Shown here one piece after another: positions 1 to 64,000 of a stretch of 64,000 bases of DNA. Numbering within the stretch: the stretch's first letter is position 1; each line of letters begins with the position of its first letter. The position numbers and the translations under genes are program-made. The notes under the pieces were generated by a model. That model searched no databases, was not told the origin of the DNA, and saw only the letters and a program-made list of their open reading frames with translations. The DNA is from Escallonia rubra (taxonomy: Eukaryota; Streptophyta; Magnoliopsida; Escalloniales; Escalloniaceae): NCBI GenBank assembly GCA_033065855.1, contig JAVXUO010001499.1, positions 1 through 64,000 of the forward strand, given 5' to 3'.

Positions 1-700
1 TCAAACTAGGGAAAATAACAATGTGTAAATAAAGGCAATGTTTACATGTTCAAAGAAGTTCATAACTGCACTCGACTATTGATGCATACACTCCACTTTT
101 GTCACTGAAGTTGTTTAAGCAACATATTTTTAATCCTTTACTGACTAGCTTTCAATCTTTTGCGACAAAAATGGAGTATATGCATCAAATTTGTGGAGTG
201 TGCTTTGCTTATCAATCCTCTCCCGTTCAAATAATAAGGAATTAATAAATGAGCTTCAAGTACCACTCACAATTTATATTCTAGAAACTCGCAAGAAGTT
301 GAAGAGATAAAAATCATAGAAAGTACTCTTTCATATCATAATTCTTTTTGACAAGTAGAACATCTAAATGGAATTTAACTCAGATAGTACATACAAACCA
401 GGTAAGTATTGTTTGACAAGTCAAACAAATTGCGAAAACAATGAACGAAGTCAACGTTTATATATTTGAAATTATACTGTAGGAACTCGCAAAGAGTGAC
501 AAAAATCATGAAAGGGAAAGAGTAATTGTAGATCAAAACCATCCAATGACCAGGAGGCAAGAACAACGACAAAGTCAAACTAAGTGTTCAAATCCTAATC
601 TTGAAATTCGGAAAAGGTCAGATTTAAAAAATTGACCAAAGAGATGAATTATATGTGAATGTGAATTTATACATTAATACACACACACTAATTGACTTGC
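1..700. other. Intronic / unassigned left edge
   Basis: No coding segment is recognisable here on either strand. If the first exon at 701-1149 (minus) is spliced as proposed, this stretch is part of the first intron of the O-fucosyltransferase gene. I looked for the expected continuation (family motif like YVSMADI) on the minus strand and did not see it, so the next exon is probably outside the window. The sequence is AT-rich, with a short run of CA dinucleotides near 680-690. Confidence 0.5.
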
Positions 701-1149
701 CTGCGACTGCGAACGAGCTCGATCACGTGATTCCAAACCGAAAGCCGAAGTTCCCTAGCACTCGTGACCCTAAATTTGGGACAGCTGCCGAGAACAACAG
801 CGTGGTGATCCAGCACCGGTGGCACAATTAGCGTTCGGTTGAGTATCGCCGACATTAAAAGAGCGTTCTTGAGCTCGGACAGCTGGTTGCTAAACCCGCT
901 GTGGGGCGCGTACCAGAGGAATTTGTCTCCTAGGGCTTGAGATTGGGTGCATCGCGGGCGGTGGGCGGGTCGGGGATTCGTGGAATTTTGGAGGAGAGAA
1001 TTGGAAATGTGCTTGTAGGAGATGAAGAAGAGGAGAGAGAATAAGAGGAGGACGATAATGGGGAGGAGTGGCGATCTATGATTGGGCGGCCTCTTCTTCC
1101 ATCTGCTGCCGCCGCCACCGCTGCCGCCGCCGCCTCTGTTCAAGTCCAT
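701..1149 (-). CDS. O-fucosyltransferase family protein, first exon only (gene runs off the left edge)
   Basis: The exon encodes 149 residues plus two bases. After a Gly-rich basic N-terminus (residues 1-25) comes one hydrophobic segment (about 28-44, PLLPIIVLLLFSLLFF), the usual signal-anchor of a type II Golgi enzyme. Residues 74-112 contain GDKFLWYAPHSGFSNQL and LIVPPVL, the nucleotide-sugar-binding start of the plant O-fucosyltransferase (GT106/DUF246-type) domain. The frame would stop after SRRQVN. Homologues read RRYVSMAD at this point, so the exon should end inside the Arg codon at 701, where the following bases are GCAAGT: a GC-type donor with ideal consensus. The ATG at 1147-1149 is the first Met before the anchor. 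Family members glycosylate proteins or cell-wall glycans; the substrate cannot be told from this fragment. Confidence 0.85.
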
Positions 1150-1338
1150 CTCTCTCAGAATTTCTCTTCGGATTGAAGGAATCGCACCATCTCAAGCGAC
1201 AACTTCTGGTTTTCTTTTGTCGCTAATCTTTGACAAACAACGATGTTGTTGTCAGTTAACATACAGCCTGCTTGTGGCCCTGCTTTCTGGAATCTCGCTT
1301 TGCATTTTCTCCCGTGGTTTAGATGTAATATTTTGTCG

Positions 1339-2040
1339 AGGAGTTGTTTGATAAAACTGAAAGTTAAATTCTCAAAAAACTAAGCGCTAAAATTCATAAA
1401 ACAGCGATTGAATTTTTCAGTTTGATAAGCTAAAAGTAAATGGCTAAAAATTGTTTCATTTATAAATTTAACCATTTTACCAAAATTATGCATTTAGTTA
1501 TGCACTTTATAACTTTTTTTGGGGCCAAAATCATGTAGGTGGTGGTGGCGGTAGCGGTGGCGGCCGCAGAGATGGAAGGTGTCAATTGTAACGGTAGTGG
1601 TGCATGAAAACGTGGTGTTGGTAATTATAATGGTAGCTTTAGGCAACGACATGACGGTCATGACAGTTGTTATAGTGTGATAAATATGTAGATGGTTTTG
1701 ATGGACATGGATGTGGTGACGGCAACGGCGACGATGGTTTGGTGGAGGTGGCGGTGTCTTTGTGGTGGTGGTGATGTTGGTAGTGGTAGTGGCTAGGTCA
1801 CGATAATTGTGGTGGTGGTTGTAATGTGGTGGAGAAGGTTGCCAGCAAATTAGCTGAGGCATTTTTATGTTGGTAATTATTCTTTTAATGTGAGATTATG
1901 CCAAATAACTTTTAATCATCTCACTTAGAATTAAGTGATAATTATTGAGTAAGTCGCCATGACTTAAAATTTTAGTCGATTTTTTGTAGGAATTAATTTT
2001 TTAAGTGAGAGAACGTTAAGCGTTATCGAAGGCACTTAAT
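1339..2040. repeat. Degenerate MITE-like element with a GT-rich core
   Basis: The left end reads GTTGTTTGATAAAAC. The right end reads GCGTTATCGAAGGCAC, whose reverse complement begins GTGCCTTCGATAACGC. These resemble the imperfect terminal repeats of hAT-like MITEs that start with a GTTTGATAA motif. Between AT-rich arms sits a block at about 1535-1850 of GGTGGTGGCGG-type sequence. The 122-residue His/Thr-rich reading frame on the minus strand across this block is low-complexity and not a gene. I could not define a target-site duplication. Confidence 0.4.
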
Positions 2041-2484
2041 TAAAAATTATTAAAAACTTTAAATTTTAAGTGCTTATTGCGTGTTTCTTTCCCTTAGGAT
2101 GGGGTTGTCATCCAATTTTTTTTTGGGCTCTGGGTTTCTCTTTGTATATTCTGATCTCTGAGCTTTATCCTGGTTTATGCTTTTTTTTTTCTCAAGAAAA
2201 AATAAATTTACAGTCTGCTTGAAATTGATATTTTAAAATATATTTTGAATTAAGTTTTAGCTGATTTTTAAAATTAACTTTTTGTTTTTTTAATAAATTT
2301 AGCTTTAAACTATAAGTAATAGTTTGATTAAATATTAAATGTACTTTAAATATGGCAACATGATTAAATTTTAATGTATGAGTAAAACGTGCTAAAGGTC
2401 TTTGAAGTTAATAGAGGTAATTTGGTATTTTACACGGTCAAACTTAATTATAAAAAAGTAATTAATTCATAATCCTCATTTTTA

Positions 2485-3535
2485 TGGACTAGTATAAAGC
2501 ACGTGCGTTGCACGTGAAAATAGTCGAGAGTAATATTATTATCATTTTTTATATCAAACTAATGTAATTCAATTATGTTCTTATTTCTTTTGTGACTTGT
2601 TTTAGAAAGAAATTAAAAGAATGAATCTAAGTCTTTATTTTTGTAATCTGTTAAATTGATTTATGGTTAAGATTTGTAATTTTCAAGAGCAGGTACTTTG
2701 CATTTCATCAATAAGAAATGCAAAACACCCGGTCTTTAACTGCAATAACCGAGCATATATTCAGTTCAAATTGATACCATATTTAAGCCTTATAAATTTT
2801 GATGCATATTTAACCATTTTTCATTTTTTTCTAATTTTGTTTTTCCAATAATTTTTTGTTTCTTAATTGATTTTTCACGTATTTCAGTTTCTTTATTTTG
2901 TTTTTATTTTTCAATTGGTTAATTATTTGCTAACCTAAAATGCAAAGAGAAAAAATCACAGTTCTCATTAACCAGTTCAATATCTAATTTATTTTATTTT
3001 AACCAAATTAAAAAGAGAATATTAAAGAAATTTATTTATTATGTTTTTCTTTCTCATCACATTTTTTAATTTTCAATGTATAGAATAGATTCATTACCCA
3101 ATGTTCTTTTAATTTCATCAAAATTTAAAGGGAGTAATAAAATAAGGGTAAGAATGTAATTGACGTAATTAATAAAAAATATAATCGTCCAAAAATGATT
3201 TACAACATTCCTACTTTTATAGGTAGTGTACACACACGTACACATTTTTTGCAACCACACATTTTGTTTCTCAATGTAATAATGTAGGTGTAGATTAATT
3301 TTATGACATAATGTTCCTTAAACGCATTACAAAAAAAACTAATCAGGGAAGGATAAGATTGTCATGGGAATAACTAACGGAGAGTAAAACCGGAAATGAT
3401 TACAAAATTAGTAATTAATAATAGTATTTATGAAAGGATAAGATTGCTATTGAAGTAATTAATGAAGGGCAAAAACAGAATAAATTATTTACATGATTCA
3501 TATTTTTATAGGTAGTATAGATATAGATTATGATT
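2485..3535. repeat. Helitron-like or other unclassified AT-rich repeat
   Basis: The stretch opens near AGTATAAAGCACGTGCGTTG, a palindrome-bearing motif often found at one end of non-autonomous plant Helitrons. Two similar short motifs recur, TTTTATAGGTAGTGTA near 3217 and TTTTATAGGTAGTATA near 3505, suggesting nested or duplicated ends. The interior is AT-rich with no coding potential. The assignment rests on recall of such termini only; the CTRR 3' end and the hairpin were not confirmed. Confidence 0.3.
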
Positions 3536-4002
3536 CAATAATTTTTATGTTTGTCAAACACCTAGGAATCTAGATTAAATCAAGTTCGGCCACCTCAAAA
3601 TCAATCATAAATTAACTCTTACTTAATAAACCGTTTGATATTGGTTAATTACTTTTTAGCAGAACTAGTTTGCGTTCGGAAAAAACTGGGAAAATATATT
3701 ATGAAAGATGTAGAAGGTTTTTGGTTAAAAGGAAATAACTTTGTTACGAAAAAAATAACCAAGAAGGCATCAAAGACTAAAGATTCTCAATTTTTTGTTG
3801 TTAACAGAAAATTTCCAAATAAATAAACTATACGCTATGAGAATTTCTTCGCCCTTTGTATTATCTCATCCCCTGTAGATATGTATAAGTAAGAAAATGA
3901 TTGGTGATAAACTTTAACCGGCAACAACAATAAATTGAACGGTGGTGCAAAAAGGCAAAGAAAAAAATGAAAAGGGTGTATAAACAGCTCCTCAAAACTC
4001 AA
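3536..4002. other. Intergenic, AT-rich
   Basis: No gene, RNA or clear repeat structure is seen. A 63-residue frame (3635-3826) is Lys/Asn-rich, has no family resemblance and fits random AT-rich sequence. Confidence 0.5.
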
Positions 4003-5134
4003 GGGTATGTTTGAAATCCTTGTAGTTTTTGTTTGTAGTTTTCAAAAAAAGAAAAACTAAAACCTATTTTTGTTTTCAGTTTTTACAAAAAGATGTGAGT
4101 GTTTGATAAGAGTTTTTTGTTTTGAGTTTTTTTTTTCAATTCTTTTCTTTTTTTTTAATTTCTCCTTCTCATATTTCTTTTTTGCACCTAATGTCTTCAA
4201 AACACCACCACCCTAAACTGTCAAACTCACAACACCACAGCCCATTGCCACCACAAATTGATTCACCGCCGGTGACGAGGACCCGACCCTCACCGTCGTT
4301 GCCTACAACTTGGCCTTCACCACAACCAACGACAACTTGACCTCTACAGTTAGATCTACATTGTGGACCCTTACCATGGAAGAGAGGCGCACCGCCGTGG
4401 CGGTGGGTGGCGGGATACAAGCAACGTCAGCAAGTCGGCATTGTGGGTGTGTGATTGGTGGTCGTGGGTGGGCGATTCATCGGCAGATTGTTAGAGGTGG
4501 TGTCGTGGATCGACAATTGGTGGTCGTGGGTGTGTGCGGTCGGCGATTCATTCTGGAGGCTGTGGTCGAGGGTTCCAATTCGTGGCCGGCAATGCTGGGT
4601 CGTGGTGTTGGCGGCAGTGGTGGGACGTTGGCAGTGGTTATGGTTGTCAAGATGTTGTGGTCGGCGGTGTTGTGAAGTGATGGTGAAAATGGCAGTGGTG
4701 GTGGATCATGGTGATGGCGGCAAATTGATGGTGTTTGTGGATGTGTAATTGGCGATGGCGATGGCAGCAAACGGGAGGAATTAACGGTGGCCATGGTAGG
4801 GACAGTGGTGATGGGGTTGGAGGGAGGATGATTCATGGCCATGGTGGCACTGTTATTTCCGATTTGGTGGTCGGAATAGTGCTCTGTGTGGTGACGGGGG
4901 TTTTGTTTAAGTGATGCTCTCTTTTTTTTTTTGCTTCTAACAAAATTTGAAGGTTGGATCTCAAAATAAAAACCAAAACTCCAAAATGGAGTTTTTAAAA
5001 ACAGCCTTATTTTAAAAACTAGTTTTCCAAACTAAAGGGCAAAAAAAATAAACAAAATTGTATGTCAATCGGGTTTTTTTCTCCGGTTTACAAGAACTCG
5101 AGAAAAAAACACAAAAACTCTGTCAAACACTACC
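4003..5134. repeat. Fold-back element with GGTGG-rich core
   Basis: The left end GGGTATGTTTGA and the right end TCAAACACTACCC are imperfect inverted termini. Each is followed inward by A/T homopolymer-rich arms with repeated AGTTTTTGT/TTTTCAAAA. The core (about 4200-4880) switches to CCACCA/GGTGGT-rich DNA with long open frames in several registers, none with a known domain. This AT-arm plus G-rich-core architecture recurs at 55022-55962. Target duplication is not clear. Confidence 0.5.
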
Positions 5135-5925
5135 CAAGAGTCTCAATAAGAGCATTCACTCTCATTGTGTGAAAAAGAAAGTGAGGAAATCCAATTGTTG
5201 GTCAAGCATGTTTCTCTAAAGTGTTTAAAAAATATTTTGGGAAAGTGTTTTAATAACTTTGGATTTGTTTTTTCAGTATTGTTTTGCCAAACACCACATG
5301 TACATGTTTGACCAATTTCAAATGAATATTGAATTACTTCTAAGACTAATAGAAGTCACAATTTTCTAAATTAAAAATCTAAAATTAAGGTTGAGATCTC
5401 TATAGTGAATAGTGAATTTCTACTTAAAATATGTTAAGAGTCTACAATTCAAGATACCCAATGTTTGGACTAGCCATTTTGATTAAATTTTACTGGTACG
5501 TTGTATTTCTAATCTTAAAGTTTAGAAGTGTCAAATTAAAGTGAGCTAGTTCAAATATGGAGTGAAATTATGGATTTGGGTCCTGATATTCCATCTATCT
5601 CACCACCAGCTGGGTCTGAATTTAGAGGAAATAGAACCTCTATGTGGTCAGAAGATAGTACTTGGCAACAATTTACCAAAACAAGCTTCTGTTAACCCTC
5701 TTTTAGGCAAGATTTTGGCTGTACCGAGTATATTAAGTCCACAACTACACAGTTGCAAGATAATTCAACCCCCTGGTACACATTTCTTTATTCTTTAGAC
5801 CAACCAAACATACATATAAAAATAAGTTCATCACCTTGCGTACCTGTTTGGAGATCAATCAAGATTGATTCTCTCCTCTATTTGCAGATAGATGCTCAAG
5901 CACCCAAACAAAACATGGCAACATG
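5135..5925. other. Intergenic, upstream region of the BAHD gene
   Basis: No gene is recognised. The frame at 5562-5798 has no family signature. A TATA-like string (catataaaaataag) lies at about 5812-5825, and a better-placed one is listed separately at 5926. Confidence 0.4.
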
Positions 5926-5934
5926 TATATAAAG
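5926..5934 (+). promoter_or_regulatory. Candidate TATA box of the BAHD gene
   Basis: TATATAAAG lies about 42-50 bases upstream of the chosen ATG at 5976. With plant spacing, transcription would begin near 5955-5965 and give a very short leader. If so, the upstream in-frame ATG at 5892 is not transcribed, which supports the shorter protein. Confidence 0.5.
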
Positions 5935-5975
5935 ATGTAGTGCTTCCTTGTGAATTCATCCTAAGATCAAGCAAA

Positions 5976-7295
5976 ATGAGTTGCCTGAAAGTTGAGATCA
6001 CATCCAGAGAACTCATCAAACCATCCCTCCCAACTCCCCACAGCCTCAGAAGTTTCAAGCTCTCCCTTCTGGACCAACTTTCTCCTTTTGTATATGTCCC
6101 TTTTATTTTCTTCTATGCACCATTTCCATTTCAGACCCCTGAAGCCAAGGCCTCCCTAACACCCGATCTGCTTAGAAAATCCCTATCTCAAGTACTAGCA
6201 AAATTCCACCCGGTAGCCGGGCAAATCAAAGACAACGTAGAAATCGAGTGTAACGATGAAGGCGTCGTATTTTCAGATGCCAAAGTGAATTGTAGACTAC
6301 GGGAAATCCTCATACAACCCGAAGCTGATGTGATTAATCATCTTCTTCCGTCAGAATACCATTCGGTCACTAAATCACATGAAAAGGTCCAATTTGCCGC
6401 TCAAGTCAATACTTTCAGCTGTGGTGGGATGGCCATTGGTATGTGTTTCTTACACAAGATCTTTGATGGAAGCACAATAAGTTCATTTATCAATGCTTGG
6501 GCTGCCACTGCACGGGGGATAGGCGAATCCGTGCTATCGCCTATATTCTTTGGAGCAACTCTGTTTCCCCCAAGAAACTTGTCAGGGTTGTTTCAGTTTC
6601 ACAGCCCCAAGATAGCGAAGGCCAAGTGTATTACCAAAAGATTCGTGTTTGATGGCACGAAAATAGCGTTGCTAAGGGAGAAAGTAACACAACATTCAGG
6701 TTTGGACCGTCCAAGTCGCACTGAAGTAGTGTCGGCACTAATCTGGAAATGCGCCATGGAGGTGCAGAACGAGAAATCGGGCTATATAACCCCATCTGTT
6801 GCTACACAAACTGTCAACTTACGGCCTAGGATGAATCCGCCATTGGCGGGAAACTCTGCCGGGAATATTCTTTGGCTAGCAATGGCAGTAACGCCAACAA
6901 GTTCAGTCGAAGGTGAAATAATGTTGCATGATTTAGTGGGTGAAATGAGAAAAGAAATAAGGAAATTTGGCAGTGACTATGTGAGCAAGATGCAAGGTGA
7001 AGATGGGACAGTGGTGGTATGTGAATCTTTTAAAGAGAGAGGGATGTTGTGCTCCAAGTACAAGGATGTGTACAGGTTTACAAGTTTACACCATTTCCCA
7101 CTGTATGAAGTTGACTTTGGCTGGGGAAAACCTGCTTGGATCAGTAGTGCTGGTATGGATTTCAAGAATGTGATTGTTTTGATGGATACAGTGTCCAGTG
7201 ATGGGATAGAGGCTTGGGTGACCCTGGATGAACAAGACATGGCCATCTTCGAGTTTAATCTTGAGAGAGCGATCACCTTGTATCATGAACCATGA
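5976..7295 (+). CDS. BAHD acyltransferase (vinorine synthase / acetyl-CoA transferase-like)
   Basis: A single-exon gene of 439 residues, the normal BAHD length. It has the catalytic HxxxD as HKIFD at 160-164, where the His acts as general base, and the structural DFGWG at 380-384 before the C-terminal region. The N-terminus (SCLKVEITSRELIKPSLPTP) and LAGNSAGNIL near 290-300 fit the clade of vinorine synthase-like enzymes. Members transfer an acyl group from acyl-CoA to a hydroxyl or amine in the cytosol. The natural substrate cannot be read from sequence. An in-frame ATG at 5892 would add 28 residues (MLKHPNKTWQ...), but homologues start at MSCLKVE-type sequence and a TATATAAAG lies between the two ATGs, so 5976 is preferred. 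The reading frame is intact with no missing key residue. Confidence 0.93.
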   Translation: MSCLKVEITSRELIKPSLPTPHSLRSFKLSLLDQLSPFVYVPFIFFYAPFPFQTPEAKASLTPDLLRKSLSQVLAKFHPVAGQIKDNVEIECNDEGVVFSDAKVNCRLREILIQPEADVINHLLPSEYHSVTKSHEKVQFAAQVNTFSCGGMAIGMCFLHKIFDGSTISSFINAWAATARGIGESVLSPIFFGATLFPPRNLSGLFQFHSPKIAKAKCITKRFVFDGTKIALLREKVTQHSGLDRPSRTEVVSALIWKCAMEVQNEKSGYITPSVATQTVNLRPRMNPPLAGNSAGNILWLAMAVTPTSSVEGEIMLHDLVGEMRKEIRKFGSDYVSKMQGEDGTVVVCESFKERGMLCSKYKDVYRFTSLHHFPLYEVDFGWGKPAWISSAGMDFKNVIVLMDTVSSDGIEAWVTLDEQDMAIFEFNLERAITLYHEP

Positions 7296-8390
7296 TTGGA
7301 GCTATTTCACCAAAAAATGCTCATTTAGGTATGACTGGCCTATTTAGGTACAACTAGTCGTATCTGCATGAGAACGTCTCTGAGTCCGTTACATTAAATT
7401 ATAGTGACTTGATGGCATGGCTCTTGAACAAACAACATACACGATTAATTGCGAACAACTTTTTTTTTTTTTTTGCTATGCCACATAGCCGAATTAGCAT
7501 CCTTTAGTCCATTTTAATATAGGAAAGGACGATGATAATGGCACCGAACTTTTAACTGTCTATAGTTAACTTCTCTGTTTCATGATGCATCGCTTACGAG
7601 TCAAATTGTGTAGGAAATGCTACACGTTAGGGCAGAGGAAATCTGCAACTTTCTGCAATCCAGAATAACAGGGATTCAGTAAACCACCATGAAGAGCTTT
7701 GTGATTGACCTGTTGACGATGTTGATTTACAATGTTGCTGCAGACAACGATTCCAATGGCACCTTCTTCTTTTTTTTGTTATGGACAGAACTATAATTTA
7801 TATGATCACTAAGTATAGAGATTGAAACCAGCAGCCTCGGGTTATCCCACAAGGCCTCTGCCGTTTGTTTACGTCGTGTTGCAGTCGAGATTTTCCATAT
7901 AGGTCGAGATCTTTATTGTGTGATCCTATTCATTTTCCTTAACACCCACAACAAATAGCTTATGGTGAAAGAAAAAGTCAATTATTATTCAAATTTAGCT
8001 TGTTCATCTTTTCTTATTTCTCTTTTAGTTGATTCTGTTTTTAGTTTCTATAACTCTACTATAAAAAGAAGCTTACGCAGTGCTCGGGGAGAAATTCCAG
8101 TCTATGACAGACATGTTGTTTATACAAATGCCGGACTAAAAGATTGGTAGCAACGCCACTATTGTGAGTGAAACTATTTTTTTTTTTTTTTTCACCTCTT
8201 TTTTTGAGGGGTGAGGGTTAGGGAATTTACAACAGTTGAGATGAATGGTTTCATAATTCATTGGACGGACTTTATATAGAGCTAGGAGCACGTACTTAGG
8301 TTAACTCTCAGGCATTTGAGGACAGTGATTCCTAGTTTGAAAGATTAGATCTGTCATGTAATTGGATTGGATTTTTCTTCTTTTTTTAGA
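7296..8390. other. Intergenic
   Basis: No coding region is recognised. There are several A/T homopolymers (for example T-runs near 7460 and 8176). The small frame at 7962-8150 has no supporting features. Confidence 0.5.
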
Positions 8391-8808
8391 AGGTGTTTGA
8401 GATTGATTCTAAATTGGTAAAACTTGATTAAATTCAGATTAAATCAGTTTTGAAGTGTTTGGCAAAAGAAAGTAAACTAATTAAATTTGCTCCAATGTGC
8501 TCAAAACTGATTAAATTCATAATCCTCATTTCCTTGGATTAAGATTTAATCAGTTTTGGAGAACCAAATTTGACCAAGAGATTTACCAAAATATCCTTAC
8601 TTTTAAAAAGACATTAATGTTCAATTTCAGTTTGAACACACTATATAATAATTTTGCTACCTTAACCCTACTTTAATCCCTTTTTACCCAAACATCTTCA
8701 ATAATTTTTAATATATTATGCTTAAAATGGATTAAAGCTGATTTTATAAACTGATTCTGATTTAATCAAAATTTACTTATAAGAATCAATCACAAACGGC
8801 ATCTTATT
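8391..8808. mobile_element. MITE with subterminal inverted repeats
   Basis: The left end reads GGTGTTTGAGATTGATTCT. The reverse complement of the right end reads GCCGTTTGTGATTGATTCTT. Inward of both, TTGATTAAAT / CAGATTAAATCAG motifs recur in opposite orientation, making an element of about 415 bp that folds back on itself. No coding sequence is present. The GTTTGGGATTGATTCT type of terminus is common among plant hAT-like MITEs. I could not settle the target-site duplication. Confidence 0.6.
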
Positions 8809-8924
8809 CATTCCACAAAACTTGGGTGAGAAATTATCCGTTACAAACCTAACCTGTGTTTTTATCTTTTTAGCATGGCGGGTGAACTTAGCAATCCTTC
8901 ACAACCCGAGACGGATGCAAACCC

Positions 8925-9150
8925 GATATTATGGGGACACGAATCCCCTACTATAACTCATGATTACAGTAGGGGTGTTGTATTAAGAGAGAGAGGGATT
9001 CCAGCTGAGAAGAGAAAGAGGGATGTAACTCATGGGTTAAGATGCGGTAACGTGACAAAAGGTGGTGCGTTAAATTTGCGTTGGACGGCTAGGATTAGTC
9101 ACAGTAACCATGGGTTACAGCAGGGGATCCGTGTCCATATTATGGACACC
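8925..9150. repeat. Small compound inverted repeat
   Basis: The segment GGGACACGAATCCCC with its neighbour (about 8933-8968) is matched in reverse complement by GGGGATCCGTGTCC with its neighbour (about 9098-9137): GGACACG(A/G)ATCCCCT followed by (A/G)TAAC(T/C)CATG. Each arm also contains its own shorter hairpin, CCCCTACT..AGTAGGGG at 8945-8977. The 92-residue frame at 8875-9153 runs straight through these palindromes and is therefore probably not a gene. Confidence 0.55.
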
Positions 9151-9155
9151 TAGAA

Positions 9156-10805
9156 CCGCTCTTGTATACACAAGGATAGTTTTGCTTTGAGCCACCACTG
9201 TCAGAAGATACGCCATAGAATTTTTTTTTTAATGTACAATATCTTGTATTACGTGTTAATCAATACTATAATTGGTATCATTTTATTTGAGAGAGAGAGA
9301 AAAAAATAAATTAAAATAATACAGGTGCTTTTATAGTGCCTCTGTCACCACGTCTTGACGATTGGATTTCTTTTTCCCACAAACAAATTCGATTAGTTTT
9401 TGGAAAAAAATTAGTTTTATTCCCCTTTTTTTTTTTTTTTTTCTCACCCCCTTTTACCACTAATGTTGACTTTTAAAGACAAACAAAGAAGTAGATTAGT
9501 ACAACGACGAGGAGACGAAAATAACTTCTCTCTTTGTTTTTCCCGAGGCTTGCAAGTTCATATGTATCTTCCAAGGCTTTGCAAAGTCAAGAGCAACTGA
9601 ACTACTCTTATGGCCTCTCAACCACACGGAAGTGCTAGCTTTTCCGGGCAGAGTTCAACGTTCCCTTCATCACTGTGAGATGCCACTTCCGACGACCACC
9701 ACCGGTCATCACTTACCACACCAATCTTGTTTTCTCTGGCTTCTACAGTACTCTACGGTTAAATTCTCTGTCAAAAACACCCGAATAGTACGAGGATCCC
9801 GACTCATAGCTTGCTCGGGAATGGCTTGGCACACGAGGCGACGATTTTCTTCTGACGCATTCCTCTACAACTTGCTCGTGAATGAGCAATGCTCTATATG
9901 TTTTTTAATGAATTACCTTGCCTTCAAAAAAGGTGGTCTATGGAGGCTCATTCTTGCGTAAATGCAAGACATTAAGGTGGACAATACGGATGGGCAATTA
10001 TCGTAACGTGTATGTGTGGAACGTTTGTGCAGATGATTAACACACATATATACCCTCTTCATTAATCAAACATCACCAAACGACAAGCTCAATCCGCATC
10101 CTTTTTGCTAAATCAACATCTTTGTCCCTAACGAGTTGAAAAGTGTCAAAAAAAGCATCTTTTAGCGACCAAGGGATGTGGATTTAGTAAAGAAGGGTGC
10201 GGCTTCAAGTCTTTATCCCCCACCCTACTTTTTTTTTTTTTTTTGGAAATTTTCAGACTTGCATTACCCCCACCCTACTTGATATGCAGTATATTGTTTT
10301 CAGAAATTACCCAAAAACTTCTTATTTATTGACCATCAAACTTACTCTATCATCGAACAGCTATTATGTAAGCAGGTTTGGAGAGCAAACAATCAAGTTC
10401 TGAAGCAGTCCATAAAAGTTTTAAACTTCCCTTAATCGTGTAGTCCCGCTGATTAATCATGCTTTAGGCTACATTTAGATACACATATTGGAATTCCTCC
10501 TGCTATGATTTGCAAATAGTAGAGCTGTCTATATTTTTAAACAGCTCTATAGTGCTAAAACCAAGGACAAATTCATAATGCTAAATAACGACGTTACAGA
10601 AAAATGTTCAGGATTCAAGCAATACAAGAGAGCTAACGAAGCCTACATGGTAAGAACTGACTTAAGTTAATAATTCCTAGAAGCCCAAGCTTATTAAGGT
10701 GATCCAACAAATAAATCTTATCCCAAACTGCACATGCTATTGTCTTGTATAAACAGGAAACCAGCACAAAACTAACCTACAATCTCGAGATGGCATCATG
10801 AAATT
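9156..10805. other. Intergenic, downstream of the MYB gene
   Basis: No convincing gene. Long T-runs lie at about 9428-9441 and 10229-10244. The 109-residue frame at 9632-9961 has no recognised domain and is flanked by stops in all useful frames. The stretch next to 10806 probably contains the 3' untranslated region of the MYB gene on the minus strand. Confidence 0.4.
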
Positions 10806-13800
10806 TCACACAGCATGGATGGGGCTGCTGCTTGAGTTCATGCCAGAACTTCCGGAGGTAGGATTAGCATGGAAGGCCGACTGCCTACTAGAGCCTTCAA
10901 GTAGTTTCGCAGAGAGAGAAGATGGACCCGTCTGGCCAATAGAGTCTCCTAAAGTCAGTTTCGACATGCCAACTAGCTCATCAACGTTGATTGGGCTTTT
11001 CGAATGCACGGCTGTTGGCTTAAGCACCTCGTGATTCTCTGTTTTAGCTGGCTCCGCACCACACCCTGGCCAAAATGGAAACGAAAACGGGACAAACGGA
11101 GATATATATGCAGGAATTACAACTGGATATGAGCACTGTGAGGTATCTGGGTTTTGAGGGGCAGGTTCACAGCCACTTGAGTTTACAGAATCCATTGATT
11201 CACATTCTTCCTCCAAAGAGGTAGGTGGCAGTAAGTTATTGCTTTGCGTCTCAGGTTGTGGAGGGTTGACGGCAAAGAAATCTCGTGATTCCATCGTGTC
11301 GACCGACTACAGAAATGCAAGGAACAGAAACATGTCAAAAAAGCAACAGACAAACATATACGTAGAAGGAGCTGAATCATGATAATACTGGCTTTAGGGA
11401 AAAGAAAATTTAAGAGAAAAATCATATAAATATGCACACTGGAGCCCCAGGGGAGGAGCACTTGGCTAATCTAAGAACAAATACACAGAGAAGCGATGGA
11501 GTCTTATTTTATTAAAAGGTCAATGTACGACCACTGATGTATGGGCCAACCCCTTCGCATTGATGACAAATGTCAGGTTCATACCAGCTCAGTATGATCC
11601 TTGTGCAATAGATTGAAAAATCGCATTTACATCAAGTTATCTTGTCAGATTTTTTTATTTTTTTTTATAAGTATATCTTGTCAGAAAATTGAAACAACAC
11701 CACATCTGGCAACATCATCAGCTCCAGTAAAGACAACCACCATCACAAACATAACTATTGAAGCTTGCTCAATTGACATCAGTGATATACAAGTATTAAA
11801 GAGGAACCATACTTACTTCATCTGCTATGATATCAAACAAGCTGGACCTTCTCTTCCTCCTAGACACATTGCTTTGCCTGATGAAATATTTCTGAGCATG
11901 GCTGGCTACCTGAGTGGGAGTTCTAGAAATTACGTAATTGCGTGCTATTCCACGCCAATCACCTTTCCCAAGCTTCTGCAGACCAAGTAGAAACATCCTA
12001 TGTTCCTCTTCAGTCCATGGAACACCTGCAAATCAAATCACACACATGTAAGAACATTAACGTCATGCATTCTAGATGTGAAATTAAATGAATCGCTAGC
12101 TAGTATAGGAAGATCCTACTCTTCAAACTTGTAAAAGCACAACCAGAAGTTAACTCGTGGTCAGATCTCTGCATTCGATCATCATTTCCAGTTGGACAAA
12201 ACTGCACGGGGTGTAAATGGTATGAGGTGATCTGTGTTTCACACTGCTCAGGCTCGAGTCAGTTACAACTGTAAAGAACTCAAGCTTTTTCTAGCTCGTA
12301 ACTCATGTCTCACGAGTGTATCAGTAACGTAGCATGGGCTCCTTACAATAGGCAAGGGTGCGATGCCATATATCATCGGATACAAAATTAGCTCATGAAA
12401 AGAGGCTCCAAATGTCAACAACAGATTGAAGAAAAAAGTATGTAGAACTGCTTTAGTCGAAAGCTTGAATTTTCCTTTCTTTGTCTATTTGTTGGTTTCT
12501 TAAGTCATATGCCTCAAAATATGAGAAACGACTTTCATCCTTGCCATGTAATTGAGCCCAACCAGGTCTACCACATAGTCAACTTGACAGCAAAAGAAGC
12601 TGCGACTCGGCTCAAGAATGGCTCGATAACCAAAGTAAGATTAGATTGATCAAGCCTTCTCATAGCAAGCTCATGTCACTCAAAACTGGTTTACTGTGAT
12701 AAGTGACTTGTGCACGCTGAAAACATTGGCTGAGTAAGCCTAACTGCCTCTTAAGAGCCCAAATTTTTAATTCTCAAGCCTATGTTGCATACGAGTGTTT
12801 CGACTCATACCATCAAAATCTCAAACACTTCACTAACAGACAGAAGTACCACTTCAGGCTTTGATAATTTGTTCACCGAAAAGCTGCTATAGCATGCTTA
12901 GAACTAATTTGCTATCTTACCCTTACTATGCAGTTAGCTAAATAGCATAGCTCCCCCAAATTAAACCACATCAAATGGCTCAGAAAATTCTCAGCTCACC
13001 AGCAATGCTACATTGAAATAACTATTTAAGATCCGTGTCAAAATATAATTGTTTGAACCACACTACAAAGTAGACATCGCACAGAAATGGGCAGGAAACT
13101 GGTTTTGCATAGAGAAATATCATCAAATGAGTCCTACAAGTCCAGCAAAAACCTCCAAACTATTAAACTTGATCCCACATTTATATGTCCAAACTTTTTG
13201 GCCCAAACATGAAAGAGCAAAATCAGTAAACTTCAACTTTTCTTTTTTGATAAGTTCAGAATGATGTAACACTTACCTAATCGATCCAAAACAAACGTAA
13301 ACAGTTACCTAATCGATCCAAAACAAACGTAAACAGTGAATCCTTGCTCTGCTCATTGCTTTTACCCTTGTTTGACTAAACAAAAGAACAATTTTATACT
13401 GGTACTACTATTCACGTTCAATTCACCGCCCAAGTGTCCCGATCCTATAGTTAATATCCATCAAGAGTCAAAGCTAACATAAATTACGAGAGGGAACAGT
13501 TATCAACAAAGGACATATTTGGCATCTTTTTTTATCTCATTCTTTTGCAGTTACCATAAACAGCTACTAATTTCATGTAAGCCTGCAATTCACACACAAA
13601 CAATCATAACCTTTCTTCCTCTCCCTGCTGGACGAGGACCCGGGCACGAAGTCCTCCGACCCGTACCCGTCCGCCGCCCCGTGATCCGGCGTGTCACACG
13701 GGGAATCCTGGCCGTTGCCGTTCAAAGGGGTGCTGCCACCGGATCCGGCGTAGTGGCTCAAGTTACCCATACTGGCACTCTTCCGGATCAACCCGTCCGT

Positions 13801-13890
13801 CAACCGGACTCCGAACAGCTTCACCCCCCGGTTCGGGCAGGTCCGCGCGTTGTGCCCATTGTGACTGCAATGCGAGCAGCGCCTCGTCAT
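10806..13890 (-). CDS. KUA1: KUA1/MYBH-like 1R-MYB (SHAQKYF) transcription repressor
   Basis: Three exons (13611-13890, 11817-12025, 10806-11306) join in frame through GT-AG introns to 329 residues. Residues 5-18 form a small CCHC zinc knuckle ([14 protein letters not shown]). Residues 24-30, KLFGVRL, match the R/KLFGV repression motif. The single MYB repeat spans about 94-145 with Trp97 and Trp117 and the diagnostic SHAQKYF at 135-141, followed by a basic [11 protein letters not shown] stretch. The C-terminus is Ser/Pro-rich. Arabidopsis KUA1/MYBH and rice MYBS3 share this order; KUA1 represses peroxidase genes and affects cell expansion and leaf senescence. The ATG at 13888-13890 is chosen because the family starts MTRRCSHC; an upstream in-frame Met at 13917 would add nine residues. 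Intron 1 (1585 bp) holds a 32-bp tandem duplication. The symbol refers to the closest family member, not to proven orthology. Confidence 0.92.
13273..13336. repeat. 32-bp tandem duplication in MYB intron 1
   Basis: Two perfect, directly adjacent copies (13273-13304 and 13305-13336) of a unit starting TTACCTAATCGATCC. On the transcribed minus strand each copy ends in ATTAGGTAA, and the gene-downstream copy continues as AG/GTAAGTG, a strong donor-like sequence in the middle of the intron. Confidence 0.9.
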
Positions 13891-16800
13891 GGCTCCAAAT
13901 CTCAAACCCGTGTCCAAAAACCCGAACTAGGGTAGGGTTTGAGGCTCTCAGGGTTCTTCGTTCCTTCGGTCGGTTGGATTTGGAGCGAAGTTGTTCTCAT
14001 GAAAAGTGAGAGAGGGACACAGAGAGAATAGAAAGAGGGCGCAGTGGACAGAACATAACATGGATCACCGATTTTATCTTAATCCGATGTTTATTTATGT
14101 ACTCGTGTATTGTTTAGGTTTTGGTGGTAAGAGGGGGAGGGATAGAGTGTTGCGCGGGGTGGGGGTTGGTTGTTGAGGTGACCTTTGTTTAATTGCAGTT
14201 TTTTTAATTGGTTTCTCACTTTTGTTTTTCTTTTCTATTTTTTCTCTCTTCTATTTTCTTTCATTTTTCTATTATCAGCAACCAAAACCTCTCCCACCAC
14301 CACTAACATGTGCCCCTCTGTCACCGTCCAACTGAATGTTTTTTATTGGCAGGGCGAAGAAATTAGATCTAACTAGTTGAAGAATTTTTTTGGTAGTATT
14401 TTGTTGCAAGTGGTGGTTGGTATGATAGACGAGTCAAATTCAGAGGAATGGTGGTGAGGTTTGATATTTAGAGGGTTGGTGTTTGGCGATGTTAGTCGGT
14501 GCTGGTGGCGGTTGTAAGTAGCTATGGTGGTTGACAGTGTTGGTGGGTTTGATGTTCGGGGGTGTTGGTCAGTGGTGGTGGTCAGTTGCTATGGTGGTTG
14601 GCAATGTTGGCAGGTTTGGTGTCTAAGGGTGTTGGTCAGTGGTGGTGGCAGACCGGCTAACAGCGGCTATGGTGGGTGGCAGTGTTGGCATGTCCCGTGT
14701 TTCACGATGATAAGTATTAGTGATGAAGATTGAAAGGAAGAAGACAAGTGAAATACTTTCAGCAAAAGTTGAAAAGTGAATCTCGAAAAGCAAAAAAAAA
14801 CAAAATTGAAAACTCCACGTTTTGGGGTGGATTATAAAATTGATCAATGCACGAAGTATATGGATGTTTTATTATAGATAGATGTGCTAAAATCTTTCTC
14901 CTAATTAAATAGGAAAATTCAAAGACAACGCCATATTAAAAGTTGTTTTATAAAATTGAAAGGAAAAAGGAAAAAAAATTGCCTGCCAACCGCCAATATT
15001 TTTTCTATTTTCAAAATTAAAAACTAAAACTATTTAAAATGCCACTTGAAAGTTTAGTTACAATTGAGATTTTTATTACCTATAAGCGGATTAATGTTCG
15101 TGTGTTTCCTTGAAGCCGATATAATATGTTTTCTACTAGAGGGTGCTTGTCTCAAAACGGATAAAAATATGCAAACTCATATGTAGTTTTGAAAAGCATA
15201 TCTACCAAACGGATACGTAATACAAATTACTCCTTCCATCTGAAAAATTTGTTCGTTGCTTATACGATTCTAAAAGTTCTCGCTTTGTTACTCGCAATCA
15301 AAAAGGACATAGAACATAAGACCTCCATTTTTTTTAGGTAATTTAGCCATCGGGCCATATTTTCTGTCAAAAAAAAAACCAATTGCACTCTTGTCTAATC
15401 AATTACACTTAAACTATTTTTGTATCAATTCTAGAAAACCGATTGTAAACCACGAAAATTAAAGTAGTTCAAGTGTCAAAGTAGAAGGAGAGTCCACACT
15501 AGTGGGGAGAGAATATACTGGAGATAATCTTGACACAATGGTCGGTGAGATCTTCTGATTTCACCAAGATTTTGATGAACGGTCAAACATGGGACCGCTT
15601 TTTTAAAAGTGAGAGACGAGGATATAATTGTATATTCTGTTTTTATAATATGATATCTTAACTCTTTAATTAATTAACATTAAAAAGGTATACTAAAGCC
15701 CTTATCATCTTTATCCAAGTAGCAGCCTTTCTATCTTGAAGCAGATTATCCTCCATTGGATTAATGATTTGAAATGATTGGACGTGGAATCAATTAAAAA
15801 GAGAGGGTTCTGATGGTCCAGATGGAATTTTCTCACCCGTTCGTAGAATTTGTTAAGATGTGTCCGGAAATTGAATAATTGGCATGTAAATTTATAAGTT
15901 TAGCGAGCCTCGATCTCGTTTCAGTTTGATATTTTTATATAATATAAGAGCAGATCGATCCAGCCCCAGCAGATAATTCAAAATTAATTCACTGTCATCC
16001 AGTTTAATTCATGAATATGTTTGGTGTACTCAAAAAAAAGTTGAGCACGTTAAGATATAATCCCCCATCGCATAAATAATGATTAGCAATCAAATATATA
16101 AGCCTTGTGAGTCTCTCATCTCGTTACAATTGGTTTCAAGTTAAGTGCTTTCATATAGTATCAAAACGGATAAATCTAAATTCAGTAGACAATTTTCGGT
16201 TAAATCTAACGCCACTCAAACCAGTAATCATCACATTGGGGAGATAATAACTAACAATTTAGTGTCCATATATCATTTTCTTTGTTTTCACTTTCATATT
16301 TTAATAAACAAAAACGAAACCTTCTTTTAATAGATTTTGAAATTAGACAAAATATGTTCAACTATCAAAGGAGTGGGGCCAATATCAAAAGAGCGTGTAG
16401 TATATTGACTAGGAATCGTGGAAACTGCTACTAAAAAGAAAATGAAATCTTGAGTGGTGGACGAGTGATTTGAACTCCACAAGTGACACTACAAGTCATG
16501 TAAAGCAACAATTAAATGAACTTTAACGATAAAGATTGAGCTCAAATGACAGAAAGTGTAGCTTAAAAAACACGAATCTCATCAAACAAAAGGACAAAAA
16601 AAATATAATATTTGAGCACCAAAATAAGAAAATCAATCCAAATAGCAAAAATCCCGCCGTGGGCCCAATCAAGTCGGTCAAAGAATCAGATGGCCGACGG
16701 GCCAAATTGCGTTGGTTTGGGATAATGCGAAGGACCAAATATCTTGGACGATCGTACAATCCGATCTGGGGAACGGCATCAGCCTCGACACCTGAACGGC

Positions 16801-17619
16801 TGAAATCAAATCCGACCCCACATAATCCCTTTGAATAATGCTAATCTCACTTCTCTCAGCCCATCACGGTCCTTTTTGTAGCCTCACAAAGGCACCAACC
16901 AAATGGAGCTGCCCACGTGTTTCAGGCCTCCTTTATAGCCAAACTCATCTTCGCCTCTACCCGAAGAAATTTAAATATTTTGCGGTCACGTGTCACACAT
17001 TTTCCATGTTTAGTTGGAGAACCAAAACAAGTTTGACAAAATTATTTCGATGGGTGTCATTATTGTTTGAACAAGTGACAATAAGATGACCGTTTTCAAA
17101 ATGCGTGCCTTATATTGTGATGTAATTAACTTCTGCATCGAGACTAAAACTCCCGAGAAAATGAGTCACTTTTAGCCACTTCAAAGTCACCAACGGCAAA
17201 CTTTGGTTTTAGGTTCTCAGTTCTTACTTGCCAAAGACTCTTTTTTAACAAAAGATGCTTTCAAAAATGTCGGATTACACACGAAGTTATGCTTTTCTTC
17301 ACCTTCGGCTGTAGCTAAAAAAAAAATCATATGTTGTCACTTTTTTAGAACAAAAAGAACCAGAAAAAAATTTGACTGCTACCCCGGCTGAAGAAATCTT
17401 TCTCCTACCCTCTATGTAGCGACAATCAATCGTTTCTAAATGTTTATAGTGACTTTTATTTAGTAACGCTAAAAAAATGCTGTTAATAATTGTCACTGAA
17501 AGTATTAAAAGAAAAGCCACTAGAACGATTTAGCGACTATTAATTGTCACTATACACAGAATTGGAGGAAGATTCCTATCCGGGTAGAAACCAAAGTTTG
17601 TTCAAAGAACAGGCCCCTT

Positions 17620-17658
<39 letters not shown>

Positions 17659-18151
17659 CGATAAACCGTCAATGTCAAAGAAAAAAATTTCTCCGGGATA
17701 TAAAGACATGCAGGTCGGCACGAACACCAATAGCTTTCCAATTATATCTTTTGGCTGTGATACCACGTGTTTCAGGCCTCATGCACCAAGACCGACACTC
17801 TTCTTAATAGATGCACACACACACTATAGCAGCTCCTTGATCATTATAATGCACACTTGGAGAACAAACTAGGGACACTGTGTTGAGAGGACGATTCTTG
17901 GGACAAAGGGAGAGAAGGATCATATTGTACGAGTTAGGTGAACAAGGCTTAAATGCTTAATGACAATGTACAAAACAATACCGCGACTACAAGCAATCCA
18001 AAATCATAACACCAAATGGGGAATGGGGATATGCCTACACACTGGTTTGCCGGAACTTGCTCGTAAAAGGACATAAGAAACTATATGTTTGAAACAGGCA
18101 CCGTTGTTTTTGCAACTTCAAGCCAACTGCAATGTACCCGGATCAGCACCA
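13891..18151. other. Intergenic between the KUA1-like and dioxygenase genes
   Basis: No gene is supported in 4.3 kb. About 13891-14160 is the likely 5' leader and promoter of the MYB gene. Between 14400 and 14710 there is a GGTGGT-rich block flanked by T-rich and A-rich arms, like the cores at 4200-4880 and 55210-55765, although inverted termini are not obvious. A CTCCTTCCATCTGAAAAATT motif near 15231 resembles one end of a Stowaway-type MITE. At 16913-17100 there is a CACGTG, a TTTATAG and a further CACGTG (promoter-like, but without a following gene). A (GT)n(GA)n microsatellite lies at 17620-17658. Confidence 0.5.
17620..17658. repeat. (GT)n(GA)n compound microsatellite
   Basis: An uninterrupted run of TG dinucleotides passes directly into GA dinucleotides. 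Reading frames across it (Cys-Val and Arg-Glu repeats) are artefacts. Confidence 0.95.
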
Positions 18152-21100
18152 TTAACCAAACGAGGACTTCCCAGACCTTGGTGTCCCGTCAAACTTTGGG
18201 AGATATGTAAGCCTGAACCTCTCGTCAAGGTAATCTTGGCTGCGAATGGGCGGAAACCTACATGATAAAACACATTTTAGGAGAGACTATTTTGCCCCAC
18301 TATTTTGTTGCCTCCACACGCCATGATTGCGTCGAGGTGCAGGTGTTGGGAGCTTATTAATTAACTTGGGTGGCATAGGGCTGATTATAAGAGTCCAAGA
18401 CAGTTCAAGTTATGGCTTCTGCTGTGGCAACAGCCAGAGGAGGCGATCTACTAGGGGTGTCACAGAGTTGCTTCCAAGCATCAATAGGAAATTGAATGTT
18501 TCTGCTGTTTTGTCTTTGTAAAACTTGAATATCCGCCAGTTTTGTGTTGTGCGCGTAGCAAGTATACACTATAAAATCAAGTATAAAAAATGGTTTATGA
18601 ATTTGTAATAGATCTAAGATCTATGGGGTAAGGGTTTGTTGTTGACAACTCTAAAATTGGACTGGAAAGGGAAATGGCTCCGTGTGCTCTGAGTCATTAT
18701 TTGGATTCTGATCCAGGAACACTACCAAAGTGCTTCAAGGGGGGTTATCTTGACGTAGGTCTGCCTCTGGCCTAGATTAACCTAAGTTAAATAAAGTCTC
18801 TATCGCTCTGCTTAAAAATCAAATATGAAACTTCATACACCTTAAAGTTCATAGGACGAAAAGAGATTTTTTTTAGCCTTCTAGTGTTGTTTGTGTATAG
18901 TCTTCAGGTAGTCTAGGCTTTGTTGGTCTTTGGAGATAGAGGTCTTAGGTGTTCTTCAGCCATCATTGTATTTTCATTTTTGCAGATCCAAATAAGAAGT
19001 CAATTCAAACTAATTCTCCGAGAAATGAGGGTTCTCAGGTACTCCCAGTTCTAGTAGTGGTGTAGTTGCATGAGGTTAACTAATGCCCTACCTTGGAGGA
19101 GATGCCTCACTGCAGCAACTTTTCAAGCATTCCACCATACAGTCCGGGTTGGGATCCAAGAAGAAAGCCATCTGATGCATTGCAATGTCAATAACCGTTA
19201 GCTCTCACATCACTCCCACAAGGAAAGACAGTCAAAAGAAAGGGAGTTTAAAAGCCCCATCAAAACAATCACATGATTCATACAGCATGGAAAATGAATT
19301 CGTTTCGTTTTCCTAAATAGCTATGTTTTATCTTTGTCCCAAGATTTTTCTAAGCTTACACTAATCACAGTGATGGCTCTGTTTTGAAGAGTGGCTCATA
19401 ATTTACTCTAAAAAGAGGAACACACGCACACACACAAGTTAGTGCTGCCCGCATTTCTTGAGAGTAGTCGAAGTTCTAAGTGGAATGACATGCTGAACTT
19501 ATCAGGAACACAAAAATCACAGGAAACACGGATAAATGTCAGCTTCAATGAATGCCATCCAGTCTACACAGAACTATTATTGATCTTCCGACACAGATCA
19601 CTGATCAGAGCAGAGCTATCCAGCATAAACACCCTCATGTTTTGTGTTCACAAGACAGCCATGTCTTCTGTAGGAATATATTTCCGTGACTTCAGAACTT
19701 TAGAAGCATGAATCACGCAAAGGTGATATTGCACACCGAAGGCCAATGCCAAATAACAGGTATGAAATGAAGACCACTTCACGACAACCTCATAATGCTT
19801 TTAAAAAAAAACTGTCGAGTTTCATGCAGTTAAACTCTGATCCACTCAAGCAACTTAATGTCTCGGAACAATAGAAAGGAATGCACAAACACGAAGAAAT
19901 AATGCCAGATACTAGCAGTAAAGTAGGGTGAAGAAAAACTTACAGAATAGCGTTCTTGTCCTGTTGCAATCACCCTGTGCAATGTTGATCTGCAAAGATA
20001 TGACAAAAACAAAATTGAAGGAGAAATGCAGGGGGGTTGGTGTTATTGGCTGTGCGTTGAAACTTAAGAAGAAGATGTCATCCAGAAGACTGATGAACTG
20101 GCTAAGAATATTGTGAGCTCTTCATGAGATTTTACCGAAACAGACAATTTGTCCACCTTTCCATCATGTCCCCAATATTCACAACGAAGGCCCTGCAGAA
20201 ACATATTTGCTGCAAATCAAATGAATATATACATCTCTAAAAGATTGTCTAAGAAAAGAAAGAGCAAGATGTCGCTGAGAAACTATTTCATCATTATCTG
20301 GACCAAACTCAAGTATAGATCCATTCACACATAAAAGCACGCACAGCACGCACCTAAGAAGACAACCAAACACATACACGGGGGAGGGAGGGAGGGAGGG
20401 AGAGGGGGAAGAGAGAGAGAGGGGGGAGGGGGAGAGAGAGAGATATTGACTCTGTACAATTATGGATTTACAATAGGAGCCACACAGAATTGTGTGCATA
20501 AGGTCTTATGTACTGCCTATAATTGCCACAGACAATATGTACTACCTAAAATTACCGCAGACCATATATAAGAAGTACGAGAAAAAGCAAAAAGATCATT
20601 TCAATAAGATCTAACTATATGACAACAGAGTACCATGAAAAACAAATTATATACAAGAAGCAAAACATGAAACCACTTTCACGATTCACAGAAATGACGA
20701 TTTAAATGGATGCATCCCTTACATCAAACATATTGTATCAAAATAAGTTCCCTGAATCTCTCTTAATCGATATATCGCAGATCAGGCCATATCAAAGGAT
20801 ACACACAACTCACAAACTCGAAGGGAAAAATCTAACATAAGAAGTTTGTACTCACAACTCACCCAGAGATATGACGCACATCTTCCCAGAGCTGTGGCTG
20901 CTTAGATTTTTTTCTGCAGACCTATTAACAATGTATATCTGATTAGCCCTACCTTTTACAAGTATGAGCATCTGAAGGAATCACATTAACGATCACACAA
21001 ATATCAAACATGCCTGAAGTCCGCGGACACCGTCTGTTGCCAGTAGAGTAATCATTCCATAATCCGAATGAGCAGAAGCACCACAAAATTCGTCCTCAGA

Positions 21101-24100
21101 GAAACATAACTCACCTGAAATCAGAATTACAGAACAGTTGTGAACATACAAGGGCCAAATCCAATTGAACATTGGAAAGTCAATACTCCAAGTCCAACCT
21201 CTCCCTTCCCCACCCTGCCCCTCCCTTTCTCCAAAGACAAAACACACAAACATGCACACAGAGATGGCCACCATGTAAGGCACTTACTGTTATGACACTC
21301 TCACATGCGAAGGATTCTTCCTCAAATATGTGGCCTAGTAGGAACTCACGCAAGAGCAGCGTTTGGGATGAAGAAAATTTTGATTGGAATGCACTATTTG
21401 GCTTGTAGAAAGGGTATTTGAGAACTTCTAGAAGGGGTTGCAGAAGGAATCTGGGGATCCAAAATGCCCATCTCAATCAACAAGTCTAGAGTGAGCTTTT
21501 TCCATATCCCCATAAGGGATACGAGGAAGAAGCGTAATATTTGTGCTTCACCGCCTTCACGTCATTCACCTTTCTACATGCTCCTCATGTTATGCCCTTC
21601 CTCCAACCATGCACCTTCCATGTAATTAGATCATGAAGCAGATTCAGCATTTTTTGAACTTTATTTTCCAGTTTTCAAACCCTACCAACGGCTGACTTCT
21701 ATTCTAAATCATATGTTACAAGAGGAGCTCTCGAATCAAGCTATGATTAGGTATTGCCAAAGCTTTCAACAAAATTTTGCTAAAGCATTTTGTATCACTG
21801 AATGTGAAGCTGGTCCGAAAACACCCTTTGTCCAATATACAGTCCAAGTGCCCAAACTAGGAGTTTCAACACGGGAACTCAAAACGAGGGAAATATAAAG
21901 TGGAGGGATTCTGATCTATTGGACACTTCTATGTTCATCATCCAAACACGTACTTACCGCTTTGCGAAAAGGTTGAATTTTCGTGTTTCAAACCCACAAC
22001 CTCTAGGTCACAACACGAAAAAAGGGTAAAACCCCTGTCTCCGTCTCCTTCATAGAGGAAGCTCTCCAAAAGCATAAAAAGATGGAGGACTTATTATTAT
22101 CCATTCTGGTGTGGTGACTTTTGTTCAACAACCCAAGGACTTGGAGCATGTTATTAGTTATTTCCACAGCTTGAAGTGATTGTACGACCAAGAAAAGACG
22201 AGAAATCCCCACTATGGCTAAATAGGAGCCCAAACTGCCAAGGGCAGTCAGTCCAAGTTTTAATATTATCTTTTGGAGAACAAACTCCCATGAATGGGGT
22301 AAGGGGAAGGTTAGATGTACAAAATCTTACCCCACGTTGTGAAGAGAAGAAACTACAGGTAAAATCATTAACAAGCTGCCGTAATGGTAGTGTAACCAAT
22401 TTCTGCTTCCACTTTTACTTAAAAAGCATCAGCATTGTAGAAATTTAGCCTAACAGGCCAAAAAAAAATTCTTTTTCACTTTGGTTATCTTCAATCATAA
22501 ACCTAATATGCGAAACTCGCAGAAGACATGAAGTTGATATTGAGAATTACCTTGTGTATATAAGTAGACCTGGCAAAAAGAGGACCGTACCCGTTACCTG
22601 AACCGTACCCGGTCCAAAATACCGGGTACGGGTACCAATATTCAGTACCCGCTGAAATTTGACCCGTACCCGAACCGACCCGTAATTTCCGGGTAAATGC
22701 GGGTCGGATACGGGCTACCCGGGCTACCCGATTTTTTTACTATATAAGTATAACCCTTCTTAGGGTTTCCATGCTTTTCATTTTTCAATTCATTCTTTTC
22801 TCTGCTATCCATCTGCGCCTCCCTCCCTTTCTCTTCCATCTGCGCCTCCCTCCCTCCCTCTCTCTCTCACGACATCGCTCTCTCCAGCTCACCATTCGGA
22901 TCCATCGACGGCCACTTCAACTCACGGCGTCCAAAGCCGTCCATCATCAGTCAAGCTCCGTCGCCACATCCGCCTCCAGTCTCCGATCAGATCCGCCATG
23001 GATCAGGCACAACTCCGCCGCGACAGCTCCGTCGCCACCGTCCATCGTCCCTGTCAAGCTCCGTCACCACCGTACCTGTCAAGCTCCGTCACCACCGTCC
23101 CTGTCAAGCTCTGTCGCCACCGTCCATCGTCCCTGTCAAGCTCCGTCGCCACCAATCTGGAAAGAGAAACTTATGGCAGAGACCAAAGTCGTCTCCGATC
23201 GAATATTGTTTTTGGCTTTTTGCTTACGTGATAATTTATTTTTCAGACTTGTATTATGTTTATGTTTACAGATCTGCTTGTATTATTTATACAGATCTGC
23301 TTGTATGATTGTGTTAATTTTTTGTATTTATTAACTTCTTCAGATCAGACTTAGGAAGACTTAGATTATTTGGTAGGTGATTTTGCTAGTAGTTGTGTTA
23401 AGACTTAAGATAAAGATATTAGGGTTACTGTGTTTGGAGTCTGGGAGTTGAGATGATTGGGTTGGATCGGAAGTGAGAATTGAGATTGACATCTGCTGAT
23501 AAAAAATAATTAAGATGAAAAAATAATTAAGGGGTAATTGATAAGGAAAAAAAACAAATATATCTGTCAATAAAAAAATTAAAATTAATTAATTTACCCG
23601 CGGGTAATACCCGGCCCGTCAGGGTAGGGTACGGGCACTGAAAATCTCTACCCGGAAAAAATCGGGTAAAAATTACCCGACCCGCTTTTATCCGTATCCG
23701 GCCGGATTTTACCCGTACCCGCGCGGGTCGAACCGTTTGCCAGGTCTATATATAAGTACCAAAAACAAATTCAAGATGTGGGGAGCGGCCGGGAGGGGTT
23801 GGGTTGGTGGACAATATTAGCCCCCGAAACAAACAATATCAGTTTATACAACAAGATAAAAAGGAACTAAACCTGGATAATGCAACAGGCGGAGAACAGG
23901 CATGGGTCTATCTACGGCTCTCACTTTCTCAAAGAAGTCTTCATCCAAATTCAAAGCCAAAGCGACCAACGAGACCAACCTTATCCCAGCAGTCCTTAGG
24001 GACAGAAGAAGAACCATAAGGAAGTCATATAATCATGCTGTCCAAAAAGTAACATTCGCCAAACAAGAGAAATTGCCATAAAGAATAAAACTATATCACA

Positions 24101-24205
24101 GTCCACTACAAACTGGAGCACCGACTTAAAATAATTGGTATCCCCAGAAAAGTAGCTTATGGTGGCAACAAACACCTTTCACAGGCAACTCCAACGTTCC
24201 CTATC

Positions 24206-24236
<31 letters not shown>

Positions 24237-26994
24237 CCACCCACCACCACCACCACAAAAAATGGTACCAGAATCACAACAAGCACATGGACAGATATAC
24301 AGATAAAAACCACCAAGAGGAATGCCAAACTACATGATCAACAAGGAAATATGAAATTAACCTCAAAAAAAAAAAAAAAACTTCATAACATAGACCAAAG
24401 ACCAATGCAGATGGATGTGAACTATAAGTTCATGAGCATACAGCACCAGCGATCTATTAAACATTGAAGATCACCTAATCACTTACATGACCTTTTTATG
24501 GTATGTCCCAATTACGGTTCTCCACGAGGGTAGTACTTCTGTAATTTTCTAGCAAGGAAAAATCCATGCCAATTACACATTGCATGCAGGGTACATAATA
24601 TAAAAGTATGCTCTTGTACAAGAACATGTACCTTCTGAAGGCCACTGATTTAGATGATCTCTATCGTCTAAGGGACCAACATAAAAGGTTTCTTTGGAGT
24701 CACCTGCTTTTCAACATACACTAAAGAATCATGACCAGGCTTCCTTCACCTTTACCATTAGGCTCAATCAAAACATGAATCAATTAAACACAAAATAAAA
24801 CAAACATTGAAGCATCACCTATCTGACAAGTCGAACATTCTCCATAAAGTATAAACCTTAGTTGCATGAAGAGAGGGCGGGGGCAGGGGAGCGTAAGCAC
24901 CTTGAAGAATCTAAGATTGGGAGCGTCTTGAATAAATAAATGCGTAAAGATTATTACTATTTAGTTTAAATATGTTACACTTTATTTTGGTGTACATACC
25001 TTTCTCCTTGAAAATACCATAAGCGACAGTGAATTGTTACTTTGTACTCATCACATCAAGTGGCTACAAGCTACTTGCCTTTGATAATAACAAAGGTAAA
25101 AGTATTTTTGCTACTGCTGTTCACTTCTCGAGACATATCTATGAGGCACCTCTCCGTTAAATAGGGTTAGACATGGGGCCAAAAATGAATGTGAGAGAGA
25201 GAGAGAGGGGGGGAGGGGGAGAAAGAGAGCACTAATTGGCAAGCTTTGTGCTCTCGATGAGGATAGTCAGTAACGGACAAGGAGACTTTAAGGACTTGAA
25301 GAAAGAAAGAGGGAAACAAGGAATTGAGTTGTAAAAGGCTTGATTTTCAGGTACTTTCTCACTGCTCCATGCATCTTTATCCAGCTGACAGGATCAAGTT
25401 TCCATGTTAGCTTGGGACGGGATACCATGGAGCTTCTAACTCGGGATTGCAAAAGCGAGTTTCCGAGCAGAAGCGTTACCATACGAGGAGTTTCCTGCTT
25501 CTAACTCAATGCATGCTAAATATAAAATTGATGGGCAAAAGTTTCTGGCCAGAAAAGTTACTTTGAGTACAGATAGTGCCGGTATTTTAAGCTCAGAATT
25601 TCTAATCAAGTGGCACTATGTTTCAAAAAATATCTCAAACAATTTGTTAACATCAGTAGCTTTCGTGAAATATCAAGGGACATGAACAGTTCGCCAAATC
25701 GTATATTTGAAAAGCCTGGTTAGTGCAGAAAAGGATATAGCTAAAAGCAGTGACGACTAAATAAATAAGGCACATGAGCGTACGGGGACACATGCATGCA
25801 TATACACAAACAGACAGCACTCCCTCCAGTTAGCATTCAGTAAATGACACTAGTGGAAGCACATGCTTTTAGATAACTATGAGCTTGTATCTGTGGACAC
25901 ACAAAAATTGACAAGGTAAACATGACACCAAATTACTTGCAAACCTTTAGAACTCGAAGAAGGATCAAGGTTCTCAGCATAGAGTGGCGTGTAACCTCTG
26001 TATTCCTTGCGAGACAGCTTCATCTTCTCTTCAAGAGGGAGCGAGAACAACTTTTTGCTTTCATCAAAAGTTCTTTGTAACAACTCTTCCTCTACCCCGT
26101 GGTTTACGAGGTAAAAGAAACCATAGTCTATGCATGCCTACACATTTTTTAGCAAAAAAGAAAGGAAAAAAAAATAGAATTATATAGAGTACGAAGAAAA
26201 TGCTAGAACCTTGACTTAGAAAAGTACATCCGGCTTATGACATCCTAATTGTTTGCAAACAAGGGGCATTTGTATAAATTGGAGAAGCTGACTCTAAATG
26301 AAGTCTATATACATATTACTATATAATAGATCAAAGTCATCACAGAATCTGGTAAATTTCGGCTACTATATATCTACCGGGATGAATTCGTTGAGACATG
26401 GTACGCAGTACATATGTTGTTGCTCCCTCCATTTCAATGTATTGTCTCCGTCTTGCCTTATTCCTAGTGTAGATTTAGTAACATGTAAACGTAAACCTTA
26501 TGGACTGCTTTTACCCCAGCTTGGAGTTGCCAAAAATGATTTAACTTATCTAATTTCAGCTCCATTTCATATTAACAAAGTACTAAATCCGTCCAAGAAA
26601 TTTGCCAAAAGTCAAAGGACCAACGGAAGCTAGAGTTACCCAAGCGGTTTAATTAGCGCTTTTTCAACTACTTAACGAAAAAAGACAGTACGGAAACTAA
26701 ATAGCTAAACACCAACTTTTAGCGGCTCTTTAGTTTCTGCGGAAAACAGAACCCTAGGTATACCGACTCACCGATGAATTGAGTGCATGAATTGTAAAGA
26801 ATACGAGTGAAACAGCACGCGTGAACTCTAAATTACTCCTATCAAGTAGTGATTGGCAGTACAAACATGATATGTGTGTGTGCGCGCACGAGCTCAGAGA
26901 GGGGGTAAGGAGAGACCTGGCGGATGGAATGGGCGGTTGCTACACGATCAGGAGAGGAGAGGTCGATGATCGGAAGTTCGAGTGGTTTCTCCAT
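18152..26994 (-). CDS. 2-oxoglutarate/Fe(II)-dependent dioxygenase, 11 exons
   Basis: Exons: 26917-26994, 25945-26137, 24632-24703, 24487-24538, 23873-23994, 21014-21114, 20863-20921, 20136-20192, 19944-19989, 19092-19171, 18152-18257. Phases agree at every junction, giving 321 residues. The protein starts MEKPLELPIIDLSS. It has the DIOX_N segment (about 5-100, YGFFYLVNHGV), Fe ligands His188 and Asp190 in ASAHSDYGMITLL and His249 in STLHRV, and the 2-oxoglutarate-binding RxS as Arg258-Ser260. The C-terminus is RLTYLPKFDGTPRSGKPSFG. It resembles the Arabidopsis At3g46490-type family, soluble enzymes that hydroxylate or desaturate small molecules; the substrate is unknown. Ten introns share the GT-AG rule except intron 6, which has a GC donor (CAG/GCATGT at 21013). 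Intron 5 (2.76 kb) contains a complete hAT element at 22565-23748, so it was enlarged by insertion. The coding frame looks intact and functional. Confidence 0.93.
20381..20445. repeat. GGGA/GA purine-rich microsatellite
   Basis: Repeated GGGA units followed by GA-rich sequence, within intron 7 of the dioxygenase. A pyrimidine-rich tract on the transcribed strand. Confidence 0.9.
22565..23748. mobile_element. Complete non-autonomous hAT-type transposon in dioxygenase intron 5
   Basis: The 1184-bp element begins TAGACCTGGCAAA and ends TTTGCCAGGTCTA, perfect 13-bp terminal inverted repeats. It is flanked on both sides by the identical 8-bp target duplication TATATAAG (22557-22564 and 23749-23756), diagnostic of hAT transposition. 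The subterminal regions carry many CGGGTA/TACCCG motifs in both orientations (22590-22735 and 23596-23732), the expected transposase-binding repeats. The interior has CT-rich DNA and imperfect tandem copies of CAAGCTCCGTCGCCACCGTC (about 23020-23155). No transposase domain is seen; the 187-residue Ser/Pro/His-rich frame at 22771-23334 is low-complexity. Perfect duplication and termini suggest a relatively recent insertion. Confidence 0.92.
24205..24246. repeat. C18 homopolymer followed by CA repeats
   Basis: Eighteen C in a row pass into CA dinucleotides and CCACCA units, in intron 4 of the dioxygenase. Length is likely polymorphic and error-prone in assembly. Confidence 0.95.
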
Positions 26995-28325
26995 ATTCCT
27001 CCTCCTCCAAACTCTGCAACTATTGCTAAACTAGTGGGAATTGGATCAACAGATCTGTTGAAGGGAGGGTGATACACGCGATGCGACCCCAAAATAAAGT
27101 TAATTTTATGATATTTTTTTATAATATTAGCCTTTAAATTTTATTTTAATTTAATTTTTTAGAATGCCATATTTATATCTATCTTTTTATTTATATATAT
27201 TATACGAGTTATCGTGAAATACGCGATACGTGTATAAAAATAAAGTTAATAATTTAATATTTTTTAATATCAAGCTTGGCCTTTAGAATATATTTTCATT
27301 ACATTTTTTAATGAATTTTTTAAATGGTCTCATGTGCAAAAGTAGAGTTGTTAAATTAAAATTTGTTAAAAAAATTAAACATGATATATAAGTGTTAAGA
27401 TGTGAAAACCAAATATGTACTTAAAGTAGTTATTTTATTATTTAATTTTTTATTTTGTATCATCTCTTAAAAGAATTTCCTAGTGTCAAGTGTCAATATT
27501 TAAGTCAGTAATTATGTAATATAAAAAATAGTGTTACATTAAATTATGGTTTTTTCTTAATAAGTAGTATAAATATAATTAAAAAAATTATTTTTGGTGT
27601 TACATAACCATCTAAAATTGTGCCACTTGGTACTGTGAGAATTTTTTTAAAGAATGACACAGAACAAAAATGTTAAATAGTAAATAATAACCTTAAAGAC
27701 ATGTTCATTCTTCACGGTTTAAAACGCTTACGTATCATACTTAATGTTTAAACAAAATTCAAATAACTTTATTGTTAAACATGAGACCATTCAAAATTCA
27801 TTAAAGAATATAGTCAAAATATATTCTAAAGGCAAGGCTTGCTTTTATAAAAATATCATATTACAAATTTCATTTTCGCACACTTATTGCTTATACCATG
27901 ATAACTACTTATTTAAAATATTGACTCTTGACATTCGATAGTTTTTTTTCTTTTTTTGTTTTAAATGACACAAAAAAAAGTGTTATACCAAAAATAGTAT
28001 TCTTTTTTATTTAAAGTCTAGATACAAATATAGATACAAATTTACGTGTCACAATAAAACTAGAAGATTAACGCACTCTTTTCTAGCAAATTTTTTTTTT
28101 CTTCATCTAAACGAATTTGTATATTTGATTGAGAAAAGGCAATAAAGAGGGTGACTATGAAATGATATACACGAAAATTGAGCGTAACATTTGATAGGGA
28201 AGATACGATAATTCTAGATATATAACACCCCTTGTTCGCCATAGGCGACATGGTAACATCGCAAAAAAGATTAGGCAGGAGTTTCCCTTTCGTTGAGCAA
28301 ACATGGCACATTTCAGACCAACGAT
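26995..28325. other. Intergenic, very AT-rich, with a diverged tandem duplication
   Basis: It lies between the dioxygenase start and the DUO1-like stop. Two diverged direct copies of about 110 bp start near 27071 and 27216. They share CGCGAT(G/A)CG, AAAATAAAGTTAAT and CCTTTA-AAT-TATTTT blocks. No gene is seen. Confidence 0.5.
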
Positions 28326-30351
28326 TCACTGTGCAGGTGAGCTTGGGACAGGCTCAATGTAATCGAACATGTCAACCGGGAAATCGTCGAAGAAACTGTC
28401 AGGGTTTACGAGACTATGATCACCACCGACTCTCCCAACATCGCAGCCTGGAGTTGCATCCATGAAATCCAGTGGCGAACCAATTATCTTGTGCACCGGT
28501 GCATTTTCAAGCAGTTCGGGAGCTTCTTGATTCATGAACACGTCGGAGAAGTTGGAATCTCCGAGCCCCACGCCGTAGCCTTCGTGGGTTTCCGGCGAGA
28601 TTGGGAGTTGAGTGAAAGAAATGCCGATTTGAGGGTCATCATACAAAGGTTTTGCGGCCATCTGTGTGATTTGGTCAAGTAAGGGTATGCTTGTGATCGT
28701 GTTGACAAGATTCGGGTTCGTCAGTTCTGGTAGTGCCGCCATTTTTGTCATCATGGTGTTGGCAATGGATGAAAAGGAGCAAGGCTGGCACGCCGAGGAT
28801 GACCCTTCTTCCTCGTGAGTGCAACTTAGCAGAGGAGCCTGAAAGCAGAGCAAACTATCATAAGACTATGCCGATGATGTTCGAACGACACTCTGACGAG
28901 CACAAATTTACACTCACAGAAACAAATCGTACGAGTGATGCTGAATATGGTTGCTTAGGAAATAAATTGCTATTGACAGACAGTTTAGCATTCACCTTAC
29001 TCGCTTTGTAAAAATATTTTTTCGTCTTCTAGCTCACACACGAAAGAAAGTAAATCATAATGTCATGAACCCGTCTCAAACAGATTGGGCCGGTTATATC
29101 TTAATGAGACCACCATGCCCTTTTTTTTTCAATAGATCTCCCAATGTCTGGGCGATGTTAGGATAGGTGTAAAGATTAGTGTTATATTACATTACACGTC
29201 AGGCCCGTTGTGTGATCCAACGTCTACATCAATATTCGCACATCAGCGTTAGGCGCCCACACAATGAGTTCATGACAATAAGCGGGTGTACGATTTAAAC
29301 ACATGAAACAAACAAACAACAAGAATCATATTGGCAATGACAAAAACTTAACACAATTGCAAAACCTCGGTGTTAGACAAAACGAGAAGTATGTATGTAT
29401 TAGTGAAGCACCTAGTGATATGTCTAGCCTTATTTTGGCTGATCTGTATGGAGTGGCTCATGTGAGGCCCTCCAAGTAGTATGTCTTTCATTTCTATTTC
29501 CGTTGTACCAAAAAAAAAAAACACAATTGCAAAAAGAAATTTTATTTAAGAGGCAATTAGTAATTGGCGCAAGAGCAGTGAATTTCATCACTCCATGGAA
29601 TGCCTAGAAATAGACACTTCAAATACTTTGGCATGGACAATGAATGGATTCGTAAGAGAAATTGCTATGAAGTTCTGACATTTTGGAAACTACGTGAATC
29701 ATACGTACAGAAGTATTAGTTACTTGCAAAGTTGGCATTTCATCAACAGCAAAGGTTTTTCCCTTGTTCTTCATGGGCCTGCTGGGCTTTGAAGGTGACT
29801 GTAGACTCCTTGCCAGCCTCTTCTGCCTGCTACTCCAGAAATTCTTCACATCATTATCTGTTCTTCCAGGCAAGAATGATGCTATGGACGCCCACTTGTT
29901 CCCAAACTTTGCTTGCAACTCTAGCACCACTCTTTCCTCCTCTGCGGAAAACTTGCACCCACTGATTCATTTTCACAACATTGAACCAACATCAAGTAAA
30001 TCTGTCAGCCATAAAAAACTCTCAAGAACCAAGCATTGGTCAATGAGCAAAACTCTTTGATTCACGTCTCATTTGTCGCTAACAAGTGCATTGGAAACGA
30101 AACTTCCCCTAAATATTATTGAAGTGAGAAAAATGAAGTTGGGAGGGAGGAATTTACATTTTCAAATTGGGTCTAAGCTTGTTGACCCATCGGAGGCGAC
30201 ACGACTTTCCGGTTCTCGGCAGCAGGCCCTTGGATCGAATGGAGCTCCAACCACTGGGGCCATTTTTCGTCACGAAATGTATCAGTACCGCGTCTTCCTC
30301 GGCAGTCCATGGCCCTTTCTTCAACTCGTCTTCCGCTCCGCGAACCCCCAT
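28326..30351 (-). CDS. DUO1: DUO1-type R2R3-MYB transcription factor
   Basis: Three exons (30158-30351, 29724-29961, 28326-28838) with GT-AG introns give 314 residues. R2 (about 11-64) has Trp15, Trp35 and Trp55 in WSSIRSKGLLPRTGKSCRLR. R3 (about 65-115) reads IGCKFSAEEER...FGNKW...LPGRTDNDVKNFWSSRQKR. The GCKFS stretch contains the extra lysine (Lys68) that marks DUO1 proteins off from other R2R3-MYBs. The tail is acidic, ending SFFDDFPVDMFDYIEPVPSS, like the DUO1 activation domain. In Arabidopsis, DUO1 is switched on in the pollen germline and controls division of the generative cell and sperm gene expression. The ATG at 30349-30351 is chosen because family N-termini are short; the frame is open upstream to 30543, which would add 64 residues of non-conserved sequence. 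A weak miR159-like complementarity lies in exon 3. Confidence 0.92.
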
Positions 30352-31819
30352 GAAAGAAATCTGATTTCCTGCAGAACGAACACCTTTGCCAACAGAAATT
30401 TCCTTTCTTCTCTGAGTTTTTCCGAACAATATGCAACGTTTAGTTTTGTAGAGTTTGATTTGAAAGTGGCGGTTAAAACGGTTACCGGCTGGCTGCCCCC
30501 ATTGTCCACTACACAAACCCACACTCCCCATCTTTATCTCCAAAAATTCAAATGAGACTCTAAAAGTTACGGTAGTGCCCTTAGAGGCAACTACAATAGG
30601 TGGGATGTTATTAATTTTTTATTTTCCCGTTTCGCTCATGGAATTGCATTAATAAAAAAGCTAGATTATTGGTTACAAGAGTTGGCGATCCTACTTTCCA
30701 AATTATCAGATAAGCAAGAGTTTGATTTATTAGTTACAAAGTTACTACTCTACCTTCTAAGAAATCAGAAGAATTACACTAACATGTCACATTCATATCG
30801 AAAATTATAAAGAGCTCTTTGAACATATCTCTTAATTACAAAAATCAGGTTTGAACAGTATGGCCAAAGAAGATTCAGCATTAAACAGGAGTTGTTCGGC
30901 TGTGTAGCAAAATTTTTTATTTTTTTTTTGGTGATCCTGTCGTGCCTGAAACTAACCAAGGATCTACAACACAAGATTGCACTCAAATAAGTTACATGTT
31001 AGAGAGCATCTTTCTAACAACAATTCAGCACTATCCTCCGCTCCCCGTTACACAGGCATCGTCTATGTTTTTCGTTCTTCTTTTTTCAACATTTATTGCC
31101 TATGATCGACCATGCGAGAGCGGTGATGTTTTATTTGGTGCAACTGCCTTGAAAGACTACCTGCTCTTCCAGTGAAATGCAAGTATGCAGTACTTACGTG
31201 TGTATTGGAGGGGAGGCAGGTCAGTCTTTTCATTGTTCGCCAAAGAATAAAATTTTACTTTTCTTGTTCAAGTTTTCTGCCACAGCAAAGCACTTTTCCT
31301 AGCACTGAATGTACTAGGAAACATGCATCATTTGCTACTTCCGTTTGTTGTTTTGACGAACAGCCATTTGACCTGTACAATCACCATGTTCATATTTTCA
31401 ATTCTAACCACAAGACCAAGAGTAACATGTGAACCAATTGATCACAAGAATATTAGAACTATCGGATCTGTGTATTTACTCCAACCTCAAATTTGAAAGA
31501 TAGAGACAATTTGAGTTGCTTTCTTGGATTACAAAATCTGGCCCAACTCTGCAGGGATGCTCTTCTAAGAGTAACTAGAATACATGTGTGATACAAGTTA
31601 TGACAAAACGATGAGGAAGAACTAAGGACTCCTTCAACAACTCTCATCCTCATAAGCGATGGCTTGCCAGTTTCACGAGGCCCCTGATTCGCTTGCCAAC
31701 AAAACAGCCATCAGCCAAGGCTTAAATAGTGCTCTTACGGCGTCTCCCACTCCCGACCACCTGAAGGGGGAGCACGGGAAGGTCCAATTTTAATTTCAAC
31801 TCAAACCAGAAACTCTTCA
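30352..31819. other. Intergenic between the HOS1-like stop and the DUO1-like start
   Basis: This holds the DUO1-like promoter and the 3' region of the HOS1-like gene. No further gene is recognised; the small frames at 30942-31175 and 31172-31432 have no family signature. Confidence 0.5.
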
Positions 31820-34800
31820 TCATCTTCTGGCAAACCTACTTTTTCTAATTCCCCTTGTGGACGTGTTATAAGAAGCTACTCCTAGTCTGTCATGACTATG
31901 CTGCTCTTCGTCTTCGCTGGCGTCGTCAGATCTCCATCTCGGTGCACCCTTTGCATTTATGTCCTCTTCATGGCTGAGAATGAGGACAAAAATGAATAAA
32001 CTTGCACGCAGCACCAATTATCTAAATCTTTTTGGCGAATTGCACATATTATGTTGCAAGCAAAGAGAAAGTACATGACTGGTAGTGGAAAGACAAAGGG
32101 CTGACAGATTTACCTCCAAGAGACATCCATCAAATCACCAGGAGCCACACTCGGATATATATCAGGATGGTCAGAAGGCACATGCTTATCAGATATATCT
32201 AGAAACGAGTCTTGGGCAGAATCGTTTAACATGACTTGGCTGCTGGTGACCGTAGCTACAGGATTAGTTGCAACCCTGCGCGAATACGGACCAGTATTTC
32301 GAAATCGGTCACTAAATCCATTTTGCCTTTTGTCCGGAGAGATCCCATTGAATCGATTATAATGGAGGTAGCTATTCTGAGGAACTCTTGATGAACTTCT
32401 GTTGAATTCTTTTAGCGGCGTCTCTCTCATAGGACTAACACGATGAGTTGCAGGAGTTGAGAAGTCAGTAAATCTGAAGTTTGTGCTGATGCCATTTGGT
32501 GCTTTAGGTCCTCTTTCTGCACTGTTAAAAATGCCAACACCGGTAATGGCTGAGGAACCATAGCTCCTTGATTCATGATGGAAAATATTGACAGATCCAC
32601 CAAATCTCGATGGACTGTCGGAAACTGCAGGTCTCAACGAAGGAATTGCATTATCGACCTGATGAAGAGGCATAGTATTTACAGAAGAAGGGACCAATAA
32701 ACTGGTCAAAATTGGTTCCTGTACTTCACGAATGTCAGAATTTGCTGCAGCACTAACTCCAACACCAGGAGAGACATGCTCTGGTAACTTTCCAGCCTTT
32801 ACTTGCTGTTGTTGGACTTCTGGCAACAACTGTATGCTCTTGTCCTGAAGAAGCCCAGTGAGCGTATCAAAAAGAATTATGATTTCATACAACTTTTGAA
32901 AAAGAATTATGATTTTATACAGCTTTTGAAAGATTGTTCTACTTCAGGCTTCTAATCATCACTTCAAACAAAATTACCTTCCATTTTTTCAATTAGATAT
33001 CTATAAAAAGCCTCTCAAAATTTTAGGGAAGTGACATCAGTTAGTGTTGAGCATCCCTAGCCACACCCCCCTTCTTTACTCCCAAAAGGCTACAAAGGAA
33101 GAAACCTTTTTTTTTTTGTCTTAAATACCTAGTATGCAGGTCCACAAATAACCTGCAAAAAGACCTCTGAAGGAGGATCATTAACGAGCCACCTCAAATG
33201 CTTTGCATCGAAGTGAATCAGAAAGATGTTAAATCAAGTTTGTTCAATGAAAAAATAGTAGCTTTTACACTTTAGGCTTCTCTTGTTAGTGTCTTGATGC
33301 TACATATAAGAGGAAGGACCCGTTAATGAAAACTAATCATAGAATTTGTTTAGCAGGTTGGGCGAGCATTGGTGCAGAAATGGCAAGTCCTTCCATAGTG
33401 ACTTGAAGGTCACATCACAGCTCAAAAACACGGAAACAGCATCTACGCAAAGTCGGTAGCGGCTGCGTACAACCAACCCTACCATACCCACATAGTAGTA
33501 GGTCCCTTGTGCACTTTGTGGGTTGCATTACAATGCATACAAATGTGTTCTTTTGAATACTAACATTATGTTCTGCAAGATCTGAAAATCACCATCATTA
33601 CCTCAGTGCAGGGATACTCCTTTGTTCTACATCCCTGGGGCTATTTACTATATTATCCAATTAATCATTCTCATTACCAATTTCCTAATAACCAGAGCAG
33701 CAACTTTCACAAGAGCAGATTAGAAATCATAACTTGAAACACACTTGTCATCTTTTCACGACTCCCTGGCTTGCCTAACTGTATTTACAGACAGGGAGAG
33801 AGAGATTCAATCAGTAGTTAGTACTTACAACCAATCCTGCTCTCCAGTGACTAGCTGATCTCATTCTGAATGCCACAGCTTCGCTGGCAGAATTCTTAGA
33901 GATGAAATCCTCCTCCAGGCTTTGAACTTTACGATCAACTTGGTATGCCTCAATGTATCGATAGCGCTGAAAATGACCGAGTCAGTTCACAATGGAACAA
34001 ATCATATGCATAAAGTTAATACGACATGTCAAACCAAATACTTGCAAGGGACAAAATCAGTGTGCAGAGCTTTCAAGCAGCACCAAGGAGGTGAAATGAA
34101 GAGGTCATTGAAGTGAAAGAACTTCTAACGGCCACATAAAAATGAGACCAAAAGGTAACGATATGGTCCCAAAATGATCTAACATTCTATCCTTTCCAAG
34201 TCTATAAAAATAGATTTTCCACTATTAGAATTTTCTACAGTTGATTCCAACAACTCTTTGAACAGTTGCTAATCTAACTTAAAAATATAGAAATCTACTG
34301 TTCCTAAATCAAATCACACTAATATTGCAACTTCATCATCTGATTCTACTCCATCTAATCTTCGAAATCACAGATTAAAAGATTCTGTTACGCATTGTTG
34401 GTAGCACAGAAACACCATTTGGGCCACGTCTGCCACGCATCATAGCTGACACGCTGCAAAACACGCACAATAGGCACAAGTGAAAGATTCCTGATTCAAC
34501 GCACTGGGATGTATGCCATAGGTTGCACGCTGGCAATATGTTTACTTTTCTTCTTCAGTTTCACAGACACGGTGCTACAGGGTTTCATATGTTATCGCCT
34601 ATCGGGCAGTAATGCTGTGGTGGGTTCTTCACGGGAAACAATTCCTACAAGTATGTTAATGTGATAAAAAAAACTAAGGTGAGAAATATTGATGAGACGA
34701 GCAGTCGATTACATGTTACAACTGGGCGTTACAAAAAATCGGCTTTAATAACAAATGTGCTTCTGACAATTCTATAGGAGAAGGTGCAATGGTCTATGCT

Positions 34801-37800
34801 ACAGCTAAAGACATTTGTCTAATTGGTAAGACCATAGCTTGCGCAAAGTTGGGGATTCAAGAAGGGTGTTATATATGAACTGGCAAAAAATACCTAATGC
34901 ACAAGGAGATATTGCTGTACATGTTACCCAAAGAACAAGAGCACGATTGATGAAGTGGGAAGTAGTTTTGGAGCATTGTGCAGCCATAGTATTCCTTCAA
35001 AGTTGAAGAGATAGCTTCTTACTGAAGGTATATATTCACTCAAACCCAATAGAAAAGACCAGATCTATTAAAGCTCGTCAATACCTTTTTAAAGCGTGGA
35101 CTGAACTATGCTAGATAAGCTAATAAGTACTCCAACCTTGCATAACCAATCAAACAAATTGTGTGGGCAAACGATAAACTTAACCAAAGGAATTGCTCAC
35201 GACTGGAAATAGCAAAGCTTGATAGTATTTTGGAACTAGTTTACGGTGCAAGAGTGGTCGCTCAGTTGAATTGAGAGGTTGGCATTCTGGTTTCTTTAAA
35301 AAGGGTACAGCTTTTCCCCAATATGCAACAGCCTGTAAAACATAGTATTGATCATGCTGTTCAGCATATCTAATTCGTCAAAACCCAAAATTGAGTCAAC
35401 TACTCTTAGATACGGTAGCCGAAAGTAGCACTTTGCCCACAAGTCTTGTTAGTTTGCAAAAAATGCTGGAGAAGAACATAATCAGCATACTGTATCATGA
35501 CATACAGGATATGCACCAAGTTCTTTTATCGTACATTTAGCTTCTTTCGTTTGGCAGGAAGTAGATAGTGCATAAGTTCTAAAGATGAGCATGACTAGTC
35601 GTTGGTAAGTAACGGTATGTGCCAAGCAGAAGGAGATGACCCACGCATAAATATTTTATAGTCCCTTTTAGTTGCCTGCAGTTACCAAGAGCGCATAAGA
35701 TAACATAGCCGGCCTGAAAGTCCAAGTACTATCAGATAATGAGCTTGGATTTCCAGAGATCCCAATACCACATATCATACGAGGGAATCTCAACTAAGAA
35801 AAAACTGCGTTCCAACTTCAAGAAATCACATATGTACACATATGCGCGTGAGTGACTGTGCATATGTCTACCATACATTATGCATGCATACAATATCTTT
35901 ATAGTACCTGTAGATAGAACACCACAAGAAGACTCCCGATAGTTGATGAAGGGTCATCTGTTGCAAAATCTAAAAGGCATTTGTGGAGATGTTTCTCCTC
36001 ATCAGAATTCCATGGCAATTCTATCATTCGATCCACCAAGTTCCTCCGAATACAAAGACAACAAAGTTCAGTCACCAGTGTCTCCACCCAATTAATCCAA
36101 GCCTGACCCTCTTCCTTTAATTCAACTGAAGAATCCCGAGATGACTCATGCCTTGGCTTATTTTCCTTAACTTTAGTGCAGAGCATCCTTTGATACATAA
36201 ATGCTTCTGTCAGCAGTCCACACTCCACTCTCACTCGAACAGCAGTGACAGCCTCACCAAGTGAAACCAGTTGAGCTCCACCATCACGCCCAGACCAACG
36301 TAGAACCATCAGTGCTGCATCAGGATTTTCCCTTTCTAAGAGAACCTGGGCGACCTTAGGATGCGTTGTTGGGCCTGAGATTTCTGGAAGAAGGCGACAG
36401 GCTTCCTAAGCAACAAAAAGCATACACATTTTAACGAGTATAGGTGACGAAACTGGGAAGAAGTTGAAACAGCTAACCACTTTCTAGAAATTCTGAGTAA
36501 GGAACAGATTATTTTTAACAGGTCAATGTGTCGGGAGAAATAATAATAACTTGTGGTGGAAACAATTTGAACAGTGACCTCTAGCTTATTGGTGGTAAAT
36601 GATTTGGCATAAATGAAGGATAAAATGGCTGCTAAGGGCAGCCAACATGTCTAACCCGGATTACTAAGCTATACTTTAAGTATGAAAACTAAAAAGTAGA
36701 GCTTTATTTCAGCCTCAAAAGAAACTAAATAAAGCTTTGAAAATATAATAAAGAAATTGAAACTAAGATGCTCCTCATCAGATTTAAATCATATAAAGCT
36801 AAAACTGATTATAACAGCCGAAAAAGAATTCAACTTAACTAGATTGTACATTCTGAAGACGTAGCTTCTTGAACGTGTCGTTTTAAACTTTTAGTATCGT
36901 TTTAAACTTTTAGTATCGTTTTAAACTTTTAGTAACATTTAGCAAGCATAGAACGACATAAGATTTTAGAAGCACCAAAAACGCAATGTTAAATTGACAT
37001 AGGTATTCTTGGATTTGATACTAAATGTAGCAGCCAAACAGAAAGTAAAATCGGCATTTAAAAACAATGAGAACCTAAAACAAAAAGAAAAATTACCTGC
37101 ATAGCTTCATCAGTGTTATTGTCCAAAAGGTAGAAGGTTAAAGATTCCAGTAACGAATGCCTGGTTATGCTAAAGGTAGCCGCAAAGTCATCAATAACAT
37201 ATCTCCATTTTTCATCAGGTACAGGCCAGTGCCGATCATACAGGTAATACAAGAACTGTATCCAAATTAAGGAGAAACAACAAATTAGAGTAACAAAAAG
37301 AAAATCAGCTGGGCAGATAGCCTGGTCTGTAATATCTCTTGGATATTGTACCAAGACCTGCAAGCAAATCCTGTCCTCATTGGGAAAAGGCTACACACGT
37401 AGCCCATGAAAGTCCCATTAAATGCAAAGATGGGTAATTACCAATTAGACATATATAAAAGAAAAAAACACTCTCTCAATAAGAATAGTGAACCATCAAA
37501 AAGATTTAGATGTCAATGGCAAGGATACGATTGCATGCTTTGCTACCAACATATCTGAACTTCCACGTAAAAAAAGTATGTCAATCGCATCTCGCAGATG
37601 TTCAAAGGGATAGCATCCTGCCATTCCCTCTATCTTAGACCGGAAAAATGAAGAGCCCCCTTCCTTCTGCAGTGATGCAATCTCTGATTCATCGCCCGTT
37701 TCACGAGTATATTCCTGTTCTACGTCAATATTTGACAACGCATCTTCAATAAAGAGCGTAGAACCACCTGGCCCAGTGGACTCCACGGGGTGATTTATTG

Positions 37801-40800
37801 AATCTGGCCATGAACGCTTAATTGCAGCTGATTTTCTTTCACGGACAATAGAACGCCATGATGTGAAATTTGAATGCCAAGACCTGATATTCTCAAGAAA
37901 CTGATGTTTTAGACACCAAAGTATCATCTCCATGTGCTGAAAACCACGAATACAAACAATAAAGATAAGGAACTTATTGACAATAATGTGCTTATCTAGT
38001 CATCAAAACCTAAAAGTTCAATCAAAACTTGGAAAGGTAACCAATATCCTGAAGCAACTTAAGACTAAACACGAGCCAAAGCAAATTACAGACAATAAAA
38101 GGTACCAACCTTGCACCATAATACAGAAAGGAGAAGTGGAACACTATCGTATGATACAGATACCTGAAGAACTGAATTACCGTAGACTTCAATCAAGTTA
38201 CTGTTTTTTTCACTTTCAAGCACACAATTTTAAACCAACATTTGTTATCTCATCGGGAATTTGGAGCATGCAGTAGTAGTTATTTAGAGGTATAATTACA
38301 AGTATAGAAGCGATCATCTGGAACAAAACTACCATAAAAACAGAAGACAGATCAGACTCAATACATCACATTTTTCTCAATGTAAAACACTTGATACTTG
38401 AAATTGAATAGCTTTACAAATTTAAACCTGCTTCGTCTTTGATACACTCTCCTGTAGGTGATGCAGATCTTTAAAGTGTGCTGAAAAAGAGCCCTTGAAT
38501 GAGGATTCCAACACTTCGAGGACATTAGAAATGCCAGCCAGCTTCACTGAGGACTTAAGAAGTGAACTCATCCTGTCTTTCATCTCCAGTACTGTTAGAC
38601 TATCTATCGTGAAAGTCAAAGATTACAAAACCACATACGAAAACATCAAAATAAAGAAAAACATTTCATAATGGTAAAGGATACAAATCCCTTGAAGCTC
38701 TGTTAGTATTATTTTGAATGTCCGCTTGCACCAATCTTTGACAACCACTTCGTCCAGCAAGAAAGCAACAACGGGATCACTAGACACAGCACTTTCATCC
38801 ATACACACATCTGTAATATCTGAAGCAGTCCATTAAGGAAATTAGGGCTTCCAATATGAAATAGTTTTGTACGAAGTACGGCTGAAGATTTTATGATTAA
38901 ACAACCAGTGTTGTACTTCTATGCTAAATTATAAGAATAGCTGGTGGTCTACTGTCACTGTTGTCCTGTTACTGTTCTCAATTACTGGCAAATATTCCTT
39001 CTATATACAAAATGTAGCGACCAAAAAACAAACGACAACTTTGTCCAAGTTTAGATTATAAGAATAACGGTATAATCACAACACCACAATAGGATACAAT
39101 GGCAAATCAGAGAAACCAAGTTGTTTTCCATGGCCACGTCAAATAGAGAATAGAGACGTTGGACATCAGCAGTTTGTTGTCTGTCTCCATCATCTTTCTC
39201 TTGAAATCTGTCATCATATCTCTTCGAAATAAGACCAGCCTCGATGCACTCGTAATAAAGGCGAAGCCGAAGTCTACTCCCATTCTTTGGTATAGGTACC
39301 CTACAGAATGGGCAAATATCACATCGTTGACTGCATTCTTCACACAAAGAAGCATGGCCACACGAGCTCAACACGCTTTGAACATTACGTCCGCAGCTTC
39401 TCAAGTCTCTTGTTGCCCGACAATGCTCAACTTTTGCTTCATTACATAACTCAATCAGATCAATTGATGCCAAGTGCTCCAATGCTCCCTGAAAATTACC
39501 CCAAAAGTAAAACATGACTTTTAGCAAAATGAGCAGCTGCTCCAAATTCTAAACAGCGAACATATAGTGTCTGTTGCTCGATATAAGATGACATATGAAC
39601 ATTTTATTGCTCGTGTAAGAACACTTCATTACTGAACATCAGATTTCAAGTATTTACGAATATTTTACGGGATTGATCGTGGTTACTCACACTCAAAAAA
39701 CAATTATCAATCCCCACAGATATTTGTATTCACCTTTCAGCTTAAAACTCTACGTAACAGCTTACCTGTAAAACAAGGACAACAAGAGGAAGCCTAATCA
39801 ACAATTAGGGATTTGACTTATGGTGCTATATGAAAACGGTCATCTTTGTATTAGAGCCCACTTTTGACTGCTTTGGATAAACAATTTTCCTTTCAACAGA
39901 CTACTTTGGCTAAACTTCAGTGCGCCATTCTGCTCTAGCTTATCCATGTTTTTGGAGGTCTTTCTAACAGCTGATTCATAATAAAAAAAAACCACATCAA
40001 GTTGAAGATGAGGCAGAGATAAGCTTATGATTCTATGAAGGATAAGGCTGAGAGGGCGATGGAACTTTGACCAACACTAGCAATTCCTTTGTCTGTTTCC
40101 ATGTCATTTGATGTTCTAATCCTACATAACAAAAAAATAGTGAGCTGCCCAGCAGCAAAGAACATTATTCTGGTCATTAATGAATCTCCTACAACTTCCC
40201 CAATTCACCATTTTTATTAGAAATCAAGCATAATGCTGGTATTGAAGAGAATCGAGATTGAATAGATGGTAGAGAGTAACATAAAACAACGAAATTTGAT
40301 ACCGGGCACACAAAACAAACACAGCCAGTACCTAAATAACATCTGCTGTAGAGAATCCACGGATAAACAAGCCAAAATATGCAGATTCCAAAACTAAGCC
40401 AAGAGATTGAACAAGTGATAACACGGCACCAACAAACGTTTCTTTGCTGATCAAAATTTAAAAGCAGCTCCCTCCTAAAACTGCCTCACCGTGTCAATGC
40501 CTTACCCTTTCGCATCGCCATCACTCAGGTCACATGACCTAACCTGGACTATGCAACCTTGTGTGTCATCAATACCTTTACACTAGTCCACCGTAACAAA
40601 TGTCAGTGATATCGTTAGAAAACACAAGGGTCAACAAACTACGTTCAACCAACAAACTTTTTTGTACCTATAGAGGTGGTTAGATAATGTTAGATCATTC
40701 TAGATCTCAGAAAGGGTAAAATTTAAATAAGATGTTATTACTTATCATTTGAGATAATATTGCTAGGCTGAGATAATTGGTCGATATGAATTATCCTCCC

Positions 40801-43379
40801 CACCTATATATAGGTGCTTGTACTCAACCAAGCATCCATGAAATTCTATTTGTGTGTTTCAAGTGGTATCAAGAGCCGCATTCTGGCGGACGGCCTCACG
40901 CCATTCGCCTGGCCAACATACTTCTTTTCCATCTCTTTTTTGCTTTTCTTGCTTATCTAGGTTTCTTTCTTATCTAGGTGCAATAAACTATGATTTGTAG
41001 GTTTTTGGTTTAAACAAGTATTCGACATCCCCCATTTGATCTCCAATAGGTTTTCAAGCCCCAAAAATATCTTTGCCAACTATGTTTCTCTACGTTTTCC
41101 TACTCCTCCACTAATGCATTTATAATCTTCCAGAGTTACGGATTTTCTCTCAAGCATATAATTCTAACTCATTCTCTTGTTCTATATCCTTCTTTCCTGA
41201 TGATTGAAAAGCTTTTACTACCTTTTTTTTATTGTTCTATTTTCTAATTTCTATTTCGTATACTCTATTGATTATCTCATTGTTCTCAAAGAGCCCTTCT
41301 CTTCCAGCTCACACTTCCTTGTGCTTACGCACTGCTTTTCTACATGTCGTCATTCTGCTTTCAGTCCTATAATGGATAACTGGGTTGCCTTCCATTGCCG
41401 TATGGATTATAGTGAAGAGATCTCTCATGCTGGAGTTGCATGCTCTATGGAGCAATTATGAAGATTCTTGCTGGACATTTGGGTCTCTTAATTTTTTCTT
41501 TTGGCAACCATATGAAATTTTTATTTAAAATAGGGGTAAATACACTTTGCCCCCCTGTACTTTAGGCCGGTTGTATTATGAATTTATGATCCTCTCTTCT
41601 TTAAAAAGTTGTACCAAACTTAACTCTACTCATCGAAATTGGATAAATTGGACGATTTCCATCCAAGTTAACACTTTTTTTGGGCAGGAATTGTTTCATA
41701 TTTTTTAAAGACCAAAATACCCTTTTCATTTAACACACATTGCATGCACACACACACCCCTTCCCAACCCCAACCCCGTAACCCCACACAGCCAACACAC
41801 GCTGAACACACAATTACAGTCACCTGCGTTGGCACACACACACACACACACTGAACGTGTATATTTCAGATCTGATGATTTTCTGTTTGTTTGGTGTGAA
41901 GATCATTAACGATCGGGAGACTGGGAGATCAATGGGGTTCAGATGGTGACTTTCAAAGACGAGTAGTCGATGAAGGACATGATCGAGGCGATGAACAGGC
42001 AAGATCTTGACGGACGCGACATCACCGTCAATGAGGCCCGGTCTCGCGGTGGCGGTGGAGGTGGTTTCTGCAGCGGTAGAAGTGGCGGTGGCCGTCGTGA
42101 AGGAGGTGGTGGGTATGGTCGTCGCGATGCTGGCTGTTGTGGGTATGGTGGGGAGGGTACGGAGGTAGCCGTAACCGTGGTGATGGTGCGTACGATAGAG
42201 GTGGCCATGACCTGGTGATAGTGTGTGTCTTCGTGTGTAAGGTGTGTGAGTTCATGTCTGTTCTGTGTGATTCTGTGTGTGTGAAGTCATACGTGTTCTG
42301 TGCGTGTGAGAGTTTTTTATAAATTCGTGTATGTGTGAGTTCGTGTGTGTTGTGTCAGATGGGGGAGGGGGGGCTGATCAAGAAAGGTTAGAGAATGGCA
42401 GGGGTTTGAAAATTTTGTGGATAAAAAGGGGTACTTTTGACAATTCAGAGGAATTTGTTTCACCAGTTAGAATTTACCCAACTTTGATGAGTATAGGTAA
42501 GTTTAGTGCAACTTTTTAAAGAAGAAGAGGCCATAATTCAACCGGCCTAAAGTACAGGGGGTAAAGTGTATTTACTCCTTTAAAATACCATGTGTTTGAG
42601 AGAGAGAAGAGGGGGGAGAGGGGGGGGGGGGGGGGTGTTAGATAGTGTTGGATCATTCTGGATATGGGATAAGGGTAAAATATAGATAAGATGTTATTAC
42701 TTATCATTTGTTAGGTTGAGATGATCGATAGATTTGAATTATCCTCCCAATCTATAAATAGGTGCTTGTATCAACCAACAAAGATGAATGCAATTGGTTT
42801 TCATACTTTACATATTTATAGAGGTGAATTACAAAATTCTCCTGGTGCAGGACCCCGTTGATGCCCACCAATAAGCTAGATCTAGATACATGCAAAAGTG
42901 GAAAAAAATAACCATACTCTACTATTAAACACTAATTAATCAGCTTTAAGAATTGGACTAGAGAAAATGAGATTTTCTAAAATAAAACTCTTGAACTACA
43001 AAAATACAAAATAACTTCTAGAACTAAATAACATGAATAGATCAATGAACTAGCCAAACTTCACTCTACAGCCCTTATTCCATCGCTTAGCTCCATTCAC
43101 AATTTCATAATTTCATCACAATATACTCCAAGGCTGGGTAATCTCTCTAATTAACAACACAACGGGCCACAATATCTAGTGAAACAGCTAGGGTTTAACA
43201 ATTATGTGCTCACAAACATTGAGCGTGTACAAAAATCAAACGGGCCAGGAGTATGGACCTACCTGGACTTTCCGGCAACCGTAATTAGGTTGAAGAGGCG
43301 GAGGAGCTGGCTTCAAGGCGGCGCCGCCGTTGCTGGCGCTCGAAGGTGCGGAGGTGCCATACGGTCTTCTTCCTTCCAT
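31820..43379 (-). CDS. HOS1: HOS1-type RING E3 ubiquitin ligase / nuclear pore-associated protein
   Basis: Ten exons: 43263-43379, 39098-39488, 38685-38819, 38428-38603, 37529-37936, 37097-37255, 35908-36405, 33829-33966, 32114-32844, 31820-31973. All have GT-AG introns with consistent phase, giving 968 residues (Arabidopsis HOS1 is about 915). The variant RING lies at about 54-101, with Cys54, Cys62, Cys82-x-His84, Cys88, Cys91, Cys95, Cys98 and Cys101. The long helical middle ([63 protein letters not shown]) is the ELYS-like domain. The Ser-rich C-terminus ends [13 protein letters not shown] and a basic RKSRFARR, as in HOS1. HOS1 ubiquitinates ICE1 and CONSTANS, regulates FLC chromatin and mRNA export, and sits at the nuclear pore. 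Exon 1 encodes only MEGRRPYGT...CRKVQ and is separated from the RING exon by a 3.8-kb intron filled with nested transposons. No coding lesion is seen. Confidence 0.95.
33361..33545 (+). repeat. Probable tRNA-derived SINE (Au-SINE-like) in HOS1 intron 8
   Basis: The string GGTGCAGAAATGGCAAGTCC followed by TCCATAGTGACTTGAAGGTCAC, then AACACGGAAACAGC and GGCTGCGTACAACCAACCCT, follows the order seen in Au-type plant SINEs: A-box-like, degenerate B-box, then the conserved GCTGCGTACA tail. The B-box is mutated, so this is probably an old copy. It lies on the strand opposite to the host gene. Target duplications were not found. Confidence 0.55.
36878..36934. repeat. Three tandem 19-bp repeats in HOS1 intron 6
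   Basis: The unit TCGTTTTAAACTTTTAGTA is present three times head to tail with no mismatch. Confidence 0.9.
40677..40861 (+). repeat. 5' LTR of the TRIM-like element
   Basis: 185 bp starting TGGTTAGATAATGTTAGATC and ending TTTCA. It shares with the 3' copy GATGTTATTACTTATCATTT, GAATTATCCTCCC and TAGGTGCTTGTA. It contains a TATATATA box near 40807. Confidence 0.8.
40864..40877 (+). other. tRNA-Met primer-binding site
   Basis: TGGTATCAAGAGCC begins two bases after the 5' LTR. It differs from the canonical TGGTATCAGAGC by one inserted A. Confidence 0.75.
41533..42578. mobile_element. Pack-MULE (Mutator-like element with a captured gene piece)
   Basis: The 1046-bp element begins GGGGTAAATACACTTTGCCC. 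Its right end, read in reverse complement, begins GGAGTAAATACACTTTACCC. The inverted repeats continue with few mismatches for roughly 120 bp (shared CTGTACTTTAGGCCGGTTG and TCTTCTTTAAAAAGTTG). The 9-bp target duplication TTTAAAATA is perfect (41524-41532 and 42579-42587). Long terminal repeats with a 9-bp duplication are diagnostic of Mutator-like elements. The interior has no transposase but carries a piece of a glycine-rich RNA-binding protein gene, so it is a Pack-MULE. It lies inside the TRIM-like element and is therefore the younger insertion. Confidence 0.9.
41902..42220 (+). pseudogene. Captured fragment of a glycine-rich RNA-binding protein gene (GRP7-type)
   Basis: Reading from 41902 gives [13 protein letters not shown], then after a frame change VTFKDE(stop)[33 protein letters not shown], then after another frame change [17 protein letters not shown]. 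This is the second half of the RRM (RNP-1 region onward) and the Gly-rich tail of GRP7-like proteins. The match starts exactly where GRP7-type genes have their intron (before IINDRE) and is preceded by a pyrimidine-rich stretch ending in AG. This shows that genomic DNA, not cDNA, was captured. It is broken by a frameshift at the second GF, a Lys-to-stop change after KDE, and a later frameshift. It is antisense to HOS1 transcription. Confidence 0.88.
42600..42635 (+). other. Polypurine tract of the TRIM-like element
   Basis: An uninterrupted run of A and G, ending in sixteen G, abuts the TG that starts the 3' LTR. This is the expected plus-strand priming site. Confidence 0.75.
42636..42803 (+). 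repeat. 3' LTR of the TRIM-like element
   Basis: 168 bp starting TGTTAGATAGTGTTGGATC and ending GGTTTTCA. Relative to the 5' copy it lacks about 14 bp after TTATCATTTG. Confidence 0.78.
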
Positions 43380-45168
43380 TCTGTTCGGTGAAGAAGTGGC
43401 TCGGTGACAGGGAGTCTGACAAAACCCTAATTAAGTTAAGGACGCCATTAGTGACTGTCAGTGTGTGTGTTTGTGTGTGTTTGAGAGAGGGAGAAGAGAG
43501 ACGGGCTTTTTATTTGAAGTGACTTGAGGGAGGGCTCTTTTGAATTGAGGGCTTGGGGGAGCTGAAAGTGAGAGTACAACCTGCAATGCATGAGTCTTTG
43601 GTAGTAATTTTTGGTAAATCTATAGAGTACCACCCTCGAAGGACGCACATTGTACATCAAAAATTAAAAAAATTATGTAAAAGAACAATTCCAACTGAAA
43701 ACACTATTTGAGGAAAGCAAAATAAAGCGAGAGAGAAAGGAGAAAAGAACATATTTTTGTCATATTCTCGTACGACGGGGAGAGAGAGAGAGAGAGTTGT
43801 GCGCTCGTTGTAACGATTCGGGAATAATGTGTTTATAGAATTGGTTTGTTTTCCTATTTTTTTTTCTCCCTTGTTTTTTATTTTCTTTCTTAATTTTTAT
43901 CTCGATGTCAAATCTCAATCGGAGTCATGACAATAAAAGTTATCTTACGTCAAATATGGTATCGATCGAAGACATAAATATAGTTTTAATAATCTCTAAC
44001 ATATTCTAATTAGTTGTTTTGAAGAATTTTATGTAAAATTTTTACATATGTGTTTACATGTAATCCCTTAAAAAACATTTTTACTAAATTATTTTCAGTG
44101 TTGTGATATTGTCTCTGTTGATCAAGCAATAAGTAATAATAATTAAATCATGTGACTTCGAGTTGCATCGACAAGTTTCACTCATTTTCTGTTCTGTATG
44201 ATTGCAATCCATCCACCTCAAATTATACCATATGTGACAAGGATTTTGAGAGCGTTTTTACGTTTAATATTAGATTATAGGTGTACTTCTCAAGTACTGA
44301 CTACAATTGAGAAACTTCTTATATTGACAATTTTGGGGTAGATTATGTTGTATGAACTGAATTTTCTCAAGGAATAAAAGTATACGAGTCATTTTAGGAA
44401 TTAAAATTTATAATTATTAATATACATTCAATCTTCTAGAGTTAGGTTTCATTGGCTATTCTTCTCGCAAGTCATAAGGATGAGGTTTAGTATCCATGTG
44501 AGATCCTTACATGATAAGGAGTTTAACTTTTTGACGAAAAAAATCCGATGAACCTTTCCCGCTGCTAGTCAAGGTGAGTGAAAAATTTTGTTTTTTATAA
44601 ATCAATATCATCTGCTATTAAGACTATCTCGTTTATTTTTACCAGCCAATGCAAAGGTTGTCACCTTCTCTAGGCCGCGTTCGAGTTGTTTTTTGTTACT
44701 ATCTTCTAGTTTTCCCACGACATACATCGGATTAGTGCTGGGTGCGTGGCACTGGAATAGGCAGATCCAAGTGTGACATTGTGTGTGTCACTACATGTTC
44801 TTTGTTGCATGGTCCAGCCAGTGGTGCTAATCAGGTTCTTGGGGAATGTGTATATAGTCACGCGAGGAGTCTGGTTCGAGAGTTTCATCTTGTTTGTTTG
44901 GTGTGTTTTTGTGTTAATTCTTGTCCCTATCCTTTAATCGCTATATCGGGCCTTTGGTGTTTGATTTATTTGGTGTGTTGTATTTCAATTGAACTTCAAT
45001 TCATAAGTCCAAGATGTCGGTCTCTCGATTGATCATCCCATGGTATGTTTGTTTTACTATTCAATCAAAATAAAAAACATACACCAACCTCTGCTAAGAA
45101 TACCCTACCCATGATTATCATCTTCTAGTTCCACCAACATATATCGACATGTGCTACGAATTCCTTAC
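43380..45168. other. HOS1 upstream region and intergenic DNA
   Basis: The first few hundred bases should be the HOS1 leader and promoter. They include a GT microsatellite at 43460-43480 and a GA tract at 43780-43796, a common feature of plant core promoters. Further right no gene is supported; the frames at 44588-44776 and 44742-45032 match nothing I know. Confidence 0.45.
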
Positions 45169-46070
45169 TAGTAGTGGAGGCAGCGGGGGGCACGTGCCCA
45201 CCTGCTACCTCCTTCACAAATGATTGTAGATGGTGATGTCCAGATGAGGGGGATGAGAGAGAGAGAGAAGGGGGGGAGGAGAAGAAGAGAGGCGGCGGTT
45301 TGTTTCGAAGGTTGCAGTCTAGGGTTGCAATAATGGATTTTATGAAATGGATTTACTGGTTGCAATAAATTTCAGGCTTTGGTTAGAGTTCTTAGGTCCT
45401 GGTTATAAGACTTATTTTGTCTTGTTTGGGCATATATCCCTGTACGGGGAGTTAGGTTTAGTCAGGCTTTGCAATATTTTATTATGTCTGACTTTTACAT
45501 TTAAGAATGTGTATATACATATCATAAATGTATATCTATATATATACATCAATTAACATGAATAAATAACACAAGTTCACAAACGCTTTCATGAACAAAA
45601 TATCATGTTCATGTTCGACTCAGTTAATAAACGAGCCTTAAAATTGTGTTCATATTTGATTCATTTATTTGTGAACGAACTTTTTATTGAAAATATGCTC
45701 CTAAAATGTGATGTTTGCTAAAACACCTAGAAAAATACGATACTTTGACAAATTACACTTAAATTAGGAGATCACAGTAAAAGACGCATTAGACGAACGA
45801 CACTCAAATAAACGATATTTATATTATATTTTGTTGACGTAACTCCAATTTTTGTCAATGTAGTCGTCTTAATCTTTGTTCTCTTATTATAACTGTCTTA
45901 TTAGATGTTACTTATAAAATTGTGAGTGATTCACTCGTACCCATTCGACCCACGCTCGTTTGAGTTCTCTGTTTGTTGGTTTAATACATTGTCACAATAG
46001 CTAGGCTTATGATTTTTTTCTTTTGTCAATTAGGCGTCCACCCTAGGTACAGTTTCTGGCTCCGCCACTG
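45169..46070. mobile_element. hAT-like non-autonomous element
   Basis: The right end, in reverse complement, reads CAGTGGCGGAGCCAG, a well-known hAT-type terminus. The left end reads TAGTAGTGGAGGCAGC, a diverged partner. The flanks TTCCTTAC (45161-45168) and TTCCGTAC (46071-46078) agree at 7 of 8 positions, as expected for an aged 8-bp duplication. The interior of about 0.9 kb is AT-rich without a transposase. Confidence 0.65.
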
Positions 46071-46078
46071 TTCCGTAC

Positions 46079-49000
46079 CCACCTTTTTGGCGTTGCATCT
46101 TTGCAGTGCACAAAACCGAGGAGACTGGGCATTCCCCGCGCATGAGCCCTTGAAACTTGAGACCCTTCCCTTGAGCTTAAGATTACCGATTTTGCTTAAA
46201 AGTTTTGGCAAAAACACCAAATCCATTCCCGACCACCACATATAATGACGTATATATTTGGGATTTTTGAACCAAATCACAAAATACCCAAAAAGATTGA
46301 TGGTTATATGGATCTAATGTTGGGTGTTACATGTCTGGTTTGATTGTAACGGGGGTAGGAGGAATTTGCGTGCTTAGCGACGAGGGTGAAAATAGCCACT
46401 TCACGTGTTTCGATCCTAGAAGCCATGACCTTGCAAGAAAGGGAGAGGCAATAATCGTCAGACAATCACATTAATCGAAGAGGCCAGAATCGAAAGTCTC
46501 AAGAGATGACCGAACCCTCACGCCTAAATTTTGTAGCGCTCGAAAAGTGTATGTGCTGCTGGACAAACTCACAATCGATTAGTGCAACAATCAATTAGTG
46601 CATCTGCAGCACAATCGATTAAAAATGTGCGATATTTTTTACCCCTAAGGCCTGAGAACTTCGCAGAAAGTGAGAAACTTTGACTGTTGATGATAATTAT
46701 CCTTTTGTCCCTCTTTGACCCATCTTTTATACTAAGACAAACTACATACTTAAATAATAGCTACTCACTAATAAGTAACTAACTGTCCTTATCCCTTGTC
46801 AATAGGAGCACATATTCATAAGTTAATTTCTATTGATTTGAATTTTTCATTATCTCCTTTTGACAAATATTGATAAAAGTCAATGCCATTTAGTGATATT
46901 TAATTAAAGACATATCATTGGTGAAAAAATTATTTCTTCGTGCAAACAAAAAGCCATCCAAGATTGCATACGGCAAAGTAGAAAAGGACACCAAGGGCGG
47001 AAACCACGTGAAAGGCCAAAGAACACTGCCCCCAGCTTTTTGACCAAAAATTAGGACAAGGAGATCTCCCATAACAATTAAGTTAAGAAGATCAAATTTT
47101 TGTATGCAAAATTCTGCTTTCTAAACTGAGTATTATCTTAGGCTACCAAGTCCAAGCACTACCATGGAAATCGAAAACAAGTGCTTGTTCCAATTTCTCT
47201 AGTGAACCATTAACCAAAGTAGTAGGCCGCTGCCCAAGCACATCCATTCGGCTCATTGTGCAGCTCACTGAGAAGCCAAGCAAAAACCAAAATACTTTGG
47301 CAATAATGCTGCACACGAGAAATTCAATTAAACGGGATAACAATGCACTTCAAACCTCAGAGGCATAATGAAAACGAAGAACTACATTGTTTACCCACCT
47401 GCAGAGGATGGGTTTCCATGTTGTAGAATGAAAGCTTTAACAAGATGCTTGTGATACAAACGAGACTATGCACAGAACTGGAAAAGGGTCCCCGGAGGAC
47501 ACCCCCCACAAAGGCAGTTTGCATCAAAGCTGCAGCTGATGCAGATATATGGTGTTAATATCATATAACAGTGTCAAGCCCATCGTCTATCTGAAATAGA
47601 AGAGAAGTTGCGCATATATTGGTACACTGTAATTTCACCTGAAGACTCCAAAGAGTGGAACTATTTTTGTTGGTAATCATGATGAATAGTAAGAACATGA
47701 GATTCAAAAAAAAATTCTGCAATTACTCCAAGAACATTGAGCTTCTAGATTTTAGATGTTTTTCACATGTAAAACATCTACTGCTACTGGAAAGGGTCTC
47801 AAGACCTCAAAAGGAGCCATGAGTACTTGCAAGAAACATAAGAGTAGGTACAGCTCGATCCAATCAGCTAACAAAAATCTTAAAAGGCAAAACTTGTCAT
47901 TGATGCTTAGATTTCATAATTCCATTAAATTCACACACAAGCCCGCATGTACAACCTCACTAAATTAACGTTCTTATCTCGGTACATCTACTTCAGACAA
48001 TGCAAGAAAAGTAAAAGACAGAAGTCGTTCCATAGATTCTAAAGCCATGTTACAACACCAGCGCTTCTTTTACTTATGAGCAATATGTGCATCAAACGTA
48101 ATAAACAATAAACTTGTAAAACAATATCATTGTGTCAATTCTACTTTTGCCAAATCCACGATACCTAACTTCTGTAAATAAATTTATACAGTTTTAAGTT
48201 TATCAAACGGCAAAGTGTTCCCTTTTCTTGTTTGAAGACAATAAGGCCAAGAAAGAGAAAAGAAATCTACCGGTCCTCTCAGGAAGATGGACAATGAAAC
48301 GGAGAGAAAGCCACTTGTCGAAAAGTTTTTAACAAAAGATTTACTGAACGGGATAAATCTCTCTTGTGGTGAAAGACTATGCAAAAGACAATCATAGCTG
48401 CCTTCTCTACTTTATAGTGGTAGAAAGAGACGGTCAGTTTTATGCAACACATTGTTCCTCTGAAGTTCGAGGTCTATAGAAACTGCATGAAGCTTTATAA
48501 CAGAATGTCATAATAGCCATGTGCATTTGGGGTTTGTCTTAAAGGTAATATAAGTTAGGAGTAAGGTATTTCGAGTACTTAATGAGGTTCGGCATTCTGT
48601 TCTTCCATGGTTTTCTCTGATGAAAAATAAGGTTTACCCCAGTGGTCAGGATTCGGGAGGCTAAAACTTTTAGTCGAAGTGTGCATACACCCTGTGCCAA
48701 ACAGTGAGAAAAAATTTCAAGGATCCTCTTAGCAATGCCCTACCCACCAAGAATATTATATCACCTCAAAGCAAGAATTGTAACTGCAGCAAGTAGAGAA
48801 GAGAGATTATCTATTAATGGCAAGTCTGACTAAAGTTAGAAAAATCTCATAACTATAGTCTATACCAGGACGTGCTTGGCTACTAAAAAGCATTATACTG
48901 CTATCATTGTGATATCTGAGACTAGTATCAAGTCAACAAATTCCAAGCACTGTCAATAATGCAAAATTAGCCATAGCCACAACCACAACATTCAGGTACA

Positions 49001-49824
49001 GAGGAAAGCACATAGCCAGCAAACTCTTAACCTCTTGGTGCACTCCTCCTCTTGAGGAAACTGTATTGGGTGAACACCCTCCCAAGATAAGGAAGCAAGC
49101 AGCGCCTCCATTAAATGAACTTGGTTTGGTTCAGGTTAGCAAACTAACTAACAAGCATGATGTACTCACTCTATTCATCCACTAATCTGAATTCACTAAT
49201 TTGATAGAGAAAGGAAAAAGCTCAATTTCTCCATGAAAGCATAAACTGTGATACTGCATAGAAACTGAAATTATTGTACTACCTCTATGCGTCCAGATAT
49301 TAATTCATGTCTACATTCACCCTAACAACGACAAAGAAAGCTATTAAAGCTATTAAGCTATTCCCCCAAATTTAGACGCCCATGAGCGCCTCAAATGCCA
49401 TAAAATTTAGACAGTTTCCTATTTCAATAATATCCTTTACCCTTTACACAACCCAGTTCTTAATACCTCCAATTAAGACCTCGATGTAGGCAAGTAGCAC
49501 AGAGCAAAAGCTTTCCAACCTCCATGTTCTTGTATATAATTCATCCCTGCAATGTACAAAGCAAACCCTTAGCTGTATATACCTGTAAAACACACACACA
49601 CACACACACACAAACACATACAGGGATAAAGATTACCTTATACAAATATTCAGGTCCAAAGGAATGTAACCCATTTACCTCTGCAAGAAGCACAATAAAA
49701 AGGTTCTCAGTCAGAGTTTATCTAACATAACACATACGCACGCACACACACACACAGGAAGACGACCCACAGAGTTCATCTAACATTACTCACACACGCA
49801 CAGAGAGAGAGACGAGAACCATAC
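46079..49824. other. Region downstream of the DUF1639 gene, no gene firmly assigned
   Basis: Possible further small exons of the DUF1639 transcript lie on the minus strand: about 49638-49679 (VNGLHSFGPEYLYK) and about 49470-49540 (MNYIQEHGGWKAFALCYLPT then stop). Their splice phases do not fit together simply, so I leave them out of the gene model. A minus-strand frame ending SRMDVLGQRPTTLVNGSLEK near 47143-47260 looks protein-like after a CAG acceptor, but I do not recognise it. A CA microsatellite lies at 49591-49612. Confidence 0.35.
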
Positions 49825-50507
49825 CAGAGCATCAATATATCGATAAGAATCCGCAGTAAGCCCCCCCAAATACAACCCAGGAAAAACATTCTGCAACCAC
49901 AGAAAAACATATCACAAATTAACCAAAAACAAAAGCACCCATCAAAATGCACAAAATCCACACACACAATCCCTTACGTCGAGCAGTTTCTGTACGTTCT
50001 TGGGCCGCTTCCTGGGCCTCCGACCCGGCTTCGACCCAGTCAATGCGTACACGTCCTCCTCAATCTCCTCCCTCGAGAGCGAGATCCAAAACTTCGTCTT
50101 CTCCTCCCCTTCACCCCTCAACCGCCGCGATTTCGCCACGCTCTCCTTCTTCCTCACTGCCGCCGCCGCACCATAGATTTCAAAACTACCCCTGCACCAT
50201 TCCCCTTCAAGTACCCCACCTTCGCCACCACCTTCTTCGGCCTCAGATTCCGCCCCCTAGCTTGCGATCCCCCAGCGTCATCGCCGGCTTTGCTGACGTC
50301 CCTCTCAGGTTGTTGCTGGTTTTGTAAAGAGCGGGTACCGGGGGTGTGGGCGCTCGGGTTTTCGGGCTCGGAGTCGAGTCCGGAGTCAAAAGGGGAGCGG
50401 TGGTGGGGCGGCGGAGGGGGAGAGGTTCTAGGGCAGCGGTAGCAGGAGTTCCAGTCGGGAAGGAAGAAGTTGTGCAGGGCACGTGACTTTACTGGTGCAG
50501 TCTCCAT
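49825..50507 (-). CDS. DUF1639 family protein, with apparent frameshift
   Basis: Exon 1 (49979 or 49978-50507) starts METAPVKSRALHNFFLPDW, the typical DUF1639 opening. It runs through GRNLRPKKVVAKVG to LKSMVRRRQ and then meets a TGA at about 50156-50158. The conserved family core continues in the next frame: VRKKESVAKSRR, SREEIEEDVYALTGSKPGR, RPRKRPKNVQKLLD, ending at a GT donor after Asp. Exon 2 (49825-49890) encodes NVFPGLYLGGLTADSYRYID, matching the FPGLWL...SYK end of the family. The join needs one additional base in the CGG-repeat stretch near 50158-50170, so either this allele is broken or one base was lost in sequencing. Function of the family is unknown (basic, probably nuclear plant proteins). 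C-terminal exons are uncertain. Confidence 0.75.
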
Positions 50508-52222
50508 TAGAACACTGGTTTCTTCATCGACCAAAGTAAAACCATGAGAACACGAGGTCTCTCTGCGTGCGTGTGTGTGTGTGTGGAGGTGAAAGGAGGA
50601 GAGGGGTTTTGGGAGAGAGAAGATGAGCGAGTGTATTGGTTTTGTGCAAACTACACACACAGTAACTGCTCTTTCTGATCTGCGTAGCGTGTACTCGTAC
50701 GAAACAGGGGGAAGTTGGTTTTCAACCCTGCCATCTTCTACTTTTCTTTTTCATTTTCCCCCTCTTTTTATTTTAGAGAATTTAAGATTTATATCTCTCA
50801 GTCTCCAAGAAAAATTGCTCTATTCTAATTTGGTACACATGTATATTAACAAAATAAGTCATTTTTCATTTTATCCAAGAAAGGGAGGGAAAAAAAAGTT
50901 GGTCAGACGAGAGAAAATAAGTTAGTAAAGAATTAAATACGGAGAGAAAAATAAAATAAAAATATATAAAAAAGATAAACATGAAAAAAAAATGCTTAGA
51001 CCAATTTTTTTGAGACTGTTCAAAAAGAAAATGTGGTCAATTTTTTTAGGAGAAAGGAAGTATATATCTCTAATTATAGCGTATTAATACCACAATCTAA
51101 CTTATGTTGCATCGTATAAAAAACTTACGTACCAGTGCCAAAAACGGGAAGTAGCGAGAGGGTAATTCCAAAACTTATGAAACTCTATCGGGCCTCATAG
51201 AAACCATGTTCCACCCCTCCTGATGCACTAAAAAGCCAGTGCGAGTCACCTAATGCGCGAAATTATGAGCTAGCGCCTACATTCCGGCTAATATACGTGG
51301 TATACATACAACATGCACAAATAGGCCCGTATAAAACAAGTAAAAAATATATATATATATAGCGTTAACTACATGAGCGAGAATACGGGGTATCACCGGT
51401 CCACTGAGACAAAAATTGGTGGTTACTAAATGTAAATAACATGGCATGCATTAGGAGGTAGTAACCTAAGTAAGAGAGTACAAGATGGTGAGAGCATGCG
51501 CTGAAAACAAATCAATAGCAAACGCAGAGCGTGTTAAACACCCGATTTGTACATCACTGTCCGTGTAAGCTGTAAATTCTGACTGAGATGTAGCTCCATC
51601 AAAGATGGCCACCGCAATGAGGGGCCACGAGAGCTGAAGATTGGAAAGTGACGTGCTTGGAACCTTTTCAGGCGAAGGTTGAACAAGTAGACATTAATTA
51701 AGCTCGAACAGAGACTAAAAATTAAATAAGCGTTATCAGCGAGCAAGCGAGTGTCTAATTGTTAGGGTGCTCCCTCTCTTCGCGCTCAATGGCTGGGTTT
51801 CAGTCGCGGATGGGTGCTGAGTTGGCCATGCTCTAATATTTGATTGGACAAAATGATGTTGTTTGGAATATCCGTGAAAAAGGAAGCATCCAGTGCTAAG
51901 GACGTCGAAGTGATAGCAGTACATGTAACTTTATTTTGGAAAGAAGTGCAAGCCTACACTCATCTTTCTTTTTATAAATAAATGGTTAGACCGTAATTTC
52001 CATGATCTTTAGCATGAGAATTGGAACAAACAAGAGTCTTTCGATTATGCTTCAAGGCCTTTGTCATTTCTTCCATTCCTTGAACTTAGTTAAACTCATC
52101 TTCAAATTCACAGAGATGGTATAAATATTTAACTGAGCTGGCCTTCAATGAAAGGGTAGCGATATAATTTTGCTAGTTCATTTGGTTACAAGGCAGCAAC
52201 CATATATCTCGACTTAGAAAAG
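50508..52222. other. Intergenic
   Basis: It begins with the DUF1639 leader and promoter (GT repeat at 50569-50583). After that there is AT-rich DNA with TA repeats near 51346-51360. No gene or structured repeat is recognised. Confidence 0.45.
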
Positions 52223-53297
52223 AGTTTGCTTCAACAGGAAAACCACTGTGGCCGCCCCACCGTGCATTGGCACGCGTGGGGCGGCGGCCGAATTCCGGCT
52301 TAGCTATTCTCTTTATTCTTTTCGTCTCTTGTTCGTGTGTTTAGGTTTTGTAAGGATTGGTAACGTTAGTGGCTGGTGGCAGCTTCAGGGTGGACAATGG
52401 TGGGCGAAGACAGTTCGATGGCAGGCGTCATCTCTCCCAACTCGACTGGGGATGTCGATGCCTCGCTCTGATGCACCGGATGCTTCAGATCTATGTAAAT
52501 CCAAAGCTTTTCTTGATCTACTAGATCTTATAAAACTAGATCGTTGGGATGGTTGATGAGTTTATATGCTTGATTGATGGGGCTTTCTTTGCTATGGTTG
52601 GATCTGTCATCGCCGGTAACTTTTGCCGAGATCTGGGAGGGCTTAATAGCTAGCTAGGGGGTTGTCTATTGGTTATAGGGTACTGCGTTTAGGGTATGTC
52701 CTTGGGGTGGGTGGGGTGGATAGAGCCTCAGGGGGGGCTTGGGGGCAGGGGTCCGGGGGGGGGGGGGGAGGGTATTTGGGGTAATCTGCTCTAGGGGTTC
52801 GTGTGGGGTTGGGGGGGGGGGGGGGGGGATTTAGTCTGGCTAAGCCCCGTTACGGATTATTGAGTTGTTGTTCGGTTTTACGCTCCCCAGGTTTTTGGAT
52901 TGAAAATGCTAGTGGAATATTGTGAACCATGCAAGGTTGAATGCCTCTTATCTTTGCGTTGTAATTCCATTGGTGTTCGTGTCCATCCTCGACTATTCGT
53001 ACGGTTGCGGTTGCCTTCCTCATTGTAATTTTGTGTTTAGATTTACGTTATTTTGTCTGTGTTTTATTTGATATTTATGTAACCTTTAGGCCCACTTCAA
53101 GTTAGACTGAAGTGTAGGATATGCTCTACTTTAGTCTAAATGTATTTTGTATAGGGTCTATATGTTAGCTGTTAATTTTTTAGATCTTGTATACTCAGAG
53201 TCACGAAAATATCGTGACCTTCATCCGTCGTTGGACGACTTAGTAATCTTTTATTTTCAATAATATTCTCTTACTACCACAAAAAAAAAAAGTTTGC
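52223..53297 (+). mobile_element. Possible retroposed segment with poly(A) end
   Basis: The segment ends in CAATAATATTCTCTTACTAC followed shortly by eleven A, the look of a LINE-type 3' end. The short string AGTTTGC occurs just before (52223-52229) and just after the A-tail (53291-53297), a possible 7-bp target duplication. The interior is GC-richer than the flanks, includes G14 and G18 runs, and has a 102-residue frame without a known domain. Source not identified. Confidence 0.35.
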
Positions 53298-54813
53298 CTA
53301 CCACCTAGAATTGTGGAGAAGCTGCAATCTCCTGTTTTGGCACAAATAAGTGGCACTAAATATAATTAGTGGCAAAAGTTTTGATGACCGTAAATAAAAT
53401 AAAAAACGAACTCTTGCATCTCGTTAGATGTCACCCGTCTATTATACCACGTCATATCTAATTCCGTTACACCGAAGAATTTCTCGTAAAAAAGCAAAGC
53501 CAAGATCTGTTACTAAGAGGTCTTATGAAAATACTACCGAGTAAATGGGGTGAACCAAGCAATTTGAGGAGAAAAACAAGCGAACATCAACTCCGCTCAC
53601 GGTGATATCACGAATAATTGTCGCTAATATTGAGTGAATTTATAATCTATCCAACAATATGGAGGCTGCATTTCAAGTTGGGCTACATCTATACATGGGT
53701 GAGATTGGGCCGTCAGACACATTATATTTAGGCTTATGAGGTTTAAAACTATGGGCCGGGGTGACGCTTGGGTTTGGGCAAACAATTATTCATTCACATT
53801 CCAAAATGAAGAGGAAAGGCTCTATTCTAGTTCTCTGGTTGATTGGGCAGATTGGCCCAGGGATTCCGGATCCATAAGACTAGAACAACAAGGATTTGAG
53901 AAAAAGGATCAAGGACTTCATTACCAAAAATAGTAGAAAAAGACACTTAAATGGATCATTTTAAAACATGGCAATTTTATAGAATTTAGAAGATTCAAAC
54001 CAAAGCCATGAAAAAAGAAGACAGAAATTTACCAATGTAATAATTTATCTTTTGCAATTATTATATAATAGTTTTAATCTCGTCGCTGCATATGTAGAGT
54101 CATGTATAATTATTTCAAATAATAATTGATAGATGCCACATTCATAACATGGTAAAAATGATACGTACTATTCTATAATAACATACCGTCAGATGATAAA
54201 TCTTTACCCTACAAATTTAAAGTAGGTACAAATCTTTACCATACGATGGATATATTCTCAGAAATTGTAACAAGAAGTTGACATCCCTGTTGTGATATGC
54301 AATACTGTAAACATATTCTTACGAGCTGAGTAGCGGCCACAAATTTTTCCTGCAAAGTTATCGCTAAAAACTTACATCGTCAATTCCTTCGTTCGTTCAA
54401 ACGTCATGAACTTCCTCTCCAACGGAGCCGTTTTCCCTTATTTACTAGTGACAAAAGTGAAGTACTGAGTGCTAGTTCTAAATGACTTCAACTTCTTCCT
54501 TCTTTTTTGGGTCCATTACTCTATCCCCCACAGTTAAAAGGCGTCAAATTTGGAATTGCTTATGCAGTTTTGGCATGTTGTTTGGTCGAAAGCAAAAGCA
54601 ACATTCGTGCCCTCTATTTATTTGCATGACATAACAATAGCATGCCTTCATAAAAACTCATACCAGAGAATGGCGGTTCTTTAAGAGAAGTAAACTACAG
54701 AAAGAAATGAACTATCAGAGAACGGCAGTCCTTTCAGAGAAGTAAACTACAGAAGAAAAGAAGAGAAGGGCAGAGGAGGAGAAAGAGAAGACGAGAGCAA
54801 GCCATTCCCACTA
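53298..54813. other. Intergenic, upstream of the F-box pseudogene
   Basis: AT-rich. A direct repeat of GAGAA(T/C)GGC followed by AGAGAAGTAAACTACAGA occurs at 54666-54704 and 54718-54753, likely the old leader of the F-box gene. No other gene seen. Confidence 0.5.
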
Positions 54814-55021
54814 ATGGAAATCCCTCAAGAGATCCTTTTCTACGTGATCCTCATCAGGCTGCCCGGCAAAACCTTAGTTCGCTTAAAGCTCGTCTCGCAC
54901 CTGCGGAACCCCACATCTCCGAGCCAGTTAGGGGAAGATAGCACAGAGTCAAATGTCCACCGCCAAGATGACCTTAATATACCAGAGAAGTTCAACTAGA
55001 CCTAAAAACTTAAGCCAATAA

Positions 55022-55962
55022 GACTTAGGGTTCGTTTGACAAAATTTTTTTTTTGGTTTTCAGTTTTTAAAGAGCAGTTTTTTAAAGTGCAGCTTAATTT
55101 TTTTTTTTTATAAAAACAAGTGGGTGTTTGATAACCCCTTTTTTTTTTAGGTTTTTTTTTTTTTGGTGTTTGGTAACCCTTTTTATTTTGACTTTTTTTT
55201 TTTTTGTGGTTTGCGGTGGCGGTGGTGGGGTGCAGCGGTGGTGGCGGTGGTGGCCGGCGGCCGGAGGTGGCTGCCGGCAGTCGCCGGCGGTGGTCGCCGG
55301 CGGCCGGAGGCGGCTGCCGGCAGTCGCCGGCGGTGGTCGCCGGCGGCCGGAGGCGGCTGCCGGCAGTCTCCGGCGGTGGTCGCCGGCGGCCGGAGGCGGC
55401 TGCCGGCAGTCTCCGGCGGTGGTTGCCGACGGCCGGCGGTGGTCGCCGGCGGCCGGAGGTGGCTGCCGGCAGTCGCCGGCGGTGGTCGCCGGCGGCCGGA
55501 GGTGGTGGCCGGTGGTGGTGGTGGTGGCCGGCGGCCGGAGGTGGCTGCCGGCAGTCTCCGGCGGTGGTCGCCTGAGGTGGCTGCCGGCGGTGGTGGCCGG
55601 CGGCCGGAGGTGGCTGCCGGCAGTCGCCGGCGGTGGTCGCCGGCGGCCGGAGGTGGTGGTGGTGGCCGGCGGCCGGAGGTGGCTGCCGGCAGTCTCCGGC
55701 GGTGGTCGCCGGCGGCCGGCGGTGGTCGCCTGAGGTGGCTGCCGGCGGTGGGAGGGTGGTGGTGGTGGTCTAAGAAAAAAAAACCAAAAGTGAAAAAAAA
55801 AACCAGTTTCTGGAGTTTTTTTTTCACTCTTTTTACTCTTCAGTTTAAAAACTGGTTTTTAAACTGAAAAAAAAAATGGTTACCAAACGCTCCTTTTTTT
55901 TTCAGTTTTTAAAAACTGAAAAAAAAAAGAGGAAAATTTTTTTGTCAAACTAGGCCTTAGTC
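55022..55962. mobile_element. Fold-back element with a GC-rich minisatellite core, inserted in the F-box gene
   Basis: The left end GACTTAGGGTTCGTTTGAC pairs with the right end, whose reverse complement is GACTAAGGCCTAGTTTGAC. Both run inward into A/T homopolymers with AGTTTTTAAA-type motifs. The centre (55210-55765) is a GC-rich tandem array. No transposase is present. The clean duplication of flanking DNA could not be defined (only CCAAT is shared). Confidence 0.7.
55210..55765. repeat. GC-rich minisatellite (GGCTGCCGGCAG / GTCGCCGGCGG units)
   Basis: Imperfect head-to-tail units of about 45 bp built from CCGGAGGTGGCTGCCGGCAG and TCGCCGGCGGTGGTCGCCGG, at least ten copies with block deletions. 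All six frames are open for long distances because the array lacks stop trinucleotides; the resulting Gly/Arg or Pro/Ala polypeptides are artefacts. Confidence 0.95.
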
Positions 55963-56889
55963 CATCCAATTATATATGTCCAACTTATTTTTTATACTTA
56001 TTTGATGTAAGACTACGTAACTCTACACGTGCACCTCAACAGAGTCATCTTTTGTAGCTCAAACTAGTCTCTTTCCCTCACGTCTAGGGCCCGTGCCCGC
56101 GGCGTCCTCCTTGGCCTCGTTTCCTACGATTAAAGAAACAAACACAAGTTCCTCTTCTCCACAATGGTGCTTCAAACTAACCAAGGCTTTCTTTTGCGCC
56201 TACCCCTTGGGGCTGCCTCGGGCGCTACTACTCGATACAAGTCCTCCATCCACAACGAAAGCGCCTTGCCACTGACAGACATTCATCATGTATGACCCTC
56301 ACTCCACGGCCTTGTATGCACGTCCCTTTGCCCCACGCGAGAACTCCCGTGTTTGTATTTGTAACCCGACCACCCAAAAGTACACATTTCTTCCTCCCCC
56401 GCTGCCTTCTCCTCCACCTAAATATGCTGGCGAGCTGAGGAGCGTGCAATATTTCGTGTTCGGCTTTTAATCTGATTGGCAATGAACATAAAATATTCTG
56501 TACTTTATATATAGAGCAGTTCTCAATTATCCAATGGGTAACGAGGTGGTGAGCAAGGACGATGCATGCGGTAATGATAACTAAGAAGAAGGTCTCTGGT
56601 TTGAGGTCAAAGAAGTCGATGATAATAAACAATGAGCCGCGACCCTACAATCCGATCCTTATTGGCAACATAGTACGTGTAATGGATAATTTACCTTGGG
56701 GGTTACATTGGTATGATAACCAGGAAACAGGAATTACGATAGCCTTCAACATTAGCCTTTCAAAGTTCTATTCCTTTGAATTACCTAATGAAACACCTGA
56801 TCTTAGAAGGCTTCTGAATATCATCATAAACTCTAGGTATATCAGAATCATCTTGCAGGCTGTCTCATGGAGTTGGCGCGGTGGTTGAA

Positions 56890-59800
56890 GTTTTTGGCTG
56901 GCAATGCTAAAGCCAATTGCAGCCACTGCAATGTACTTTTGGCCGCATTGTTGTCGTACTTTGACGCTTGTGCTGGACTATAGATTTAGGGTTAGAACGT
57001 ACAAATGAATCCAATCTACCGTTGTGGAACCCGAGTCCATGTTGATGCATGCCAACGGTCAGAAATTGGCTGCTTGTATTTATCATTTGGGTGAGCTTTG
57101 TTCCAAGTTGAAGGCAATTCCTGTCTGCCTATCTACCCATCTAGTTTTGCAGCTTAATATCTTGTCGTCTGTATGTTGTAAAATCTTGTAAGTCTTGTTC
57201 TCCCAATCTGTCCACTCTAAGTCGTTAGTTATTAATTAATGGTTCATTCGAGGTCTGCTTGAAAGCTTCTTCTTTTGGCATCAGGTGTTCACCACTTTGA
57301 TCATCAGATTTGTCCTCCAAGTCCAAACTCCAATGCAATGCTGGAGTCCTCTCACCTCTGTGGAAACTTTTGGGAGCTAATAGACAGCTACGAATGTCTG
57401 TAACATACATCGATATTTTGGGAGCCTTTCACGCAGAGAGAAAAAAAATTGAACTAATGTGGGGAAATGTGATTGAATCGATACTAATCCTCTTTAGTTG
57501 TTAAGACAACCCAAAGAAAAAGGGCGATCAAACATGTCACAACCTACTTCTATCGGCTAACTCCAGTTTCAGATGAAGGATTGAATCCAGTTTAGAAGAA
57601 CGATAAGGTGATGCTTTGCAAACTTCTTGACATCCTACGAAAATAGGATGACATATCCTATCTCATTAGGTGTAGCAAAAGCTAGTTTAAGTTCAACTTG
57701 ATGAAGCCATTGCTATGGGGAAGCATATCACTACTATTAAATCCTTCTGTAGCATGGAAATAGATGAGAGCAACCTCTTTAGCGACTGATTTTTACGGTA
57801 GGATTTAACGTTAGCCACCATAGGGCACAACAATCTTTTATCGCTAAGTTATTACCGCAGCACTCACTTATGAATGTCTAGTTGGTAACAAGGGCCAAGG
57901 CGCACCAGGTTCCATAATTGGGCTACAAAATATACCACTGAACTTTTAGCCCAGGCCCAAAAGCTCTAGCCCACTATTGTCCAAGTTATGAGTTGGGTTA
58001 AGATTTTAGCCCAGGCATTTGGCACTAAAAATGTATGCAATTTCCTTTTTCTTCTTTTATAATATCATCATCAAAGAAACCCTCTCACATGTCATCATCG
58101 ACCCCCTCAGGGGCTCAGGGCTCTGCTATGTCATTATCAAATTTCTCCAACAAGGCCAGACATGTTCATCCAGGCTTCCTTATCCAACATGTTAGCCAGA
58201 GCAACTCCATGCCCAACACAATCACTCTCATTTATTTGAAGATATCTTTTCGAACACCCCCACCCTCAACCCAACCACCAACCACCCGCTTGTAGTGTTC
58301 TTTTCAAAAGGAAAATATTGAATCAGAATTGATGTACAAATTGGGCGGAGTTATTTAAGAACGCTTATCCGTCATTGAAACACTTTATATAGCGACAGAA
58401 TTAATTTTTAGAACCAGCAAAATTTGAAAGGATGTGTAAACAACAAGCAAACAATTAGGCATGTAAATATTCTCACCGAGAATCGATATTATTGGCCTCA
58501 CTATTAAAACTTGGACACTATTTGAGATTTACACCACCATGGATTCCAAAAGAAATGCGTTTAATGATCAGATATAAAAAGGTTTAAACCAAATTTATGT
58601 GATTGAACCATCATGCTAAATACATTAACCAATCACGTGGGTGTCATTCCCAGGTGATTAAAAAATTCCCAACTAGCCAAACATGATTCCCCACAACCAC
58701 TTATTTTCGTTATTACCAAAACACCCTCCCACCATCCCCGAAAATTGAATTTCTCTATCAAAGTTTCCAAGGGTATACTTGCCAGAAAGGAGAAAGGAGA
58801 AAGGAAGGGTCACAAAGGTACATATATTCTCCGTATCCCGCACGTGCGGCCCAGCCTCACACTCTGTGATTTGATTTAACCGAAGTACCCGAACTGAAGC
58901 AACGATTCTCCCTAACGGTAAATCACATGGTGACCAGCTCAGCCGGTCACATGGACAGATTCGTGGGGCCCACCCGTTGCTTCCCGCGAATATCCACGCA
59001 AAGGCTGGCCAAACACCTACCTCCCTTCTTGGTAACAGTTGCACATGCGCGGGTGCACGTGTGGGTATCTGGGTATCCTTGATCAATGGCTGAAAAGTAT
59101 TTATTCTTAGAGCATTCGCCGTCATAATTGGTTCAACAAGTAAGAACGTAAAGATGAACGAATATAAAAGCGTATGAGTGATTTAAAGAACCCATATTTA
59201 CCATTAACTCTGCAAAAGCAAAGAACGACCGAAAGAACAAAAGCGATCACGAAAGTCCGATTGATTTGAAAGAAATTGATGCCGGAATTCACCCACCGTC
59301 AAAGTCAAAGAGGGAGTCGGAAAGATGAAAGGCGTTTTAGAATTAGTATAATGACACCCAAATGATGGGGTTAAGACCGTTGACCAGATCCAGCGGAAAA
59401 ACAAGGTCACTTTGACCGCCCGGGGGGGTGGGGGGGGTGCACGTGTGGCTGAACGCATGCTTTGCTGGTGTGGTGCTGTATAGAGAACTGGGACGCCACG
59501 TAAGAACCACATGACTGCTAATGATATATGGGCGCAAGTTGTTCACGGTTCCCCAGGTGAATATTTTGTCTGCAATTACCAAGTTGCCCCTTCAATGCTC
59601 TCTTTCTGTTCCATTCCAATTCAGAAAAATAAAAATGAGAATTTCTTTTTAATTGCTTCTACACTACATATGAGAACAATGTTAGGCTTATAGCTCAAAA
59701 CATTGTTTGCAAAGTTGCCCCTTTACTGATGCAAATTGTTTCGTTGAAAAGATAAAAAAAAGTGAATCTTTCGAAACATTAACGCCTGAGAGATGTATAT

Positions 59801-61668
59801 TCTCTTTTGTGTATTTTTAAAAGCGTGAAAGTTAGCATTAACTCACCTTAACCATGAAAACTGAGTCATGACGCTCGTAGATAAGTTATGTGATTTTTTT
59901 GGTAGTCACTGATGTTGTTAGGGTTGAGTTGATGTTTCACATGCGCTTTTTTTTACTGGATTGTAGTTCATCATGCTTATAGGATGGGGTTGTCATCTTA
60001 CTGAACGTTTATATATCGTATTATAAATTTTTTTTTAAAAAGAAACAATGAAAACTGAGTGAATTAGTAAAAGTAGAAAAATGTAAAAATAATCTCCATA
60101 TTTTCAGATAGTTTCAACTGTCTTGTCCTTGCTTGCGTCCCAATACAACCTTCACAGTTTTATGTTTTGAAGCGATTTAATATTTACTCATCTGCAATAT
60201 TGTGCTGTTTGCGCCCAAGTTTTGAAAGTAAACCATATGTGGAGGTGCAAAAATCAGAAAATGAAGACTCCATGACTAGGACATTACAAACCCAACCGAA
60301 TGGAGTGAGCAATCTAATCAACACAAAGGTCCCACATTCCATCGAACCATATCTCAAACACTAAAATGATCTGGTTTTCTTTATATTTATATCAAAATAT
60401 AGCAATCCATACCATTTTTTTCATTTAGAAATTAATTGAGCCACACAACTCTAGACAGCATATTTATCAACAAACTTTTAAACGGAGTGCCGTTGGTGTT
60501 AAAAATTTAACTATAATCATACACAGGAACTGAGATCCGAAACTGTGCTTGTATCCTTCGTATAAACATACTTTTGAACTGGATACAAGACATTAACGTG
60601 ATATCAGAGTTAGATCATACATGTGCATCACTGGTCTTCAGGCCGCGCTTTGCTATAATCCTCTTCATTCGGATCGAGTCTTGTGATTACCTAATATTTT
60701 TTTTTGTATGTGATGATAAGTATTAATATCTCGTATATAGACTATTCTATCGTGTCAAGAATAATTTTTTGTTGTAAATTTTATCTTTGACCCCTTCAAA
60801 CGATCAGAAATCAATGCGATGCAATGAAATCGCTCCAAAATACCACCTCGAAAATAAAAACGAAGAATGCCATCGGAAAACAAACAAATGATTGATACAA
60901 GTAAACACACGTTAAATCGTCCAAAGTGCAAATGAACAAAAAAAGGAAGCATCCCCCCATAAAAGGGATAACATGGTAAATGGACCCGGGGTGCAAGTTG
61001 AGAGTAGAACAAAAGCGGGCCAAGTTCACGTGCAGACCACGTGGGGGGAGAAGCCTCGTACGGAGAGGTGGGGGGGGGGGGGGGGGGGGGGGATTGTCGG
61101 GAAGTGAAGGCAGATCCATTATTGGGGCCTGCGGGGGGAACACGTGGGACAGCTAGCACGCACCCGTGGGGACACCTAATCATCACCCGACATCATGTCG
61201 GGACCCCCCTTTTTTAATAATTTTATCGCCCACCTCGTTAATGCGATGCTAATCATCGTCTCCCTCTTCTTACGCGCCCTTCAAAGCCCGTGTTATTCAA
61301 TCATCTCATACATCTTTAACCCTTCTCAATTTTTAAGTATTAAATAAAATCTCGTACTATGCACGAAAAGGTGTGGGTTGAAATCTCGTACTATGCACTT
61401 GAATGATATTAATTAATTATAAAATAAAAGAATGAAGGTCATGGGATTGGATGAATAGAGAACGAGAGGTTGAAAGTTATTTTGTAGCCAATTAAAATTT
61501 AACGTCTATTAAGTTTTATTTCAAAATTGTAAGAATTTAAGAAAATAGGATTTGGGGTTTGAGAGGCATAGAAGATGCCAATCAAATCCAAATATATATA
61601 GTACAGATGGGTTAATTACGGGCAGCTACGCCTACCTATTAGAATTACACTCTGCTATGTGTAATTTG
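56890..61668. other. Intergenic, no gene recognised
   Basis: Several frames of 60-150 codons were examined and none shows a domain. CACGTG-containing motifs occur at 58635, 58841, 59058, 59437, 61027, 61040 and 61141. A run of 23 G lies at 61070-61092. The region may hold promoters of genes outside my recognition, or old regulatory DNA. Confidence 0.4.
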
Positions 61669-61670
61669 TG

Positions 61671-62075
61671 TTCCATCCGTTCCACATAATTTGACCAACT
61701 TTTCTTTTTGAAAGCATAACAATTATATCAAATAAATGGTCGGCTGTCCCACAAAAATTGCTCATTTCTAAATTAAGAAAAATTATGTATGTACTTTTAC
61801 ATATTTACCATTTTTACACGTTTTAAATTATATTTCTCTCTCCACAGTTAAATATCCATCAACTCATTTTTTCTCTCTTGGCCCACTTTTTTACATTTTT
61901 TTATTCATTTCTCTCTCCACATTTAACTCTCCACTAACCCATTTTATCTCTCATGCCCCACTTTCTTCCCCTTCTCTTTCTAAATGGTTGAATGAGAAAC
62001 ACACAATATATTACTTAAATCCTTAATATGTGTGCAAAAAAAAGTTGATCAAATTATGTGGGACGGATGGAGTAT
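61671..62075. mobile_element. Stowaway-like MITE
   Basis: The left end reads TTCCATCCGTTCCACATAAT. The right end, in reverse complement, reads ACTCCATCCGTCCCACATAA and continues TTTGATCAACTTTT, matching TTTGACCAACTTTT on the left. The CTCC-TCCGTCCCA signature is that of Stowaway (Tc1/mariner) MITEs. About 0.4 kb, AT-rich interior, no coding capacity. The flanking TA duplication is visible on the right (GGAGTA) but not cleanly on the left. Confidence 0.8.
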
Positions 62076-64000
62076 TAGTTTTACACAAACTACTCTAAAA
62101 AAAGTTAGGACGTCATACCATTTATTGCGATCCACTAAATTGCCCTCAAGAAATTTTTCTCTTCTTGAACACCAGTCCTTGTTGATGCCCAACCACCTGT
62201 AGACACCCAGCCACTGTTGAACCACGCCACAATTGCCACTGCAAACCATTGCACATCACCACCTCCACCGCCAAAACCCCACCACGGCCCATCACCACCT
62301 CCACCGCAGAAACCCCACCATTGCCACCAAACACCAAAGTACTTTATGCTGATCACACACACATACACCCACAAGCATCATGCCCTTACCCCCCCCCCCT
62401 CCAACATACTTTCGCGCACACAAACCCAAACCCACTTATTTGTACCACCCACCATAGTCCTTAAGCTCCATAATGTTGCAGTTGTACTCTCACCATCGAC
62501 GTATGTCCTTTAACCCCCCTACCCCAAACATAGGCACGCCCAAACCTACATCGTTGTCTGTTGTCGTTGTATGGCCCTCACATGCACCCCCATGCCCACA
62601 TCGCCTCCTGTTGTCGCTATTATTACCATCACATGATGCCCCTTACCCACACACACACAAATCCCAAAACAACTCCGCAGCCTGACGCGCTGATTCGTCG
62701 TTGTATGCCCTTAACCACCACGAAACACACAAATCTGGGCTCCCCCCCCCCCATTTTAGATCTGGGTTTTCTTGTCCCCTTTTTTCATGGTGACGGTGAT
62801 TATAGTTCAATTTGTATGGTGATCTTGGTGATGAAAACGGATAAAGGTGATGGGTAAGAGAGAAAGGGAGATGGAGAGATAAAGAGAGGTGGTCTGGAAG
62901 AGAAAAGAGAAAAATGGATGGCATTTTCAGTAACTTTTTTTGCTCAAGAAGGTATAATCGTCTATCTACTAATTCTGCTATCTCTGTGAACTGAAAAATA
63001 AAAAAAAAATACAGTTTAATGCAATTCTAATAGTTAGATGTAGCCACGTGGAATGTCGATCAAATTTCAGGAGTGCCGAATGTAATTAAACCTTTAATAT
63101 TTCTATTTGAGACGTTCATCTTATTCACAAATCGAACTAACTTATTTTAAAAATACTTCAGCAAGATGACATGGTGGAATTGATGAATGAGATCAAAGTA
63201 TAATAAAATCTTAACCCGTTACGGAATGTCTGAAAATCAACCCATCACCTTAGATCAACAAAATTATCAATTCCTAGAACTCATTCTTTGAGCGGTATGT
63301 GTTGTTTTAAAAGTCATGCTAATGTAAAAATAACGAGTTGCGTTATTATTTGCAAAAAAGTAGTGTAAAACTTCTAGAAAGGATCATTCTTGAAAAGTTG
63401 GGAGTAAATTTGGGTACAAAACTGCTTAGACACTCAAATCTTTCTTAGTGAGTATTTTACCCAAAAGGCAGAGTTGAATAAGATAGAATTGAACTTATTT
63501 GCTCTTTTTCTAATTCTAATATCAGTGTGGATAGTTTGGAAATGAAGCCAAGACTTTGTTCAAAGGAAGGTAGATAAACAAGATCAGATGCGTGTCTGAA
63601 ATAATTTTTCTGAACAAATAACTATCTCCTGCAACGGGAAAATTTCAGTACGACTGTTTTTACATTTGAATGAAAGCACCCCGAAACCAAATTATACTGA
63701 AAAACACTAGTGGAAAAAAAAAAGTTTCAATAGAATATATAAATACAAGTAAAGCAACTTTTATCGCGTCAACGTAAAGAAAATCCTCTTACCTTACTAG
63801 TTGACAGATCGTCCAACCTTACACATATTAGTATCTATGATGCCCGTGTTCTGAACTTTGTTATTGATTTTTAACGATATATATATAAATTTTTACTCTT
63901 AACGAGAGAGAGATTCGTACCGATACCATTTCACGCGCCGTAGCGGAATTGTCGACCCTTCCGATGTGTACTTGCTTAATCAAATTTTCTTAGTGGTGAC
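62076..64000. other. Intergenic with CCACCA-rich tract
   Basis: From about 62170 to 62770 the plus strand is rich in CCACC, CACA and C-runs (mirror of the GGTGG cores seen elsewhere), with near-direct repeats of CATCACCACCTCCACCGC at 62254 and 62290. Several overlapping low-complexity frames arise from it. From 62940 to the end the sequence is AT-rich with nothing recognisable. Confidence 0.45.

Follow-up and report, generated by a model that had tools for sequence, protein, structure and literature searches.

The window, by which we mean the whole stretch of 64,000 nucleotides that was analysed (contig C1556:1-64000), carries on its minus strand a gene that we take to be HOS1, its name and domain order being adopted from Arabidopsis. 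The gene encodes a RING-like domain near the N-terminus (zf-C3HC4_3, E 2.7e-07) and, further on, an ELYS domain. A query with exons 1-2 gave two matches in the assembly used for all own-genome searches (566 Mb, 3,222 contigs); both were at the window locus, so this is the only HOS1 gene found there. Both exons are open, and the intron between them has normal borders. This intron contains a TRIM-like element and, inside it, a Mutator-like element (MULE) with a piece of a glycine-rich RNA-binding protein (GRP) gene. The features of the locus are:

35902..36405, minus strand: open stretch of HOS1 with the ELYS domain (PF13934, E 1.4e-22)
39099..39488, minus strand: HOS1 exon 2 with the RING-like domain; starts at 39488 after TTTTCAG, and only this right end is set by a splice border
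39489..43262, minus strand: HOS1 intron 1 (3,774 bp, GT/AG splice borders), containing the TRIM-like element and the Pack-MULE
40677..40861, plus strand: 5′ LTR-like repeat of the TRIM-like element around the MULE, with 40679-40831 as the measured block and an approximate right end
40864-40876, plus strand: primer-binding-like site TGGTATCAAGAGC, just after the 5′ LTR-like repeat
41524..41532: left copy of the target-site duplication, TTTAAAATA, directly abutting the left element end
41533..41649, plus strand: left terminal inverted repeat of the MULE, from arm comparison, exact ends and the genome-wide end pattern
41858..41901, plus strand: intron part of the captured GRP piece (the 3′ end of that intron), from alignment with the L009 locus; the left edge is a BLAST end and approximate
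41902..42211, plus strand: captured GRP exon 2 (C-terminal half of the RRM and Gly-rich tail), from protein and DNA matches; antisense to HOS1
42471..42578, minus strand: right terminal inverted repeat of the MULE, from arm comparison and exact ends
42579..42587: right copy of the target-site duplication, TTTAAAATA, directly abutting the right element end
42601..42635, plus strand: purine tract directly before the 3′ LTR-like repeat
42636..42793, plus strand: 3′ LTR-like repeat of the TRIM-like element around the MULE, with 42637-42778 as the measured block and an approximate right end
43263..43379, minus strand: coding part of HOS1 exon 1 (MEGRR...RKVQ), ending at 43263 before GTAGGT

The positions of exons 1 and 2 on the minus strand place the MULE in intron 1 and make the plus-strand GRP piece antisense to the gene. 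An earlier sequence-only reading of this DNA had put the element inside HOS1 with the GRP piece in antisense, and it was right on both counts.

The Pack-MULE and its TRIM-like host element

The Mutator-like transposon spans 41533-42578 (1,046 bp) and terminates in GGGGTAAATACAC / GGAGTAAATACAC. Its inverted ends are single and ~110 bp long each, with arm complementarity of 97% over a 30-nt block and 82% over a 66-nt block. The two target-site duplications (TSDs) agree at 9/9 positions, which at fixed ends and with this base composition has a chance probability of ~6e-6. The longest open stretch within the element is 143 codons and a transposase is absent. With its 9-bp TSD and long terminal inverted repeats (TIRs), which also occur on elements coding for a MuDR-type transposase, it belongs to the MULEs, and as a transposase-free MULE carrying part of a host gene that the genome also has at another locus it is a Pack-MULE. 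Ends, TIRs, TSD and captured GRP fragment support this identity, which had already been proposed, as had the 9-bp duplication and the long inverted termini. Scans of the window for tRNAs and, at the gathering threshold, against Rfam gave no matches.

The element around the MULE is ~1.06 kb long when the MULE is subtracted. It may be a TRIM retrotransposon; TRIMs are non-coding elements flanked by a 5-bp duplication, with short LTRs, a primer-binding site (PBS) and a polypurine tract. The likeness, judged on these features, consists of short LTR-like repeats (40679-40831 and 42637-42778, 80% identical), a primer-binding-like site and a purine tract. The ends of the host element are approximate, and TATAGAGG, found near both ends at 40669 and 42817, is an imperfect and approximate outer duplication. 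Searching with the joined flanks of the MULE resulted in 43 genome matches, including three within the window. Seven of the 43 cross both flanks, covering 316-339 of 340 bases at 67-72% identity, and the three of these that were aligned contain a single TTTAAAATA or TTCAAAATA, i.e. an empty site. Related copies with an empty site argue that the TRIM-like element is the older of the two and was in the HOS1 intron when the MULE inserted into it.

The captured GRP piece and its donor-type gene

Alignment of the window piece to its own genome, as the sequence-only reading had suggested for finding the donor, succeeded and led to contig C1868. The closest intact gene (L009a, C1868:86.85-87.61 kb) is 84-85% identical to the captured piece. 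The interval 41880-42240 matches it at the DNA level with E 1.7e-103, and the window piece aligns to donor positions 1730-2100 at 84.4%. Exon 1 of this gene reads MAEVEYRCFVGGLAWATT...VIDSK, the intron follows VIDSK, and exon 2 ends with YSRD-stop. An N-terminal RRM (RRM_1, E 1.3e-23) split by an intron and followed by a Gly-rich tail identifies the gene as GRP7-type and supports the claimed GRP7-type source. The locus (L009, C1868:85500-93500) holds two tandem GRP7-type genes ~4.6 kb apart; the first alone closely resembles the captured piece.

The captured piece corresponds to the last ~44 nt of the intron, ending in AAG in the window copy versus TAG in the donor, and nearly all of exon 2. 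Because the match includes ~44 nt of donor intron, genomic DNA was captured and not an mRNA copy; retrocopy origin of the piece is ruled out by this intron end. The piece had earlier been bounded at 41902-42220 and said to start exactly at the intron position of the GRP family. Its GRP origin stands, and so does the start for the coding part (41902), but the capture itself begins ~44 nt upstream in the donor intron and the captured stretch is about 41858-42211. The translated fragment does match the GRP family (protein search, 41931-42062, E 6e-13); the fragment alone reached no Pfam family.

The GRP frame of the window copy is degraded, as had been noticed before: single nucleotides have been lost at two places, and there is an in-frame TAG. 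It differs from the donor at 13/8/15 of 102/104/104 sites in codon positions 1/2/3, and setting two functional paralogues against that donor gene gives 7/7/46 and 14/4/52. Taken as plain counts, the 36 mismatches of the window piece have no clear codon-position bias and lack the third-position excess that a gene under constraint would show. Coding function is ruled out by the two frameshifts, the stop and this missing excess.

Copies of the GRP piece and their spread

The own-genome DNA search with the GRP piece gave 64 matches, which is a lower bound. Around them we took 37 loci, 29 with the TIRs of the window MULE family and eight without. Two of the eight contain intact GRP genes, namely L009, which has two, and L027. 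The others (L025, L026, L028, L029, L030 and L043) are GRP fragments, some with 3′UTR sequence, and may be pseudogenes in their own right or have been picked up by other elements; L029 and L030 do not differ across the GRP block. As L021 holds two copies, there are 30 copies besides the window copy and 31 TIR-bearing copies in all, some of them perhaps allelic (possible pairs over ~4 kb are L015/L016, 95% identical, and L019/L022, 96%). Two subfamilies are distinguished below, A (L011-L018, L020, L021, L023, L024 and L045) and B (L031-L042 and L044).

The tree comprised 34 rows, 26 of them TIR-bearing, with the subfamily-B rows filling ~1/3 of the columns. Six loci were omitted as their best match block was too short (TIR-bearing L031, L035, L036, L041 and L044, plus L043). 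All 26 TIR-bearing rows form one clade (99/95), within which the window copy groups with L010 (99/95). L009a is the intact gene nearest to this clade. Five TIR-less GRP fragments fork between L009a and the TIR clade with weak support (85/73), which makes a lost relative conceivable as donor; the actual donor could therefore be such a relative of L009a.

The left capture edge lies at donor positions 1727-1744 in 18 of the 21 aligned TIR-bearing blocks, the other three being at 1751 (L023), 1895 (L040) and 1967 (L045). Right edges are more varied: donor position 2100 in the window copy, 2080 in L010, and 2111 in L019, L022 and the three subfamily-B loci tested. Eleven of the 14 subfamily-A blocks extend to 2302-2305 in the 3′UTR, a part that the window copy does not have, and the remaining three end at 2108 (L011), 2011 (L023) and 2012 (L024). 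A single capture requires a later deletion or gain on account of this 3′UTR part; the best fit would be one capture, after which one branch lost the 3′ part, the order of events being our reading of the edges. We give almost no credence to the GRP piece being a retrocopy or an independent capture outside a single transduplicating family: the five TIR-less fragments L025, L026, L028, L029 and L030 do branch separately in the same genome, but the window piece includes donor intron, has the left edge common to most copies and sits in the TIR-bearing clade (99/95).

Within the captured piece, most subfamily-B copies (L031-L042, L044) have a gap and tandem duplications in the Gly-rich part. Six subfamily-A copies (L011, L013, L015, L016, L018 and L020) have fewer donor mismatches at codon position 2 than at positions 1 and 3 (27/12/27 in L015), perhaps owing to glycine codon make-up.

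The MULE end pattern was found at 243 genome sites with ≤1 mismatch, and its reversed control at 0. Two MuDR-type relatives of 5,870 and 5,882 bp in the same genome, L068 and L069, resemble the window copy in end sequence, in their 9-bp TSDs (9/9 in both) and in terminal blocks that are 73-80% identical. Unlike the window element, they carry transposase domains, MULE (PF10551) and DBD_Tnp_Mut (PF03108). An open stretch of 790 codons in L068 contains MULE, DBD_Tnp_Mut and SWIM domains, and the transposase region of L069 is divided between two frames; the two proteins look very alike by eye. Judged by these domains, L068 and L069 are plausible helpers with a putative transposase.

Copies of subfamily B carry different TSDs, as expected of transposition after capture. 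Ten of the 13 loci have ten different words, seven matching at 9/9 and three at 8/9; each was scored as the best of 169 offset pairs, so that an 8/9 TSD is weak on its own. Of the rest, L035 has 4/9, and at L032 and L036 only one end was found. In subfamily A, eight of the nine loci with both ends found have variants of one flanking word, TGTAATATG/TATAATATG, which implies one insertion duplicated within a larger unit. This unit is ~10 kb long and continues in pieces (five loci examined at length), and it seems to be the unit, not the MULE, that multiplied. Pieces of zf-RVT-like LINEs adjoin 11 of the 13 subfamily-A loci, with reverse-transcriptase pieces farther away. Hitchhiking with a LINE was considered and rejected, given the ~10-kb unit and no common poly(A) end at the five loci; the unit is probably best left as a larger duplication. 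The search for an empty subfamily-A unit yielded no convincing match, three matches of 110-133 nt crossing the join in a GT-rich stretch.

Possible effects on GRP and HOS1, and known Pack-MULEs

HOS1 and GRP7 both act in cold response and flowering. The sequence-only reading had proposed that small RNAs or duplex RNA from the antisense piece could link the two genes, and if true this would wire two cold and flowering regulators together. The antisense orientation is real, and 11 of the 334 21-mers of the captured piece match the donor gene exactly (238 within 3 mismatches). Seen from the donor, the window copy holds 11 of 517 21-mers, from exon 2 and the 3′UTR. The other 29 TIR-bearing loci, searched whole with their flanks, hold 0 to 19. 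Seven subfamily-B loci exceed the window copy with 14-19 (L032, L033, L034, L037, L039, L040 and L041), and L019 ties with it at 11. One of the 11 in the window copy is shared with L035-L037. The other ten, which lie within 41908-42127, are absent from all of L010-L045 and would make a small-RNA test of a HOS1-to-GRP link clean.

The predicted fold of the HOS1-sense element RNA has -333 kcal/mol against -251 (sd 9.6) for 30 shuffles, with 182 pairs joining one flank to the other. Among the 354 bases of the GRP part, 150 pair inside their own block, eight outside it and 196 are unpaired; the GRP part is the loop of the predicted hairpin and not its stem. As GRP bases so rarely pair outside the block, processing of such a hairpin would be expected to give mainly small RNAs from the TIRs and the flanking microsatellites.

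That the HOS1-intron copy makes antisense GRP RNA or small RNAs which regulate the GRP donor gene, and so links HOS1 with GRP7-type activity, is very improbable in our judgement. Besides the orientation and the shared 21-mers, it has a precedent in maize, where captured sequences are described as siRNA reservoirs able to silence donor genes (available part of PMC13317346). However, the piece is intronic, its GRP frame is dead, it is one of 31 copies, seven loci share more 21-mers with the donor, and the GRP bases are mostly confined to the predicted loop. The claimed special link is unsupported rather than refuted: the regulatory idea is legitimate, but nothing in the sequence singles out the window copy. 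It would be an even longer shot for the whole family to be a dispersed small-RNA source tuning the GRP7-type donor, with the HOS1 copy putting part of it under the HOS1 promoter. Neither claim of regulation would carry weight unless it were borne out by RNA data.

An effect in cis is unlikely too, if less remote. The hairpin or promoters in the TIRs could bring silencing marks, slow splicing or antisense transcription to intron 1, for which the strength of the predicted fold and its inter-flank pairs speak, together with reported promoters in MULE TIRs (available part of PMC3310237). Against this, such folding is probably to be expected of any long-TIR element, and both HOS1 exons are open with normal intron borders.

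We consider it very probable that the window element belongs, as one decayed copy, to a Pack-MULE family (Mutator-like, multicopy and non-autonomous), with capture, spread, nested insertion and a functionless intronic copy. A MULE captured genomic DNA of a GRP7-type gene, namely the intron end and exon 2, presumably in a single event. Copies would then have been spread by a transposase from elements whose termini match, such as the two found. The window copy entered the TRIM-like element in HOS1 intron 1, making the 9-bp duplication, and its GRP frame decayed afterwards. It would now be spliced out with the intron, with ordinary transposon effects at most, e.g. intron lengthening or local silencing, and a neutral copy is the most likely state. 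The value of the case lies in a near-complete chain in one genome (donor-type gene, intron capture edge, likely helpers, 31 copies, nested insertion with empty sites), useful for the study of how Pack-MULEs capture and amplify gene pieces.

Our text search of a limited library found no paper that combines a Mutator-like transposable element with a captured glycine-rich RNA-binding protein; a paper in which both Pack-MULE and glycine-rich RNA-binding occur is by its title about other gene families. The rice Pack-MULEs, as far as the available text of PMC13317346 and PMC8903248 describes them, are likewise TIR-bearing MULEs with host gene fragments, whereas here there is one family from one donor gene. 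Closest is tomato PM-ZIBP, a Pack-MULE family with a fragment of a zinc-ion-binding-protein gene (available part of PMC3310237, also for what follows). In both families one captured fragment was amplified to many copies by MULE transposition, TSDs are 9 bp, elements measure ~0.9-1.4 kb and a tree includes the parental gene. PM-ZIBP has 13 copies with tandem TIRs and one with single TIRs, compared with the 31 copies found here and the single TIRs of the window copy. The window family differs in its GRP7-type source and in having one copy in HOS1. The window element is a well-documented case of a known class, the multicopy Pack-MULE, and is comparable with PM-ZIBP.
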